From Muribaculaceae bacterium (GTDB taxonomy: Bacteria; Bacteroidota; Bacteroidia; Bacteroidales; Muribaculaceae): a DNA stretch of 64,000 bases. The stretch's first letter is position 1, and every line of letters starts with the position of its first letter. The notes below the pieces were generated by a model. The model did not search any database and was not told where the DNA came from. It was given only the letters and a program-made list of their open reading frames with translations. A program made the translations under genes and the position numbers. The stretch lies in NCBI GenBank assembly GCA_910573745.1, contig CAJSYI010000008.1:1-64000 (forward strand). Reading direction: 5' to 3'. Of this stretch, positions 1-64,000 are shown in pieces.

Positions 1-2
1 AT

Positions 3-137
3 ATCTCTAAAAAGTCCAATTTTGATGACTTTTCAGACAAACGAATTATGGAGATACAAAAGAAACTCAACCGTCGTCCACGGGAGAAAATTGACTTCGA
101 CACTCCAAAGAAGCGTTTTTTCGATAAGGTTGCATAA
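3..137 (+). pseudogene. IS30-family transposase, C-terminal end (5' part outside window)
   Basis: An open frame enters from the window edge and stops at TAA 135-137. Its last 44 residues include KLNRRPREKIDF and a closing TPKKRFFDKVA, the pattern that ends IS30-type DDE transposases (typically LN-RPRK-L, then TP-E-F). The catalytic DDE core lies outside the window, so intactness cannot be judged. A TTTGCATTTGCTG-type sequence just after the stop probably belongs to the element's right terminal repeat. Assignment rests on the terminal motif only. Confidence 0.7.
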
Positions 138-380
138 ATTTGCATTTGCTGTTGGACTCTGCAAGTGCGTTTTTTGCCACCTCGATCTCAAATTCCTTGC
201 AGAAATCGTCCGCGATACAAAAAATTTCAGTAACTTTACTCTCGGTAATCATGATACAGTATTTATTGTTTGACACCTCTAAATTACTAAATATCAGTGA
301 AATTACCAAAAGAATAGGCAACTTTTTCAAGCTGCCTATTCAACTTTTTTATAGCATTTCTTATCCCGAACTCGCGTAAC
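138..380 (-). mobile_element. IS30 right end joined to IS982-type transposase N-terminal remnant
   Basis: On the minus strand a start codon at 252 opens MITESKVTEIFCIADDFCKE, the start of Bacteroidota IS982-type transposases (VTEIF, then DEFC/DDFC). The similarity runs about 30 residues, to about position 160, where the sequence becomes the IS30 right end and the frame continues only as nonsense. Upstream of this start, the sequence ending at about 377 (reverse complement begins ACGCGAGTTCGGGATAAG) resembles an IS982-type terminal repeat. The simplest reading is an IS30 element inserted into an IS982 element, leaving this stub. Both exact boundaries are estimates. Confidence 0.55.
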
Positions 381-386
381 AAACAA

Positions 387-983
387 ATGACGATTACCGA
401 TGTACAGACTTTTTATCGCACTTCTGCTGACGGCGGGGACAATCCTGTCGTCATGCGCACAAAAAAAAACAAAGAGAAAGAAATGGACAATGACAAGAAC
501 GCTGCCGCAAAAGTGCTTGTGGCATATTTCTCCGCCACCGGCACCACGGCTCGGAAAGCAGAGCTGATTGCCGGTGCCACTAGGGGCAAGATTGCCGAAA
601 TCATGCCTGAAGAGACTTACTCTTCGGCTGACCTGGATTGGAACAATCCCCGATCGAGAAGCTCATCGGAAATGAAGAATCCGGCATCTCGTCCAGCAAT
701 AAAGAAAGAAGACATCGACATAAACGGATATGATGTTGTCTTTCTGGGCTACCCCATCTGGTGGGACGAAGCACCGCGCGCCGTAAACACTTTCATAGAA
801 AGCCACAGTCTGAAAGGGAAGAGAGTGGTTCCGTTCGCGACCTCCGGAGGAAGCACAATCGCCAACAGCGTGCGAACGCTGAAAAGGACATATCCGGAAA
901 TAAGATGGAATGACGGAAAGCTTCTCAACAACGCGGATGCCGCCGACGTGGAGGCTTGGGCAAAGAGCGTACTGCACAACTGA
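387..983 (+). CDS. Flavodoxin-like protein; signal peptide in another frame across an A9 run
   Basis: The product is a flavodoxin-fold protein (Flavodoxin_4 type) expected to bind FMN: KVLVAYFSATGTTA gives the phosphate-binding loop, and FLGYPIWWDEAPR and PFATSGGS give the later FMN loops. It is full length for the family. The N-terminus is odd. In this frame residues 1-30 make no sense, but an ATG at 400 in the frame one base off encodes MYRLFIALLLTAGTILSSCA, a clear lipoprotein signal with lipobox LSSC. That frame meets the flavodoxin frame only if the A9 run at 461-469 gains one A or the ribosome slips back one base. Internal initiation at 483 (MDNDKN) would give a cytoplasmic form. The fold is sure; the real start is not. 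Confidence 0.8.
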   Translation: MTITDVQTFYRTSADGGDNPVVMRTKKNKEKEMDNDKNAAAKVLVAYFSATGTTARKAELIAGATRGKIAEIMPEETYSSADLDWNNPRSRSSSEMKNPASRPAIKKEDIDINGYDVVFLGYPIWWDEAPRAVNTFIESHSLKGKRVVPFATSGGSTIANSVRTLKRTYPEIRWNDGKLLNNADAADVEAWAKSVLHN

Positions 984-1030
984 CCGAACATCGGGAAAGC
1001 CATCCGACGTCTTCCGGCAAAATCTGAAAA

Positions 1031-1058
1031 GGGGATGCAGACTGATTTCTGCATCCCC
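1031..1058. terminator. Hairpin between convergent flavodoxin and DUF1015 genes
   Basis: A perfect 10-bp stem (GGGGATGCAG / CTGCATCCCC) with an 8-nt loop lies between two convergent genes, preceded by an A run and followed by CTCTGT. It can serve either strand; no long T tract follows, so strength is uncertain. Confidence 0.6.
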
Positions 1059-1086
1059 TCTGTAATCACATGTCCAAGCTGCAAAA

Positions 1087-2331
1087 TCAGTCGAGCTTGT
1101 GGATCACGAGACCGGAACGGAGCTTAGGCTCGAACCAAGTGGTCTTCGGAGGCATGATGTTGCCAGTGTCGGCGATGTTTATGAGCTGGTCCATGGTCAC
1201 GGGATAGAGGGCGAGAGCCATCTTCATCTCACCGCTGTCCACGCGACGCTTAAGCTCTCCGAGGCCGCGTATGCCACCGACGAAGTCTATGCGCTTGTCC
1301 GAACGGAGGTCGGTGATTCCGAGTATGTCGCGGAGGATAAGGTCGGAGCTTACGGTTACGTCGAGCACGCCGATCGGATCCTGGTCGTCGTATGTGCCTG
1401 CCTTTGCAGTGAGCGAATACCAGCGGCCGTCGAGATAGAGCGAGAAGTTGTGGAGGGCAGCGGGAGTGTAGATTTCAGTGCCCATGTCCTTCACGTCGAA
1501 GTTCTCACGCACCTTGTCGAGGAACTGCTCCGGAGTGAGGCCGTTGAGGTCGCGCACCACGCGGTTGTAGTCGATGATCTTGAGGTGCGAAGCCGGGAAA
1601 GCCACAGCCATGAAATAGTTGTATTCCTCGTCGCCGCGATGGTTGGGGTTGTTCTTGGCCTTTTCTGCGCCTACGAGAGCGGCAGCCGCACTGCGGTGGT
1701 GTCCGTCAGCGATGTAAAGGTTAGGAATCTTGGCAAACTCCTCGGTGATCGTCTCGATGGTCTTCGGATCCTCGATGAGCCAAAGCGTGTGGCCGAAATT
1801 GTCGTCGGTAACGAAGTCGTATTCGGGCTTTCCGGCAGTAACGTCGCGGATGATCTTTTCAAGCACCTCATTGTCGGGGAAAGCGAAGAACACCGGCTCC
1901 ACGTTGGCGTTGTTGACGCGGACATGCTTCATGCGGTCTTCCTCCTTGTCGCGGCGGGTAAGCTCATGCTTTTTGATGCGGCCTTCCATATAGTCGTCCA
2001 CCCAGGCGGCAACCACGAAACCGTACTGCGTGCGGCCGTCCATTGTCTGCGCGTAGATGTAATACTTCTCCTGGTCGTCCTGCACGAGCCAGCCGTTCTC
2101 CTGGAACTTGTGGAAATTCTCCACGGCCTTTTCGTAGACTTTGGGGTCATGCTCGTCAAACCCGGGTTCGAAATCGATTTCCGGCTTGATGATATGATAG
2201 AGGGATTTGGGGTTGCCCTCAGCCTCTTTGCGGGCCTCTTCGGAATTGAGCACGTCGTAGGGACGCGAAACTACCTCTTCCACCATCTCCTTCGGAGGGC
2301 GGACGCCTTTGAAAGGTTTTACTTTTGCCAT
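1087..2331 (-). CDS. DUF1015 family protein
   Basis: A 414-residue soluble protein matching the DUF1015 family over its whole length: it opens with KPFKGVRPPKEM...VVSRPYDVL and contains LYIADGHHRSAAA near the middle, the most conserved DUF1015 block. The family is distantly related to ParB/SerK-like folds; the HHRS segment may bind a nucleotide or phosphate, but I assign no reaction. In other Bacteroidales it often sits next to serine biosynthesis genes; here it follows purA by 50 bp on the same strand, so it may be the last gene of a fur-purA-DUF1015 run. The ATG at 2331 is the natural start. Confidence 0.85.
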   Translation of the reverse strand: MAKVKPFKGVRPPKEMVEEVVSRPYDVLNSEEARKEAEGNPKSLYHIIKPEIDFEPGFDEHDPKVYEKAVENFHKFQENGWLVQDDQEKYYIYAQTMDGRTQYGFVVAAWVDDYMEGRIKKHELTRRDKEEDRMKHVRVNNANVEPVFFAFPDNEVLEKIIRDVTAGKPEYDFVTDDNFGHTLWLIEDPKTIETITEEFAKIPNLYIADGHHRSAAAALVGAEKAKNNPNHRGDEEYNYFMAVAFPASHLKIIDYNRVVRDLNGLTPEQFLDKVRENFDVKDMGTEIYTPAALHNFSLYLDGRWYSLTAKAGTYDDQDPIGVLDVTVSSDLILRDILGITDLRSDKRIDFVGGIRGLGELKRRVDSGEMKMALALYPVTMDQLINIADTGNIMPPKTTWFEPKLRSGLVIHKLD

Positions 2332-2381
2332 GGTTTCTTTACGAAATTAAGATTGTGTATTGTTGTTTTTTTGATTTGCAA

Positions 2382-3647
2382 TTATTGGCGGATTACGGTC
2401 TGCTCACGGTCAGGGCCGACAGAGACTATGCAGACCGGCGCGCCGAGCTTCTCTTCCACGAATCTGATGTATGCCTTGAACTCTTCGGGGAAATCCTCCT
2501 CGGAGCGGCACTGCGTAAGGTCGCACTTCCATCCGGGAAGTTCCTCATAAACCGGCTCGATGTCTTCAACTGCGGCATCAAACGGGAAACGGCCGGTCTC
2601 TTCGCCGTTGATTCTGTAGGCCACGCACGCCTTGATCGTGTCGAACCCGTCGAGCACGTCGGCCTTCATCATTATAAGGCGGTTGGCGCCGTTTATCATG
2701 ACGGCATACCGCAGAGCCACGAGATCGATCCATCCGCAGCGACGCTTGCGCCCCGTTACCGCGCCGAATTCGTGGCCTTTCTGTCCGAGCTCGTCGCCGA
2801 CGGCATCGAAAAGCTCAGTGGGGAACGGGCCGCTGCCCACACGGGTGCAGTAAGCCTTGAATATCCCGTAGACATTGCCTATCCTGTGCGGCGACAGGCC
2901 GAGGCCGGTGCATGCGCCGGCGGCTACGGTGTTGGAAGAGGTTACGAAAGGATACGACCCGAAATCCACGTCGAGCATCGTTCCCTGCGCCCCTTCGCAG
3001 AGGATGGACTTGCCTCCGTCGAGCATCTCGTTTATTTCATACTCGCTGTCCACGATTTCAAACCGCCGCAGATAGTCGAGGGCATCAAGCCACTCCTTTT
3101 CCGCAGCGAGAGGGTCTTGAGCGTAACCGGCCGACCTGAGCATGTCAAGGTGGCGTTCCTTCGCAGCCGCATATTTGGCATCGAAATCATTGAAGATGTC
3201 GCCAACGCGGAGTCCGTAGCGCGATATTTTGTCGGTATATGTAGGGCCTATCCCCTTGCCGGTGGTGCCGATTTTGGCTTTTCCTTTCGCAAGTTCGTTG
3301 GCCGCGTCGAGATGCCTGTGCGTGGGCATTATAAGGTGTGCCTTCCTGGATATCCTGAGTATCTTCGTCAGGTCGGTGCCCTCTTCCTCAAGAGCCTCGG
3401 CCTCCTGGCGGAACAATACCGGATCAAGCACTACCCCATTGCCTATGAAATTGACGCAATTCCGGAAAACACCGGAAGGGATGGAACGCAGCACGACCTT
3501 CCTGCCGTCAAACTCAAGAGTGTGTCCGGCATTGGGGCCGCCCTGGAAACGCGCCACCGCATCATAACGCGGAGTAAGCACGTCAACCACTTTTCCTTTT
3601 CCTTCGTCGCCCCACTGGAGACCAAGGAGGACGTCTGCTTTAACCAT
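2382..3647 (-). CDS. purA: Adenylosuccinate synthetase
   Basis: PurA joins IMP and aspartate using GTP, the first committed step to AMP, in the cytoplasm. The 421-residue product has the GTP-binding signature QWGDEGKGK at 11-19 (catalytic Asp14), the GPNAGHT segment with His42, and the later LxEGAQG and GCGWIDL-type blocks, all in family order and at normal length. It lies 33 bp downstream of a Fur-family gene and probably shares its transcript. Nothing is missing or altered. Confidence 0.97.
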   Translation of the reverse strand: MVKADVLLGLQWGDEGKGKVVDVLTPRYDAVARFQGGPNAGHTLEFDGRKVVLRSIPSGVFRNCVNFIGNGVVLDPVLFRQEAEALEEEGTDLTKILRISRKAHLIMPTHRHLDAANELAKGKAKIGTTGKGIGPTYTDKISRYGLRVGDIFNDFDAKYAAAKERHLDMLRSAGYAQDPLAAEKEWLDALDYLRRFEIVDSEYEINEMLDGGKSILCEGAQGTMLDVDFGSYPFVTSSNTVAAGACTGLGLSPHRIGNVYGIFKAYCTRVGSGPFPTELFDAVGDELGQKGHEFGAVTGRKRRCGWIDLVALRYAVMINGANRLIMMKADVLDGFDTIKACVAYRINGEETGRFPFDAAVEDIEPVYEELPGWKCDLTQCRSEEDFPEEFKAYIRFVEEKLGAPVCIVSVGPDREQTVIRQ

Positions 3648-3680
3648 AGTGTGTCGTTAATAATGTCTCTTAAAAAGAGG

Positions 3681-4163
3681 TTAGTATTCAGTTTTCTTCC
3701 CGGAGGCTTTCGCGCCTCGCCGCGCACGCCGCGCGCAGGTGGAACATACGCCGTAGACCACGGTAGAGAAATACGCCGGCGTGAACGCCTCGAATTTCCG
3801 TCCCCTGAAATGAGCCGCCACAGTCGGGTCTTTCTCTTCCCTTATCTTTCCGCACGAAGTGCAGACAAGGTGGAGAAACCCTGAACGCGCCACGGCATAG
3901 CGCATCTCGCCCGGCTCAAGCGGCAACAGGCTCAGGAGGCCGCACTTGCACAGAAGCGCCAACGTCTGATACACGGTCGAACGGCTCACACGGAAGCCGC
4001 TCTCTTCCATACGCGAAATCACGTCGGAAGCGGCAAACTGACGTCTGATCTTCCACACCGCCTCGAGAATCGCGAAGCGTTCCGGGGTCTGGCGCATCTC
4101 GTTGAGCTTCAGGAATCCCGAAAGACGCTCACGTGCCTGCTGGACAGAAAGTAACGATGCCAT
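3681..4163 (-). CDS. Fur-family metal-dependent transcriptional regulator
   Basis: A 160-residue Fur/PerR/Zur-type repressor: an N-terminal winged helix (RQTPERFAILEAV, then SRSTVYQTLALL) and a C-terminal dimerisation half with paired zinc ligands CTSC (101-104) and CSTC (140-143), where a structural Zn would sit. The segment that normally carries the His-rich regulatory site (HHHxH before the first CxxC) is reduced to SGFLHLVC with a single His, so metal sensing may differ from classic Fur. The extended basic tail (RRARRGAK) is also unusual. It is first in a run with purA. Metal identity cannot be told from sequence. Confidence 0.88.
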   Translation of the reverse strand: MASLLSVQQARERLSGFLKLNEMRQTPERFAILEAVWKIRRQFAASDVISRMEESGFRVSRSTVYQTLALLCKCGLLSLLPLEPGEMRYAVARSGFLHLVCTSCGKIREEKDPTVAAHFRGRKFEAFTPAYFSTVVYGVCSTCARRARRGAKASGKKTEY

Positions 4164-4200
4164 TTCAGTCTACCGGACGGCCTTTTGGCCAAATCCGTTG

Positions 4201-4232
4201 CAAAGGTACGCACACGCGCCCGATTTTCCAAA
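4201..4232 (-). promoter_or_regulatory. Bacteroidota-type promoter of the fur-purA run
   Basis: Read on the minus strand, TATTTGG at about 4228-4234 (-33 region) is followed after about 20 nt by TACCTTTG (4201-4208), which fits the TTTG / TAnnTTTG consensus. It lies about 40 nt before the fur start codon. Confidence 0.7.
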
Positions 4233-4417
4233 TATTTCGGCCATTTCCTCAGCAAGAATCTGCGGATGTTGCCTCAAAAACCGAGCGGGAAAGGACTACG
4301 TCAATTCCCGGCAAAGACGAAAACCGGGGACGATGGCAATTATGATGTTTTGGCTTCTTCATGTGAGCCGGATTCATCTTGAAAGGCATCCGGTTCCCTT
4401 TTTATTGATTTGCAGAA

Positions 4418-4636
4418 TTATAGACATATAGGGTCGCTGCATGCTGCAACCTTCAGACAAAATTTCTTCTGATTGCCATCTGGATAATATGCAGAAACGG
4501 CGGAGGCCAGATTCTGCATCTGCGCTTCGACAACAACCTCGTTGAGTTGCTGCGCTTTGACGGAATCATTGTTTGTTGTATGCGCCAATCCTGAAAACGG
4601 AAGGCATGGCATTATTGCTAAAATCAGATGCTTCAT
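4418..4636 (-). pseudogene. Truncated TonB-dependent receptor (signal peptide and plug start only)
   Basis: The 72-residue frame has a secretory signal (MKHLILAIMPCLPFSGLAHT), then QQLNEVVVEAQMQN, the start of the plug of a class of Bacteroidota TonB receptors, and a TYxP-like stretch (AVSAYYPDGNQKK). Full members continue for 600-900 residues; this one ends after 15 unrelated residues. No barrel follows on either strand up to the fur promoter, so the rest has been deleted. Its start overlaps the preceding stop (ATGA), so it was once cotranscribed with the upstream membrane protein. Confidence 0.65.
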
Positions 4637-5301
4637 TTTTTATTGCGTCGTCCCTTGGTTATATAAGCATTGTTCACACGATAGACAAGGACAGTCACTA
4701 TAATGACAAATATGATTGCCAATACCCCGGCACACCCGCGCATAACAGCCAATAATTGCCAAGAGGCTTTATCCACCAAGAATATCATACTAATCAGAAT
4801 GGCAATGGCCATCCCGATAACGCAAAGAGCAATATGCTTTAATCTTAAATTTACCGGAGCATTGTAGAGCTTTTTAAGTTCTTCCCTGTCCATATGACAT
4901 GTTTTTAGAATTGAAAAAATAACATTATCTGTAGTATCCGCAGATTTTCCAACAACTTGTTGGGAATTTACATTTTGAGAATTGCCAACAAGTTGTGGGC
5001 AATTTGTAGGCAACTCACTATAAAGAAGATACATCTTCTTCATATATTGCAGGTTCTGCCGAGAAAAGCCCTCGGCTTCGGGAATAGCCGCTTTCAGATC
5101 CTGACTGAGATTCCGATAGAAACCGCTGCCGTAAACATTCTCAGCACCACGAGCCACGATGTCACGACCAAGAGACCAGTAGAAGCGCAGCATCTCGCAG
5201 TTCACTTGGGCCGCAGCCTTAATCTGACTGCGGCGGTATCGTTCTTTCAACTCCTGAATCCACCGGGAATATTCGGCATCGGTTTTAATCAGTTTGCTCA
5301 T
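4633..5301 (-). CDS. Chimeric ORF: YhcG (DUF1016) N-domain fused to a small two-helix membrane protein
   Basis: Residues 1-125 match the N-terminal domain of YhcG/DUF1016 proteins (IKAAAQVNCEMLRFYWSLGRDI, YGSGFYRNLSQDLK, FSRQNLQYMKKMY). The match stops at DNVIFSI, just where family members continue with PWGHH and a PD-(D/E)XK nuclease domain; the nuclease is gone. From Met at 4893 (MDREELKKLYNAPVNLRLKH) an 86-residue protein begins, with two hydrophobic helices (ALCVIGMAIAILISMIFLV and GVLAIIFVIIVTVLVYRV) and a basic tail. This second part is probably the original gene and can start on its own at 4893; the fusion looks like the product of a deletion. It overlaps the truncated TonB gene by 4 bp. 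No function is assigned. Confidence 0.6.
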   Translation of the reverse strand: MSKLIKTDAEYSRWIQELKERYRRSQIKAAAQVNCEMLRFYWSLGRDIVARGAENVYGSGFYRNLSQDLKAAIPEAEGFSRQNLQYMKKMYLLYSELPTNCPQLVGNSQNVNSQQVVGKSADTTDNVIFSILKTCHMDREELKKLYNAPVNLRLKHIALCVIGMAIAILISMIFLVDKASWQLLAVMRGCAGVLAIIFVIIVTVLVYRVNNAYITKGRRNKK

Positions 5302-5367
5302 ACTTTAGTTCTTGTGGCTAACCTAATTACAAAGGATGTCCTTTCCCCGCTCCGAAACCTCAAACCG

Positions 5368-7830
5368 CTATTCAAATATGCCTTCTACTGCTTCGAAGCT
5401 CTCATCGCTTTCCACGTGGCCGTAAAATTCACCGCCTCCGCACACGTTAACGCCTTCAGGAACATCGAACTTCACGCCTTGTTTGTATTTGAGCTTCGGA
5501 TCGGCGTAGACCTTCTTCATATACAGGCCATAGACCGGGAGGGCTGCACGGGCACCCTGTCCGAGAGCCATGGTGTTGAAGTGTATGTAGCGTTCATCAC
5601 CGCCTACCCATACGCCGGTAACAAGCTCAGGAGTGAATCCCATAAACCAGGTGTCGCTGTTGGAGTTGGTCGTTCCGGTCTTGCCGCCCATCTCGGCACT
5701 TATGCCGTAACGGCTGCGCAGGCTTGCGCCCGTACCGGCATCCACCACGTTGAGCAGCATCGAAAGCATCTTATAATATGCGTCCTCGCTCATCACCTCA
5801 GTGCGATGGGCATTGGCCGAATATATCACGTTGCCCTGATTGTCCTCGATGCGGCTCACGAGAATGGGATCCACACGCATGCCTTTGTTGGCGAATGCCG
5901 AATACGCCCCCACCATCTCGCGCACAGGCACGTCGGCCGTACCCAGACAAAGAGGATACTGTGCGTCTATATATCCTGTTATTCCGAACATACGCATCAT
6001 CTTCACAAGATTGCCGGGACGGTACTTGTCTATGAGCCGTGCCGAAATCCAGTTGTTGGAGTTGGTGAGTGCCCAACGCAAGTCCACCATCTGCCCTATG
6101 CGTCCGCTTCCGGAATTTCGCGGTGCCCAGTTGCCGAATACAGGCTGCGTGTTGCTGTAAGTGGAGCACGGCGTGTCTCCCTCCGTCATAGCAAGCGCAT
6201 ACAGGAACGGTTTGACAGTAGAACCCACCTGACGCTTGCCTTTCGACACCATATCATACTGGAAATGGTAGAAATCCGGACCGCCTACGTATGCCTTCAC
6301 ATATCCGGTAACCGCGTCCATGCTCATCATGCCTATGCGCAGTATGCTTTTCATATACATCAGCGAGTCATACGGAGTCATCGTAACGGTCTTGGTACCG
6401 GGGACATACTTGCCGTTCTCCTTCACGTACGCGAAAACGTCCATCTTGTATGGCGTATGGAATTCCTTCTCGATTTCAGCCTTGGTCGCGCCGGCCTGCT
6501 TCATAAGCCTGTAGCGTTCGGTCTGGGCTATGGCATTGCGTATCAGCTGCTGCACGCCATTGGAGCTTAGTTCGCTGCGGTTGGTGGTGTAAGGCCCGGT
6601 GGGGCTATGCCTCTTCTCAGCCGAGAATGCCGGCTGGAGCGTGCCGCCAAGCCATTCATACACCGACTCCTCAGCATATTTCTGCATCTTAGGGTCAACG
6701 GTGGAGTATATCTTAAGGCCATCCGTATATATGTTGTAATAGCTTCCGTCAGGCTTAGGATTCTTAAGGATCCAGCCGTAAAGCGGGTTCTCCTCCCACT
6801 GCACCGAGTCCGTGTTGTAATTGCCGATGGCTATGTGCCATGCCAAGAGCGAACCGTAGTCGCCGCGCTTAGGACGCACGGGCTTCTCAGCGGTTATGAG
6901 CCTTCTTATTTCTTCGCGGAGATAAGGCGCGCCACCTTCGCGGTGGTCCACTTTGTGATAATCGAGTCCGAGCGGAAGCTCCTTGATAGAGTCGGCCTCC
7001 TCACGGCCGAGCTTCCCGGCCTTCACCATCTGGTCTATGACCACATTCCGGCGGCTGCGCGTACGCTCCTCGTGGCGCAAAGGATTGTAATAGCTCGGGT
7101 TCTTGAGCATACCAACGAGCATGGCGGCCTCCTCCACTTTGAGGTCGCCCGGCTCCTTGCCGAAATACACATTGGCAGCCGTCTTGATTCCCACTGCATT
7201 GTTGAGGAAATCAAAACGGTTGAGATACATGTTTATTATCTCGTCCTTGGTGTAGTTGCGCTCGAGCTTCACAGCTATCATCCACTCGATCGGCTTCTGC
7301 ATGGCCCGCTTGAACAGGCTCGACGACGGCTGAGAATAAAGCTGTTTGGCCAGCTGCTGCGTGATGGTGGAGGCACCTCCCGACGACTTGTCGCGCAGAA
7401 GGAGCGTCTTGAACACCGTGCGGCCGAGCGCGCGGAAGTCGATTCCGGAATGCTCCTCAAAACGCACATCCTCGGTCGATATGAGCGCGTCTATGACAAA
7501 CGGCGACACCGATTCGTAGTCGGTATATACACGGTTGCCGCGTCCTGCGAAATAGCGTCCGAGTTCCGTGGTGCCGTCCCCGGCCACGACCACAGAAGCC
7601 AGCTTGTCGTGGGGATCCTCAAGTTCCTCGATGGGAGGCATATACCCTATCACTCCGTTGTAGATAAGAAGCATCAGGATCGCAACCACAAAACCAAGGC
7701 CGAGAAACGAGCCCCAAAGAATCCTGACTCTACGGCGGTTACGGTCATGGCGCGTCTGCTCCTTGGCAGCCGCAGGGCTGTTCAAATCGTTATTTCTCTT
7801 TTTATTGCTGAAAAAGTTGTCGTTGTTCAT
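5368..7830 (-). CDS. mrcA: Penicillin-binding protein 1A (bifunctional peptidoglycan synthase)
   Basis: This class A PBP polymerises glycan strands and cross-links peptides on the periplasmic face of the inner membrane. With the start at 7830 (MNNDNFF) it has 820 residues: a basic cytoplasmic tail, one anchor helix at about 38-57, a GT51 domain with STEDVRFEEHSG (catalytic Glu about 120) and GGASTITQQLAKQL (151-164), then a transpeptidase with GSTVKPF (Ser about 535), SNN (about 593) and KTGTT (about 717). The frame stays open a further 29 codons upstream, but that stretch carries the -7 box, so 7830 is preferred. It appears to be a single-gene transcript. Confidence 0.95.
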   Translation of the reverse strand: MNNDNFFSNKKRNNDLNSPAAAKEQTRHDRNRRRVRILWGSFLGLGFVVAILMLLIYNGVIGYMPPIEELEDPHDKLASVVVAGDGTTELGRYFAGRGNRVYTDYESVSPFVIDALISTEDVRFEEHSGIDFRALGRTVFKTLLLRDKSSGGASTITQQLAKQLYSQPSSSLFKRAMQKPIEWMIAVKLERNYTKDEIINMYLNRFDFLNNAVGIKTAANVYFGKEPGDLKVEEAAMLVGMLKNPSYYNPLRHEERTRSRRNVVIDQMVKAGKLGREEADSIKELPLGLDYHKVDHREGGAPYLREEIRRLITAEKPVRPKRGDYGSLLAWHIAIGNYNTDSVQWEENPLYGWILKNPKPDGSYYNIYTDGLKIYSTVDPKMQKYAEESVYEWLGGTLQPAFSAEKRHSPTGPYTTNRSELSSNGVQQLIRNAIAQTERYRLMKQAGATKAEIEKEFHTPYKMDVFAYVKENGKYVPGTKTVTMTPYDSLMYMKSILRIGMMSMDAVTGYVKAYVGGPDFYHFQYDMVSKGKRQVGSTVKPFLYALAMTEGDTPCSTYSNTQPVFGNWAPRNSGSGRIGQMVDLRWALTNSNNWISARLIDKYRPGNLVKMMRMFGITGYIDAQYPLCLGTADVPVREMVGAYSAFANKGMRVDPILVSRIEDNQGNVIYSANAHRTEVMSEDAYYKMLSMLLNVVDAGTGASLRSRYGISAEMGGKTGTTNSNSDTWFMGFTPELVTGVWVGGDERYIHFNTMALGQGARAALPVYGLYMKKVYADPKLKYKQGVKFDVPEGVNVCGGGEFYGHVESDESFEAVEGIFE

Positions 7831-7866
7831 TCTGTCGAAATTGTATCCGACGAGATGTCGGATATG

Positions 7867-7874
7867 CAAAGTTA
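7867..7874 (-). promoter_or_regulatory. -7 box before the PBP1A gene
   Basis: TAACTTTG on the minus strand, 37 nt before the chosen ATG. A TTTG lies upstream only about 14 nt away, closer than the usual 19-20, so the -33 element is uncertain. Its position argues against the longer open frame reaching 7917. Confidence 0.55.
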
Positions 7875-7952
7875 ATGATTTTCCAGCAAAAACGCGGAAA
7901 TCCGTGCCGAAAAGCATAGATACCCGCGCATTTCTGCATATTTCTCACCGGT

Positions 7953-8294
7953 TCAATATGAAAGGGCCTGGCTCAGAAGCTGGAAGTTCTTGTTGCGTGC
8001 CGCATCCATTATCAGGAACCAGTCTATGACAGTCCATACGCCGCAGCCGCCTCCGGTGATAAGCTTTCCTACTCCCTGCATGATGTCCCCGAGATAAAAC
8101 CTGTCTATGCCGAGATATCCAAGGAATATCGAAAGCAGGAGAGCGGTGGTCGGATTCTTGAAGTCTATGCACTGCAGACTGATGTTCTTCTCTTCAGGGG
8201 CATTGGAAAGCATATCATACACCTGCATCATCATAGCAGCAGGAAACATACCCTGATGCGAAGCAATGAAAAGGTCCACTTGTTGCTGTATCAT
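7953..8294 (-). CDS. TM2-domain membrane protein
   Basis: A 113-residue protein with a soluble N-terminal half (about 45 residues, helical) and a C-terminal TM2 domain: KNPTTALLLSIFLGYLGIDRFYLGD, then a GxGKLITGGGCGVWTVIDWFLI hairpin. The G-x-x-G-x-D-R-F-Y motif between the two membrane helices is diagnostic. Bacterial TM2 proteins are small inner-membrane proteins of unknown role. It lies 122 bp downstream of nothing on its strand and reads away from the PBP1A gene's promoter; no operon partner is evident. Confidence 0.85.
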   Translation of the reverse strand: MIQQQVDLFIASHQGMFPAAMMMQVYDMLSNAPEEKNISLQCIDFKNPTTALLLSIFLGYLGIDRFYLGDIMQGVGKLITGGGCGVWTVIDWFLIMDAARNKNFQLLSQALSY

Positions 8295-8341
8295 ATAAGT
8301 ATCTGTTAAAAATTAAACGACATAAGTGTACGCCATAAACG

Positions 8342-9295
8342 TCAGCCGACCACATTCTGCGGTTTTCCGGAAAGGAACGCAGCCACGTTGCCGACGGCTA
8401 TGTCCATAAGCCTGACACGAGCCTCTTTGGTGGCCCAGGCTATGTGGGGAGTGATGAAGCATCGCGGGGCGGTGAGCAACGGATTGTCGGCGGCGGGAGG
8501 CTCGGTGCCGAGCACATCCATTCCGGCCGCATATATCCTGCCTTCACGGAGGGCATCGGCCACGGCCTGCTCGTCGATCAGCGGACCACGACCTGTATTG
8601 ATCAGGATTGCGGAAGGCTTCATCGTCTCAATGCGTCTGGAGTCCACCAAATGCCTTGTCGTGTCGGTCAGCGGACAGTGCAGGCTCACCACATCGCTTT
8701 CCTTGAAAAGCGTGTCCATATCCATTTTATCATAACCGGCGGGAAGCTCCGTCTGCGGTTTGGAAGAGAACACTCCGACCTTCATGCCGAGAGCCGAAGC
8801 CACCTTGGCCGTGGCCTGTCCGGTGTGTCCGAACCCGACAACGCCGAAACGTTTTCCCGCAAGCTCCATAAGAGGGAAATCGGTGTAGCAGAAATCCTCG
8901 CTGCGGCTCCAGCGGCCTTTGCGGTTCTCATCAGCATAATGCTCCACGCGTTGCACAATAGCCAGCAGGAGCGAAATCGCCATCTGCGCCACAGACATCG
9001 TGCTGTAGGAAGGGATGTTGGTGACCACGATGCCTCGGCTTGCCGCCGCATCGACATCCACTATGTTGTAGCCTGTGGCCAGCACGCCGATGTATTTAAG
9101 TTCAGGAAGCCGGGAAATAGCGTCCGCGTCAAGCACCGTCTTATTGGTGATGACTATTTCGGAGCCTATTGCCCGCTCCACCGTCTTATCGGCGGGAGTA
9201 CGGTCATAGACCGTCAGGTCGCCAAAAGCGGCCATGGCACCCCAGTCAAGGTCGCCGGGATTTAGTGTATATCCGTCAAGAACCGTTATCTTCAT
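8342..9295 (-). CDS. D-2-hydroxyacid dehydrogenase (glycerate/hydroxypyruvate reductase type), copy 1
   Basis: An NAD(P)-dependent D-isomer 2-hydroxyacid dehydrogenase of 317 residues. The cofactor motif GFGHTG is at 154-159, and the catalytic triad is Arg236 (NTGRGP), Glu265 and His284 (ITPHIAW). ATGYNIVDVDAAASRGI and IPSYSTMSVAQ place it near glycerate dehydrogenase/hydroxypyruvate reductase rather than lactate dehydrogenase, but the substrate is not certain. The ATG at 9295 (MKITVLDGYTLNPGDLDW) is preferred over a longer frame to 9346 because it aligns with the start of copy 2. It sits 47 bp after copy 2 on the same strand. Confidence 0.9.
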   Translation of the reverse strand: MKITVLDGYTLNPGDLDWGAMAAFGDLTVYDRTPADKTVERAIGSEIVITNKTVLDADAISRLPELKYIGVLATGYNIVDVDAAASRGIVVTNIPSYSTMSVAQMAISLLLAIVQRVEHYADENRKGRWSRSEDFCYTDFPLMELAGKRFGVVGFGHTGQATAKVASALGMKVGVFSSKPQTELPAGYDKMDMDTLFKESDVVSLHCPLTDTTRHLVDSRRIETMKPSAILINTGRGPLIDEQAVADALREGRIYAAGMDVLGTEPPAADNPLLTAPRCFITPHIAWATKEARVRLMDIAVGNVAAFLSGKPQNVVG

Positions 9296-9342
9296 TTTAC
9301 TAAAAACTGAATTATATTCCCTTATATATGACACCTTAGACC

Positions 9343-10308
9343 TCAACCAACCCTGTTCACCGGATTTCCGTCAAGGAAAGCCTCAAGGTTGGCTGCGGCC
9401 TGGCAAAGCGCACGGCTGCGTGCTTCCCGCGAGGCCCATGCCACATGCGGAGTGATGAAGCAGTTGCGGGCATGGAGCAACGGATGGTCGGCCGACGGCG
9501 GCTCCTTCGAAAGCACGTCAACTCCGGCTGCGGCTATCCGTCCCGAATTAAGCGCCTCGGCCAAAGCCGACTCGTCTACTATCGGGCCGCGCGCAGTGTT
9601 GATGAAAACCGCAGACGGCCTCATCCTGTCTATCATGGCCGCACTGACGAGTCCCCGGGTCTCGGGCAAAAGAGGACAATGCACGCTCACCACGTCGCTC
9701 GTGGCCATAAGCTCCGCAAGCCCCATCTTGACATATCCCTCGGGAAGGTCTTCCTGCGCCTTGGAAGTGAACACGGCGACCTTCATGCCGAAAGCCTCTG
9801 CCATCCGCGCCACTGCCGAACCGATGTCTCCGAGTCCGATTATGCCCATCTGCTTGCCGTCAAGTTCGACAAGCGGATGAGGCTGGTAATCGAACCCCGG
9901 TTCACCGCTCCATTTCCCACGCCGGGTGAGCGAATCATAACAGAACGGATGCTGGCATATCTCAAGAAGGAGCGCGAAAGCCATCTGGGCCACCGACATC
10001 GTGCTGTAAGAAGGGATGTTCGTAACGGTTATGCCTCGCGCGGCTGCGGCCTGCACATCGATGAAGTTGTAGCCCGTGGCAAAAGCCCCTATGTATTTCA
10101 GCTTCGGAAGCCTCTCCAGCTCATTGCGGCCTATCCTGACCCGGTTCACGAGAATCGCGTCGGCATCCGACGCACGCGAAACGAGCGACGAAGGCTCCGT
10201 AGCGTCATAGACATCGAGACGCCCGAGCCTCCGCAACGGGCTCCAGTCAAGGTCGCCGGGATTGACGCCGTACGCGTCAAGGGCCACAATCTTAAATTCA
10301 CGTGTCAT
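9343..10308 (-). CDS. D-2-hydroxyacid dehydrogenase, copy 2
   Basis: A 321-residue paralogue of the next gene downstream: same opening (VNPGDLDW), same IPSYSTMSVAQMA block, cofactor motif GLGDIG at 158-163 and triad Arg240 / Glu269 / His288. GLGDIG is the more canonical GxGxxG and is followed by Ser, whereas copy 1 has GFGHTG followed by Gln. The segment between residues 118 and 150 also differs between copies, so the substrates may have diverged. The ATG at 10308 gives the aligned start; the frame extends to 10356 without support. The pair arose by tandem duplication. Confidence 0.9.
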   Translation of the reverse strand: MTREFKIVALDAYGVNPGDLDWSPLRRLGRLDVYDATEPSSLVSRASDADAILVNRVRIGRNELERLPKLKYIGAFATGYNFIDVQAAAARGITVTNIPSYSTMSVAQMAFALLLEICQHPFCYDSLTRRGKWSGEPGFDYQPHPLVELDGKQMGIIGLGDIGSAVARMAEAFGMKVAVFTSKAQEDLPEGYVKMGLAELMATSDVVSVHCPLLPETRGLVSAAMIDRMRPSAVFINTARGPIVDESALAEALNSGRIAAAGVDVLSKEPPSADHPLLHARNCFITPHVAWASREARSRALCQAAANLEAFLDGNPVNRVG

Positions 10309-10386
10309 ACCTTCGTTTTCTGCTTTGCAATTCCATTCTTCACCCAACACTTCCATGCTTCGGCGAAATGCCCCACGGCATTTACG

Positions 10387-12567
10387 TCAGTTTCCCATCT
10401 CCGAAAGGAATTTGACACGCACGAGGCGAATCTCCTCCTCCGTATAGTCCTCACCGAGTTCCTGGATGGCCTCTTCTATGTCGTCCTCCTCGCTCTGGCG
10501 GAAAAAGTCCATTATCTCCTCCTGCTGGTCTTCGTCAAGGATATCGTCGAGGAAATAGCCGATGTTTATCTTCGTGCCAGTCTCCACTATCGACTCAAGC
10601 TCGTCGAGAAGTTCTGAATACTCAAGCCCCTTTGATTCGGCAAGCTCGTCGAGCGCAATCTTACGGTCGATTCCCTGGATAAGGAAAATCTTGACATTGC
10701 TCTTGCTCGGCACAGTACGCACCCTCAGGTCTTCCGGGCGCTGAATCTCGTTTGCCTCCACATGGCGGCGTATCACGTCCACGAATTCCTGACCGAAACG
10801 CTTGGCCTTTCCGGCCCCGACGCCCGGTATGTTCTTAAGTTCGTCGAGCGAGACAGGATACGTCGTTGCCATGGCCTCGAGAGAAGGATCCTGGAATATC
10901 ACGTACGGAGGGAGCCCGAGGTCTTTTGCCCGTCTCTTCCTCAAGTCCTTAAGGATAGCGAAAAGTTCTGGGTCGGCCACATATGCCGTGCCGTCCTTGA
11001 TTTGCGGTTCTGCGTCGTTTTCTGAAAATTCTGCGTCTTCCACTATTTTAAACGTTTTTGGATGCTTTAAAAATTCTTCACCTTCAGGAGTGATCTGTAT
11101 CACCCCGTAGTTTTCTAAGTCTCGGTTAAGGTATCCGGCAATCACCGCCTGCCGGATCAAGGCGTTTAGGAATCGTTCCTCGGTCTTGGGCAACGAGCCG
11201 AAAGCCTCGAGGTTTTCATGGCCGCGCGAACGGATGTCGTCTGTCTTACGTCCGGTAACCACATTTATTATATAATCCGACCTGAACCTCTCGCCCACTC
11301 CTGTAACTGCTTCAAGCACGGCAAGAAGTTCATCGGTGGCTTCAATCTGGTGTTTCGGATGCAGGCAGTTGTCGCAAAGGCCGCAGTTGTCCTCATGGTA
11401 TTCTTCGCCGAAATAATGGAGAAGAATCTTCCGCCTGCATACCGACGACTCCGCGTAGCTCTCAATCTCGGCCAGAAGCTGACGTCCGATCTCCTGCTCT
11501 ACGGGCGACTTGCCCTGCATCAGCTTCTCGAGCTTCTGCATGTCCTTATGGCAGAAATACGCTATGCAGTGCCCTTCGCCGCCGTCGCGGCCGGCACGTC
11601 CAGTCTCCTGATAATAGCCTTCAAGGCTCTTGGGGATGTCGTAATGGATCACGTAGCGCACGTCAGGCTTGTCAATGCCCATGCCGAAGGCTATGGTGGC
11701 CACTATCACATCCACCTTCTCATGCAGGAAAGCGTCCTGATTCTCCGAGCGCGTGTTGCCGTCCATTCCGGCGTGGTAAGGAAGCACCTTTATGTCATTG
11801 ACACGCAGCGTCTCTGCCAGCTCCTCCACTCCCCGCCGCGAAAGGCAGTAGATGATGCCGCTTTTGCCGGGATTGTTCTTGATGAAGTGTATTATTTCCT
11901 TATCCACCCCCTTCGTCTTCTTACGCACCTCATAATAAAGGTTGGTGCGGTTGAACGAAAGCTTGAACACCTTGGCGTCCAGCATATCGAGATTCCTTTG
12001 GATGTCATGCTGCACCTTGGGGGTGGCCGTGGCCGTGAGCGCGATTACGGGACGCGGGCCGATCTGGTTGATTATGGGGCGTATGCGGCGGTATTCAGGC
12101 CGGAAGTCATGTCCCCACTCGGATATGCAGTGCGCCTCGTCCACGGCATAGAACGAAATCGTGGCCTTCTTAAGGAACCTTATATTGTCTTCCTTGGTGA
12201 GCGACTCCGGAGCCACATAAAGCAGCTTCGTCTTTCCTGAAAGCACATCCGCCTTCACCAGGTCGGACTGTCCCTTGTTGAGCGACGAGTTAAGGAAATG
12301 GGCCACGCCGTCGTCCTCGCCGTAATTGCGCATCGCATCGACCTGGTTCTTCATAAGCGCAATCAGAGGGGAGATGACTATGGCCGTACCCTCGCTCATA
12401 AGCGCGGGCAGCTGGTAGCAAAGAGACTTGCCTCCGCCCGTAGGCATAAGCACGAAGACATCGTTGCCGTCGATAAGCTCGGCAATGATCTCTTCCTGGT
12501 TCCCTTTGAATTTTTCAAACCCGAAGTTTTCCTTCAGGGCTCTTCTGATTGCTACTCGGTCGGCCAT
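10387..12567 (-). CDS. recQ: ATP-dependent DNA helicase RecQ
   Basis: RecQ unwinds DNA 3'-5' in recombination and fork repair. The 726-residue product has Walker A PTGGGKS (42-48), the DEAH box at 143-146 within AVDEAHCISEWGHDFRPEYRR, motif VI (QETGRAGRDG), a zinc-binding RQC region with Cys residues (CRRKILLHYFGE, CGLCDNC), a winged helix and an HRDC domain (LRKRRAKDLGLPPYVIFQD). After HRDC there is an extra acidic C-terminal stretch of about 110 residues, typical of Bacteroidota RecQ. A TATCTTTG box on the minus strand at 12628-12635 lies 61 nt before the start. Confidence 0.96.
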   Translation of the reverse strand: MADRVAIRRALKENFGFEKFKGNQEEIIAELIDGNDVFVLMPTGGGKSLCYQLPALMSEGTAIVISPLIALMKNQVDAMRNYGEDDGVAHFLNSSLNKGQSDLVKADVLSGKTKLLYVAPESLTKEDNIRFLKKATISFYAVDEAHCISEWGHDFRPEYRRIRPIINQIGPRPVIALTATATPKVQHDIQRNLDMLDAKVFKLSFNRTNLYYEVRKKTKGVDKEIIHFIKNNPGKSGIIYCLSRRGVEELAETLRVNDIKVLPYHAGMDGNTRSENQDAFLHEKVDVIVATIAFGMGIDKPDVRYVIHYDIPKSLEGYYQETGRAGRDGGEGHCIAYFCHKDMQKLEKLMQGKSPVEQEIGRQLLAEIESYAESSVCRRKILLHYFGEEYHEDNCGLCDNCLHPKHQIEATDELLAVLEAVTGVGERFRSDYIINVVTGRKTDDIRSRGHENLEAFGSLPKTEERFLNALIRQAVIAGYLNRDLENYGVIQITPEGEEFLKHPKTFKIVEDAEFSENDAEPQIKDGTAYVADPELFAILKDLRKRRAKDLGLPPYVIFQDPSLEAMATTYPVSLDELKNIPGVGAGKAKRFGQEFVDVIRRHVEANEIQRPEDLRVRTVPSKSNVKIFLIQGIDRKIALDELAESKGLEYSELLDELESIVETGTKINIGYFLDDILDEDQQEEIMDFFRQSEEDDIEEAIQELGEDYTEEEIRLVRVKFLSEMGN

Positions 12568-12627
12568 AAATCATAATATTAATGTGTAGGGGGCGGCCGC
12601 CTCCGGCACTCCGGAGACTTCACCATA

Positions 12628-12635
12628 CAAAGATA
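12628..12635 (-). promoter_or_regulatory. -7 box of recQ
   Basis: TATCTTTG on the minus strand, matching TAnnTTTG, 61 nt upstream of the recQ ATG. A TTG about 22 nt upstream could be the -33 element. Confidence 0.5.
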
Positions 12636-12732
12636 CGAAATTTTCTCCGGAAAGCGGCAATTTTCAGGGCAATTTTGTCTCATCCCATGATTTGCAGGCC
12701 GTCAAATGTAGTTTTTTTGCCCGGTTTATGTC

Positions 12733-12740
12733 TAACTTTA
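12733..12740 (+). promoter_or_regulatory. -7-like box directly before the ECF sigma gene
   Basis: TAACTTTA ends four bases before the sigma-factor ATG at 12745, with a T-rich TTTTTTTG tract at 12712-12719. If used, the transcript would be nearly leaderless. The last base of the box deviates from consensus. Confidence 0.35.
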
Positions 12741-12744
12741 CATC

Positions 12745-13245
12745 ATGAAAACGAAATCACGCCAACAACTACAAGACGAGGTTGTCGAGATGATCGGACG
12801 CCACAAAGGACGCATAATTATGATATGCCAGGCATACACCGATTCCCGCGCCGACCTCGAGGACTGCTTTCAGGAAGTGGCCGCAAGGATATGGGAAGGA
12901 TACGCCAACTTCCGTGGCGACGCGGCTGAGGCCACCTGGATATACCGCGTCACACTCAACTGTGCAATAAACTTTTCCCGCAGATCCAGGCAGAAGCCGC
13001 CGACCGTGGCTTTGCTCGACCACGACATGATCGAGGAAGCATCATCTGAAACCGACAAAAACACTGAACGGCTTTACCGGCTCATAGACATGCTAAACCC
13101 GTTCGAAAAAGCCATAGTGCTGCTGTGGCTCGAGAACCTCCCCTATTCGGAAATAGCCCTCGTGATGGGGATGAGCGTAAAGAACGTGTCGGTTAAGCTA
13201 ACGAGGATAAAGGAAAAACTGAAACAAAACGCCAAAACAGATTAA
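12745..13245 (+). CDS. ECF-type RNA polymerase sigma factor
   Basis: A 166-residue sigma-70 family protein of the ECF class with only regions 2 and 4. Region 2 is ICQAYTDSRADLEDCFQEVAARIWEGYANFRGDAAEATWIYRVTLNCA, and region 4 is LNPFEKAIVLLWLENLPYSEIALVMGMSVKNVSVKLTRIKEKLK with a helix-turn-helix at the end. Such factors redirect RNA polymerase to a small regulon once a membrane partner releases them. The next gene starts 8 bases after its stop and encodes a membrane protein that is a plausible partner. The inducing signal is not visible. Confidence 0.9.
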   Translation: MKTKSRQQLQDEVVEMIGRHKGRIIMICQAYTDSRADLEDCFQEVAARIWEGYANFRGDAAEATWIYRVTLNCAINFSRRSRQKPPTVALLDHDMIEEASSETDKNTERLYRLIDMLNPFEKAIVLLWLENLPYSEIALVMGMSVKNVSVKLTRIKEKLKQNAKTD

Positions 13246-13253
13246 GTAAAGTT

Positions 13254-13823
13254 ATGGAAAACAAAGAATTTACCGAACTCGCCAATTCATGGGTTGAACG
13301 AAGAAAACGAATCGACTCGGCAGACGTATTCAACCGGCAACTACTTTCCGAGACCCTCGTGGCCAAATCCTTCTGGCTCGCGCCGAAGCCTATGGCTTTC
13401 TGCATAATGCTGTCCATGTTTTTCATATTCGCGATGACATACTGCGTACTCGCCAAGCCGTCATACTGGCCTGTGGCCGCTATGTGCATATTCGGATTGG
13501 CCGACACGGCATGGCAGACCTCCATGCGCGACAAGATACGGAGGATGGACGGAGGCGTGGTCGGGCTCCAGACCAACCTCCTCAGATACAGACGGGGTTA
13601 TATCCGGCTCAGCATAGCGATGTGGATTGCGATGATTCCTTTCTTATGGTGGTACGGATGGTTCTTCGACCTCTATTCCGACCCGGCAACTGCCATAATC
13701 TGCATTTCCATCCTCGCAGCGGCATGCATATTGACGTTCTATTGGCGCACGCGCAAGACGTTCCGTGCTCTCGGCGACCTGCAATCAATCGCTACCGACC
13801 TTAAAGACCTCAACAGCGACTGA
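13254..13823 (+). CDS. Membrane protein cotranscribed with the sigma factor (candidate anti-sigma)
   Basis: The 189-residue protein has a soluble N-terminal stretch of about 45 residues, then four predicted membrane helices in two pairs: MAFCIMLSMFFIFAMTYCVL with WPVAAMCIFGLADTAW, and LSIAMWIAMIPFLWWYGWFF with AIICISILAAACILTFYW. It ends in a short helical tail. I recognise no family signature and no ZAS zinc motif. Its position 8 bp after the ECF sigma gene suggests it holds the factor at the membrane through the N-terminal segment; this is inference from context. Confidence 0.75.
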   Translation: MENKEFTELANSWVERRKRIDSADVFNRQLLSETLVAKSFWLAPKPMAFCIMLSMFFIFAMTYCVLAKPSYWPVAAMCIFGLADTAWQTSMRDKIRRMDGGVVGLQTNLLRYRRGYIRLSIAMWIAMIPFLWWYGWFFDLYSDPATAIICISILAAACILTFYWRTRKTFRALGDLQSIATDLKDLNSD

Positions 13824-13847
13824 CGCGCCCTGAATCGAGCCTTACGG

Positions 13848-13883
13848 AATCCGTCGTGCCGAATCATACGGCATGACGGATTT
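13848..13883 (+). terminator. Hairpin after the sigma/membrane-protein operon
   Basis: AATCCGTCGTGCCG and CGGCATGACGGATT form a stem with one mismatch around a 7-nt loop, followed by TTTTGG. It lies between the sigma operon and the TlpA-like gene. Confidence 0.6.
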
Positions 13884-13942
13884 TGGCATTTGGGGATTTT
13901 TTACTATCTTCGCATCCTGAACTTTACCCAAAACCAAGAATC

Positions 13943-14974
13943 ATGAAATTAAAATCAGCAATCATAAAGGCTTTCCGCCCTCTCTCGTTACTTCTGCTCT
14001 CTTCGCCCATGCTGTTGTCTTGCCAGAAGCAGGAAAGCAGCCTTGAGGCCCGTTTCCCGGACAAGTTTGAGGGGAAGACAGTGGAGATGGTGTCTTTCCG
14101 CGACTCTGCAGTCCTGCAGACAGGAGTGGTCAAGGACGGCCGCATCCTCTTCGACAACACCAGTCTTCTCGGCGATGAGCCGAGGCTCGTGGAACTCACC
14201 ATCGACGGACGAGTAAAGGCTTTCGCAGTGATAGAACCCGGCGCGGCCAAACTTGCAGACTCTCTGCACGTGGCCACCGGAACACCGCTCAACGACAGGT
14301 TCTCCGCGCTAATGTCTCAGCTCGACTCGGTCGAGAACCTCGACGACATGAATGCATACGTCAATTTCGCCGATGCAAAGTTCGACGAAAACAAAGACAA
14401 CACTCTAGGTGCTTATTTCGGTATGGAAGTGATAAAGTTCGCCGAACCGGCACGCGTGGACTCTTTCCTGAAAATCGCGCCGAAGACCATCGCTGAAAGC
14501 AAAAAGGCACAGAGGTTCATCCGCTTCGCCAACCTACGAAAGGCCACCTCTCCCGGCAACAGATACGTTGACTTCTCCGCCGTCGGGAAAGACGGCAAAG
14601 ATGTCCGGTTCAGTTCCTTCATCGTTCCCGGGCATTACACCGTGGTGGACTTCTGGGCTTCATGGTGTCCTTACTGCATCAAAGAGATACCTCAACTGAA
14701 GGAAATACACGAAAAGTATTCCGGCAAGGGCGTGGACATAGTGGGCATAGCCGTACGCGACAAGACAGAAGACACCGAAGCTTCCGTGGCAAAGCACTCG
14801 ATTCCATGGAAAGTGATGTACAACGCCCAGCGCGTGCCTTACGACATCTACGGCTTCACCGGAATCCCGCACCTTATGCTCATCGGGCCCGACGGAAGAA
14901 TCATAGCCCGAGGCGAATCCGCAGCACAGACAGCGGCCAGGCTCTCCGCGCTGCTCGGCACGCAAAAACAATAA
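13943..14974 (+). CDS. TlpA-like thioredoxin-fold lipoprotein with DUF4369-like N-domain
   Basis: From the ATG at 13943 the product has 343 residues: a lipoprotein signal ending LLSC (Cys27), an N-terminal beta-rich domain resembling DUF4369 (KFEGKTVEMVSFRDSAVLQTGVVKDGRILF), a helical linker, and a C-terminal thioredoxin domain with FWASWCPYCIKEIP (active-site CPYC at 242-245) and the cis-Pro segment TGIPHLMLIGPDG. It should act as a periplasm-facing thiol-disulphide oxidoreductase. The frame reaches back to 13883, but that part contains the TATCTTCG box (about 13909) and no signal peptide. It stands alone between two gene groups. Confidence 0.9.
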   Translation: MKLKSAIIKAFRPLSLLLLSSPMLLSCQKQESSLEARFPDKFEGKTVEMVSFRDSAVLQTGVVKDGRILFDNTSLLGDEPRLVELTIDGRVKAFAVIEPGAAKLADSLHVATGTPLNDRFSALMSQLDSVENLDDMNAYVNFADAKFDENKDNTLGAYFGMEVIKFAEPARVDSFLKIAPKTIAESKKAQRFIRFANLRKATSPGNRYVDFSAVGKDGKDVRFSSFIVPGHYTVVDFWASWCPYCIKEIPQLKEIHEKYSGKGVDIVGIAVRDKTEDTEASVAKHSIPWKVMYNAQRVPYDIYGFTGIPHLMLIGPDGRIIARGESAAQTAARLSALLGTQKQ

Positions 14975-15031
14975 TTCCATTCGCAGCGTTCTCTCTTCTG
15001 AAGAAAAACACACTCTAAAAACCGCTGAAAA

Positions 15032-16714
15032 ATGGAGACAAACACCGCACCTAAGCTCGCGCCGTCGTTGAACGGGATAATAGAACAAAGCATCCGAGAC
15101 AACTGGGAGTTGACTGCCCTGTCCGACATGGGCGGCGTCAACCTCCAGTTCAATGATGTGGCCGTATACATAGAAAAGCTCCACATACTGTTTGAGGCAG
15201 CCGGGCTAAAACCGGGCGACAAAGTGGCGATATGCGGCAAGAACGCGTCGAAATGGGCCGTAGCCCTACTGGCATGCCTTACGGCCAGGATGGTAGCCGT
15301 GCCCATACTGCATGAGTTCAAGCCCGACATGATACACCACCTCGTCAACCATTCCGACGCCAAGCTCCTTTTCGTGGACGAGGCCATCTGGGAAAACCTC
15401 GACGAACGCCTGCTTCCTTCCCTCGTGGGCGCGTTCTTCATCTCTGAGATGGGGATGCCCTTCTCGCGCAGCAAAAAGCTCTCTGAGGCCAGAAACAACA
15501 TCAACACGCTTTTCGGCAAGAAATTCCCTTACGACTTCAAGCCGGAAGACGTTAGATATGTCCGTGAATCGCCCGGCGAACTCGCTCTGATAAACTACAC
15601 TTCCGGCTCCACCGGCGCATCCAAGGGCGTCATGCTCTCTTACCGCAGCCTGTGGAGCAACATACGCTTCTGCCTCGACCATCTCCATTTCCTTAAGCCA
15701 GGCGACGGCATAGTCAATATGCTCCCTCTCGCACACCTCTACGGAATGACAATCGACATGCTCCACCCTTTCTGCCGTGGATGCCATTGCCATTTCCTGA
15801 CACGCGTACCGTCGCCCAAAATAATACTCAAGGCTTTCGCCGACGTGCGCCCCAAACTGATCATCGCAGTTCCGCTCATCCTTGAAAAGATAATACGCAC
15901 ACAGGTGTTCCCGCTCCTTGAGAAACCGCTGATGCGCATACTGCTCAAAGTGCCGGTGCTCGACAGCCGACTGCTTGCCAAAGTGAAGGCCGGACTCGAA
16001 CAGGCATTCGGAGGACACCTGCAGGAACTGATCATAGGCGGTGCCGCGCTCAACGGCGAGGTGGAGGCTTTCCTCAGAAAAATCGGATTCCCCTACACCG
16101 TGGGCTACGGAATGACGGAATGCGGCCCTCTGATTTCCTACTCACCCCCTTCGGAAAACCGTCTGCGCTCCTGCGGAAGAATCGTAGACCGAATGGAGGC
16201 CAAGGTGGAGTCGCCAGACCCGCAAAGGGTTCCCGGCAACCTTTGGGTGAGGGGCGACAACGTCATGGACGGATACTACAAAAACGAAAAGGCAACCCGT
16301 GAGGCAATCCCAGACCCAGCATCGGGATGGATGAACACGGGCGACCTGTGCACGATCGACCCCGACGGCTTCATAACCATTTCCGGGCGTTCAAAGACGA
16401 TGATTCTCGGCCCGTCGGGACAAAACATATATCCGGAAGAGATAGAGCATGCCCTCGACAACCTGCACTTCGTGAGCGAATCGCTGGTAATCGACGACAA
16501 CGGACGGCTCATCGCCCTCGTATATCCCGATTTCGATTCGGCACGTTCGCTGGGACTCGACCGTGAGGCACTGGAAAAGGTGATGGAGGAAAACATCGCA
16601 ACCCTCAACAAGAGCCTGCCCGCATACTCCAAGATTTCAAGAATCAAGATTTTCGAGGAGGAGTTCGAGAAGACCCCGAAACGTTCAATAAAACGATTCC
16701 TTTACCAACCATGA
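15032..16714 (+). CDS. AMP-dependent acyl-CoA ligase (fatty-acid type)
   Basis: A 560-residue ANL-superfamily enzyme that adenylates a carboxylic acid and transfers it to CoA. The phosphate loop YTSGSTGASKGVML begins near residue 189; GYGMTECGPLIS, the A8-type block MNTGDLCTIDPDGFITISGRSKTMI and the C-terminal catalytic Lys in KTPKRSIKRFL are all present. The domain order resembles long-chain acyl-CoA synthetases; the acyl substrate is not identified. Its last codons overlap the neuD start by 4 bp, coupling it to the sialic-acid-type genes downstream, so a role in acylating an envelope glycan or lipid is possible but unproven. Confidence 0.9.
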   Translation: METNTAPKLAPSLNGIIEQSIRDNWELTALSDMGGVNLQFNDVAVYIEKLHILFEAAGLKPGDKVAICGKNASKWAVALLACLTARMVAVPILHEFKPDMIHHLVNHSDAKLLFVDEAIWENLDERLLPSLVGAFFISEMGMPFSRSKKLSEARNNINTLFGKKFPYDFKPEDVRYVRESPGELALINYTSGSTGASKGVMLSYRSLWSNIRFCLDHLHFLKPGDGIVNMLPLAHLYGMTIDMLHPFCRGCHCHFLTRVPSPKIILKAFADVRPKLIIAVPLILEKIIRTQVFPLLEKPLMRILLKVPVLDSRLLAKVKAGLEQAFGGHLQELIIGGAALNGEVEAFLRKIGFPYTVGYGMTECGPLISYSPPSENRLRSCGRIVDRMEAKVESPDPQRVPGNLWVRGDNVMDGYYKNEKATREAIPDPASGWMNTGDLCTIDPDGFITISGRSKTMILGPSGQNIYPEEIEHALDNLHFVSESLVIDDNGRLIALVYPDFDSARSLGLDREALEKVMEENIATLNKSLPAYSKISRIKIFEEEFEKTPKRSIKRFLYQP

Positions 16715-17358
16715 ACATAAGGAAGACGATAACGCATGACAGGCCGATCGTGCTGCTCGGAGGAGGCGGACACGCCCTCTCGCTGCTTGAGGCATTCCCG
16801 CCACTTACGCGTGCCATCGGCTACACGGCTCTTGAGCCTTCGCCCAAAATGCCCGTGGAATGGCTCGGCGACGACGAAACCTTCCGCTGCCTGTTCAAAC
16901 CGGAAGACGTTGTAATGCTCTGCGCATTGGTCTACGGCGGACGTCCAGACCTCTCCCTGAGACGCAGGATAATAGAATCCTTCATCGGATACGACTTCGC
17001 CACGCTGATTGCCCCTTCGGCCGTCGTAACCGACAACTGTGAAATAGGCGAGGGAGCGGAAATAATGCATCGCGCGGTCATAAACCGTGCAAGAATCGGA
17101 CGCAACGCAGTGGTCAACACGGGAGCCATAATCGAGCATGACTGCTCAATCGGCGACAACTCATTCATCGGGCCCGGAGCCGTCCTCGGCGGCGAAGTGG
17201 AGATAGGCCCTGACTGCTTCATCGGAATGGGGACATGCATACGCAACGGCGTGGGCATTGCCGCAGGAACGGTCATCGGAATGGGTTCGGTGGTAACAGC
17301 CAACATAACCCAGCCCGGAACATACGCAGGCTCAGGCAACCGTCTGCGCCGCATCTGA
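16711..17358 (+). CDS. neuD: NeuD/PglD-family sugar O- or N-acetyltransferase
   Basis: A 215-residue trimeric left-handed beta-helix acetyltransferase. An N-terminal Rossmann-like part starts at IVLLGGGGHALSLLEAF; hexapeptide repeats follow (SAVVTDNCEIGEGAEIMHRAVINR through AIIEHDCSIGDNSFIGPGAVLGG) with the conserved IIEHDC His. Members acetylate nucleotide-linked or free amino sugars; NeuD members act in sialic acid synthesis. It overlaps the acyl-CoA ligase by 4 bp and precedes neuB, which supports the NeuD role. Whether the product is sialic acid, legionaminic acid or another nonulosonate cannot be told. Confidence 0.88.
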   Translation: MNIRKTITHDRPIVLLGGGGHALSLLEAFPPLTRAIGYTALEPSPKMPVEWLGDDETFRCLFKPEDVVMLCALVYGGRPDLSLRRRIIESFIGYDFATLIAPSAVVTDNCEIGEGAEIMHRAVINRARIGRNAVVNTGAIIEHDCSIGDNSFIGPGAVLGGEVEIGPDCFIGMGTCIRNGVGIAAGTVIGMGSVVTANITQPGTYAGSGNRLRRI

Positions 17359-17360
17359 GA

Positions 17361-17422
17361 GGCTGTTTAAAAATGAATCTCCGGACATGCAACCTCAAAT
17401 CAACAGTCATTTTTAAACAGCC
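17361..17422. repeat. Long perfect inverted repeat between neuD and neuB
   Basis: Two 16-nt arms, GGCTGTTTAAAAATGA (17361-17376) and its exact reverse complement (17407-17422), enclose a 30-nt loop. It fills almost the whole gap of 81 bp. As RNA it forms a stem that neither ends in a T run nor leaves room for an obvious promoter. Confidence 0.85.
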
Positions 17423-17439
17423 GCTGAAATCAATCCATC

Positions 17440-18450
17440 ATGAACCAAAAAGAGAAGACAATAATAATAGCCGAAGCGGGAGTCAACCACAACGGTTCTC
17501 CAGAAACGGCTTTCCGGCTCGCCGAAGAAGCGGCACGCGCCGGAGCCGACTATGTGAAATTCCAGACGTTCCGCGCAGACAGGCTCGTTACCGCCGCCTC
17601 GCGTACTGCCGAATACCAGCAACGCAACTGCCAAGCCGAAAGCCAGCTTGAGATGCTGCGTCGGCTTGAGCTTTCGGACGAGGATTTCATAAGGCTTGCA
17701 AGACACTGCAGAGAAATCGGAATAAAGTTCCTCTCAACGCCGTTCGACTGCGAAAGCGTCGGCTTTCTTGCCGACCTCGGCATCGACATGATGAAGGTGC
17801 CCTCCGGAGAAATCACCAACCTTCCGTATCTGAGGGCCATAGGGGCGACAAAGCTGCCTGTGGCCATGTCAACCGGCATGTCAACCCTTGCCGACATAGA
17901 ATCGGCAATAAATGCGCTCACTGATGCAGGCACGCCGCGCGACATGATAACGCTATTGCACTGCAACACGGAATACCCCACGCCTTTTGCCGACGTCAAC
18001 CTGCGTGCGATGCTCACTCTCCGCGAAGCTTTCGGGCTTCCGGCAGGCTACAGCGACCACACGGCGGGCATCGAAGTCCCGGTGGCAGCCACGGCTCTCG
18101 GAGCGACTATGATAGAGAAGCATTTCACTCTCGACAAGTCTGCCGCCGGCCCCGACCATGCGGCATCGCTCGACCCGGCGGAACTCGCCGCAATGGTGAA
18201 AGCCGTCCGCAACGTAGACTCCGCTCTCGGAAGCCGCATCAAAACCCCATCACCTTCGGAAATGAAGAACATTGCCGTGGCACGGAAAAGCATAGTGGCG
18301 GCGAAAAAGATAAAGAAAGGTGAGACACTGACTGACTCAAACCTTACCGCAAAGCGTCCCGGCGACGGACTTTCGCCGATGCTTTGGGACATGGTGGTCG
18401 GCACGGCCGCAGTCCGCGACTTCATGCCAGACGACCAAATCATACTTTGA
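17440..18450 (+). CDS. neuB: N-acetylneuraminate synthase family protein (NeuB)
   Basis: NeuB condenses an N-acetyl hexosamine such as ManNAc with phosphoenolpyruvate to give a nonulosonic acid in the cytoplasm. The 336-residue protein has IIAEAGVNHNG at 9-19, KFQTF, STPFD, KVPSGEITN, STGMST and YSDHT in the order of the TIM barrel, a metal-binding EKHFTLDK block, and a C-terminal SAF (antifreeze-like) domain from about 275. All family blocks are intact. Its last 11 bp overlap the 3' end of neuC on the other strand. No CMP-sialate synthetase (neuA) is in the window. Confidence 0.94.
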   Translation: MNQKEKTIIIAEAGVNHNGSPETAFRLAEEAARAGADYVKFQTFRADRLVTAASRTAEYQQRNCQAESQLEMLRRLELSDEDFIRLARHCREIGIKFLSTPFDCESVGFLADLGIDMMKVPSGEITNLPYLRAIGATKLPVAMSTGMSTLADIESAINALTDAGTPRDMITLLHCNTEYPTPFADVNLRAMLTLREAFGLPAGYSDHTAGIEVPVAATALGATMIEKHFTLDKSAAGPDHAASLDPAELAAMVKAVRNVDSALGSRIKTPSPSEMKNIAVARKSIVAAKKIKKGETLTDSNLTAKRPGDGLSPMLWDMVVGTAAVRDFMPDDQIIL

Positions 18451-19561
18451 AGTCAAGGATGAGACGGGCGGCATTCCTCACCGTGCCGGGACGGTAGTAA
18501 GGATTAGGTGCGGTGCGGGCCAACTCCTGCATCTCCGGAGAAAGCACACGTGCCAGTCCGGCCTTGATTTCGTCGGCGGAAGACCCGGCATTCACCACCG
18601 ATGCGCCACGTGCGCGACCGGCCTGCCGGCTGCCTATGTCAAGCGTCGGCACATGGAGCGACGGAGCCTCAATCAGCCCGCTTGAACTGTTGCCTACTAC
18701 AGCCAAAGACCCTGCAACAGCCGAAAAATAACGCTTGGCACCGAGCGAAGCCACGGCTTTTGCCTTTTCAGGCCGTGCTGCGGTCCATTCCTCGGTAAGC
18801 ATGCGCACAGTACGCCCTCCCGTGTCTGAATTCGGCAGAGTCAAGAGGATTTTCACATCCTCAGGAAGGGAATCCAGCGCATCGAGAAAAGCTTTGGTCT
18901 GCCGTTCCTCATCGCCATGCTCGAGCGTGGCGGGATGGAACGTCGCCACAACATATCTGTCGCCAAGCACAAAACCTATCTGCCGCTCCAGTTCATCTTT
19001 CGGCATAGGCACAAACCCGCTCAAAGTGTCGGCGGCAGGAGAGCCGATGCAGTGGACAGTCGCCTCGTCCTTACCCATGGCTATTATGCGCCGGCGGTAT
19101 TCCTCGGTCGAAGTGAGGTGCAACGCGCTCATCTGCGTAATCGCATGGCGGATGGCGTTGTCGTATGCACCAAGAGTGGTCTCCCCTCCGTGCAGATGGA
19201 CTGTCGGTATGCCGAAAACCAATGCTGACGAAGCGGCGACAAGCACCTCATATCTGTCGCCGAGAATCACAACGACGTCCGGCCGCAGACGATCCAATGC
19301 GTCGGCAAGCCCGATTGCCTCCACACCCATCGACTTCACCGTGCCTACGGGCGTATCGCTCGAAAGCAGCATCTCCACCTTCGCGTCTATGCCGAACCCG
19401 TCGGCCTCTATCTCCTTGTACGTAAGGCCATATTCAGGCGAAAGGTGCATATTGGTGGCAATGATTTGGAGACGCGACTCCTGAGCGACAAGACGCATTA
19501 TCGGCGCAAGGATGCCATACTCGGCCCTTGTTCCGGTAATGAAACAGATTCTCTTTTCCAT
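18440..19561 (-). CDS. neuC: UDP-N-acetylglucosamine 2-epimerase, hydrolysing (NeuC)
   Basis: NeuC turns UDP-GlcNAc into ManNAc and UDP, supplying NeuB. The 373-residue GT-B-fold protein opens with ICFITGTRAEYGILAPIM, has VVILGDRYE and HLHGGETTLGAYDNAIRHAITQMS in the middle, and GNSSSGLIEAP near the C-terminus, where the UDP is bound; this combination marks the hydrolysing NeuC/NnaA branch rather than WecB. Length is normal. It faces neuB tail to tail with an 11-bp overlap, so the two pathway genes sit on opposite strands and need separate promoters. Confidence 0.93.
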   Translation of the reverse strand: MEKRICFITGTRAEYGILAPIMRLVAQESRLQIIATNMHLSPEYGLTYKEIEADGFGIDAKVEMLLSSDTPVGTVKSMGVEAIGLADALDRLRPDVVVILGDRYEVLVAASSALVFGIPTVHLHGGETTLGAYDNAIRHAITQMSALHLTSTEEYRRRIIAMGKDEATVHCIGSPAADTLSGFVPMPKDELERQIGFVLGDRYVVATFHPATLEHGDEERQTKAFLDALDSLPEDVKILLTLPNSDTGGRTVRMLTEEWTAARPEKAKAVASLGAKRYFSAVAGSLAVVGNSSSGLIEAPSLHVPTLDIGSRQAGRARGASVVNAGSSADEIKAGLARVLSPEMQELARTAPNPYYRPGTVRNAARLILDFKV

Positions 19562-19575
19562 TCAATACAAACAAT

Positions 19576-19622
19576 CGGGCTTCTGCCCTCGCCACAGACT
19601 GAACACTGAGAGCAGAAGCCCG
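19576..19622 (-). terminator. Hairpin between kbl and neuC (minus strand)
   Basis: CGGGCTTCTGC and its complement GCAGAAGCCCG form an 11-bp stem. On the minus strand it is followed by ATTGTTTGTATTG, T-rich enough for termination. It could end the kbl transcript or act in the neuC leader, since the neuC ATG is 15 nt away. Confidence 0.55.
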
Positions 19623-19635
19623 AAATCAATACCTA

Positions 19636-19913
19636 AGAGTGTGTTTGAATTTTTATTCTGATTTTTACAGGCAGTTTTACAGGGCTTTCCGGGCCTTGGA
19701 ACGAGGCGCATAGCGGGCTATGCAACGAGTGAAAGGCCGGAAAGGACGTGAAAATGCCGTAGTGTGCCGTTCGAGTGTGCCTTTATGGGTCTTTCGGCTG
19801 TCTTCACGCCTTTGCCTCGGTCATGCAGCCCGCTGCACTCCCTCGTCTGCATGCGCGAATCCATCCCGAAATCCTCCATAAAAAATCCTGAAGAAAAATT
19901 CCAAACACACTCT
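19636..19913. repeat. 278-bp MITE-like palindromic intergenic element
   Basis: The ends are imperfect inverted repeats of about 30 bp: AGAGTGTGTTTGAATTTTT at the left, and at the right the reverse complement of AGAGTGTGTTTGGAATTTTT. Inside, CTTTCCGGGCCTT pairs with AAAGGCCGGAAAG around GCATAGC-GG-GCTATGC, giving a stacked hairpin (19684-19744). There is no convincing reading frame. The layout is that of a non-autonomous repeat or a structured RNA element; it fills the gap between kbl and neuC. A further GAGTGTGTT follows at 19916. Confidence 0.65.
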
Positions 19914-19930
19914 ACGAGTGTGTTAAAAAA

Positions 19931-21124
19931 TCACTTGAGCACGCCGAGCTTGTTGCCCACCTTGATGAAGGCGGCGATGGCTCTGTCGAGATGCGCACGG
20001 TCATGGCCTGCGGAAAGCTGCACACGGATACGGGCCTGTCCTTTGGGAACCACAGGATAATAGAAGCCTGTAACGTAGATACCCTCTTTCTGCATCTCTG
20101 CGGCGAAATCCTGCGAAAGCTTAGCATCATAGAGCATAACGGCGCAGATTGCGCTTTGGGTGGGCTTTATGTCGAAGCCGGCAGCAAGCATCTTGTCGCG
20201 GAAATAAGCCACGTTCTCCATCAGCTTGGAGTGGAGGTCGTCGCTTTCCTTCAGCATCTTGAACATCTCGATGCTTGCGCCCACGATGGAGGGAGCCACA
20301 GAGTTGGAGAAGAGGTAAGGACGCGAACGCTGGCGGAGCATATCGATGATCTCCTTCGGGCCGGTCGTGAAACCGCCCATCGCACCGCCGAACGCCTTGC
20401 CGAGCGTACCGGTGAAGATGTCAATCTTTCCGTAGCAGTTGAACTGTTCTGCCACGCCGTGTCCTGTCGGGCCTACCACGCCTGCGGAGTGGCTTTCGTC
20501 CACCATCACAAGAGCGTCATACTTCTCGGCAAGCTCACAAATCTTGTCCATCGGAGCCACGTTGCCGTCCATCGAGAACACGCCGTCAGTGGCGATGATG
20601 CGGAAACGGCAATCCTTGGCTTCCTGCAGGCAACGCTCGAGGTCGGCCATGTCGGCATTGGCATAGCGGAAACGCTTTGCCTTGCAGAGACGCACGCCGT
20701 CGATGATCGATGCATGGTTGAGCGAGTCGGAGATGATGGCGTCCTCGTCAGTGAAAAGAGGCTCGAAGAGACCTCCGTTTGCATCGAAGCAAGCAGCATA
20801 AAGGATGGTGTCTTCCGTCTTGAAATAGTCAGAGATGGCACGCTCAAGCTCTTTGTGGAGGTCCTGCGTGCCGCAGATGAAGCGCACGGAGCTCATGCCG
20901 TAGCCGCGACGGTCCATGGCCTTTTTGGCGGCTTCGATGAGACGTGAGTCGTCGGCCAGGCCGAGATAATTGTTCGCACAGAAGTTGAGGACTTCACCCT
21001 CAGTGTTTTCGACAGCGATGCCGGCTTTCTGCGGAGTGGTGATTATCCTTTCATTTTTGTAGAGACCTGCGTCCTTGATGTCCTGCAGCTCTTTCGTCAG
21101 ATGGTTTTTGAAGTTGGCATACAT
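19931..21124 (-). CDS. kbl: Glycine C-acetyltransferase (2-amino-3-ketobutyrate CoA ligase)
   Basis: Kbl splits 2-amino-3-oxobutyrate with CoA into glycine and acetyl-CoA, the second step of threonine breakdown. The 397-residue PLP enzyme of the alpha-oxoamine synthase family has MVDESHSAGVVGPTGHG (about 207-223) and the PLP lysine Lys243 in FTGTLGKAFGGAMGG, plus the RPYLFSNSVAP and ARIRVQLSAGH blocks. Length is standard. The threonine dehydrogenase gene starts 182 bp away on the other strand, so the two enzymes of the pathway are divergent neighbours. Confidence 0.95.
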   Translation of the reverse strand: MYANFKNHLTKELQDIKDAGLYKNERIITTPQKAGIAVENTEGEVLNFCANNYLGLADDSRLIEAAKKAMDRRGYGMSSVRFICGTQDLHKELERAISDYFKTEDTILYAACFDANGGLFEPLFTDEDAIISDSLNHASIIDGVRLCKAKRFRYANADMADLERCLQEAKDCRFRIIATDGVFSMDGNVAPMDKICELAEKYDALVMVDESHSAGVVGPTGHGVAEQFNCYGKIDIFTGTLGKAFGGAMGGFTTGPKEIIDMLRQRSRPYLFSNSVAPSIVGASIEMFKMLKESDDLHSKLMENVAYFRDKMLAAGFDIKPTQSAICAVMLYDAKLSQDFAAEMQKEGIYVTGFYYPVVPKGQARIRVQLSAGHDRAHLDRAIAAFIKVGNKLGVLK

Positions 21125-21306
21125 AATGTTAGATGTATAAGAATCGTCTTGAAAAAAATATCCAAGGCCGAATTCAAGAGCATAAAGAGAGCCCGAAAAA
21201 CGGCCATTGAAAATTTATGGCGAAAAAATCACTCAAAGTTACCAACAATTTTTCAAAAAGTGCTTAAATTTGCAGGAAATTTTTTCGACAACCTTATACA
21301 ACCTGA

Positions 21307-22266
21307 ATGAAAAATGTTCTAATAATCGGAGCTACGGGCCAGATAGGCTCAGAGCTCACCATGAAACTGCGTGAGCATTGCCCTGGCGGCAATGTAGTGG
21401 CCGGATACATCAAAGGAGCTGAGCCTAAAGGCGCACTGCTTGAAAGCGGCCCCGCAGAGGAAGTGGACATCACCAATCCCCAGATGATTGCCGATGCCGT
21501 GGACAAATACAGCATCGACACCATCTACAACCTTGCCGCGCTTCTGAGCGCAGTGGCCGAGTCCAAACCCCAGCTCGCCTGGAAAATAGGCGTCGGAGGG
21601 CTCTACAACTGCCTTGAGGTGTCGCGCGAGAAAGGTTGCGCACTTTTCACGCCAAGCTCGATAGGCTCTTTCGGACCATCCACCCCGCATGACCACACTC
21701 CGCAGGACACCATACAGCGTCCCGAGACCATCTACGGCGTAACCAAGGTTACGGGCGAGATGCTTTCCGACTATTATGCACGCCGATTCGGCGTAGACAC
21801 CCGTTCGGTGCGCTTCCCCGGCCTCATAAGCTACGTGGCTCCTCCGGGCGGCGGCACCACCGACTACGCAGTTGACATCTACTACTCTGCCGTGAAAGGC
21901 GAGGAGTTCAAGTGCCCGCTCAAGCCCGGCACGTTCATGGACATGATGTACATGCCCGACGCGCTCCGTGCTGCAGTGGAAATCATGGAAGCCGACCCGA
22001 CGCGCCTCAAACACCGCAATTCCTTCAACATCGCTTCGATGAGCTTCGACCCGGAAATCATCGCCGCAAAGATAAAGGAATACGTGCCTGACTTCAAGAT
22101 GAGCTACGAACTCGATCCGCTGCGCCAGGCGATAGCCGACTCATGGCCCGACAGCCTCGACGATTCCTGCGCACGCGAGGAATGGGACTGGAAACCAGAA
22201 TACGACCTTGACCGCATGACTCAAGACATGCTCGTCAACCTGCGCAAGAAGCTCCTCCAGCAATAA
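21307..22266 (+). CDS. L-threonine 3-dehydrogenase, short-chain (SDR epimerase-like) type
   Basis: This NAD-dependent enzyme oxidises threonine to 2-amino-3-oxobutyrate, which Kbl then cleaves. The 319-residue extended SDR has the cofactor loop GATGQIG (8-14), NLAALLSAVAE, and the catalytic pair Tyr143/Lys147 in YGVTKVTGE; KPGTFMDMMYMPDALRA and an EWDWKPEYDLDRMTQDML ending are typical of the GalE-like threonine dehydrogenases, which differ from the zinc MDR type of E. coli. The function is backed by kbl next door. A TAAATTTG box at 21265-21272 lies about 35 nt upstream. Confidence 0.92.
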   Translation: MKNVLIIGATGQIGSELTMKLREHCPGGNVVAGYIKGAEPKGALLESGPAEEVDITNPQMIADAVDKYSIDTIYNLAALLSAVAESKPQLAWKIGVGGLYNCLEVSREKGCALFTPSSIGSFGPSTPHDHTPQDTIQRPETIYGVTKVTGEMLSDYYARRFGVDTRSVRFPGLISYVAPPGGGTTDYAVDIYYSAVKGEEFKCPLKPGTFMDMMYMPDALRAAVEIMEADPTRLKHRNSFNIASMSFDPEIIAAKIKEYVPDFKMSYELDPLRQAIADSWPDSLDDSCAREEWDWKPEYDLDRMTQDMLVNLRKKLLQQ

Positions 22267-22317
22267 CACACTCTTAACACCTCCTCTCTCCCGTAAATTA
22301 CCGACAACCCAAGCCTG

Positions 22318-22350
22318 AAACCGGAAACTTTTTTTTAGTTTCCGGTTTTT
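22318..22350 (+). terminator. Terminator of the threonine dehydrogenase gene
   Basis: AAACCGGAAAC and GTTTCCGGTTT form a strong stem around a T-rich loop, followed by a T run. The tail of this terminator overlaps the promoter of the next gene (TAACTTTG at 22355-22362). Confidence 0.8.
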
Positions 22351-22354
22351 GTTG

Positions 22355-22362
22355 TAACTTTG
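22355..22362 (+). promoter_or_regulatory. -7 box of the tetR-efflux operon
   Basis: TAACTTTG within TTTTTGTTGTAACTTTG, about 37 nt before the tetR ATG. The -33 region falls inside the preceding terminator hairpin, so ending one transcript and starting the next use the same bases. Confidence 0.7.
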
Positions 22363-22398
22363 CGCCCTGATTTGTGTCTATATCACATAACAGACATC

Positions 22399-23064
22399 AT
22401 GAACCTTTCAAAAGAAGACTATAACCGTCTGCTCGACGGGATAATAAAGCTGGTATTCGACAAGGGACTCAAGTCGCTTACCATGGACTCCGTGGCCGCA
22501 AACCTCGGGATGTCGAAACGTACACTATACGAGATATTCGAGTCGAAACAACAAATGTTCCTGGAGGTGCTTGCCTATCAGCACGGCAACCATATACGCA
22601 CATGCACGGAAATATTCAGCACTTCAGGCAACACCATGGAGGCGATGCTGAAAATCTACATCAAGCAGCGCAACATAATGGCGAAAGTGAACCCGTCGTT
22701 CTTCCGCGATATGGACAACGCGTTTTCCGAAATCAAAGACATGTACGAAAATACCGAAGAAGACAGGCACAACAAGTTCCTTGAGATATTCAGGCTCGGT
22801 GTAGATGACGGAGTGTTCCGCAAAGACGTGAACTATACCATCACCTCCAAGATTTTCAAAATCCAGATGGAATCGCTCAAGCGGATGGAGGAGCTGTTCC
22901 CCCCCGGACTCACTCTGCTCGACGTCTACGACAGCATAATAATCGGGCTCCTGCGGTCAATAGCCACTCCAAAGGGAATGGAAATCCTCGACAGGCTCAC
23001 CACAACCCTCCTCCACAATCCCAAAGTCATGAACAACCAAACACCAGACATACAACAACCATGA
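22399..23064 (+). CDS. TetR-family regulator of the efflux operon
   Basis: A 221-residue TetR/AcrR-type protein: the N-terminal helix-turn-helix is KSLTMDSVAANLGMSKRTLYEIFESKQQM, followed by an all-helical ligand-binding domain of about 150 residues. The ATG at 22399 is chosen; an upstream in-frame GTG/ATG region includes the promoter. Its stop overlaps the start of the outer-membrane channel gene (ATGA), so it is the first gene of the efflux operon and most likely represses its own transcript until a ligand arrives. The ligand is unknown. No clear operator dyad was seen beyond the terminator stem. Confidence 0.92.
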   Translation: MNLSKEDYNRLLDGIIKLVFDKGLKSLTMDSVAANLGMSKRTLYEIFESKQQMFLEVLAYQHGNHIRTCTEIFSTSGNTMEAMLKIYIKQRNIMAKVNPSFFRDMDNAFSEIKDMYENTEEDRHNKFLEIFRLGVDDGVFRKDVNYTITSKIFKIQMESLKRMEELFPPGLTLLDVYDSIIIGLLRSIATPKGMEILDRLTTTLLHNPKVMNNQTPDIQQP

Positions 23065-24533
23065 CACTTTTGACCTTAAGACAGACTCATGCCGTCCTGA
23101 TTTCAGCGGCATCGGTCTTCGCGGCAAACGCACAGACCGCCGCTACGGAGCCGGCCCCCGGACTGACTCCGCAGATGACAGCCGCCGCTGCCGCCGACAC
23201 AACGGACGCAGCCCCCGCGCTCGCCCCCATGCAGGGGAAGACGGTAACGCTTTCCAGGAAACAGTGCATCGACATCGCATTGCGCGACAACCCGACCATA
23301 CGAGTGGCCGATATGGAAATAACCCGCATGGACTATTCCAAAAAGGAAGTCCTCGCCCAACTGTTCCCGCAGATAGACTTCTCCGGCGCATACCAGCGCG
23401 CTATAGAGCTTCAGACCATCAACATGAACATGGGCGGACAGAGCCAAAGCATCAAGATGGGGTCTGACAACACATGGAACTTCGGATTCTCCGCCCAAAT
23501 TCCAATCATAGCCCCCACGCTGTGGAAAAGCATAAAAATAAGCGATATCCAGATTCTTCAGAACGCAGAAAGCGCACGTGCTTCACGTCTCGATATGGTC
23601 AACAGCGTCAACAAGGCTTATTACTCGCTACTTCTCGCCAAGGCCTCATACGATGTCGTGAGACAGAACTACGACATTGCCCTCTTCAACGCCGACCTGT
23701 TCAAGAAGAAGTTCGACCAAGGGACGGCTTCTGAATACGACGTGCTGCGCTCGTCGGTCCAGGTGAAGAACGTAGAGCCTCAGCTCCTCGAAGCCGAGAT
23801 AGCGATACGCCAATGCAAGCTCCAGCTCAAAATCCTTATGGGAATGGACTATGAAGTGGACATAGAGCCTGACGTTACACTCAAGGAGATGCAGCAGGAC
23901 ATGTACGGATATATGATGCAGCAGGGATGGAATCTCGATGACAACACCTCCGTCAGGACACTCAACTTGCAGACGAAACTCCTCGAAGAGAACGTAAACC
24001 TCAAAAAACTGGCTTGGGTGCCGACTGTCGGAGCATCGTTCAACATCAACTGGAACGCCCTCAGCAACGGCAATGCGCTGAAAAACCAGCAGTTCCACCC
24101 TTATTCCACCGTAGGACTCTCGCTTTCAGTGCCAATATTCTCCGGAGGCTCGAAATACTACGGGCTGAAGCAGGCACAGGTGCAGCTCAAAGAGATGGAG
24201 TTCCAGCGTGAGAACCTCCTCAACTCCCTCGACATGCAGGTGCGGCTCGCCCTCGACAACATCGACAAGGAGGTGAAGCAGATTTCCACCAGCGAAGAAG
24301 GGGTGCGCCAGGCTGAGAAAGCCTACCAGATCATGCAGAAGAGCTTCGAAATCGGTGCCGCGACATATCTCGACCTGCGTGACAGCGAACTCGCCGACAC
24401 CTCGGCCAAACTCGCATATTATCAGGCGATCTACAATTATCTCGTGTCAACATCAGAGCTTGACCTCCTTCTCGGCAAAGAAGACGAGCTAATCCCATCA
24501 GAAACAATACCGACAATCAACCAAACAAAATAA
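23061..24533 (+). CDS. TolC-family outer-membrane efflux channel
   Basis: The product has 490 residues: a signal peptide (about 1-25, ending VFAANAQ), an Ala/Pro-rich linker, and two TolC repeats (OEP). The repeats are marked by LSRKQCIDIALRDNPTIRVADMEI near residue 63, long helices with YYSLLLAKASYDVVRQNYDIA, and the second half with VPIFSGGSKYYGLKQAQVQLKEME and AYQIMQKSFEIGAATYLDLRDSELA. It forms the outer-membrane exit of the tripartite pump encoded by the next two genes; it overlaps tetR by 4 bp and the adaptor begins 5 bp after its stop. Confidence 0.93.
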   Translation: MTLLTLRQTHAVLISAASVFAANAQTAATEPAPGLTPQMTAAAAADTTDAAPALAPMQGKTVTLSRKQCIDIALRDNPTIRVADMEITRMDYSKKEVLAQLFPQIDFSGAYQRAIELQTINMNMGGQSQSIKMGSDNTWNFGFSAQIPIIAPTLWKSIKISDIQILQNAESARASRLDMVNSVNKAYYSLLLAKASYDVVRQNYDIALFNADLFKKKFDQGTASEYDVLRSSVQVKNVEPQLLEAEIAIRQCKLQLKILMGMDYEVDIEPDVTLKEMQQDMYGYMMQQGWNLDDNTSVRTLNLQTKLLEENVNLKKLAWVPTVGASFNINWNALSNGNALKNQQFHPYSTVGLSLSVPIFSGGSKYYGLKQAQVQLKEMEFQRENLLNSLDMQVRLALDNIDKEVKQISTSEEGVRQAEKAYQIMQKSFEIGAATYLDLRDSELADTSAKLAYYQAIYNYLVSTSELDLLLGKEDELIPSETIPTINQTK

Positions 24534-24538
24534 GAACC

Positions 24539-25594
24539 ATGAAACTTTCAAGAATATCCCCGATTCTCCTCTTGTCTCTCACTCTGCTCTGCGCTTGTTC
24601 TGGCAAAGAGGGGGAAAAACCCGATGAAAAAGACGCAAAGCCGGTAGTGAAGGTCGAGACCGTGCAGGAACGTCTCGTGGACCAGCTCGGCAATTACACC
24701 GCCACGGTCGAGGCCCAGGCCGTCAACAACATATCCGCGGCTATGTCAAACCGCATCAAGGCCATCTATGTGGACGAAGGCATGCGTGTCAGCAAAGGAC
24801 AGCGGCTCGTGGTGCTCGACGACGTGAACACCACCAACTACCAGATACAGGTAGACAATGCAAAGGCGAACCTCAACAACGTGCAGGTGGAATACAACCG
24901 TGCGCTTGAGCTCTACAAAATCGGCGGCGGCACAAAGCAGCAGCTCGACCAGGTGGAGACCCAGCTCATCAACGCCAAGAACGCTCTCGCGGCTGCCCAA
25001 CGCACATACCGCAACGCAGCCGAGAACACGGTCCTCACCTCTCCCATAAGCGGGGTAGTGACCAAGCGCAACTACGACCCGGGCGACATGACCGGCCAGC
25101 TTCCGATTCTCACCATCTCGCAGGTGCAGCCAGTGAAGATAGTGATAAACGTCAGCGAAAGCGAGCTTCCCAAAGTCCATAAAGGAATGCCGGCAACCAT
25201 ACTCTTCGACACGTTCGGAGCTGAGGAATTCAAAGGCACAATCACGATGACTATGCCTACCGTGGATCCCGCCACACGCACATTCGGCGTGGAAATCACC
25301 GTGCCTAACCCCGACAGCCGCATCCTTCCCGGAATGTTCGGACGCGTGCAGCTCAACCTCGGACAGGCCAACCACGTGGTGGTGCCCGACCGAGCCGTGG
25401 TAAAACAGCAGGGAAGCGGCAACCATTACGTCTATGTCTACAAGGACGGCAAGGTGGAATACCACCAGGTCGAACTCGGTCAGCGCGTCGGCGATGCCTA
25501 CGAGCTGCTTTCCGGAGTGGAAGACGGCTCGCAGGTGGTGGTCTCCGGCCAGAACAACCTCGCCAACGGCAAAGAAGCAACACTTGCCAAATAA
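24539..25594 (+). CDS. RND efflux periplasmic adaptor (membrane fusion lipoprotein)
   Basis: A 351-residue HlyD/AcrA-like adaptor anchored as a lipoprotein (signal ending LLCAC; Cys20). Order: lipoyl half-motif (NNISAAMSNRIKAIYVDEGMRVSKGQRLVVLDD), an alpha-hairpin with the helices around ALELYKIGGGTKQQLDQVETQL, the second lipoyl half (AAENTVLTSPISGVVTKRNYDPGDM), a beta-barrel and a membrane-proximal domain ending VVSGQNNLANGKEA. It bridges the RND pump and the TolC channel. It lies in the same transcript, 5 bp after tolC and 44 bp before the pump gene. Confidence 0.95.
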   Translation: MKLSRISPILLLSLTLLCACSGKEGEKPDEKDAKPVVKVETVQERLVDQLGNYTATVEAQAVNNISAAMSNRIKAIYVDEGMRVSKGQRLVVLDDVNTTNYQIQVDNAKANLNNVQVEYNRALELYKIGGGTKQQLDQVETQLINAKNALAAAQRTYRNAAENTVLTSPISGVVTKRNYDPGDMTGQLPILTISQVQPVKIVINVSESELPKVHKGMPATILFDTFGAEEFKGTITMTMPTVDPATRTFGVEITVPNPDSRILPGMFGRVQLNLGQANHVVVPDRAVVKQQGSGNHYVYVYKDGKVEYHQVELGQRVGDAYELLSGVEDGSQVVVSGQNNLANGKEATLAK

Positions 25595-25638
25595 GCTTCC
25601 ATCATTACTTAACTCTCTAAAACCCAACACTTGACAAT

Positions 25639-28600
25639 ATGAGTCTATACGGTGCATCCGTGAAACGCCCGATAATGACCACACTGTGCTTCGTCACGGT
25701 GATCATCCTCGGACTGTTCTCACTTGCCAAACTCCCGATCGACCTCTATCCCGACATCGACACCAACACGCTGATGGTAATCACGATGTATCCCGGTGCC
25801 AGCGCGGAAGACATAGAGCAGAACGTTACCAAGCCTCTCGAGAACTCGCTCAACTCCGTGGAGCATCTCAAGCACATCACATCCAATTCGCGCGAGAACA
25901 CGTCGGTAATCACGCTTGAGTTCGAATATGGCTACGACATCGACGTGCTGACCAACGACGTGCGCGACAAGCTCGACATGGTGAAGTCGATGCTGCCCGA
26001 CGACAGCGAGAACCCCATCATATTCAAGTTCTCCACCGACATGATTCCCATCTGCCTTCTTTCCGTGCAGGCAAAGGAGAGTATGCCGGGCCTGTACAAA
26101 ATCCTCGACGATGCCGTGGCCAACCCGTTGGCGCGCGTAGACGGCGTGGGAACCGTGAGCATCTCCGGCGCGCCCAAGCGCGAGGTGCACGTCTACTGCG
26201 ACCCTGCGCGCCTCGAGGCATACAACCTTTCGGTAGAGCAGATCTCCAACATCATAGGCGCGGAGAACCGCAACGTCCCCGGAGGCTCCTTCGACATCGG
26301 CTCCAACACTTACGCGCTGCGTGTGCAAGGAGAGTTTGACGAGACACAGGAGCTCGCCAACATCCCGGTCGGCTCACACGAAGGCTCCATCGTCTATCTG
26401 AAAGACGTGGCCAAAATCGAAGACTCGCTTGAGGAGCGCACCCAGCAGACATACAACTCCGGCAAGGAGGGCGCCATGATCGTGATACAGAAGCAGAGCG
26501 GAGCCAACTCGGTCCAGATTTCAGAGAAGGTCATGAAGATGCTTCCGAAGCTGCAGAAGAACCTTCCCTCAGACGTGAAGCTCGGCGTAATCGTGGACAC
26601 TTCCGACAACATCCGCAACACCATAGCCTCGCTCGAAGAGACGGTGCTGTATGCGCTCCTCTTCGTGATGATAGTGGTGTTCGTGTTCCTCGGGCGCTGG
26701 CGTGCCACGATGATTATCGTGATTACGATTCCCGTATCGCTCATAGCGTCGTTCATCTATCTTTTCGCGACAGGCAACACGCTCAACATCGTCTCGCTTT
26801 CGGCGCTTTCCATATCGATCGGCATGGTGGTCGATGACGCGATTGTGGTGCTTGAGAACGTAACGACCCACATAGAGCGCGGAGCCGACCCGAAGCAGGC
26901 CGCAGTCCACGGCACCAACGAGGTGGCCATATCGGTAATCGCTTCCACGCTTACGCTTATCGCCGTGTTCTTCCCGCTCACGCTCGTAACGGGCATGACG
27001 GGCGTGCTTTTCCGCCAGCTCGGATGGATGGTAACAATCATGATGATAATATCCACCACATGCGCACTTTCGCTCACGCCAATGCTCTGCTCCCTGTGGC
27101 TCAAGCGCAACCCGAAGCACTCGAAATTCTACGAGAAGTTCTATATGCCCATTGAGCGCGCGCTCGACAAGTTCGACGACGGCTACGCAAGCCTGCTGCG
27201 CCTCGTGGTGGGACACAAGACCGTAACCATCATAGTCTGCCTCGGCATTTTCGTCGGCTCCATATTCCTGATGAAGTTCGTCGGCACAGAGTTTTTCCCG
27301 ACCCAGGACAATTCCCGCATAGGCGTCAACCTTGAGCTTCCCATCGGAACCCGTGTGGAGATAGCCCAGGATGCCACGAGCCGCCTCGACTCGCTGTGGC
27401 GCAGCAAGTACAAGGACGAAATACTCGTCTGCAACTACACAGTCGGCCCGGCAAGCTCCGACAACACTTTCGCCTCACTTTCCGACAACGGCTCGCACAT
27501 AGTGTCGATGAACGTACGCCTCGTGGACCCGGGCGACCGCAAACGCAACATCCGCGAAATAGCCGACGACATGCGCCGCGACATCGCCGAACAGTTCCCT
27601 GAATTCAAGAAAGCCCAGGTCAACGTGGGCGGCGGACGAGGACAAGGCATGGGCGGACAGTCAACCGTGGACTTCGAAATCTACGGCTACGACTTCACGG
27701 AAACGGACTCAGTGGCCCGCCAGCTTTCACAGATACTGAAAGGGATACCCGGCACTGCCGACGTGAACATATCCCGTTCAGACTATCAGCCGGAATACCA
27801 GGTGGACTTCGACCGCGAGAAGCTTGCCCTTTACGGACTGAACATGCAGACAGTGGCCTACTATCTGCGCAACCGCATCAACGGCGCCACCGCTTCTCAA
27901 TTCCGCGAAGACGGCGAGGAATATGACATCAAGGTGATGTACGACCCCGATTACCGCACCAAAATCTCCGACATCGAGAACATTGTCATCTATTCCTCCA
28001 CAGGCCAGCCGGTGCGCCTGAAAGAACTCGGAAAGGTGGTGGAACGCTTCACTCCTCCGACAATCGAGCGTAAAGACCGCGAACGCCTCATCACTGTCTC
28101 GGCCGTAGTGGACGGAGTGCCGCTCTCGCAGGTGGTTACCTCCGCCCAGGCGAAAATCGACGCTATGCATATTCCCGCAGGCATCTCAATCGGACTCGCC
28201 GGTTCGTATGAAGACCAACAGGATTCATTCTCCGACCTGATGATGCTCGGCGTGCTGATCATCCTCCTCGTCTACATCGTCATGGCCGCGCAGTTCGAGT
28301 CGCTGACCTATCCGGGCATCATCATGACATCGCTGCTCTTCGCCTTCTCCGGCGTGTTCCTCATACTCTGGATTACCGGACACACGCTCAACGTCATGTC
28401 GATGATCGGAGCCATCATGCTAATCGGAATCGTGGTGAAGAACGGCATCGTGCTAATCGACTACATCACGCTCAACCGCGAGCGTGGCATGAGCATCCGG
28501 AGCGCGGTGATCGACGGCGGACGCTCCCGTCTGCGCCCTGTGGTCATGACAACCCTGACCACCATCCTCGGCATGGTGCCGATGGCCTGCGGAACAGGCG

Positions 28601-28767
28601 AAGGCGCCGAGATGTGGCGGCCTATGGGCACTGCGGTGATAGGCGGTCTGACGTTCTCCACCATACTTACGCTGCTCTTCGTGCCGGTGCTCTACTGCGT
28701 ATTCGCACACAACGGAGTGAAACGCACACGCAAGAAGATGCGCAAAGCCCACCAGACCGGCAAGTGA
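25639..28767 (+). CDS. RND-family efflux pump (AcrB/HAE1 type)
   Basis: The 1042-residue inner-membrane antiporter expels small hydrophobic compounds using the proton gradient. It has the typical start ([31 protein letters not shown]), two sets of six membrane helices separated by large periplasmic loops, and the proton-relay Asp pair in [16 protein letters not shown] (TM4). TM10 carries the expected Lys ([14 protein letters not shown]). The porter-domain sequence [18 protein letters not shown] is typical of Bacteroidota HAE1 pumps. Substrate range cannot be read from the sequence. Confidence 0.96.
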
Positions 28768-28864
28768 TAACCCTTTCGGCTCCCGGTTTTCAGGCATTCA
28801 TCGTCTCAAGACCCCATGCCGGAAACCGGGAACCGGAAACTACAAACACCAAAAACCAACAAAG

Positions 28865-29158
28865 ATGAAAAGCATATTCATAGCCTACGACCAGGCACAC
28901 CACGAACACATCATCGAAGCCCTCGACAAGTCGGGCTGCCGAGGCTTCACATCATTCGGCACCGTGCAGGGACGCGGCTCGGTGAAAGGCGAACCCCACT
29001 ACGGCTCCCACGCATGGCCGTCGCTCGCCTCGGCCATCATCACCATCGTGGAAGACTCCAAAGTGGAACAGGTGCTGGCACGTCTTCGCGCCCTCGACGA
29101 AGAAAAGCCGCGACTCGGCCTCCGCGCCTTCGTCTGGACAGTCGAACAGACCCTCTGA
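28865..29158 (+). CDS. PG0541-like RND-associated small protein
   Basis: A 97-residue soluble protein with a ferredoxin-like pattern resembling P-II/CutA proteins ([28 protein letters not shown] at the start, [23 protein letters not shown] in the second half). Its order after tetR, tolC, MFP and RND genes matches the Porphyromonas gingivalis PG0538-PG0541 arrangement, in which the last gene is this small protein. A regulatory or accessory role for the pump is plausible but no function is known. There is a 97-bp gap after the pump gene with no terminator seen. Confidence 0.8.
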
Positions 29159-29190
29159 TTTGGTCAGTTCGGATTTTATTGCTAACTTTG
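29159..29190 (+). promoter_or_regulatory. Consensus promoter of the L31 gene
   Basis: TTTG (29159-29162), a 20-nt spacer and TAACTTTG (29183-29190) match the Bacteroidota sigma consensus exactly. The start codon is 75 nt downstream, leaving a leader of about 68 nt. Confidence 0.85.
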
Positions 29191-29264
29191 CAGGCCAATT
29201 AAGCGGGATCGCGACCTGCTTAGCCCAAACTTTAATTTTTAAACTGCAGAAAAAAATTAAACCA

Positions 29265-29519
29265 ATGAAAAAAGACATTCATCCCTCCAACTACCGGGAA
29301 GTGGTGTTCAAGGACATGTCGAACGACGAGACCTTCATCACGCGTTCAACCGTGGCTTCCCGCGAGACAATCGAAATCGACGGCAAGGAGTACCCCCTCG
29401 TGAAGCTCGAAATCACAAGCTCTTCCCACCCGTTCTTCACCGGCAAGCAGAAGCTCGTCGACACCGCAGGCCGCGTCGACAAGTTCCGCAACCGCTACGG
29501 CAACCGTCAGAAGAAGTAA
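29265..29519 (+). CDS. rpmE2: 50S ribosomal protein L31, type B
   Basis: The 84-residue protein starts [19 protein letters not shown] and contains [28 protein letters not shown], the hallmark of L31. It lacks the CxxC zinc ligands of type A L31 and is therefore the zinc-free (type B) form. The start at 29265 is set by family length; the frame runs back to 29160 through the promoter. It is a single-gene transcript with its own promoter and terminator. Confidence 0.97.
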
Positions 29520-29543
29520 GGATTCCTTTCCATCCGAAGATAA

Positions 29544-29580
29544 AGAGGAGACTGCCCCGCAAGGCTGTCTCCTCTTCTTT
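29544..29580 (+). terminator. Terminator of the L31 gene
   Basis: AGAGGAGAC pairs with GTCTCCTCT around a GC-rich loop and is followed by TCTTTCATTT. Confidence 0.8.
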
Positions 29581-29657
29581 CATTTCACGTCGCCACCGTC
29601 TTTAAGTGCCTGGCCTAACCATGCCAATGCGCAAAGAAGCATCATTATGAACGTCAT
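29580..29657 (-). CDS. Possible 25-residue membrane peptide
   Basis: A short frame on the minus strand encodes MTFIMMLLCALAWLGQALKD followed by GGDVK: one hydrophobic helix and a charged tail. A TAATTTTG box (29708-29715, minus strand) lies about 50 nt upstream, and no other minus-strand gene uses it: the SDR gene ends before it. The box and frame fit a small membrane protein, but such short frames also arise by chance, and the -33 element is weak. Confidence 0.35.
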   Translation of the reverse strand: MTFIMMLLCALAWLGQALKDGGDVK

Positions 29658-29796
29658 ACGGTAGATTCTGCTTATGTTTCAGGGAAAACCACTATGGTTT
29701 CCGTCTGCAAAATTAGAGAATGCCACTGACAACACTTTGCAGTCCATTGTTAAAACTCCTTAAGAGACTGTCTGGGCGTGTGCCTGGGATTATTGC

Positions 29797-30573
29797 TCAA
29801 TCCAATGTCTGGGAGCCTCCGCCGTTGACGAACAAAACCTGCCCGCTCACCCACGAAGACACGGGAGAAGCGAAGAAAAGCACGGCCTGTGCCATGTCGG
29901 AAACCTCTCCGAGGCGGCTTATGGGCGTATGCCGAAGCATCTTTTCCTTAAGTTCCGGAGTAATTATGGACGATAAAGCGGCCGTGTTGGTGGCACCTGG
30001 CCCGACATTGTTGATTCTCACACCGTAATAACCGAAATCGTATGCAAGATTGGCTGCGAGATGGTTGAGCGCGGCTTTTGTTGAAGCGTATATGCTCATA
30101 TTAGCCTCCTTGTCCGCAGAACTGGTGGAAGTGATGTTGATGATGCTTCCATAGCCGGACTCGCCCATTTTAGGGACAGCGAGCTGGCACAGCCTCCACG
30201 GAGCGAACACATTGATTCTGTACACTTTCTCGACATAATCCATATCTATCTCAAAAGGATTCTCACGACCGCCGCCACCGATTCCGACATTGTTGACAAG
30301 CACGTTTACGGTGCCGTAACGATTCACCGCCGTATCTATAAGCCTGACAAGGTCGGCATCCTCAATGACGTTGCAGGCAACCGCCGAGGCTTTGCCGCCC
30401 GAAGCCACGATGCCTTCGGCCACGGCTTCCGCTTTTTCTTCATTGATGTCGCTCACCACCACAGACGCACCGGCCGCCGCAAGAATCTCGCAACAGCCTC
30501 GTCCTATGCCGTCGCCGCCTCCGGTAACGACGGCCACTTTACCCGAAAGGTCAAAAAGTCGTTGAATATCCAT
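29797..30573 (-). CDS. hdhA: 7-alpha-hydroxysteroid dehydrogenase-like SDR
   Basis: A 258-residue classical short-chain dehydrogenase. The cofactor loop is VVTGGGDGIG (15-24), with Asp42 in VVVSDIN suggesting NAD preference; catalytic residues are Asn121, Ser149, Tyr162 and Lys166. Over its length the pattern follows E. coli and Bacteroides HdhA: AGASVVVSDIN, NNVGIGGGG, FDL/FDFG-IRINNVGPGAT, and near the end ITPELKEKMLRHTPISRLG and SSWVSGQVLFVNGGGSQ. HdhA oxidises the 7-alpha hydroxyl of primary bile acids. The assignment fits a gut host but other SDR substrates are possible. It stands alone between the L31 gene and ahpF. Confidence 0.72.
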   Translation of the reverse strand: MDIQRLFDLSGKVAVVTGGGDGIGRGCCEILAAAGASVVVSDINEEKAEAVAEGIVASGGKASAVACNVIEDADLVRLIDTAVNRYGTVNVLVNNVGIGGGGRENPFEIDMDYVEKVYRINVFAPWRLCQLAVPKMGESGYGSIINITSTSSADKEANMSIYASTKAALNHLAANLAYDFGYYGVRINNVGPGATNTAALSSIITPELKEKMLRHTPISRLGEVSDMAQAVLFFASPVSSWVSGQVLFVNGGGSQTLD

Positions 30574-30699
30574 AATTAGTGTTTTTCATTACGAAATTCC
30601 AACAAACCTCCATCCCCAAGAGTTCACTTTCCGGCAAGCCTCTTATCATGACAGGCCACGGCAGCCTCCCCGACAGTCCACATGCTGAATCAACAGAAA

Positions 30700-32259
30700 T
30701 CAGACGAGTTCGCCACGCATCCAGTCCTCGAAAAGGGACAGGGCGGCTTTCGCCCCTTCGCCCATCGCGACCACTATCTGCTTGTAAGGGACGTCGGTAA
30801 CGTCGCCGGCCGCATAAACGCCTTTGACCGATGTCCTGCAACGCCCGTCAACCATTATTTCTCCTGCCGGGGTCATCGGAAGCTTGTCCCTGAACAATGA
30901 GCTGTTGGCCACAAGGCCGATCTGCACGAAGACGCCAGAAACTGGATAGACCGTTTCTGAACCAGAGACCCGGTCTTTGACCTTGATTCCTGAAACGCTT
31001 TTTCCGTCGCCCTCGATTTCCTCCACCTGCGCAGACAGATGAATGTCGATGTTTCCCATTGACTTCGCCTTTTCCTGAAGCACTCCGTCGGCCTTGAGCG
31101 AATCCATAAACTCGAACACGTCCACGTGCGTGCATATCCCGGCAAGGTCGATTGCCGCCTCGATGCCTGAGTTCCCTCCGCCGACCACAGCAACGCGCTT
31201 CCCGGCATAGAAAGGCCCGTCGCAATGAGTGCAGAACGCCACTCCGTGACCGAGATGTTCGGATTCCCCAGGCACCGAGAGCTTCCTCCATGCCGCTCCA
31301 GTGGCTATGACCGCAGCCTTTGCCTTGAAAGTCTCCTTCCCGCAGACAAGAACCTTCTCCGTACCAGAGACATCCACCGAGTCAACGGTACGGTTCTCGA
31401 AAACGTCTATGGAGTAATGCCCGAGATGTTCCTTAAGGTCGGCCGCCAACTTCGGCCCGGTGGTTTCCGGCACGGAAATCAGGTTTTCTATCTCCATGGT
31501 CTCCTTCACCTGACCGCCCACGGATTTGGCCACCACGGCCACATCAAGCCCTTTACGGGCAATGTATATGGCAGCGGCCACTCCGGCAGGGCCTCCGCCA
31601 AGAACGACCACGTCATATTCACGGGTAACCGGCTCCACTTCTCCGGACTCGGCAACTCCATAGGACGCTTCAAGCTTCTCCAACAGGTCGCCGAGAGTGG
31701 AACGCCCTACGCTCAACACCTTGTCACCGGCATATACGGTCGGCACTGACTGTATGCCAAGCGATTCGACTGTTTGCGGCACGACACCGCCGTCAATCAC
31801 AGTGTTTTCGACCTCAGGATTCAAAAGAGCGATGACATTGAGAGCCTGTGCCACATCAGGACAGTTGGTGCATGTCAACGAAACGAAAGTCCTCAGTTTC
31901 ACCGGGCCTTTGAGCGACTTTATCCTGGCCGTCAACGCATCATCGGGAAGATTCTTTCCCTGACCGTCGGCATTGAGTATGGCCAAAAGAAGAGTCGTGA
32001 ATTCGTGTCCGTTGGGGATTCCGCAGAACTTCACGCCCGTCGGCACCCCTTCCTTTATGATTTCAAACGTAGGGGCTGCCACATCACCGACCGTCTCTTC
32101 AACTGACAAACAGGAGGACGTGGAAGCCACATCGTCAATAAAATCCCGCATCTCCTTCCCTTCCGCAGAATGGCCGTTGTCCATCACGCGTAAAACGATG
32201 TCCGATTTCAGATTCCCGAAAATTGTGGTAAGCTGGTCTTTTATATTCTTGTCAAGCAT
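30700..32259 (-). CDS. ahpF: Alkyl hydroperoxide reductase subunit F
   Basis: AhpF passes electrons from NAD(P)H through FAD to AhpC. The 519-residue protein has an N-terminal double thioredoxin-like domain with CTNC (130-133), an FAD-binding loop VVLGGGPAGVAAA, the thioredoxin-reductase-like disulphide CTHCDG (343-346), an NAD(P) loop VAVVGGGNSGIEAA, and a C-terminal GVYAAGDVTDVPYKQ FAD block. All parts are present and of normal length. It lies 84 bp downstream of ahpC on the same strand. Confidence 0.97.
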   Translation of the reverse strand: MLDKNIKDQLTTIFGNLKSDIVLRVMDNGHSAEGKEMRDFIDDVASTSSCLSVEETVGDVAAPTFEIIKEGVPTGVKFCGIPNGHEFTTLLLAILNADGQGKNLPDDALTARIKSLKGPVKLRTFVSLTCTNCPDVAQALNVIALLNPEVENTVIDGGVVPQTVESLGIQSVPTVYAGDKVLSVGRSTLGDLLEKLEASYGVAESGEVEPVTREYDVVVLGGGPAGVAAAIYIARKGLDVAVVAKSVGGQVKETMEIENLISVPETTGPKLAADLKEHLGHYSIDVFENRTVDSVDVSGTEKVLVCGKETFKAKAAVIATGAAWRKLSVPGESEHLGHGVAFCTHCDGPFYAGKRVAVVGGGNSGIEAAIDLAGICTHVDVFEFMDSLKADGVLQEKAKSMGNIDIHLSAQVEEIEGDGKSVSGIKVKDRVSGSETVYPVSGVFVQIGLVANSSLFRDKLPMTPAGEIMVDGRCRTSVKGVYAAGDVTDVPYKQIVVAMGEGAKAALSLFEDWMRGELV

Positions 32260-32343
32260 ATGTTAAAAGTTTGGGGTATGTTAAAAAACATCCCGGCCAA
32301 TACAATTCAGCCGGGACATCATTACAGTTAGAATTAATATTGT

Positions 32344-32910
32344 TCAGATTTTGCCTACGAGGTCGATGCTCGGCTTAAGCGTAGCCTCTCCCTGTTTCCA
32401 TTTCGCAGGACAGACCTCACCGTCGTGCGTAGCCACGAACTGTGCCGCTTCGACTTTACGCAGAAGCTCCTCGGCATTACGGCCTATGCTGTTGTCCTGA
32501 ATCTCCACGAGCTTTATGAGACCTTCGGGATTGCAGACGAAAGTGCCTCGGTAAGCCATCCCGTCCTCATCGATCATCACGCCGAAAGCACGGCTGAGAA
32601 GGCCTGTCGGGTCGGCCAGCATAGGATACTTGATTTTGCGTATGCTCTCCGAAGCGTCATGCCAAGCCTTGTGGACGAAATGCGAGTCGGTGCTTACCGA
32701 ATACACCTCCACGCCGAGAGCCTTGAACTTGTCGTATTTCTCAGCCATATCCTCCAGTTCCGTGGGGCAGACGAAAGTGAAGTCTGCCGGATAGAAGAAG
32801 AATATCGCCCACTTGCCAAGCACGTCCTTGTCGGTAACCGTCTTGAACTCACCGTTGTGGTAAGCCTGCACCTTGAATTCAGGGATATGAGTGTTGATTA
32901 TAGATTCCAT
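32344..32910 (-). CDS. ahpC: Alkyl hydroperoxide reductase subunit C (peroxiredoxin)
   Basis: A 188-residue typical two-Cys peroxiredoxin that reduces hydrogen and organic peroxides. The peroxidatic Cys48 lies in FYPADFTFVCPTELEDMAE and the resolving Cys167 in EVCPAKWKQG. It precedes ahpF and is probably cotranscribed with it. An OxyR gene is not in the window, and I could not identify an operator or a TAnnTTTG box in the 170-bp upstream region. Confidence 0.97.
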   Translation of the reverse strand: MESIINTHIPEFKVQAYHNGEFKTVTDKDVLGKWAIFFFYPADFTFVCPTELEDMAEKYDKFKALGVEVYSVSTDSHFVHKAWHDASESIRKIKYPMLADPTGLLSRAFGVMIDEDGMAYRGTFVCNPEGLIKLVEIQDNSIGRNAEELLRKVEAAQFVATHDGEVCPAKWKQGEATLKPSIDLVGKI

Positions 32911-33082
32911 TTGTTTTTACCTGTATTTAAATGTTCATTTACAGAACACGCCCCAGCCCGGCAATGTTCAGTCCCCCTGACGGAATTAATGATAATTAAG
33001 AGTGTGTTGTTAGAGCAGGACAAGGCTCAGACAAAATCGGCAAATGGATTGTCCTAAAGTAAAGTCATATTTTGCAGAAACA

Positions 33083-33595
33083 ATGTCAAAGGCCAAATTA
33101 AAGAAACACATGCTATCAATGACCAAGGAACAGGTGGTTGATGTGATGCTTGAGTTATACAGTTCAAGCAAGGAAGCCAAGTCGTGGCTTGAGTTCTATA
33201 TTGAACCAGATGTCAAAAAGGAACTGGAGAAATACAAGAAAGCAATCCGCAATCAGTTTTTCAGTTGGAAAGGCTATCCGAAAGACCCAAGTTTCCGGGA
33301 GTGCAACAACCTGGTATCATCTTTTATGAAACTCTACCCGGATCCGCACACGACTGCCGACCTTATGCTCTACTATGTGGAGCAGGGATGCGAGTTGACA
33401 AGGCAATTCGGAGACTACGATGCACCATTTTACAGGGCAGTTGAAAACAACTTCAACAAGGCGATGAAATTCATCAGCGAATATAATCTTGATGTCGAGT
33501 TATATCCGCGAATCAAGAGAATGATTGACAGCGTGGATTGCTTAGGATACGGATTCCAGGACAATCTATGGGAAATTTACCGTGAACACACTTAA
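33083..33595 (+). CDS. DUF6155 family protein
   Basis: From the ATG at 33083 (MSKAKLKKHMLSMTKEQVVDVMLELY) the product has 170 residues. It is helical, charged and soluble and resembles the DUF6155 family (KLKKHL...LY, then KSWLEFYI and KKAIRNQFF). The frame stays open upstream to 33044, but the family start fits 33083. No function is known and no neighbour suggests one; it is a single gene between ahpC (divergent) and a secreted protein. Confidence 0.75.
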   Translation: MSKAKLKKHMLSMTKEQVVDVMLELYSSSKEAKSWLEFYIEPDVKKELEKYKKAIRNQFFSWKGYPKDPSFRECNNLVSSFMKLYPDPHTTADLMLYYVEQGCELTRQFGDYDAPFYRAVENNFNKAMKFISEYNLDVELYPRIKRMIDSVDCLGYGFQDNLWEIYREHT

Positions 33596-33629
33596 AAATC
33601 CCAATCTTGTCGTTTTCCCGTTGTTTTCT

Positions 33630-33659
33630 TTTGTGTTCCGTATTTTTGTTGTAACTTTG
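33630..33659 (+). promoter_or_regulatory. Distal promoter before the secreted protein gene
   Basis: TTTG (33630-33633), 18-nt spacer, TAACTTTG (33652-33659). It would give a 5' leader of about 165 nt before the ATG at 33832. Confidence 0.6.
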
Positions 33660-33794
33660 TTTCGTAAAATTTAAAGAATCGGCACAGGTGGCAACGAGCA
33701 AGTGCGGGAACACAGGAAAATTGAAAGCGGACATCTGAAACCTTGCAGCACATATGGTTTTTAACAATATTTCCTGCATTCATTGTTTTTGTTG

Positions 33795-33802
33795 CAACTT
33801 TG
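33795..33802 (+). promoter_or_regulatory. Proximal -7-like box before the secreted protein gene
   Basis: CAACTTTG in the context TTTTTGTTGCAACTTTG, nearly identical to the distal promoter (TTTTTGTTGTAACTTTG). It lies 29 nt before the start codon; no good -33 element is seen. Confidence 0.45.
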
Positions 33803-33831
33803 TGCAAAATAACCGACAAAAGACACGTTCC

Positions 33832-35649
33832 ATGAAAAAGACCTCTGCCGTCGCCGCCCTCTCGGCGGCCTGCCTCTTCGTCAACGGCGCCGAAACCCCT
33901 CCCTGCACGCTGGACATCAAAAGCCAAGAAGTTTTCGACTCGCAATGGACATCGGTGGACGCCAACCGCGACGGAGGGGACTACCAGTTCTTCTATGGCG
34001 GGGAGTTCGCACTGTACGTGCAGAACAAGGGAAAGACAGCCGACGACTGGATAATAAGCCCTGCCGTGAGCCTAAAAGCGGGAAGGACTTACAGAGTCAC
34101 GGCATCGGTGAGGAACCTCTCACCGTCAACGTACGACAGGCAGTCGTTCACGGTAACGGCAGGAATGACTCCGGACGTGTCCGGAATGACACAGGCCGTC
34201 TTTTCGGAGACGGCTCTCGAGACGTCGAAAAAACCTGTTGAGCGCGACGGGGTCTTCACCCCGGCCTCCTCGGGGGACTACCACATCGCCCTCCACCTGA
34301 CCTCAAAGCCGGGCAGCGGCGACTTCGGGTTCTACAGCTTCACGATAACAGATGAGACCACTGCGCCGGAAGCCGTCAAGGACTTGGCCATCCACGCCGC
34401 CACGGACGGCAGCCTCAAGGCCACGCTCTCATGGACAAATCCCGGCCAGACATCAGACGGGAACGATGCGGATGCGGCAGACCGAATCGAAATCCTCCGT
34501 GACGGAACACCCGTGGAAACCCTGACAGGAATCAAGGGCGGCACGCAAGGCCTATTTGAAGACATCCTTCCCCGACCCGGCTCCTACACTTACTCAATAA
34601 CAGCCTTCAGAGGGGATATGGCATCCGAGACTACCATGGTGCAGTCGCCATGGATAGGACACGACACTCCGGAAGCACCGACCGGCGTGGCAGCAACAGT
34701 CGAGGACGGGACACGCACAGTTACGTTCGAACCCGTAACCCAAGGAGTACACGGAGGCTACATAGACGTTGACGGGATTAGCTACACGGTGAGCCGGAAC
34801 GGCGTAGTGCTCACTACCGGACTCAAAGGCGCGCCTTTCACCGACACCGAACCGGGCCTCCCGTTCGCCGTGTACAGATATTCGGTCTGGGCCGTCAACG
34901 GTGAATCCGCAGGCGATGCAGCCGAATCCGATGGAATCGCATTCGGAGATGCCCTCCCGCTGCCATTCTCCTCCGACTTCTCCTACGCCGATGGCTTCGC
35001 GCTCTGGACGTTCACCGACGCGGAAGGCAACGAGTCCGGAGCCTGGGAATGCAATGCCGCCGGCGGATGCATCAGCACAGGCCCCGCAGCCTCAGGTGCC
35101 TGGGCGTTCACCCCGCCGCTTATGATGCAGAGAGGAGAATGCGAACTGGACGTGCAGGCTTTGTGCCAGACTCACGGGAATCCCGGGAGCCTCGGCGTCT
35201 TCCTATGCCGCGACGCTCTGTCGCCGCTTTCCGAATCGGCTACAGAGATAACCACTATGCAGCCCGACGACGCGGACACGTCCACAACACGCAGCTTCAG
35301 CTTCACCGTACCAGAAACCGGAAAATACCACATAGGCTTCGGAGCCACCGGCGACATCCCGGGCTGGAGCCTGTTCCGTGCCGACGTCAAGCAGACGAGA
35401 GCCGGGGACGCCAACGTGGGCATCGACCCTATCCGCGAAGAGACCTCATTGCGCTATGTCCGAGAATCGGAGGCAATCGTCTCCGTAAGGCAGGGCACAA
35501 TTGAGGTACGTTCTGCCGACGGCCTCCTTAAGACGGTCAGCGTAACCGACGGGGCAGTCAGCGTTGCCGGCCTCCCGACCGGGATATACGTCGCCACGTT
35601 CACCGCAGACGACGGGACTTCGTCTACGCTCAAATTCCTGAAGCAGTGA
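33832..35649 (+). CDS. Secreted protein: choice-of-anchor J and fibronectin type III-like domains, T9SS-like tail
   Basis: The 605-residue product has a signal peptide (MKKTSAVAALSAACLFVNGAE) and a first jelly-roll domain of the choice-of-anchor J / cleaved-adhesin type (FFYGGEFALYVQNKGKTADDWIISPAVSL, about 25-165). Two fibronectin type III-like domains follow (about 170-375), then a second jelly-roll (FAYADGF-type start, SGAWAFTPPLMMQ, about 380-540), and a C-terminal tail ending GLPTGIYVATFTADDGTSSTLKFLK that resembles type A sorting domains of the type IX secretion system. It is probably exported and may bind a surface or glycan. The ATG at 33832 is chosen for the signal peptide; the longer frame to 33754 crosses the promoter. 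Confidence 0.75.
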   Translation: MKKTSAVAALSAACLFVNGAETPPCTLDIKSQEVFDSQWTSVDANRDGGDYQFFYGGEFALYVQNKGKTADDWIISPAVSLKAGRTYRVTASVRNLSPSTYDRQSFTVTAGMTPDVSGMTQAVFSETALETSKKPVERDGVFTPASSGDYHIALHLTSKPGSGDFGFYSFTITDETTAPEAVKDLAIHAATDGSLKATLSWTNPGQTSDGNDADAADRIEILRDGTPVETLTGIKGGTQGLFEDILPRPGSYTYSITAFRGDMASETTMVQSPWIGHDTPEAPTGVAATVEDGTRTVTFEPVTQGVHGGYIDVDGISYTVSRNGVVLTTGLKGAPFTDTEPGLPFAVYRYSVWAVNGESAGDAAESDGIAFGDALPLPFSSDFSYADGFALWTFTDAEGNESGAWECNAAGGCISTGPAASGAWAFTPPLMMQRGECELDVQALCQTHGNPGSLGVFLCRDALSPLSESATEITTMQPDDADTSTTRSFSFTVPETGKYHIGFGATGDIPGWSLFRADVKQTRAGDANVGIDPIREETSLRYVRESEAIVSVRQGTIEVRSADGLLKTVSVTDGAVSVAGLPTGIYVATFTADDGTSSTLKFLKQ

Positions 35650-35675
35650 GCCGCGCTCACGCACCGTGCAAAGGT

Positions 35676-36515
35676 ATGCAGATGCCATACACCCGTCCCG
35701 TTTGCGGATTGGATCGTTTTCCGCAGGCCGCAGACAACAATCCATTAACAAAGGACGAACTGAAAGCGCCAGACGATTTCTTCATACCCGACAACGAGAT
35801 CAGGTTTCCGGAAGAGCTTGATTACAGCCGCGTGGATGAATATATCCGCTCGGCTGAGGCGTTTTCGCGCTCGTCTTATCAGAGCGTCTATATCATCGAC
35901 TATTTCAGGCAGAACTTCCTTTATGTGTCGCCAAATCCGATGTTCTTGTGCGGTCTGTCGCCGGAGCGGGTGAAGGAATTGGGATACCGCTTCTATCTTG
36001 ACTTTGTTCCGGAAGATGAACAGCCAATGCTGCTGACGCTCAACAAAGCCGGATTCGCTTTCTACAACGACATACCAACCGATGAGCGTAAGGACTGGCA
36101 TATCTCCTACGACTTCCACATTCTCAACGAGGGAAAGAAAATCCTTGTCAACCACAAGCTGACGCCGCTTGCCCTCACCTCCGACGGCAGGATATGGCTT
36201 GCGCTGTGTGTCGTGTCGGCGGCCACACATACAGATGCCGGGCATATCGAGATGCACCGGACAGGCACATCGGAGTTCTTTGAATACAATATCACCTCCC
36301 GTCGCTGGAACAGACGGCAGATGCCAACGCTATCTGACGGAGAGAAGTCGGTGCTGGCCTTATCCATTCAGGGCTATACCATGTCGGAGATTGCCGACAA
36401 AATATGTCTATCGCCCGACACCATCAAGAAATACCGTAAGCGCATATTCGAGAAACTTGATGTGCGCAACATCTCGGAGGCGATAGTGGCTGCGACCAAC
36501 AACAAGCTACTCTAA
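35676..36515 (+). CDS. LuxR/NarL-type transcriptional regulator with PAS-like sensor region
   Basis: The C-terminal 60 residues are a LuxR/GerE helix-turn-helix: LSDGEKSVLALSIQGYTMSEIADKICLSPDTIKKYRKRIFEKL. The preceding 170 residues (RVDEYIRSAEAFSRSSYQSVYIIDYFRQNFLYVS onward) read like a PAS-type sensor, seen in many Bacteroidota regulators of this size. There is no receiver domain. The start is uncertain: ATG at 35676 (279 residues) or 35682 are possible, and a GTG at 35646 overlaps the preceding stop. It ends by overlapping the next, convergent gene by 9 bp. TACCC-N4-GGGTA dyads nearby suit a NarL-type regulator, making it the likely controller of both barrel genes (inference). Confidence 0.82.
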   Translation: MQMPYTRPVCGLDRFPQAADNNPLTKDELKAPDDFFIPDNEIRFPEELDYSRVDEYIRSAEAFSRSSYQSVYIIDYFRQNFLYVSPNPMFLCGLSPERVKELGYRFYLDFVPEDEQPMLLTLNKAGFAFYNDIPTDERKDWHISYDFHILNEGKKILVNHKLTPLALTSDGRIWLALCVVSAATHTDAGHIEMHRTGTSEFFEYNITSRRWNRRQMPTLSDGEKSVLALSIQGYTMSEIADKICLSPDTIKKYRKRIFEKLDVRNISEAIVAATNNKLL

Positions 36516-37040
36516 GTTCTTGCAGAGATAGAATCTCGGAAAATGCTTCACCTCGCGGCCGACGGCTATATTGGCGGCTATCCGTGCGCAGATATGCGCC
36601 GCTGTCCGTTGTGCCGCATCGCTCGTCTTGCCCTCCCTTATCTTAGGCAGAGCGGACTGTAACCAGTCGCAACCCTCCATATTCCAAAAGGCGCAGTACC
36701 CGGCCATATACTCGACAGCCCATAGACGCGCATTTGCCTTGCCGTGCAATTCGTTGTCATCTCCCGGCATCACTACTATTGCACTGCCTCCGTCAACAAA
36801 ATCAAAAGGATATATTATAGGTATGGCGGCATTATCTTTGACATGGGTACAGGCTTCGCCCGCATACTCGGCTACCATATCTACAGGCCCAATTTCCGTG
36901 TGGACATCGTTCCCCGGCACAATATTTATAGAGTTGAAACCGGATCTGTAAAGTTCGGCCTTTACATAGTCGATAAAATCCGATGCGCCGATAATCATAA
37001 CCCGGCAGTCTGCGATAAGGCGTTTTTCCTCGCTTGTCAT
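36507..37040 (-). CDS. Rossmann-fold protein, degenerate ThiF/MoeB-like (function unknown)
   Basis: A 177-residue soluble protein. Near the N-terminus, CRVMIIGASDFIDYVKAELYRSGFNSINIVP reads like the first beta-alpha-beta unit of ThiF/MoeB/E1-type Rossmann domains, but the glycine-rich loop is reduced to GASDF and no adenylation Arg or catalytic Cys can be placed. IPIIYPFDFVDGGSAIVVMPGDD may be the fourth strand region. The resemblance is weak; I do not assign a reaction. It is divergent from the first barrel gene and shares a symmetrical promoter with it. A copy of its 5' end recurs near 40.48 kb. Confidence 0.65.
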   Translation of the reverse strand: MTSEEKRLIADCRVMIIGASDFIDYVKAELYRSGFNSINIVPGNDVHTEIGPVDMVAEYAGEACTHVKDNAAIPIIYPFDFVDGGSAIVVMPGDDNELHGKANARLWAVEYMAGYCAFWNMEGCDWLQSALPKIREGKTSDAAQRTAAHICARIAANIAVGREVKHFPRFYLCKNLE

Positions 37041-37185
37041 ATTAGTTGGTTTTTACTCTGCAAAATTAAGGCTATCCCAATCGCTATGCCATATCCAAAA
37101 GGGTACGTTTTCACTCCGAGGTGCAATCTTACCCTTTTGGGTATGGCAAGGAATTTATAGTGACTGTAATTTTGCGTCAGAAATC
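36997..37185. repeat. Duplicated regulatory segment, copy 1
   Basis: This block and 40466-40628 share about 33 of the first 35 bases (the start of the degenerate Rossmann gene), then, after a 27-28-base stretch present only here (37032 to about 37058), the two -7 boxes, both TACCC-N4-GGGTA dyads and the sequence up to TCAGAAATCA. The duplication therefore carried the 5' end of the divergent gene together with the promoter. Confidence 0.8.
37061..37174. promoter_or_regulatory. Symmetric bidirectional promoter with paired TACCC-N4-GGGTA dyads, copy 1
   Basis: A minus-strand -7 box TAATTTTG (37061-37068) is followed by 20 nt, a dyad TATCC-AAAA-GGGTA (37092-37105, inside a 17-nt arm at 37089-37105), a 24-nt gap, a dyad TACCC-TTTT-GGGTA (37130-37143, arm 37130-37146), 20 nt and a plus-strand -7 box TAATTTTG (37167-37174). 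The 17-nt arms are inverted repeats of each other (16/17). No TTTG -33 element stands at the right distance on the plus side; the dyads occupy that place, as expected for activator-dependent start sites. The plus transcript leads into the barrel gene at 37200. Confidence 0.75.
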
Positions 37186-37199
37186 AAAATCATTCACAG

Positions 37200-39263
37200 A
37201 TGAGAACAATACTTATAATTTTCTGCGCTTTACTGCCAATGGCGGTACTCGCACAAAAAGAGCGTCAGCTTCAGGAAGTTACAGTTATTGCTTCCCGAAC
37301 CACAAATAACGCCGAAGGTTACACTACCAACCTCCGAGGCTCTGATATAGCCAAAGGTAAACCCGCTATCGATGTACTGGGATTCCTTCCAAACATCTCC
37401 CGAGAAAACGGCAACTTCAAAATCAACGGCCTCGCCGCAAGCGAGATTTACGTTGATGGCGTGAAGCTCTCCGACCTCTCGGAGTTGAACAACATCCCGG
37501 GAGAGATGATAGACAAGGTTCAGGTCAAATATCTGGCAGGATCCGACCAGAACGCCTCGCTCAGCGGAGGTACAATAATGATTACGCTCCGACGTCCTCC
37601 GGAGGGTGGTTATTATGGCAGCATCTCGGCAAATGCCGACTGGTACAGAAGCTGTGGCTTCGGCAACGAAGGTGTCGGGGGCATGATAAACTACCGATAT
37701 AAGGGGTTAAGCGTGTATGACAACCTTTATGCCGGGGCAACCAGGGTTGAGGATAATTCAGAACAGACAATGACGGGTGACAACCTTCATACATTTCTCA
37801 AAGAGTCATCCAAATCTCACGGCTTCGATTTCAGAAATCGTCTTAGCCTAACGCAGCAGTTCAACTCAGGTGCTCAACTCGGAGGCAGCTATTTGGTATC
37901 TTTGTATCGTCCCCGTCCGTCATCTGTATCAGACAATGAGAGTCTGACTTCATCAGTCAGCAGTCGCAAAAATATTGTACTACAGGAAGGGACTCTTCGG
38001 TTCTTGCAACCGCTTTCCTCTCGCGGCTCTCAGATGGAACTTACTGCCGACTACCTGAACCGTCATAGCCGTAACAGCAGCAGCTATTTCCTTAATTCGG
38101 AAAAGACTGCCGCCATAGAAGAAACCGACAATCTCAATCTTTGGAAATTCAAAGCTGATTTCATCTATCCCCACAGCCGTACGCTCGTATGGAAATTCGG
38201 AGCTTCAGCGCAATTAATATCCTCAAAATACACTCCGACCGACATCGTTGAAAGTGACCGCTTTGAGACAAGCGACATTCCAACCAAAACATCCGGATTC
38301 ACTCCCATAGTCTATGCCTCGGCACAAGGAAGGGTTTGGAAACTCAAATATAGCGCCGGTGTCAATTGGCAGCTTAATCGCATTTCCTACGAAGACCTAT
38401 CCATCAACAAAAAAAGCACAAATACCCAATGGTCGATAAATCCGACAGTACAGGTCATGATGCCTTTCGGCTCGAAAATGAACCATGCCCTCATGCTCAG
38501 TTATAAGCGGACTCTCAGTGATATACCATACACAGCCATATCATCGGTTATCAATTGGAGCGACACTTACAATTATACCGTGGGCAATCCTGATTTGAAA
38601 GCACAATCAGCCGACATAGTAATGGCCGGATTATCTCTGCTCCGAAACAAGATTAATCTGACTGCCCTTTACGCCCATTCTCACGACCGAATCTATTGGC
38701 AAACATTCCAGAGCAAGGAGACTCCCGATGTATTTTATACCAAGCCGGTGAATATAAACGGTCAAGGTGTCTGGGGCTTCGGTGCGGAATGGATGGAAGC
38801 ACCAACTAAATGGTGGCGTTTCAAACTTTCAGGACGAATTGAGATCACACCAGAGAATACAAAGCTTGACGGAATACATTATAACAAGACACGCTTCAAG
38901 GAATATTTCTATTTCAACAACAATTTCCGATTCGGTCACGGCTGGGGCGGCATGCTAAACGCAAACTTCGAGCCAACCTATCGCACTCTCGACCGCACAT
39001 ACCATGCTGTTTACACTGTGAACGGGCAGATTTACAAGACATTTCTTGGCGATAATCTTCAAGTCGCATTGGACTTTACCCCATTAGGCAACCGTCGCAA
39101 GCTCGACCGACAAGCCGGAGCGAACAAGGTGTCATATAAGTACACCACCCCCGTACAGTATGTCGGATTCTCGCTTACATGGAACTTCTCCGGAGGTAAG
39201 AAGGTGGATGTAAACGTCGTGGACGGTATTCAAGATTATCACGAAACCAAAGACAATAGATAA
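37200..39263 (+). CDS. TonB-dependent-receptor-like outer-membrane barrel, copy 1
   Basis: A 687-residue outer-membrane protein: signal peptide (MRTILIIFCALLPMAVLAQ), a short EVTVIASRT segment leading into a plug domain (GKPAIDVLGFLPNISRENGNFKINGLAASEIYVDGVKL, to about 115), then a long 'OMP_b-brl_3'-like beta-barrel rich in aromatic strands, ending in RKLDRQAGANKVSYKYTTPVQYVGFSLTWNFSGG. There is no N-terminal carboxypeptidase-like domain and no SusD partner, so it is not a classic Sus pair. The lipoprotein gene follows by one base. Transcription probably depends on the dyad promoter upstream. Ligand unknown. Confidence 0.85.
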   Translation: MRTILIIFCALLPMAVLAQKERQLQEVTVIASRTTNNAEGYTTNLRGSDIAKGKPAIDVLGFLPNISRENGNFKINGLAASEIYVDGVKLSDLSELNNIPGEMIDKVQVKYLAGSDQNASLSGGTIMITLRRPPEGGYYGSISANADWYRSCGFGNEGVGGMINYRYKGLSVYDNLYAGATRVEDNSEQTMTGDNLHTFLKESSKSHGFDFRNRLSLTQQFNSGAQLGGSYLVSLYRPRPSSVSDNESLTSSVSSRKNIVLQEGTLRFLQPLSSRGSQMELTADYLNRHSRNSSSYFLNSEKTAAIEETDNLNLWKFKADFIYPHSRTLVWKFGASAQLISSKYTPTDIVESDRFETSDIPTKTSGFTPIVYASAQGRVWKLKYSAGVNWQLNRISYEDLSINKKSTNTQWSINPTVQVMMPFGSKMNHALMLSYKRTLSDIPYTAISSVINWSDTYNYTVGNPDLKAQSADIVMAGLSLLRNKINLTALYAHSHDRIYWQTFQSKETPDVFYTKPVNINGQGVWGFGAEWMEAPTKWWRFKLSGRIEITPENTKLDGIHYNKTRFKEYFYFNNNFRFGHGWGGMLNANFEPTYRTLDRTYHAVYTVNGQIYKTFLGDNLQVALDFTPLGNRRKLDRQAGANKVSYKYTTPVQYVGFSLTWNFSGGKKVDVNVVDGIQDYHETKDNR

Positions 39264-39264
39264 T

Positions 39265-39636
39265 ATGAAAGCAATACTTATAACAATATTCGCAATGATG
39301 GTGGTATGCTTCATCTCTTGCAATAACACGGGTTCGGATTACGAAACAGAACAAGCTGAATTTGAGCGCGAACAGGTAGAATTAGCCGAAGAACAGTCCG
39401 AACTGGAAGCTGAACAGGAAGAACTGCGCCGAGAGTATTCCGAAATGAAAAAAGAATATCTCCGCGAAAAGGCAGAATTTCAGAAAGAACAAAAGGCTCT
39501 TCGCAAAAGTGTAAGGAAAGAGCACAATACAAATTCAGTAAAGTGTGATACAACCATGCGACAACTGACAGATACCGAAATGACAGAACTTACTAATAGG
39601 GTCAAATCGGCTGGTTTGTGGCCATCCAGTAAGTAA
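39265..39636 (+). CDS. Small coiled-coil lipoprotein
   Basis: A 123-residue lipoprotein: signal peptide with Cys19 (VVCFISC), then about 60 residues of Glu/Gln-rich helix with a regular E-x-E-Q-x-E-L-x-x-E-Q spacing (EQAEFEREQVELAEEQSELE, and more), ending in a soluble TMRQLTDTEMTELTNRVKSAGLW stretch. The pattern is that of a long charged helix. Its start lies one base after the stop of the barrel gene, so it is translationally coupled. It may reach from the membrane toward the cell wall or the barrel. I do not recognise a family. Confidence 0.75.
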   Translation: MKAILITIFAMMVVCFISCNNTGSDYETEQAEFEREQVELAEEQSELEAEQEELRREYSEMKKEYLREKAEFQKEQKALRKSVRKEHNTNSVKCDTTMRQLTDTEMTELTNRVKSAGLWPSSK

Positions 39637-39639
39637 GAA

Positions 39640-39699
39640 ACAGCTTAATCATACCAACAACCGCCCTCGGTTATGAGCGCCGAGGACGATAAGTAAAAT
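39640..39699 (+). repeat. Intergenic module A, copy 1
   Basis: Begins ACAGCTTAATCAT and holds a CCCTCGG...CCGAGG stem followed by GATAAGTAAAATA. A close copy follows the second barrel gene (42729-42789). The stem may be a terminator. Confidence 0.65.
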
Positions 39700-39705
39700 A
39701 AAAAA

Positions 39706-40353
39706 ATGAAACATAATTTTAGGATATTATTGGCAACTATTCTAATCATTCCATTATGCATTAATGCTCAAACATGGAACTTTGGAATTGAGGCAGGATA
39801 TGTCAATAGCGCCCTATCGGTTTGCGACAATTCGGCAACATCAAAAGGTGGATTCAAGTTTGGGGCTAACGCTGAATTCATGCTACGTAATAACATTAGT
39901 TTTGAATCCGGATTGTCATACATCCGAAAAGGAGCTACTGTAACAGGGCATAATATGATGAATACAGTGATAAGTTCCATTAGATTTGCAGAAATGGACT
40001 ATTTACAGGTTCCTGTGATGGCAGGATATAGATTCACCTTTAGCAATGACTTTTCTTTGAAACCAGAACTTGGCGTTTATTTCGCAGTTGGAATCAATGG
40101 AGATTCGTTTGTTACCGGAGTCGATCCATTTAACCAGCCATACGAAAAGAGAGTACGCACTTTTAGTGGCGCAAACGGTGTCTCATATCGTCCGTGTAAC
40201 AGAGTTGACGGAGGTTTCTCATTTGCAATTAGTGCAAAATGGTATCATATAGGTATGAAAGTGGAATATGATTTTGGTCTGGTCACTGCATCTTATTATG
40301 GCAATGGTAAACAAAGATGTCTATCTGCTTCAATTATTTACTGGCTACATTGA
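39706..40353 (+). CDS. Small outer-membrane beta-barrel (PorT/porin-like)
   Basis: A 215-residue protein with a signal peptide (ending CINAQ) and an eight-strand-like barrel: WNFGIEAGYVNS, FKFGANAEFMLRNNISFESGLSYIRKG, LQVPVMAGYRFTF, LKPELGVYFAVGIN, ISAKWYHIGMKVEYDFGL and the final SASIIYWL strand. It resembles the PorT/OmpA-like barrel families common in Bacteroidota. It is conspicuously A+T-rich compared with genes outside the cassette. It sits between module A and module B of the flanking repeats, as if inserted there. No partner is evident. Confidence 0.75.
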   Translation: MKHNFRILLATILIIPLCINAQTWNFGIEAGYVNSALSVCDNSATSKGGFKFGANAEFMLRNNISFESGLSYIRKGATVTGHNMMNTVISSIRFAEMDYLQVPVMAGYRFTFSNDFSLKPELGVYFAVGINGDSFVTGVDPFNQPYEKRVRTFSGANGVSYRPCNRVDGGFSFAISAKWYHIGMKVEYDFGLVTASYYGNGKQRCLSASIIYWLH

Positions 40354-40361
40354 TTCGATAG

Positions 40362-40435
40362 ACAGCTTAATCATACATAGACAAAGACAGACAACCTCGG
40401 CTGAGATGTCGGGGTCGACTATATTTCGGTGTCAT
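40362..40435 (+). repeat. Intergenic module B, copy 1 (with ACAGCTTAATCAT)
   Basis: ACAGCTTAATCAT (40362-40374) is followed directly by ACATAGACAAAGACAGACAA, then CCTCGGC...GTCGGGG. In copy 2 (42798-42848) the same sequence follows module A without a gene in between. Confidence 0.65.
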
Positions 40436-40465
40436 AGTCCGGGAGGACGATAAACCGAAACTTGT

Positions 40466-40628
40466 ATAACCCGGTAATCTGCGATAAGGCGTTTTTCCTC
40501 TGCAAAAGTAAGGCTATCCCAATCGCTATACCATACCCAAAAGGGTACGTTTTCACTCCGAAGCGCAATCATACCCATTTGGGTATGGCAAGGCTTTTAT
40601 AGTGGATGTAACTTTGCATCAGAAATCA
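40466..40628. repeat. Duplicated regulatory segment, copy 2, with vestige of the divergent gene
   Basis: The first 35 bases (40466-40500) match the beginning of the degenerate Rossmann gene (33/35) but its start codon and about 27 bases before the promoter are deleted and no remaining gene follows on the minus side. The rest repeats the promoter region of the first barrel gene. Confidence 0.8.
40503..40616. promoter_or_regulatory. Symmetric promoter with paired TACCC-N4-GGGTA dyads, copy 2
   Basis: Minus-strand -7 TACTTTTG (40503-40510), 20 nt, dyad TACCC-AAAA-GGGTA (40534-40547), 24-nt gap, dyad TACCC-ATTT-GGGTA (40572-40585), then the plus-strand -7 TAACTTTG (40609-40616), beginning 20 nt after the 17-nt arm that ends at 40588. 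The dyad centres are 38 bp apart, as in copy 1. All spacings equal those of copy 1. It drives the second barrel gene; the minus direction now has no gene. Confidence 0.75.
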
Positions 40629-40644
40629 TAAAACCGACATAAAT

Positions 40645-42723
40645 ATGAAACAAGTAATCACATTCATCATCGTGTTGTTCTGCGCTTTATGTGCTTTGGC
40701 GCAGACAGAAGCTCCCGATTCAATATCGACACATGAGCTTCAAGAGATAGTAATCCAAGCTCCTAAAGTAATCCGTAAAGCCGATATGGATGTCTATCAT
40801 CCTTCCAAAAGCGCGGTCGAAAACTCAAAGAACGGTATGCAGTTGCTCCGCAACATAATGATTCCGACATTAACCGTAAATGACGCACTCGGTTCGATAA
40901 GCGCGGCAGGACAATCTGTGCAGATACGAATCAACGGCAGGGTTGCGACCATTGAACAGGTCAAGGCCCTTCTACCGGAAACGATCAAGCGTGTTGAATG
41001 GATTGACAATCCCGGACTGCGCTATAATGGGGCAAATTATGTGCTTAATGTCATAGTGGCTAACCCCACTCTCGGTGGTTCCCTAATGTTGCAGGCAAAG
41101 CCTGCATTGAATCAGAAATGGGGATATTATCAAGGAGATGCCAAGTTAAATATAGGTCGTGCACAATGGAGTGTTGGCGGTTATTTCAAACTCACGGATG
41201 AGATAAAAGCCCATCGAGAGTATGAGGAAACTTTCACTTACCCCAACGGAACCTCACTGACAAGAAAAGAGACGCCGCTTGGAGGAGAGCTTGATAATTC
41301 ACAGGGAGCGGCATGGATTACATATAACTATATAAAACCCGATACGACCATTTTCTATGTGTCGTTGCAGGCAAATCGCAATTTTTCGGATAAATGGCAA
41401 TTCAACGGTTTGTTAAACTTAAGCAACGGAGATGATGACATAGACCTTATGGATTCCAGCGGAAGAATATGCACCACTCCATCATTCTCAGCATATCTTG
41501 AACAGCATTTTGCCCATAAACAGACACTGGTCGTGGATTTCAGCACATCTATGTATGCCGGACATTCTTACTCCGATTATGTAGAGAAATATCCCGGTTC
41601 GACACATCTCATAAACGATATTCACACTTATATCAAGGACCGCAATCAAGCTTACGGATTAGAAGCAAACTATATTAAGCAATGGAGAGCCTCAAGATTT
41701 ACCGCCGGAGCATCGTATACAGCCAATCGGAACCGCTCTACCTACGAGAATCTTGACGGGGCGGTGTTCCATCAGCGTCAGGACAAGGCATATTTCTTTG
41801 CCGAATACTTTCACCGCATTAACAAGGTAACCTTGACCGGAGGCATAGGGGCGCAATATACGTCATTCCTATTCAAAGAGACAAATCAGGGTAGCCACTC
41901 ATGGAATCTTCGTCCGCAGGCCACAGCGACATATTCGCCCAACCAGAATCATCAGTTACGTCTGAGTTTCACATCATGGCAGTCTGCCCCATCGCTCGCC
42001 GAAACCAATATAGCTCCACAGCAATTGGATGGATTCCAGTGGCGCATAGGTAATCCGAATTTAAAAACCTCATCATCATACATGCTCTCGCTGCGTTACA
42101 GTTATAATTTGCCACGCATCTCCGGCTCATTCGGAGTAAGAGGATTTACAAGTCCCAATGCCATAACTCCTTATCTTTATTGGGATAAAGATCGACTGAT
42201 AACCTCATATGAGAACAGCAAAGGCCTGCAAAACATAAGTTTTTGGTTTGCGCCGCAGATTGAAGCTATTCCCTCATGGCTTGTAATATCAGGGACAATA
42301 CAATACATGGCAGAGCGTATGAAAGGCAATACATATAAACTATATAACCATTGCTGGAGTGGTGATGTAAGTGCGATGGTGACACATTGGGGTTTTACGC
42401 TTGGATTCCAATATGTCAGAGCGCAGCGTAATCTTTGGGGTGAAAAGATTTCATGGGGAGAAGACATCTCTGTAATCGACCTTTCATATAATTGGAAAAA
42501 CTGGGAGTTTAGTGGCGGTATGATTCTACCGTTTGGGAAGTATGATCAGGGTTCACGTTCATTGAGCAAATGGAACACCAATGAGATGCACACGCGTCTT
42601 GACATGCGTATGCCGTATATCTCTATAAGCTACAATCTGCAATGGGGCAGACAAAAACGCGGAGCTCAGAAGCTCGTTGAAGTTGATGCCAACGCCGACC
42701 GCTCAAGTACAGGCGGAAGATAA
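40645..42723 (+). CDS. TonB-dependent-receptor-like outer-membrane barrel, copy 2
   Basis: A 692-residue protein built like the barrel at 37.2 kb: signal peptide (MKQVITFIIVLFCALCALAQ), ELQEIVIQAPKVIRKADMDVYHPS leading into a plug (about 30-130, with GSISAAGQSVQIRINGRVATIEQVK), and a beta-barrel of about 550 residues ending SISYNLQWGRQ-type strands. The two copies share architecture and promoter, but their sequences differ strongly, so they are distant paralogues with possibly different ligands. No coiled-coil lipoprotein gene follows this one. Confidence 0.85.
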   Translation: MKQVITFIIVLFCALCALAQTEAPDSISTHELQEIVIQAPKVIRKADMDVYHPSKSAVENSKNGMQLLRNIMIPTLTVNDALGSISAAGQSVQIRINGRVATIEQVKALLPETIKRVEWIDNPGLRYNGANYVLNVIVANPTLGGSLMLQAKPALNQKWGYYQGDAKLNIGRAQWSVGGYFKLTDEIKAHREYEETFTYPNGTSLTRKETPLGGELDNSQGAAWITYNYIKPDTTIFYVSLQANRNFSDKWQFNGLLNLSNGDDDIDLMDSSGRICTTPSFSAYLEQHFAHKQTLVVDFSTSMYAGHSYSDYVEKYPGSTHLINDIHTYIKDRNQAYGLEANYIKQWRASRFTAGASYTANRNRSTYENLDGAVFHQRQDKAYFFAEYFHRINKVTLTGGIGAQYTSFLFKETNQGSHSWNLRPQATATYSPNQNHQLRLSFTSWQSAPSLAETNIAPQQLDGFQWRIGNPNLKTSSSYMLSLRYSYNLPRISGSFGVRGFTSPNAITPYLYWDKDRLITSYENSKGLQNISFWFAPQIEAIPSWLVISGTIQYMAERMKGNTYKLYNHCWSGDVSAMVTHWGFTLGFQYVRAQRNLWGEKISWGEDISVIDLSYNWKNWEFSGGMILPFGKYDQGSRSLSKWNTNEMHTRLDMRMPYISISYNLQWGRQKRGAQKLVEVDANADRSSTGGR

Positions 42724-42728
42724 TACGA

Positions 42729-42848
42729 ACAGCTTAATCATTCAGCAACAACCGCCCTCGGTCATGAGTGCCGAGGGCGATAAATAAAACAAATAATACA
42801 TAGACAAAGACAGACAACCTCGGCAGTGATGTCGGGGTTGCCTGTCTG
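42729..42848. repeat. Intergenic modules A+B, copy 2, with terminator-like stem
   Basis: Module A (42729-42789, starting ACAGCTTAATCAT with the CCCTCGG/CCGAGGG stem) is followed by module B (42798-42848). In B, CAGACAACCTCGGC pairs with GTCGGGGTTGCCTGTCTG as an imperfect stem. It probably ends the barrel transcript. The rest of the 370-bp gap holds a minus-strand TATATTTG (42861-42868), with no clear gene after it, and the tsaD promoter. Confidence 0.65.
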
Positions 42849-43002
42849 CATGTCATAGTGCAAATATACAGCATCGCATCAAAGATGATGTTGCAGCGTT
42901 TCTGTTTATGTTTTACAGATAAGCGAGTGTTCAAAATCAATTTGTATTTGAATCAAGCAATCAGTCGTTTCCCGACAAAATAGGCCGTTGCATCGATTTT
43001 TA

Positions 43003-43034
43003 TTTGCGTTTATCCGTCTTTTATCTTAATTTTG
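43003..43034 (+). promoter_or_regulatory. Consensus promoter of tsaD
   Basis: TTTG (43003-43006), exactly 20 nt, TAATTTTG (43027-43034); the ATG is 60 nt downstream. Confidence 0.8.
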
Positions 43035-43093
43035 CTTTTCAATTCTCTCCGGATGCGGTTTTATTCATATCGTATTCTCTACCTACTTTATAA

Positions 43094-44110
43094 ATGAGCA
43101 CAACCATTCTCGGCATAGAGTCATCATGCGATGACACATCGGCGGCAGTGATATCCGACGGCTTCCTGCGAAGCAACGTCATATCAAGCCAAAACGTACA
43201 TGCGGCATACGGAGGCGTGGTGCCGGAACTCGCTTCCCGCGCCCATCAACAGAACATCGTCCCGACCGTCAGCGAAGCCCTGCGCCAGGCAGGCGTCAAG
43301 GTGTCGGACCTCGACGCCGTCGCCTTCACAAGAGGCCCGGGGCTGCTCGGGTCGCTCCTCGTTGGCACCTCTTTTGCAAAAAGCCTCGCCATAGCAGCCC
43401 GGATACCTACAATCGACGTCAACCATCTGCATGCCCACATACTTTCACACTTCATCCGCACAGAGGAAGGCCAGGAAGTGCCGGAATTCCCGTTCATCTG
43501 CCTTCTCGTATCCGGCGGAAATTCGCAGATTGTCATGGTGCGTTCCCCTTACGATATGGAAATAGCAGGACGTACGATAGACGATGCCGCCGGCGAAGCC
43601 TTCGACAAATGCGCAAAAGTGATGGGGCTCCCCTATCCCGGCGGCCCGCACATCGACCGTCTCGCCACAGAGGGGAATCCGAAGGCATTCCGGTTCAGCC
43701 GTCCCCACATACCCGGACTCGACTACTCATTCTCAGGACTAAAGACATCTTTCCTCTACACGCTTCGGGACAATCTCAAAACCGATCCCGGATTCATCGA
43801 AAGCCACAAAGCCGACCTTGCCGCTTCGCTACAGGCCACCATCATCCGCATCCTCCTCGACAAACTTGAACAGGCGGCAGACCGCTTCAACGTCAAGAGC
43901 ATCGCCATAGGAGGCGGCGTATCCGCAAATTCCGGAGTCCGCATGGCCATTGCCGACTTATGCCGCAGACGCGGCATGAAGGCTTGGATTCCACCGAGGG
44001 CATTCACTACAGACAATGCAGCGATGGTAGCGATGGCAGGACACTTCAAATACGTCAAAAAGGATTTCTGCGACCTCAGCCTCCCGCCTTTCGCCAGGAT
44101 TGAAATCTGA
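43094..44110 (+). CDS. tsaD: tRNA N6-threonylcarbamoyladenosine transferase TsaD
   Basis: TsaD transfers the threonylcarbamoyl group to A37 of ANN-decoding tRNAs. The 338-residue ASKHA-fold protein starts ILGIESSCDDTSAAV, has the metal-binding HLHAH (111-115), LLVSGGNSQIVMV, TIDDAAGEAFDKCAKVMGLPYPGGP and a GGGVSANSGVR nucleotide loop; the family's normal length. It begins a short run with the CinA-like gene 52 bp downstream. Confidence 0.97.
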   Translation: MSTTILGIESSCDDTSAAVISDGFLRSNVISSQNVHAAYGGVVPELASRAHQQNIVPTVSEALRQAGVKVSDLDAVAFTRGPGLLGSLLVGTSFAKSLAIAARIPTIDVNHLHAHILSHFIRTEEGQEVPEFPFICLLVSGGNSQIVMVRSPYDMEIAGRTIDDAAGEAFDKCAKVMGLPYPGGPHIDRLATEGNPKAFRFSRPHIPGLDYSFSGLKTSFLYTLRDNLKTDPGFIESHKADLAASLQATIIRILLDKLEQAADRFNVKSIAIGGGVSANSGVRMAIADLCRRRGMKAWIPPRAFTTDNAAMVAMAGHFKYVKKDFCDLSLPPFARIEI

Positions 44111-44162
44111 GGAACGCATCAATGAACATTCACGCCGCCACCCGTATTATATTAGGTAACAT

Positions 44163-44975
44163 ATGGCAGACATTCACACATCCCCACGACCCGTAATGAA
44201 CAAAACCAACGACAACGCGGATTCCGCACACCGCGAATCCCGCCACGTGGTCATATACGGCTACACTAAGCAGGAACTGGCAAAAGTGATGAAGCACTTT
44301 GAATCGCTTCTGCCGGAATACGTGAGAATCTCGATCGATTCCAACAACCTCGTAACACGCATCACACTGACAGGAGTCAGCTCAGGCCTTGAACTGCTGA
44401 GGTTCAAACTCAACAAATTCCAACAGAACCTCAACGACATATTCTCACATGAAGTGATTGCCATGGCCGACAAGACAGTGGCGCAAGTGCTCGGAGACCT
44501 TCTCACCGAACGCGAACTGAGCGTGAGCTGTGCCGAGAGCTGCACGGGGGGAAACATCGCCCACCGGATAGTCCAGAACGCCGGCTCTTCAGCCTATTTC
44601 CTCGGAAGCGTGGTCAGCTACAGCAACGATGTCAAAGCCAACGTACTCAGTGTAGACCGACGCGACATAGACCGCCACGGGGCAGTGAGCCGGAGCGTGG
44701 CCGAAGCGATGGCCAACGGAGCGGCCAAACTGATGCGCACAGACTGCGCCATAGCCACAACAGGCATTGCAGGCCCCGGAGGCGGGACGAAATACAAGCC
44801 GGTAGGGACGGTATGGATAGCGGTGAAATACCTCGACACCGTAGTGAGCGAATGTCAGCATTTCCAAGGAGACCGCGACACGGTGATAGAAAACGCCACC
44901 AACCATGCCATGGTCATGCTCATACAGCTTCTGCGCAACAGGTACGAAGCCCAAGAAGATTTCAACGACGAATAA
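44163..44975 (+). CDS. CinA C-terminal amidohydrolase with middle domain, lacking the MoCF domain
   Basis: The 270-residue product ends in a CinA/PncC-type nicotinamide-nucleotide amidohydrolase domain (SVSCAESCTGGNIAHRIV at 121-138, VSYSNDVKANVL, GAVSRSVAEAMANGA, ATTGIAGPGGGTKYKPVGTVWIA). Before it, about 75 residues (PEYVRISIDSNNLVTRITLTGVSSGLELLRFKL) match the KH-like middle region of full CinA. The N-terminal MoCF (molybdopterin-binding) domain of about 170 residues is absent. PncC activity recycles NMN by deamidation. The start could be 44163 or 44196 (MNKTND). Confidence 0.85.
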   Translation: MADIHTSPRPVMNKTNDNADSAHRESRHVVIYGYTKQELAKVMKHFESLLPEYVRISIDSNNLVTRITLTGVSSGLELLRFKLNKFQQNLNDIFSHEVIAMADKTVAQVLGDLLTERELSVSCAESCTGGNIAHRIVQNAGSSAYFLGSVVSYSNDVKANVLSVDRRDIDRHGAVSRSVAEAMANGAAKLMRTDCAIATTGIAGPGGGTKYKPVGTVWIAVKYLDTVVSECQHFQGDRDTVIENATNHAMVMLIQLLRNRYEAQEDFNDE

Positions 44976-44995
44976 AGGAAAATGTCCGTCCGATA

Positions 44996-45027
44996 TTTGG
45001 CTGTCTCGCAAATAATCTGTAATTTTG
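44996..45027 (+). promoter_or_regulatory. Consensus promoter of rpmB-rpmG-DUF4295
   Basis: TTTG (44996-44999), 20-nt spacer, TAATTTTG (45020-45027), giving a leader of about 120 nt before rpmB, long enough for regulation by ribosomal protein binding. Confidence 0.8.
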
Positions 45028-45153
45028 TCCCCGATTTATGGCACATCCGTAGAAAGCGTGCGGGAAAGATGCGCCCGCAGTGCGATATGAGTGTGAGATG
45101 GCGGCCATAAGTCATTAAAGACTAACAAGATAATAGATTAACAACCAACAGCC

Positions 45154-45417
45154 ATGTCAAAAGTTTGTCAGATAACGGGCAAGAAGGCGAGCGTAGGTAA
45201 CAACGTCTCGCACTCAAAGCGTCGCACAAAGCGCAGATTCAACGTCAATCTCCACCAAAAGAAATACTATTGGGTTGAGCAGGACATGTGGATTCAGCTT
45301 CTTGTGAGCACCAACGCTATGCGCACAATCAACAAGATAGGTCTGAACGCGGCCCTCAAAAAAGCGGAAGCCGCCGGCAACCTCGATTTCAAAGACATCA
45401 AAATCCTTTCTCTCTAA
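45154..45417 (+). CDS. rpmB: 50S ribosomal protein L28
   Basis: The 87-residue protein opens [29 protein letters not shown], the L28 signature, and ends with [20 protein letters not shown] as in Bacteroidota members. It starts the conserved operon L28, L33, DUF4295. Confidence 0.97.
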
Positions 45418-45437
45418 TCTCAACGCAGACATAAGTT

Positions 45438-45626
45438 ATGGCAAAGAAAGCAAAAGGCAATCGCGTTCAGGTAATACTTGAATGCACCGAACATAAGGCA
45501 AGCGGAATGCCCGGTATGTCAAGATACATCACCACCAAGAACCGCAAGAACACCACTGAGCGTCTGGAGTTGAGAAAATACAACCCCATCCTCAAAAAAG
45601 TAACCCTCCACAAAGAAATAAAATAA
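45438..45626 (+). CDS. rpmG: 50S ribosomal protein L33
   Basis: A 62-residue L33: [53 protein letters not shown]. It has one Cys and no CxxC pairs, so it is a zinc-free form. It begins 20 bp after rpmB. Confidence 0.97.
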
Positions 45627-45638
45627 GCACTCTGAACC

Positions 45639-45788
45639 ATGGCAAAGAAAACCGTCGCGTCACTTCAGAAAGGTGAAGGACGCACCTACAGCAAAGTCAT
45701 CAAAATGGAGAGATCTCCGAAAACGGGCGCTTATATCTTCAAAGAGGAGATGGTTCCCAACGATGCCGTGCAGGCAGCCCTCAAGTAA
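45639..45788 (+). CDS. DUF4295 protein (small ribosome-associated-type protein)
   Basis: The 49-residue product MAKKTVASLQKGEGRTYSKV (continuing through MERSPKTGAYIFKEEMVP) matches the DUF4295 family found directly after rpmG in Bacteroidota. Its basic character and conserved position suggest a ribosome-linked role, but none is established. In many relatives ftsY or rimO follows; here a terminator ends the operon. Confidence 0.9.
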   Translation: MAKKTVASLQKGEGRTYSKVIKMERSPKTGAYIFKEEMVPNDAVQAALK

Positions 45789-45832
45789 AGAAGGCACAAA
45801 TGCAACTCTGACAATCTCCGAACACATATAGC

Positions 45833-45872
45833 AAAACAACAGGCAGATGAATGTTCATCTGCCTGTTGTTTT
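45833..45872 (+). terminator. Terminator of the ribosomal operon
   Basis: Two perfect 19-nt arms (AAAACAACAGGCAGATGAA and its complement) around TG, followed by GTTTCC. It lies 45 bp after DUF4295. Confidence 0.85.
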
Positions 45873-45974
45873 GTTTCCGACTATGTATCTCAAAATGATG
45901 CATATGTCCGTATGCAATAGTCAACAGGCCACTGCCAGCCGAAAGACCGCAGTGCTTCCAAAATGCAAAAAAAC

Positions 45975-46010
45975 AATTGCTTCCTTACCGCGAACGCGGT
46001 AAGGAAGCAA
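45975..46010 (-). terminator. Terminator of groES-groEL
   Basis: ATTGCTTCCTTACCGCG pairs perfectly with its complement around a 2-nt loop. On the minus strand a TGTTTTTTTGC tract follows: a strong intrinsic terminator 27 nt after groEL. Confidence 0.9.
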
Positions 46011-46036
46011 TCCTATTATGATGTCATTGTCTTTTC

Positions 46037-47698
<1,662 letters not shown>

Positions 47699-47971
47699 TT
47701 ATTTGATAACTGCGAGGACGTCGGACTGGCGCATCATAAGATACTTCGTGCCTTCAAACTCGATTTCCGTGCCGGCGTATTTGCCGTAAAGCACTTCGTC
47801 GCCGGCCGCAAGCACCATTTCTTCATCTTTGGTGCCGCCGCCCACTGCAAGCACCTTTCCCTTGAGGGGCTTTTCTTTTGCTGAATCCGGGATGATGATG
47901 CCGCCCAGAGTAACTTCCTCTGCGGCGCAAGGTTCGATCAGTATACGATCGGCTAATGGTTGGATTTTCAT
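47699..47971 (-). CDS. groES: Co-chaperonin GroES (10 kDa)
   Basis: A 90-residue Gro[35 protein letters not shown] (with the mobile loop that meets GroEL), [30 protein letters not shown]. First gene of the pair. I found no CIRCE-type inverted repeat upstream and no clean TAnnTTTG box in the first 100 bp. Confidence 0.98.
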
Positions 47972-48427
47972 AAATTTTGAGTTTGTTATGATTTTGCTAT
48001 TCTATTCCTGTTGTCGCGGAAACGCGCACCGCGAATCCGCCGCTATCCGGTAAGCAAATAGCGTGCCAATTATCAAACCATAACATCAAAAAAGTCCGGA
48101 ATGTTCATATCCTTGCAAACGACTTCAGAAAAGCAGACTGGAACAATGACAGAATTGTCCGGCACGTTGACATTGCACCACGTCCATTAGAATCTGTTTA
48201 GAGGCTTCGAAGGGCATTTTTTGAAACAGAAACATTATCCTCTTTAGTAGACATAGTCAAGGAAAAACAAGATAGCAAGGCTATTTATTCTGTATAGCAC
48301 ACGAAGCAATCCTGACTTCACAATCCAAGAATGTATGAGAGGAATTGAAGGGGGGAATCTCACGACTCCCCCCTCTCCTCGTTTGCCGGTCAGGCCGGCC
48401 ATTGTCCGATTAATCTTGTTGCATCAG
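47972..48427. other. 456-bp gap between groES and the cohesin-like gene
   Basis: No gene seen. At 48350-48373, GGGGGGA and TCCCCCC form a stem that on the minus strand would follow the 743-residue protein gene by about 55 nt and could terminate it. The groES promoter must lie near its 47.97-48.1 kb edge. The middle part (48.1-48.3 kb) shows nothing recognisable. Confidence 0.6.
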
Positions 48428-50659
48428 TCATTTCACATAAACCTTGCGTGAAGTGCCGTCTTTGTAGACAACGATGTTGATCTTGCCTTGCTGCAACGCT
48501 TTCATGCGCATACCGCCCTCGGTATAGATGGCAACCACGTTTTCGATGTCTTCGCCGAGGATTTCCTCAACGCCGGAATTCTTTGCCTTTGCGAGAAGGT
48601 CTGCTATCATCTTTTCGATGGCCGCAGTATCTACGGTGTTCTTGTAGGTTCCCTCTTCCGCAACGGCCATATAAGCATCTTCGGCCTGCTCCTTCTGGGC
48701 GGAGATGGCATCCTGGGCGGCTTTCTTCTCCGTGTCCACATCGAAAGCGGGGAAAAGCGTCCTGATGTTGTCTACGGTCTGGTCAAGCTTGGTCTGAAGA
48801 CCTTCGATTGTCTTAAGGTCAGCCTCATAGGCTGCAAGGTTTGCTGCCTGACGTGCCTGCTCTGCTTCATATGCCTTCTGCGCGGCCTTGGCGTCCTCTA
48901 CCAGTTTGGCTATGGCGGATTCGATGGCAGCAGCCGGGGTCATGACCTCGGCATATTTCTCGGCAAGAGACTTGTCGTTGAATGCCTTGAGTACATCTTC
49001 ACGCAATGCGGCAATCTGGGCTGTGATTTCAACACCGGAGAACTGCCCCTTCACATCGGGAGCATCGGCAGCGATTGTAACGAGGGCATCAGCGAGTGTT
49101 TTCTCCAGACCTGCCAAACGCTCGTTTGCATTGTCCAAAGCGGCAGCAAGCGCAGCATTCTCTTCATATGCTTTCTGTGCGGCCTTAGCGTCCTCTACCA
49201 GCTTGGCTATGGCGGATTCGATGGCCGGCACAGGCGCCATAAGGCTGTCGTAGCCGGAAACTATAGTCTTGTCGGCGTAAGCTTTCTCAACCGCGGCCTT
49301 GAGCGCGTTGATGTCAACCTTGATGTCCGTGCCTTTGAAGCCGTCTTTCACGTCGGCGGCCTCGGTCGCTATAACGGTCATTGCCTCCGAAAGCTTCTGC
49401 TCAAGAGCCGATATCTGCGCGGTGGCGTTCTTGTAAGCCTCCTGACGCGCCGCCTCGGCGGCAACCTCGTCATCGTACGCCTTCTGCGCGGCCTTAGCGT
49501 CCTCCATCAGTTTGGCAATGGCAGCTTCGATGGCAGCAACAGGGAGCATCACCTGATTGTAGTCAGCGTTGAGCGTAAGGTCTTCGTATGCGGTCTGGAT
49601 TGCATCCTTAAGCGACTGTATGTCCGTCGAGATTTCCTCGCCCTTGAAACTGTCCTTCACATCAGGAGCGGCAGTGGAGATTTCGGTCAAGGCATCGGCG
49701 AGAAGCTGCTCGAGACGGGCGGTCTCAGCCATAGCCTTCGTGTAAGCGTCCTTGCCGTTGACTACCTTGATGGTGCAGGGAGTTCCGGAGAACGACTGGT
49801 TGTTGCGACCGGAAATCTTAAGACCCGTGATTTCTATCAAGGCCTCAGAAGCCGAGAAATCGGCAGGTGCCTCTACCTCAAACTTCACGAAATCACCCGA
49901 ATTGCCGTTGATGGCAGCCGCCCCGGAGAAATCTGAAATCACAAGGCGGTAGCCGTTGGCACCATTAAGGGGATAAACGGCAACCAAAGCTCCGTTTCCG
50001 CCACGGGAAGTAAGATTGAAAGCCTCGTTCTTCACCGAGAATCCTTGGGGAAGGCGTATTTCAAGCTGCGCGCCGACAGCCGTCACGCTGTTGTCCATTC
50101 CGACTCCGATTTCACGCGAGCCGCCGGGATTGATTACAAAGTCCGTCAAGGAAGACGTGGCGGCCACATTAGCAGCCTGAAGAGTGATCTGCGCCACGGC
50201 ATCGGGAACGTTGATTTCCGATGCTTCCGGGGTGGCGAGCGCAATCCTCGAAAGCTTCATTTCAACATTGCGGTTGGATTCAAGCATTCCGGGCTGGGCC
50301 TGAACATTGAATGAACAGAGAACACCCGACTTTCCGATGAAAGTCCTTTTCTGCATCGAAACCACAAGCACACGGTTGTTTGCCGGGTTGAACTGCAATG
50401 TCTGCCCTTGAGCGAAAACATCGGGATTCTTCACCGGCTCGCCGACCATTGTCAGACCCTCCGGCAGAACGACGTCGAAATTGAGAGCAGCGATGTCATC
50501 ATCGAAGTCGAACATCACGTTGACACGGCGCGCATCATACGACTCTATGGTGAAGTCATCAATATACAACCGGTTGGCCGCGTCGGCCGCCGTTCCACCG
50601 AGCAACGCCATGGCAAGCAGCAACAGAGCCTTCAGATATGTCTGTCTGATTCTATTCAT
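48428..50659 (-). CDS. Secreted protein: cohesin-like domains, four helical repeats, T9SS-like tail
   Basis: The 743-residue product starts at 50659 with a signal peptide (ending GGTAADA; a start 18 nt upstream is possible). Two beta-sandwich domains resembling cohesins follow (about 28-165 with VNVMFDFDDDIAALNFDVVLPEGL, and 170-300 with GVGMDNSVTAVGAQLEIRLPQGF). Then come four helical repeats of about 100 residues (about 308, 408, 511 and 609 onward; the fourth degenerate) around the core AIESAIAKLVEDAKAAQKAY, and from about 690 a short tail (VEEILGEDIENVVAIYTEGG to GKINIVVYKDGTSRKVYVK) like type A sorting domains. It is 92 bp downstream of the giant gene on the same strand. Function unknown; likely a surface rod. 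Confidence 0.75.
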   Translation of the reverse strand: MNRIRQTYLKALLLLAMALLGGTAADAANRLYIDDFTIESYDARRVNVMFDFDDDIAALNFDVVLPEGLTMVGEPVKNPDVFAQGQTLQFNPANNRVLVVSMQKRTFIGKSGVLCSFNVQAQPGMLESNRNVEMKLSRIALATPEASEINVPDAVAQITLQAANVAATSSLTDFVINPGGSREIGVGMDNSVTAVGAQLEIRLPQGFSVKNEAFNLTSRGGNGALVAVYPLNGANGYRLVISDFSGAAAINGNSGDFVKFEVEAPADFSASEALIEITGLKISGRNNQSFSGTPCTIKVVNGKDAYTKAMAETARLEQLLADALTEISTAAPDVKDSFKGEEISTDIQSLKDAIQTAYEDLTLNADYNQVMLPVAAIEAAIAKLMEDAKAAQKAYDDEVAAEAARQEAYKNATAQISALEQKLSEAMTVIATEAADVKDGFKGTDIKVDINALKAAVEKAYADKTIVSGYDSLMAPVPAIESAIAKLVEDAKAAQKAYEENAALAAALDNANERLAGLEKTLADALVTIAADAPDVKGQFSGVEITAQIAALREDVLKAFNDKSLAEKYAEVMTPAAAIESAIAKLVEDAKAAQKAYEAEQARQAANLAAYEADLKTIEGLQTKLDQTVDNIRTLFPAFDVDTEKKAAQDAISAQKEQAEDAYMAVAEEGTYKNTVDTAAIEKMIADLLAKAKNSGVEEILGEDIENVVAIYTEGGMRMKALQQGKINIVVYKDGTSRKVYVK
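48863..49533 (-). repeat. Three near-identical 65-bp DNA repeats inside the helical region
   Basis: Blocks near 48863-48929, 49161-49226 and 49468-49533 encode the same AIESAIAKLVEDAKAAQKAY core and are close at DNA level. Their spacing is about 300 bp, one protein repeat. Confidence 0.7.
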
Positions 50660-50751
50660 GATAATGATTGTTTTCAAATTAATCCGATTCCAGCGGCACC
50701 GGCACCTTGTGAACGGGCAACGGTGCCGCCGGAACCATATGACATTAGTGT

Positions 50752-53700
50752 TTATTTATGCATCTCTTTCGAAGCCTTGCCATTGCCCCTGCGGACTATG
50801 TTGATGCCTCGCTGGAGTTTGTTGAGCGTCTGTCCAGCCACATTGTAGATCTTCTCCTTGGTCTCTTTGGCAGAGTCGATAATCGAATCCACAAGCGACG
50901 AACCTGACTTCTTCACCTCGTAAGACACTGCGTTGCCGTCGGCGAAGATCGCGCCTTCAACATCGGGCTTGCCGTTGCCTTCCACGTCGATGTAAATCAC
51001 CTCGCCGCCGTTGCCTTCAATTTCGGCATTGGCCATGGAGGCGATGAGCACGCGTTTCGCGCCGAAGCTTCCGTCGAAGAGATAGATGTCGTGGGCTGCG
51101 GTGCGGCCTGCGTTCTTCACATCGACGATTTCCGAGCCGTTGCCGATCTTGATGTCGAGCTGGCCGGCCACGAACGCAGCGGAGTTGTTGATGATGAGCG
51201 CATAACGCTTCACGCCGTTCTCCTCAGAGACGAGACTGAGAGTGAACGTGTTGTCGCCTGCGGCGTGGCCGAGGAACCTCTTGGCCCGAACCTGTCCGGG
51301 CCGCATGCCGAGAGAGAGCTGGATGTCCATCGTAACGTCGGCGATGTCAATCATCTCGTCGGCGGTGAGGTCGGCGGCACATGCCTGACGGGGAGATTCG
51401 GCATACAGCTGTTCGTAAGTCATGCCCTCACCGACCCAGTCGATGAGCTGCATCACGTCGGCTGAGTTGACCGTTCCGTCTGGGCTGAGGTTGACGTCGC
51501 CGGGCACATACTTGTTGGCGGCGGCGCTTTCTGCTATTTCCTGTGCCTCGGCTGCGATTCTCCGAGCCTCCTCCACAATTTCGGTCAAACGGGCATAGTC
51601 AGCTCCGGAAACCTCCCACCTGATCTGGCCGAAGGAATCATGCAACGTCTTGAGGCGGGCAGCGAGAGCTTTGGCCTCTTCAGGCACGATATAGCCCACA
51701 AGCGAATTGGAAGCTGCCTGCAGGGCGATGCCGGCTGCATCGAGCTGGCCGCCGGCGTAGCGGCGCGTGGACTTCACTTTGAGGTCTGCAGTCTGAGCGG
51801 CAATCTCCACGGCATCCTGAAGCGTGGATTCGGCGGTGAGCCTAGTGTCGGCATACTTCATGTCAAGGTCGGCAAGCGAAGATTCAAGAAGCGACGCGAT
51901 GCGCGAAATCTCATAGCTCCAATATGCCGGCTCGTTCTCGCCATAGCTTGCGATGAGCGTCTTGACAGCCTCGAACTCGGCGTTCAGCTGATCATGTTCG
52001 GCTTTCAGCGCATCGTATGCGTTCTGGTTGGCCTCTTTGGCGGCGGACTCCTCTACGGCCTTGTCGTTGGCGGCCTTCACTTCGGCATTGAGTGCCTCAA
52101 GAGCGGCGGCAATCTTGTCCATTCCGTTCATATGGTTGGCTTCCTGAGCGATTATGGAATTGCGGTCGTCGCTCCAGTCGGCCTTCACGCCGTCAAGACG
52201 GGTCTTGAGATCAGCATATTCGGCTTCATACTTAGCCTTGATTTCATCCAGGCAGGCATCGAGTCCGGTCTGGCCTCCGGCGATTGCACCGGCCACCTCA
52301 TTATAGCGTGCGTCAAGACGGTCGATGGCCGACTGCGCAGGATCGGAGTCGTGCTTGTCGCCAGTCCACATGGCATCGAGCGTCTGTAGAATGCCGCAAA
52401 GCTCTTCTTCCTGCTCCAGGACGGCGGCCTTGTAGGCATCGAAGTCGAACCCTTCAGCAAAGAAGTCGGCGGGAAGAGCGTTTACAGCCTCGATGACCGC
52501 ATCAATCCGGTCGTTGATCTTGTCAAGCTCCTCCTCGTTGCCGGTAGTCTTCACTTTGGCGTCGTTGAAGGCCACCTTCACACGGTCGGCAAGTGTCTTG
52601 CCGACATAATCAAGCTCAAGCGACGATACGCGCTGCTTTGCATAGACGATGTCGCCGCCGATGGCTGCAATCGCATTTTCGATGTATCCGGAGACTTCCG
52701 GAGTGGTGAGCTTGCCCCTGTTGTCTTCTACATACCTGCCAAGACCCTCGATTGCGTTTGCGATGGCATCGGTGCCAATATGATAAGCCTGCGAGAAGCC
52801 CTTGAGGTAGTCAAGAAGTCCGTCGTACGAAGTCGAGAGGCCGGCGATGTCTCCGGTGGCTTCATCATAAGCGTTCTTCTCATCGACTGCGTTGTCCTGT
52901 GATTCCTTCACCTGGTCCACGCAGCCGTTGAGGATGTCCATAAGCTCGTCGAGCTCGGCTTTCTTATCGGCGTATACGTCGATGAGTCCTTCGGTGATGG
53001 CATCCACCTCTCTTCCGAGTGCCTTGAGCTTCATCTCGGCCTCGTCAAACATCCAGAGCATCTGCTCCTTAAGCGCGCGGTCTGCGTCAAGGCATGTTCC
53101 GCCGTCATCTTTGCCAAGGAAGACTTTGCGCATCTCGTCAAGCTCTGACTGCGACGGATAAGCCTCGCCCCATGCAGCCTGCGCAGCCTTCTGGAAATCG
53201 ATGTTGGCAGGATCCAGCACTTTGTCAAGAAGGTCGGCTATGCGGTCCATTGCCAAGCCGGGAAGGTCTTTCTGGAAAGCGGCCTTCTCCGCCCATTCCT
53301 GCGCGTTCTGCCATCCTTCCTCAGCCAACTCGGAGCTGTGGTAGGCCCATTCGGCATTCTCCAGTCCGTTATTGACGGAACTGAGGCATTCCTCGGCTAT
53401 TCTTCCGGTGATTCCTGCCGACTGCAGCTTGTCCTCGGCATCGGAAATCACAGTCTTGGCCTGCGCGTGGAGCCGGACATAGTAGTTTACGGCCACACTG
53501 TTGGCAGTAAGGTTCATCTCTGTAACCTTATTGCGCATCTCCTGAATGTAGCCCTGCGCCCTTGCAGTCCATTCCGCATTGAATTCCTCGGCAGTGATGA
53601 GATGCAGCTGGTTCTTCTGCTCCTCAAGCCAATACGCCATCTGGCCGGGAAGCTCGCGTATGATCTTGGAATACTCGTAGATTCCCTCATGACGCTTCAT

Positions 53701-56700
53701 CTCGGGCTTGAGGACTGTGCGGTAGCCTATGTTGTTTAGGTTGTAGTAGAACTCGTTGAAGGTGTTGATGGAACCGGCGTATGTCTGCTGAAGTTCCGCG
53801 ATATTGGCAGTCCATCCGCATTCATTTACGATGTCCTTATTGTGATTGTCCACCTTGCCCGGGTAATCCTGTTCGATTTCACCGAGTATGCGGTCTATCT
53901 CGTCGCTTATGTACTTGAGGTCGTCGGTTATCGAAGGATTCTCGGCACACGACTTCCCGCTGCCGTAGGCCTCGGAAATGGCACCGCTGACCTGCATCAG
54001 GTCTGGATCTTCAGCCCGCTCGTTTGTGCGCAGGGCTTCCAGAGCCTCCTTCCATACGGCCACGAGCCCGGTATCCTTGTCGTCGAGCGAAGCGATGGCG
54101 TTGGTGAGTTTCGCGCTGACTTCGTTCCATTTCTGAATCTGCGATTCATGATACTCATTGTTTAGCTGGTCAGCTTTAAGCGTATCATCTATCGCTTCAT
54201 TCAAATCGTTGAGCTTCTTGTTGAGGTTGTCCCACTCTTTATACGCATTCTTTTTGTTGTACGCATCCTCGATGTCATTCCTGTACTGCTCCAACTGCGC
54301 ATAGAACGAACCATCCGCGTTCGCCTCATCTCCCGGCTCTCCGATGATTGCGGCGAAATATGCCTTGCCGTTGTCTACGGAATTGTCGTCATTGTATTCC
54401 TTAAGGTTGTCAAGTCCCGAATTTATGGACGGAAGCCTGCCAACGAGCTGATCGTATGCATCCTGATTGAGTATCAAGCCATCAACAGTCTGGTTGAATT
54501 CCTCGATTTCCAGCCAGAGAGCTTTGAGTTTGGCATCGACTGCATCGTAACCCGAAATGTCGCTGGCCGCGTTCATTTCAGCCTGTATAGAAGCGAGCTT
54601 TGTTCTGAGTTCATCAATGTCCGTCTTCATATCCTCGACTCCGAGATAGTCCTTGGAAACAGTCCCGGTTCCGCTGATTCCGGCATCCTCTCCTGCCTTT
54701 TTGAGTTTGCTTTCAGTGTTGACGAAATTGATGTCCTTGGTAACACCGCCGCTGAACTCTTTCTTGAGTTCGTCTATCTCAGCCTTCCATGTATCCTTCT
54801 GCAGTTTCTCGAGAAGAGCCTTTCCGTCGTCATAACATTCCTGGCCAGAAAGAGCGGCGGTCGAGTTGCGTTCTGCAACCAATCCGGTCTTGTCGGCGTT
54901 GAGACGGTCGTTGAGTCCGATATATGCCTCGCCGGCAATGAACGCTTTCTTTACGTCGTCTCGGTCTGCTTCAGGAAGAACGATTTTGTTGCCATTCTCC
55001 TTGCCGTCAACATATTCCACAAGTCCGTCAAGTGCCGACTGATAATCGACGAATATGTTCTCGATGTCTTGGTATATCTTTTCGAGGGCTTTTGCATCGG
55101 TCAGAATCCTTTCAATCTGGGCGGTTACGTTGTCCACTTCATTCTGAGGAAGGTTCCCTTCTTCATCGGGAGTCAGTTCCTTGATTGCATTGGAGATGTT
55201 GTTGTAAGTGCCGGGGAGGTCTTTCGACGTTCCGAATTTCTCCGCATAAGGGACGCATGTACCCGGAATGTTGCCCATTGCAGCCACCTTGCCGATGTTC
55301 TCGTCGAGTTTCTTCATCAGCTCGTTGAGCGTTGCGAAAGGCTTCACGAAGAGTTTCAGCTCCTCGATCATCGCGCGTATCTCAGTGTCTTTGACAGGCT
55401 GCTCAAGACCCTGCTTTTCATACTTGGCTTCGGCGCCGGTTTTTAGAGCGTCGATTGCCTCACGGATGGCACCGACTTTCGCGTCATACTCATCCTTGAA
55501 GTCGTTGGGAGCCGTGATTCTCTTGATGGCCTCGTCAAGCTCGCCGCTGAGCGCATACACGTCTTCGAGGATGAACTCCATCCAGGCGTTCTGGTCGTCC
55601 ACGATTTTCCGGTAACCGGCCAAAGCGTCCTGAAGAGCCTTGATGTCGGCACTGATGCCCACGGTGGCAACTCCGATATTCTCTGAATCGTCGGCCGTCA
55701 CGGAATCCTTGAAGCCGTAGTCCTTGGCACAGGCCTTGTCATAAATATCATATAACGCACCTAACCAATCAAGAATCACACTACTGTATACATCGGGATA
55801 CAGCGTTATGCCCTTGAACGCTGAAATTGCAGAATGCGCTTTCTCATATTCATCTTTGAGCGATTTCTTGAGTTCGGTGTATTCCTTGAAAGCGGCATTG
55901 TCCTCTTTGTCGGCATTGAATTTCGCACGCAAATCTTCAATAGCCTTGTCAAGGTTGGCATAGTCGGTTTTGAACTCTTCGATTTTGTCGACGAGATTGT
56001 TGTTTTCATACGCCTCTTTGACCTTATCCTCATATTTTGTCATGTCAGAAGAAATGATGCCAGTGCCGTCAAGGCAATTGCTGAGGTCCACATAGCCCAC
56101 CTTCGCCCTTTCGCTCTTGATGTCGGTTATGAGAACCGCAAGCTTCTCTCTAAGGCCGCCGGGAGCGTTTATTCCGGCAAGAAGGTCATTGGCCTTCACC
56201 GAAGCATTGTAGGCCTCAACCTCCTCCTTGAGCAGTCTCAGCTCATTGGAGATTGCGCTGTTCATATCGGAATCCTCATACGGAGCCACGTCGTTGTAAA
56301 GCTTCTCCCCCTTATAAAGATTCATAAGCTCCTTATCAGACGTGCCGGCATCGGCTTTCATCGCCCCTATCTTGCGGGAAACCTGGTTGTAGCGCGCCAC
56401 AAGGCCGTCCAGGCGGGTTTTCAGTTCCGCCGGCAGTTCTACGCCTTCTGCAGGCTGTGCAATCAGTTCTGAATCATTGGAGATTCCGCCGGGGAGCAAT
56501 TTCCAACGGAGATCGAAGAGACGTGTCGCCTCTGCCGGGAAGTCATATTTAAGTATGAGCTGACACCCGGTATAGCTTACAGGCAGGCTGGTTGTCTTGG
56601 GAATGAGTTTGATTTCAATTTCGCTTTCGACGTCGTCGCTGACTGCTTTGGTCGCAAACTCGAAACGCTTTTCGGTGGCTACGGATTTGACTTTAAGCAG

Positions 56701-56973
56701 TTCGCCGTTCTGGCGGACTTCCAGCCTGAAGTTTTCAAACGTCTCAAAGCTGATCAGGTATTCTCCTTTGGGCAAACCTTTGACAACCTGCGTAAGTTCC
56801 CCGTTGCCGATTTGGGAACTCAAGGAATTGTCTCCGAGCTGGTAACCATCTCCGGCCAGACCGTTCGGGAACCACTGGTGTGGATCCTGGAGGTCGGGCA
56901 GGTCGATGTCGGCATAGGCAGCAAAGCCCACAGGAGCCGTCATCAATAAAGAAACGAGAATCTTTTTCTGCAT
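50752..56973 (-). CDS. 2073-residue secreted helical rod protein with dockerin, cohesin-like domain and T9SS-like tail
   Basis: Signal peptide 1-21 (ending FAAYA), then a beta-rich N-terminal domain (to about 155; WFPNGLAGDGYQLGDNSLSSQIGNGEL). About 1650 residues of charged, Leu-spaced alpha-helix follow, consistent with a very long coiled-coil or helical-bundle rod. Near 1824-1890 lies a dockerin-like pair: loop 1 DVNLSPDGTVNSAD (two residues longer than usual) and loop 2 DLTADEMIDIAD, matching EF-hand calcium loops. A cohesin-like beta-domain (about 1895-2030) and a tail KEKIYNVAGQTLNKLQRGIN with sorting-domain character end it. It is the first gene of a pair with the cohesin-like protein downstream. 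A surface fibre or scaffold is likely; not a known family. Confidence 0.75.
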   Translation of the reverse strand: MQKKILVSLLMTAPVGFAAYADIDLPDLQDPHQWFPNGLAGDGYQLGDNSLSSQIGNGELTQVVKGLPKGEYLISFETFENFRLEVRQNGELLKVKSVATEKRFEFATKAVSDDVESEIEIKLIPKTTSLPVSYTGCQLILKYDFPAEATRLFDLRWKLLPGGISNDSELIAQPAEGVELPAELKTRLDGLVARYNQVSRKIGAMKADAGTSDKELMNLYKGEKLYNDVAPYEDSDMNSAISNELRLLKEEVEAYNASVKANDLLAGINAPGGLREKLAVLITDIKSERAKVGYVDLSNCLDGTGIISSDMTKYEDKVKEAYENNNLVDKIEEFKTDYANLDKAIEDLRAKFNADKEDNAAFKEYTELKKSLKDEYEKAHSAISAFKGITLYPDVYSSVILDWLGALYDIYDKACAKDYGFKDSVTADDSENIGVATVGISADIKALQDALAGYRKIVDDQNAWMEFILEDVYALSGELDEAIKRITAPNDFKDEYDAKVGAIREAIDALKTGAEAKYEKQGLEQPVKDTEIRAMIEELKLFVKPFATLNELMKKLDENIGKVAAMGNIPGTCVPYAEKFGTSKDLPGTYNNISNAIKELTPDEEGNLPQNEVDNVTAQIERILTDAKALEKIYQDIENIFVDYQSALDGLVEYVDGKENGNKIVLPEADRDDVKKAFIAGEAYIGLNDRLNADKTGLVAERNSTAALSGQECYDDGKALLEKLQKDTWKAEIDELKKEFSGGVTKDINFVNTESKLKKAGEDAGISGTGTVSKDYLGVEDMKTDIDELRTKLASIQAEMNAASDISGYDAVDAKLKALWLEIEEFNQTVDGLILNQDAYDQLVGRLPSINSGLDNLKEYNDDNSVDNGKAYFAAIIGEPGDEANADGSFYAQLEQYRNDIEDAYNKKNAYKEWDNLNKKLNDLNEAIDDTLKADQLNNEYHESQIQKWNEVSAKLTNAIASLDDKDTGLVAVWKEALEALRTNERAEDPDLMQVSGAISEAYGSGKSCAENPSITDDLKYISDEIDRILGEIEQDYPGKVDNHNKDIVNECGWTANIAELQQTYAGSINTFNEFYYNLNNIGYRTVLKPEMKRHEGIYEYSKIIRELPGQMAYWLEEQKNQLHLITAEEFNAEWTARAQGYIQEMRNKVTEMNLTANSVAVNYYVRLHAQAKTVISDAEDKLQSAGITGRIAEECLSSVNNGLENAEWAYHSSELAEEGWQNAQEWAEKAAFQKDLPGLAMDRIADLLDKVLDPANIDFQKAAQAAWGEAYPSQSELDEMRKVFLGKDDGGTCLDADRALKEQMLWMFDEAEMKLKALGREVDAITEGLIDVYADKKAELDELMDILNGCVDQVKESQDNAVDEKNAYDEATGDIAGLSTSYDGLLDYLKGFSQAYHIGTDAIANAIEGLGRYVEDNRGKLTTPEVSGYIENAIAAIGGDIVYAKQRVSSLELDYVGKTLADRVKVAFNDAKVKTTGNEEELDKINDRIDAVIEAVNALPADFFAEGFDFDAYKAAVLEQEEELCGILQTLDAMWTGDKHDSDPAQSAIDRLDARYNEVAGAIAGGQTGLDACLDEIKAKYEAEYADLKTRLDGVKADWSDDRNSIIAQEANHMNGMDKIAAALEALNAEVKAANDKAVEESAAKEANQNAYDALKAEHDQLNAEFEAVKTLIASYGENEPAYWSYEISRIASLLESSLADLDMKYADTRLTAESTLQDAVEIAAQTADLKVKSTRRYAGGQLDAAGIALQAASNSLVGYIVPEEAKALAARLKTLHDSFGQIRWEVSGADYARLTEIVEEARRIAAEAQEIAESAAANKYVPGDVNLSPDGTVNSADVMQLIDWVGEGMTYEQLYAESPRQACAADLTADEMIDIADVTMDIQLSLGMRPGQVRAKRFLGHAAGDNTFTLSLVSEENGVKRYALIINNSAAFVAGQLDIKIGNGSEIVDVKNAGRTAAHDIYLFDGSFGAKRVLIASMANAEIEGNGGEVIYIDVEGNGKPDVEGAIFADGNAVSYEVKKSGSSLVDSIIDSAKETKEKIYNVAGQTLNKLQRGINIVRRGNGKASKEMHK

Positions 56974-57218
56974 GTTTTTGTACTTTAAAGTGTTATATAT
57001 TGTTTATGTTTTTGTCGGCAGACAATGTCTTTCATACTGTGAATCAATAATATGCATCAGCGGAAAAGATTCAGGGCTCTCCGGTGGCCAATCATCGACG
57101 GAACACACCGTCCCCCTCCCCCGAAAACCGCTTTTGACGATGCCAAAAACGGTCAACATTCCGCTGCTTATCGGCGAATTTGCTTATATACCGATTTATT
57201 CGAGTCGAAAAGACGGTG

Positions 57219-57226
57219 CAAAGTTA
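57219..57226 (-). promoter_or_regulatory. -7 box of the giant rod-protein gene
   Basis: TAACTTTG on the minus strand, about 246 nt before the start codon. No TTTG -33 element lies at the proper distance. The leader is unusually long for this window. Confidence 0.55.
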
Positions 57227-57253
57227 ACGATTTCTTCACACTTCCCCCCCGAT

Positions 57254-57277
57254 ATCATTTAAATGAATTTAAATGAT
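57254..57277. promoter_or_regulatory. 24-bp A+T palindrome upstream of the giant gene
   Basis: Arms ATCATTTAAAT and ATTTAAATGAT around GA form a perfect dyad, 27 nt upstream of the -7 box on the minus strand. It is placed where an activator or repressor would bind. Next to it GATGTTAA (57275) and TTAACATC (57316) form a second, smaller dyad. Confidence 0.6.
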
Positions 57278-57380
57278 GTTAAGAATTGCTAATCAACGAT
57301 ATTTATGACACTTTTTTAACATCTTACCGCCCAAAATCCGCATTAAACCACCCAATCCGAAGCACCCATCCCCCTCCTGG

Positions 57381-57420
57381 AAACAAAAAAGAGGAGAAAC
57401 CGCCAAAACGGTCTCTCCTC
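57381..57420 (-). terminator. Terminator of rpoB-rpoC
   Basis: GAGGAGAAACCG pairs with CGGTCTCTCCTC (one mismatch) around a short loop; on the minus strand a TTTTTTGTTT run follows. Confidence 0.85.
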
Positions 57421-57510
57421 CATATATAATACAAATGACAATCTACGTCAGACAGGCGCAATCAAATCCTCCGCTTTCAAATGTCCCAGCCGAGGAAAAG
57501 AAGCGTAAAA

Positions 57511-61839
<4,329 letters not shown>

Positions 61840-61871
61840 TTTCGTCTTTCTGGATTTTTGTTTTGTTGAGG

Positions 61872-64000
61872 TTAGTCGAGAGTGATGCTCAGGCCGAGGC
61901 CACGGAGTTCATGCAGAAGCACGTTGAGCGATTCGGGAATGCCGGGGTTGGGCATCGGGTCGCCCTTCACGATGGCCTCGTAGGCCTTGCTGCGGCCCAT
62001 GACGTCGTCCGACTTGATGGTCAGTATCTCCTGAAGGATGTGCGACGCGCCGAATGCCTCAAGCGCCCACACCTCCATCTCACCGAAACGCTGTCCGCCG
62101 AACTGTGCCTTACCACCGAGAGGCTGCTGCGTAATCAGCGAGTACGGGCCGATCGAACGCGCGTGCATCTTGTCCTCGACCATGTGTCCGAGCTTAAGCA
62201 TATAGATGATGCCCACGGTAGCCGGCTGGTCGAAACGGTCGCCGGTGCCGCCGTCGTAGAGATATGTCTTGCCATAGCGGGGCACACCGGCCTTGTCGGT
62301 CCACTCGTTGAGGTCGTCGAGCGACGCACCGTCGAAAATCGGTGTGGCGAACTTCTCGCCGAGTTCGCGGCCTGCCCATCCGAGTACAGTCTCGAAAATC
62401 TGGCCGAGGTTCATTCGCGACGGCACACCCAGAGGGTTGAGCACGATGTCCACGGGTGTTCCGTCCTCGAGGAACGGCATGTCTTCCTGACGCACCACGC
62501 GGGACACGATGCCCTTGTTTCCGTGGCGGCCTGCCATCTTGTCGCCCACGCCGATCTTGCGCTTCTTGGCTATGTAGACCTTGGCCATCTGCATGATTCC
62601 GGAAGGAAGCTCGTCGCCGATCGTGATGTCAAACTTCTTGCGGCGCAGCTCACTGTCTATCTCCTTCGACTTGCGGAGATAGTTGGTGATCAGCTCGCCA
62701 ACCATATTGTTGATGCGCTCGTCGTCGGTCCACTTGCTGAGGTTGACCGTCTCGTAGTCGAGCGTCGCGAAGTTCACGTCCTTGAAGCGCACTCCCTTGT
62801 CGATAACCTCCACTCCGAGGAAATCCTTCACCCCGGCAGAGACCATATCGCCAAGAAGTGTCTCCATCTTGCCGAGCAATATCTGCTTGAGCGCACCCTG
62901 CTTCTCCTCGTATTCCTCGTCGAGACGCGGAAGCTGCGCATTGGCGCTCTTCTTGTTGTTCTTGTTCTTGACGGCACGCGAGAAAAGGTTTGTGCCTATC
63001 ACCACGCCCTTGAGCGACGGGGAAGCCTTGAGCGAAGCGTCCTTCACGTCGCCGGCCTTGTCGCCGAAGATGGCGCGGAGAAGCTTCTCCTCAGGAGTCG
63101 GGTCGCTTTCGCCCTTAGGCGTGATCTTGCCGATCATGATGTCGCCCGGCACCACATGTGCGCCCACGCGGATGATGCCGCGCTCATCGAGGTCTTTCGT
63201 GGCATCTTCGCTCACGTTAGGGATGTCGCTGGTCAGCTCCTCCATTCCGCGCTTAGTCTCGCGCACCTCGAGGGTGTACTCGTCGACATGCACCGAAGTC
63301 AGTATGTCTTCACGCACCATGCGCTCGTTGAGCACGATGGCATCCTCATAGTTGTAACCCTTCCACGGCATGAACGCCACCTTGAGGTTGCGGCCAAGGG
63401 CAAGCTCGCCCTTCTCTGTGGAGTATCCTTCGGTGAGGATGTCGCCCAGGCTCACCCTGTCCCCCTTGTTGCATATCGGACGCAGGTCGATGGTGGTGCC
63501 TTGGTTCGTGCGGCGGAACTTGGGCAGCTTGTATTCCTTCACCGACGGCTCGAACGACACGAATTCCTCGTCGGGCGTGCGGTCATAGTTGATACGGATG
63601 ATTGTGGAGTCCACATATTCCACCACACCTGTGCCTTCGGCCATGATCTGGGTGCGGGAGTCGCGGATAAGCTGCCCTTCGATGCCGGTGCCCACAATCG
63701 GAGCCTCGCTACGGAGCAGAGGCACGGCCTGGCGCATCATGTTCGAGCCCATCAGCGCACGGTTCGCGTCGTCATGCTCAAGGAACGGAATCAGCGAAGC
63801 GGCGATGGACGCTATCTGGATAGGAGCCACGTCCATAAGCTCGATGCTCTCGGGAGCCACAATCGGGAAGTCTGCGTCGAGGCGGGCCTTCACTTTGTTC
63901 CTGATGAAAGTGCCGTCGTCGTTGAGCGGCGCGTTTCCTTGGGCTATCATCTTGCCCTCCTCGATTTCGGCCGTCAGATAGATCACATCATTGTTGTTGA
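61872..64000 (-). CDS. rpoB: RNA polymerase subunit beta, C-terminal part (5' end outside window)
   Basis: About 709 residues of the beta subunit, ending in [14 protein letters not shown]. Visible blocks include [15 protein letters not shown]-like fork-domain sequence, [43 protein letters not shown] and [24 protein letters not shown], in normal order. The open frame runs through the window edge at 64000; the GTG at 63986 is internal, not a start. The rifampicin-target region lies mostly outside the window. Confidence 0.98.

Follow-up and report, generated by a model that had tools for sequence, protein, structure and literature searches.

The window, the whole 64,000-nucleotide stretch of Muribaculaceae DNA that we analyzed, encodes a PAS-LuxR regulator, an AclA-like protein and genes for outer-membrane beta-barrels, and it holds two copies of a direct repeat. 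The features are as follows.

35646..36515, +, PAS-LuxR (GerE HTH) regulator, AclR-like (Pfam GerE, AlphaFold2, Foldseek)
36507..37040, -, degenerate AclA/ThiF-like protein, 177 aa (hhalign, fold match, phmmer)
37049..37189, +, operator and promoter region, first copy of the 141-nt direct repeat (repeat comparison)
37061..37068, -, -7-type box of copy 1, promoter reading leftward into the AclA-like gene (TAATTTTG; read from sequence, unit geometry)
37092..37105, no strand, dyad 1, copy 1 (TATCCAAAAGGGTA, one mismatch)
37130..37143, no strand, dyad 2, copy 1 (TACCCTTTTGGGTA)
37167..37174, +, -7-type box, copy 1, rightward promoter (TAATTTTG; sequence, unit geometry)
37200..39263, +, outer-membrane beta-barrel (OMP_b-brl_3) gene 1 (Pfam PF14905, 2.6e-55)
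39265..39636, +, coiled-coil-like 123-aa protein, lipoprotein-like N-terminus (sequence features)
39706..40353, +, small beta-barrel (OMP_b-brl_2; Pfam search)
40466..40500, -, 5' remnant of the AclA-like gene, start-codon stretch missing (repeat comparison)
40491..40631, +, operator and promoter region, second copy of the 141-nt repeat, 89% (repeat comparison)
40503..40510, -, -7-type box, copy 2, leftward, faces only the gene remnant (TACTTTTG; sequence, unit geometry)
40534..40547, no strand, dyad 1, copy 2 (pattern match)
40572..40585, no strand, dyad 2, copy 2 (pattern match)
40609..40616, +, -7-type box, copy 2, rightward promoter (TAACTTTG; sequence, unit geometry)
40645..42723, +, outer-membrane beta-barrel (OMP_b-brl_3) gene 2 (Pfam PF14905, 4.4e-20)

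Both copies of the repeat carry two dyads with centers 38 bp apart. Each dyad faces outward toward its own -7-type box (TAnnTTTG), with exactly 37 nt between the starts of dyad and box, and the distance from box to outer arm (17 nt long) is 20 nt at all four. Direct re-reading of the two copies agreed to the base with the dyads and boxes of the earlier note. The consensus of the operator unit is TACMCWWWWGKGTA. Promoter elements in Bacteroidetes are named -33 and -7; no TTTG is found at the normal -33 spacing at the window promoters, just as the earlier note had seen none where the dyads stand. With up to one mismatch allowed, the window has four dyad matches versus 0.61 expected, and none of 100 shuffles reached four. 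The exact TACCCN4GGGTA dyad occurs three times in the 3.08-Mb genome, always within the operator locus. As a backward-read control dyad is equally frequent (three occurrences genome-wide), it is the clustering and the geometry that carry weight, not the dyad count. The stretch holding the start codon of the left-hand gene is absent from copy 2, which leaves an intact version in copy 1 alone. The remnant in copy 2 is 35 nt long with 94% identity (36997-37031 versus 40466-40500).

The conserved part of the regulator starts at about residue 37 of the longest open reading frame. Pfam finds a GerE HTH and the predicted fold has an N-terminal PAS sensor domain (AlphaFold2 model, mean pLDDT 89.7). 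The best Foldseek matches of the model, at 12-22% identity, are 3clo and the PAS-LuxR quorum receptor VqmA, which share the PAS plus GerE HTH architecture. VqmA binds DPO according to structure titles, while 3clo is a Bacteroides thetaiotaomicron PAS-LuxR protein known by structure only. The GerE DNA-binding domain is also common to the LuxR/LuxI AHL systems and the NarL-type response regulators. Unlike those, the window regulator has a PAS fold at its N-terminus, with neither an autoinducer-binding domain (Pfam shows GerE only) nor a phosphoacceptor receiver domain of the NarL/FixJ type (Pfam and predicted fold). NarL membership was rejected as the receiver domain is lacking. The resemblance to NarL half-sites drawn in the earlier note is likewise loose, as the window dyads are two abutting 7-mers (7-0-7) whereas NarL sites have a 7-2-7 spacing. 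Porphyromonas gingivalis CdhR/PG1237 was considered as a model regulator and dropped.

To place the regulator we compared it with homologues in other genomes. It is about 45-51% identical to regulators encoded beside acyltransferase and AclA-type genes, and 64 of 198 family genomes have a match at E 1e-10. An N-acyl-cyclolysine (ACL) signaling circuit is described in Bacteroidota (PMC13419125). The window regulator is homologous to the LuxR-type regulators encoded between an acyltransferase and an AclA-type cyclase. By way of homologues at such loci, the regulator thus appears to be the LuxR-type sensor-regulator (AclR) part of an ACL circuit. It falls in a clade of 44 rows (support 100/99), none of which has an acyltransferase in the flanks covered. 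A second regulator, 88% identical, is encoded on contig C3 of the same genome with its own AclA-like gene.

The 177-aa protein matches the ThiF/AclA family in hhalign (probability 99.3, E 3e-20), has a fold match to 9egb (titled AclA) and a phmmer match to 9egc (1e-10), and lacks the ELSNLNRQ...DIGK.K core stretch. From these matches, the protein called a degenerate Rossmann protein in the earlier note is a decayed AclA relative. The cyclases of the dyad-bearing circuits belong to the same family as PDB 9egb, AclA. No intact AclA was found in the window's own genome (G000) at E 1e-40. Neither PF21926 (E 1e-3) nor profile A3 (E 1e-8) found a lysine N-acyltransferase there, in an assembly of 122 contigs and with profiles built from few sequences. 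The window genome differs from the ACL circuit in these respects, and also in that its operator copies flank a barrel cassette, going by the portion of the circuit's description at hand. The earlier note had proposed an undescribed, self-contained uptake or sensing module. Neither adjective held up: the parts are related to the ACL family described in 2025, and the genome has a degenerate cyclase relative and no acyltransferase match. The ACL signaling circuit of Bacteroidota is reportedly the work of Linares-Otoya et al. in Nature that year.

One alternative is that the circuit is complete but split, with the acyltransferase and a working cyclase encoded elsewhere or diverged and the strain making its own signal. 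The second regulator and AclA-like gene on contig C3 are consistent with this, as is the insensitivity of the curated FeeM profile, which matched in 3 of 198 genomes and overlooked acyltransferases that our own queries recovered. However, profile A3 found no acyltransferase in G000 at 1e-8, and the C3 copy is again a regulator with a short AclA-like gene and no acyltransferase match in the stretch examined. We consider a split circuit unlikely.

Other pathways also combine an N-acyltransferase with a ThiF-type cyclase whose substrates are N-acyl amino acids, as the dyad-bearing circuits do. These are the OxzAB, TyzACB and TrzAS oxazolone pathways; a flavin oxidase participates in them, and the accessible parts of the two sources describe no regulator or operator of the window kind (PMC10404671, PMC12856293). 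After the fold match to AclA, an acyl-oxazolone as the signal was ranked behind an ACL (PMC10404671, PMC12856293, in the parts accessible).

We then surveyed how well the operator unit is conserved. The earlier note named a lack of dyads at homologous loci as its refutation, and this did not come about. Regulator homology gave 53 loci. At 31 of them a dyad (up to one mismatch) with its box at 37 lies no more than 1.5 kb from the regulator homologue, and 22, including one clade of nine, have no unit within that distance. Near the regulator there are 49 units in 189 kb versus four in 515 kb farther away, and two of those four are the window's own copy 2. No unit built from the backward-read dyad and a box was found at the same 53 loci. 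Single dyads are present in 81 of the 198 family genomes, and in many genomes the backward-read control reaches counts of similar magnitude, so only pairs and dyad-plus-box units were counted. The pair pattern is present in 15 of the 198 and its control in none. Of these 15 genomes, 14 also belong to the 64 that have a regulator match (Fisher p 5e-7). In an order-wide regulator search a dyad lies in the 1.5-kb flanks of seven of 18 matches, two of the seven being in the window's own genome, and the other 11 have none in those flanks.

The operator pattern, searched in 84,980 species genomes, returned 108 stretches. Bacteroidota titles account for 76 of 80 among the matches listed; the remaining four are L105, L111, L116 and L163. 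Mis-binning is likely for L105, whose regulator is 85% identical to that of the window, and for L163, whose contig equals that of G184 in length, and L116 may be a chance match. A regulator is present in 55 of the 108 stretches, which are 8 kb or less. The gene downstream of the dyad was classed as "other" at 40 of 133 sites.

Dyads lie in or beside loci coding for an acyltransferase, a regulator and a cyclase in the window's own family and other families of the order (L039, L050, L156, L215, L217, L218). The same holds for L220-L224 of another order, and one or two mismatches occur in some of these dyads. L085, tested with these loci, has no dyad within 1.5 kb. Such ACL-type loci share with the window the operator dyads, an AclA-like partner and genes of outer-membrane or secreted type behind the operators. 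The pair is found at 18 of 22 loci with an AclA-like gene as the only partner versus three of 26 without a partner in view, in a set that includes loci found through the operator pattern. The earlier note's pairing of the operator with a divergent gene to the left is borne out in this respect; that pairing was for copy 1, and copy 2 retains just the remnant. The regulator itself is absent within 1.5 kb at seven of 13 AclA-type loci.

It could be that another factor binds the dyads, or that they are RNA hairpins or terminators, with the regulator gene a bystander. The 53 pattern-found stretches of 8 kb or less without a regulator in view, and the many distant homologues without a nearby dyad, would fit this. 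Yet the dyads are associated with the regulator both physically and genomically across genera, and 7-0-7 dyads suit GerE-type dimers. A terminator or hairpin role was rejected since the dyads lie ahead of -7-type boxes, a place that does not suit terminators of the window genes. We consider this alternative very improbable. Conserved beside homologues and held at a rigid distance from a -7-type box, the dyads behave as a candidate operator of the adjacent LuxR-type regulator, as the earlier note suggested.

The spacing within the unit is informative on how such an operator might work. The box offset is exactly 37 in 46 of 131 oriented dyads, 36 in one and 38 in none. This rigid distance places the dyad near -41, an activator position, and its geometry relative to the -7-type box would suit a class II site centered at about -41.5 in place of the -35/-33 element. 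Lux boxes are palindromic sites near -42. Counting per unit, the divergent pairs that have both boxes show distances of 37 (4), 38 (26), 49 (2), 59 (8) and 69 (2) bp, the 49- and 69-bp classes being one pair each (L037, L143). About one helical turn separates the classes 37/38, 49, 59 and 69 bp. When the helical phase was tested on the full set of 12 distinct pair distances, with noise, P was only 0.027.

We propose that each dyad is the site for one dimer of the PAS-LuxR regulator (35646-36515). Bound near -41, the dimer would replace the missing -33 element and, by class II activation, draw RNA polymerase to the TAnnTTTG box that lies at 37 nt. The head-to-head pair would thereby drive two divergent promoters. 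Predicted targets of copy 1 are the AclA-like gene leftward and beta-barrel gene 1 rightward; copy 2 would drive beta-barrel gene 2 rightward, its leftward promoter being vestigial. The regulator might instead be a repressor or dual regulator that blocks polymerase from -41 until a signal releases it, since half-site symmetry alone would fit either sign of regulation. A repressor site would not need such fixed spacing, however, and a dyad in the place of the missing -33 element at one rigid distance from the box is typical of class II activators, making repression or dual regulation improbable.

The regulator would be the AclR side of the Bacteroidota ACL signaling family, with ACLs suggested as the signal class by homology. 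In this lineage the acyltransferase is apparently lost and AclA reduced, from which we read the circuit as most likely a receiver of an acylated signal from neighbors or of another PAS-pocket ligand. As a whole, an operator-regulator pair acting by class II activation in a receiver-only derivative of the ACL family is, from sequence comparison, the probable explanation. We are more tentative about a wider reading, which we find possible but somewhat doubtful: a listen-only regulon in Muribaculaceae that has lost its synthase, with the shrunken non-catalytic cyclase partner under the operator, perhaps as a ligand carrier or regulator brake, and the helically phased pair serving as a joint for swapping outer-membrane cassettes.

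As a candidate operator the unit is exact and searchable, so that genome sequence alone could reveal the regulons of a signaling family in a dominant gut phylum. Two questions become testable: whether Muribaculaceae of the gut listen in on acyl signals without producing them, and what role the decayed cyclase has.

The operator-flanked cassette also suggests a route by which outer-membrane genes enter such control. A 98% identical relative of the barrel gene 2 protein is encoded directly behind an operator in another genome (G043/L057). The 123-aa protein had matches only below the curated cut-offs. Barrel gene 1 has 91.6% DNA identity over 1992 nt to a gene of G175 that adjoins a radical SAM maturase and a C39 ABC exporter; one barrel gene of the cassette is thus related to a neighbor of a peptide-maturation operon.

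On re-reading, the two dyad pairs, with TACCC-N4-GGGTA palindromes centred 38 bp apart and symmetric -7-type boxes, are all as first described. Each unit consists of a dyad and an outward-directed box, TAnnTTTG, that begins 37 nt from the dyad start. The features are as follows.

35646-36515, plus strand: LuxR-type regulator with a GerE domain (Pfam)
36507-37040, minus strand: 177-aa protein, overlapping the regulator 3' end; no Pfam match
37049-37189: operator copy 1
37200-39263, plus strand: OMP_b-brl_3 barrel 1 (Pfam), then a small coiled protein and an OMP_b-brl_2 barrel (Pfam)
40491-40631: operator copy 2
40645-42723, plus strand: OMP_b-brl_3 barrel 2 (Pfam)

Copy 2 is a 141-nt repeat of copy 1 at 89% identity, and also retains 35 nt of the left-hand gene, a remnant that lacks the start-codon stretch. 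At up to one mismatch the window has four dyads where 0.61 would be expected, a number that no shuffle out of 100 attained. The exact dyad is found three times in the 3.08-Mb genome, always at this operator locus, but a backward-read control dyad is equally frequent (three), so this count proves nothing by itself.

The regulator model (mean pLDDT 89.7) has a PAS plus HTH architecture, and its best fold matches are 3clo, a LuxR-domain regulator of B. thetaiotaomicron, and then the quorum receptor VqmA. Homologues align from about residue 37-43, often with an ATG there (35646-35760 region). The window's gene lacks an ATG at that start and so must begin further upstream, for example at the ATG at 35676 or 35682; both candidates are close to where the preceding gene ends.

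To determine how widely the operator accompanies the regulator, we surveyed 198 genomes of the family. The regulator is matched at E 1e-10 or better in 64, and the window's own genome has an 88% identical paralogue on contig C3. We extracted the regions around 52 better matches, giving 53 loci with the window. Many have adjoining dyads, with the consensus TACMCWWWWGKGTA. We counted as a full unit any dyad that departs from TAYMCWWWWGKRTA at no more than one base and has a box at 37. Such a unit lies within 1.5 kb of the regulator in 31 of the 53 loci, window included; with the backward-read dyad the number of units is zero. Units number 49 in 189 kb near the regulator versus four in 515 kb more than 4 kb away, two of these four being the window's own copy 2. 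The pair pattern is present in 15 of the 198 genomes (control, none), and 14 of these also belong to the 64 regulator-bearing genomes (Fisher p 5e-7). The exception, G082, has dyads 41 bp apart. This within-family comparison strongly supports the earlier note's proposal that the dyads are the operator of the adjacent regulator. The outcome that it named as refuting, absence of the dyads from homologous loci, did not occur, though 22 of the 53 have no full unit within 1.5 kb. Some of these end at contig ends or have a dyad 1.8 kb off, and nine form a single clade (L042-L047, L049, L052, L055) in which no nearby dyad was recognised and which may use a different operator. Beyond the family the link thins: a regulator profile at 1e-50 gave 18 matches in 14 of 393 genomes of the order, with a dyad in the available flanks of seven, two of them in the window's own genome.

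We also scanned 84,980 species genomes for the dyad followed by T, 22 nt and TANNTTTGC. The 108 stretches found compare with about 2 expected by chance, as estimated for uniform composition; among the 80 matches listed, 76 have Bacteroidota titles. The 108 stretches contain 133 distinct sites; in 70 of these a second dyad (up to two mismatches) stands 20-79 bp upstream, versus two in an equal-width downstream control. The first downstream gene encodes an OMP_b-brl_3 barrel (35), a short AclA-like protein (23), DUF6624 (12), an esterase (7), an LRR protein (5), a FeeM-like acyltransferase (3), other families (8) or an unassigned protein (40). The regulator is within the available stretch in 55 of 108. 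One contig of an "Oscillospiraceae" MAG, L105, encodes a regulator that shares 85% identity with that of the window; this contig and a "Staphylococcus" MAG contig, L163, are likely mis-binned or mislabelled. In four Prevotellaceae contigs (L113, L155, L165, L173) the promoter unit precedes a similar 172-aa protein, without a Pfam match in L113, and no regulator was found in the available stretches; unit and protein are possibly mobile.

The box offset is strict. Among 131 oriented exact dyads, each counted both ways so that the ceiling is about half, it is 37 in 46, 36 in one and 38 in none. In total 172 units were collected; the 136 non-redundant ones have a short A-rich stretch before the dyad and a TGGC-like stretch after it. 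Opposite-facing units with both boxes, counted per unit, are 37 (4), 38 (26), 49 (2), 59 (8) or 69 (2) bp apart and none was seen at other distances, the 49- and 69-bp classes being one pair each (L037, L143) viewed from both sides. Steps of about 10.5 bp suggest that two bound dimers, or two polymerases, hold one helical relation (phase test over all 12 distinct pair distances, noise included, P 0.027). Where 1.5 kb or more of sequence was available on each side (loci found by the operator pattern included), the pair is present in 18 of 22 loci whose sole partner is a short AclA-like gene and in 3 of 26 with no visible partner; 13 of these 26 have one unit or more. Single dyads stand ahead of single outward genes, for example in L072, L074, L076, L077 and L080-L083. 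This arrangement favours a single dyad for each promoter over a complex of four parts assembled on one promoter. Such boxes are conventionally centred at -7; if so here, the dyad centre would be near -41, a class II activator position. In L039, L040, L041, L220 and L224 the dyad directed at the regulator gene itself is 44-45 nt, not 37, from TAnnTTTG, suggesting a different mode of autoregulation.

In N-acyl-cyclolysine (ACL) signalling, Linares-Otoya et al. reportedly described lysine acylation, cyclization by AclA, AclR as the sensor and the regulation of co-localized operons. Several relatives of the window's locus resemble this system. The acyltransferase of L118 is a FeeM-like N-acyl amino acid synthase (PF21926), and such a synthase and an intact ThiF-type gene surround the regulator, with dyads nearby, in L039, L050, L156, L215, L217 and L218. 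Acyltransferase, regulator and ThiF are in another order with nearby dyads in L220-L224; L085 has all three genes, yet no dyad within 1.5 kb. A ThiF profile at 1e-40 found 13 loci in 11 of 395 genomes of the phylum, six with all three genes within 1.5 kb. The L156 ThiF protein matches PDB 9egc (2.9e-95), whose near-identical sibling 9egb is titled "AclA from Tenacibaculum discolor in complex with substrate". PMC10404671 and PMC12856293 establish related acyltransferase and ThiF chemistry for oxazolones, pathways that share these two enzyme types with the ACL-type loci here. Among the papers listed, which did not include the main ACL paper, none dealt with this operator or described a regulator of this type together with FeeM/ThiF in Bacteroidales.

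The window's 177-aa protein is homologous to the ThiF/AclA family (hhalign probability 99.3, E 3e-20), and its moderate model (pLDDT 73) matches the fold of 9egb (TMq 0.71). The aligned protein lacks the block ELSNLNRQ...DIGK.K, making catalysis unlikely. The genome gave no intact AclA at 1e-40 and no acyltransferase with PF21926 or our own acyltransferase profile. A tree of 82 regulators places the window in a clade of 44 (support 100/99), with a short AclA-like gene in 29, neither partner in view in 15, and an acyltransferase in none of the available flanks, short for some. Outside the family, three of 14 order genomes with the regulator have an acyltransferase at 1e-8. Since neither an acyltransferase nor an intact AclA was found, the AclA relative looks decayed and the clade shows no acyltransferase in its available flanks, these sequences are best read as a receiver-only derivative. 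The module, which the earlier note thought might be undescribed and self-contained, would then be neither; it belongs to a known signalling family, as a variant that has apparently lost signal synthesis. The C3 paralogue locus (L037) is organised in the same way, its half-sites having diverged to TATCC/GTATA: its dyads, TATCCAAAAGTATA and TATACTTTTGGATA (7740-7864), are 49 bp apart with both boxes at 37, perhaps reflecting a separate specificity.

Barrel 1 appears in the window as part of a cassette. In the relative G043 (L057) the regulator, AclA-like gene and operator lead directly into barrel 2. Two DNA matches to the window, 93% and 96% identical, overlap at this operator; at the same place the window has barrel 1, the small protein and the small barrel between two operator copies. 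The DNA of barrel 1 is 91.6% identical to a gene of G175. That gene is accompanied by a radical SAM protein resembling RiPP maturases and by a C39-peptidase ABC exporter, a group adjoining an acyltransferase-regulator-cyclase locus. In L039 (205-6021) a barrel 1 homologue, a radical SAM protein akin to RiPP maturases and a C39 ABC exporter are on one strand beside an ACL-type locus, likely a secreted-peptide operon. Given these neighbours of its kin, barrel 1 probably came from an operon of the secreted-peptide type under a related circuit.
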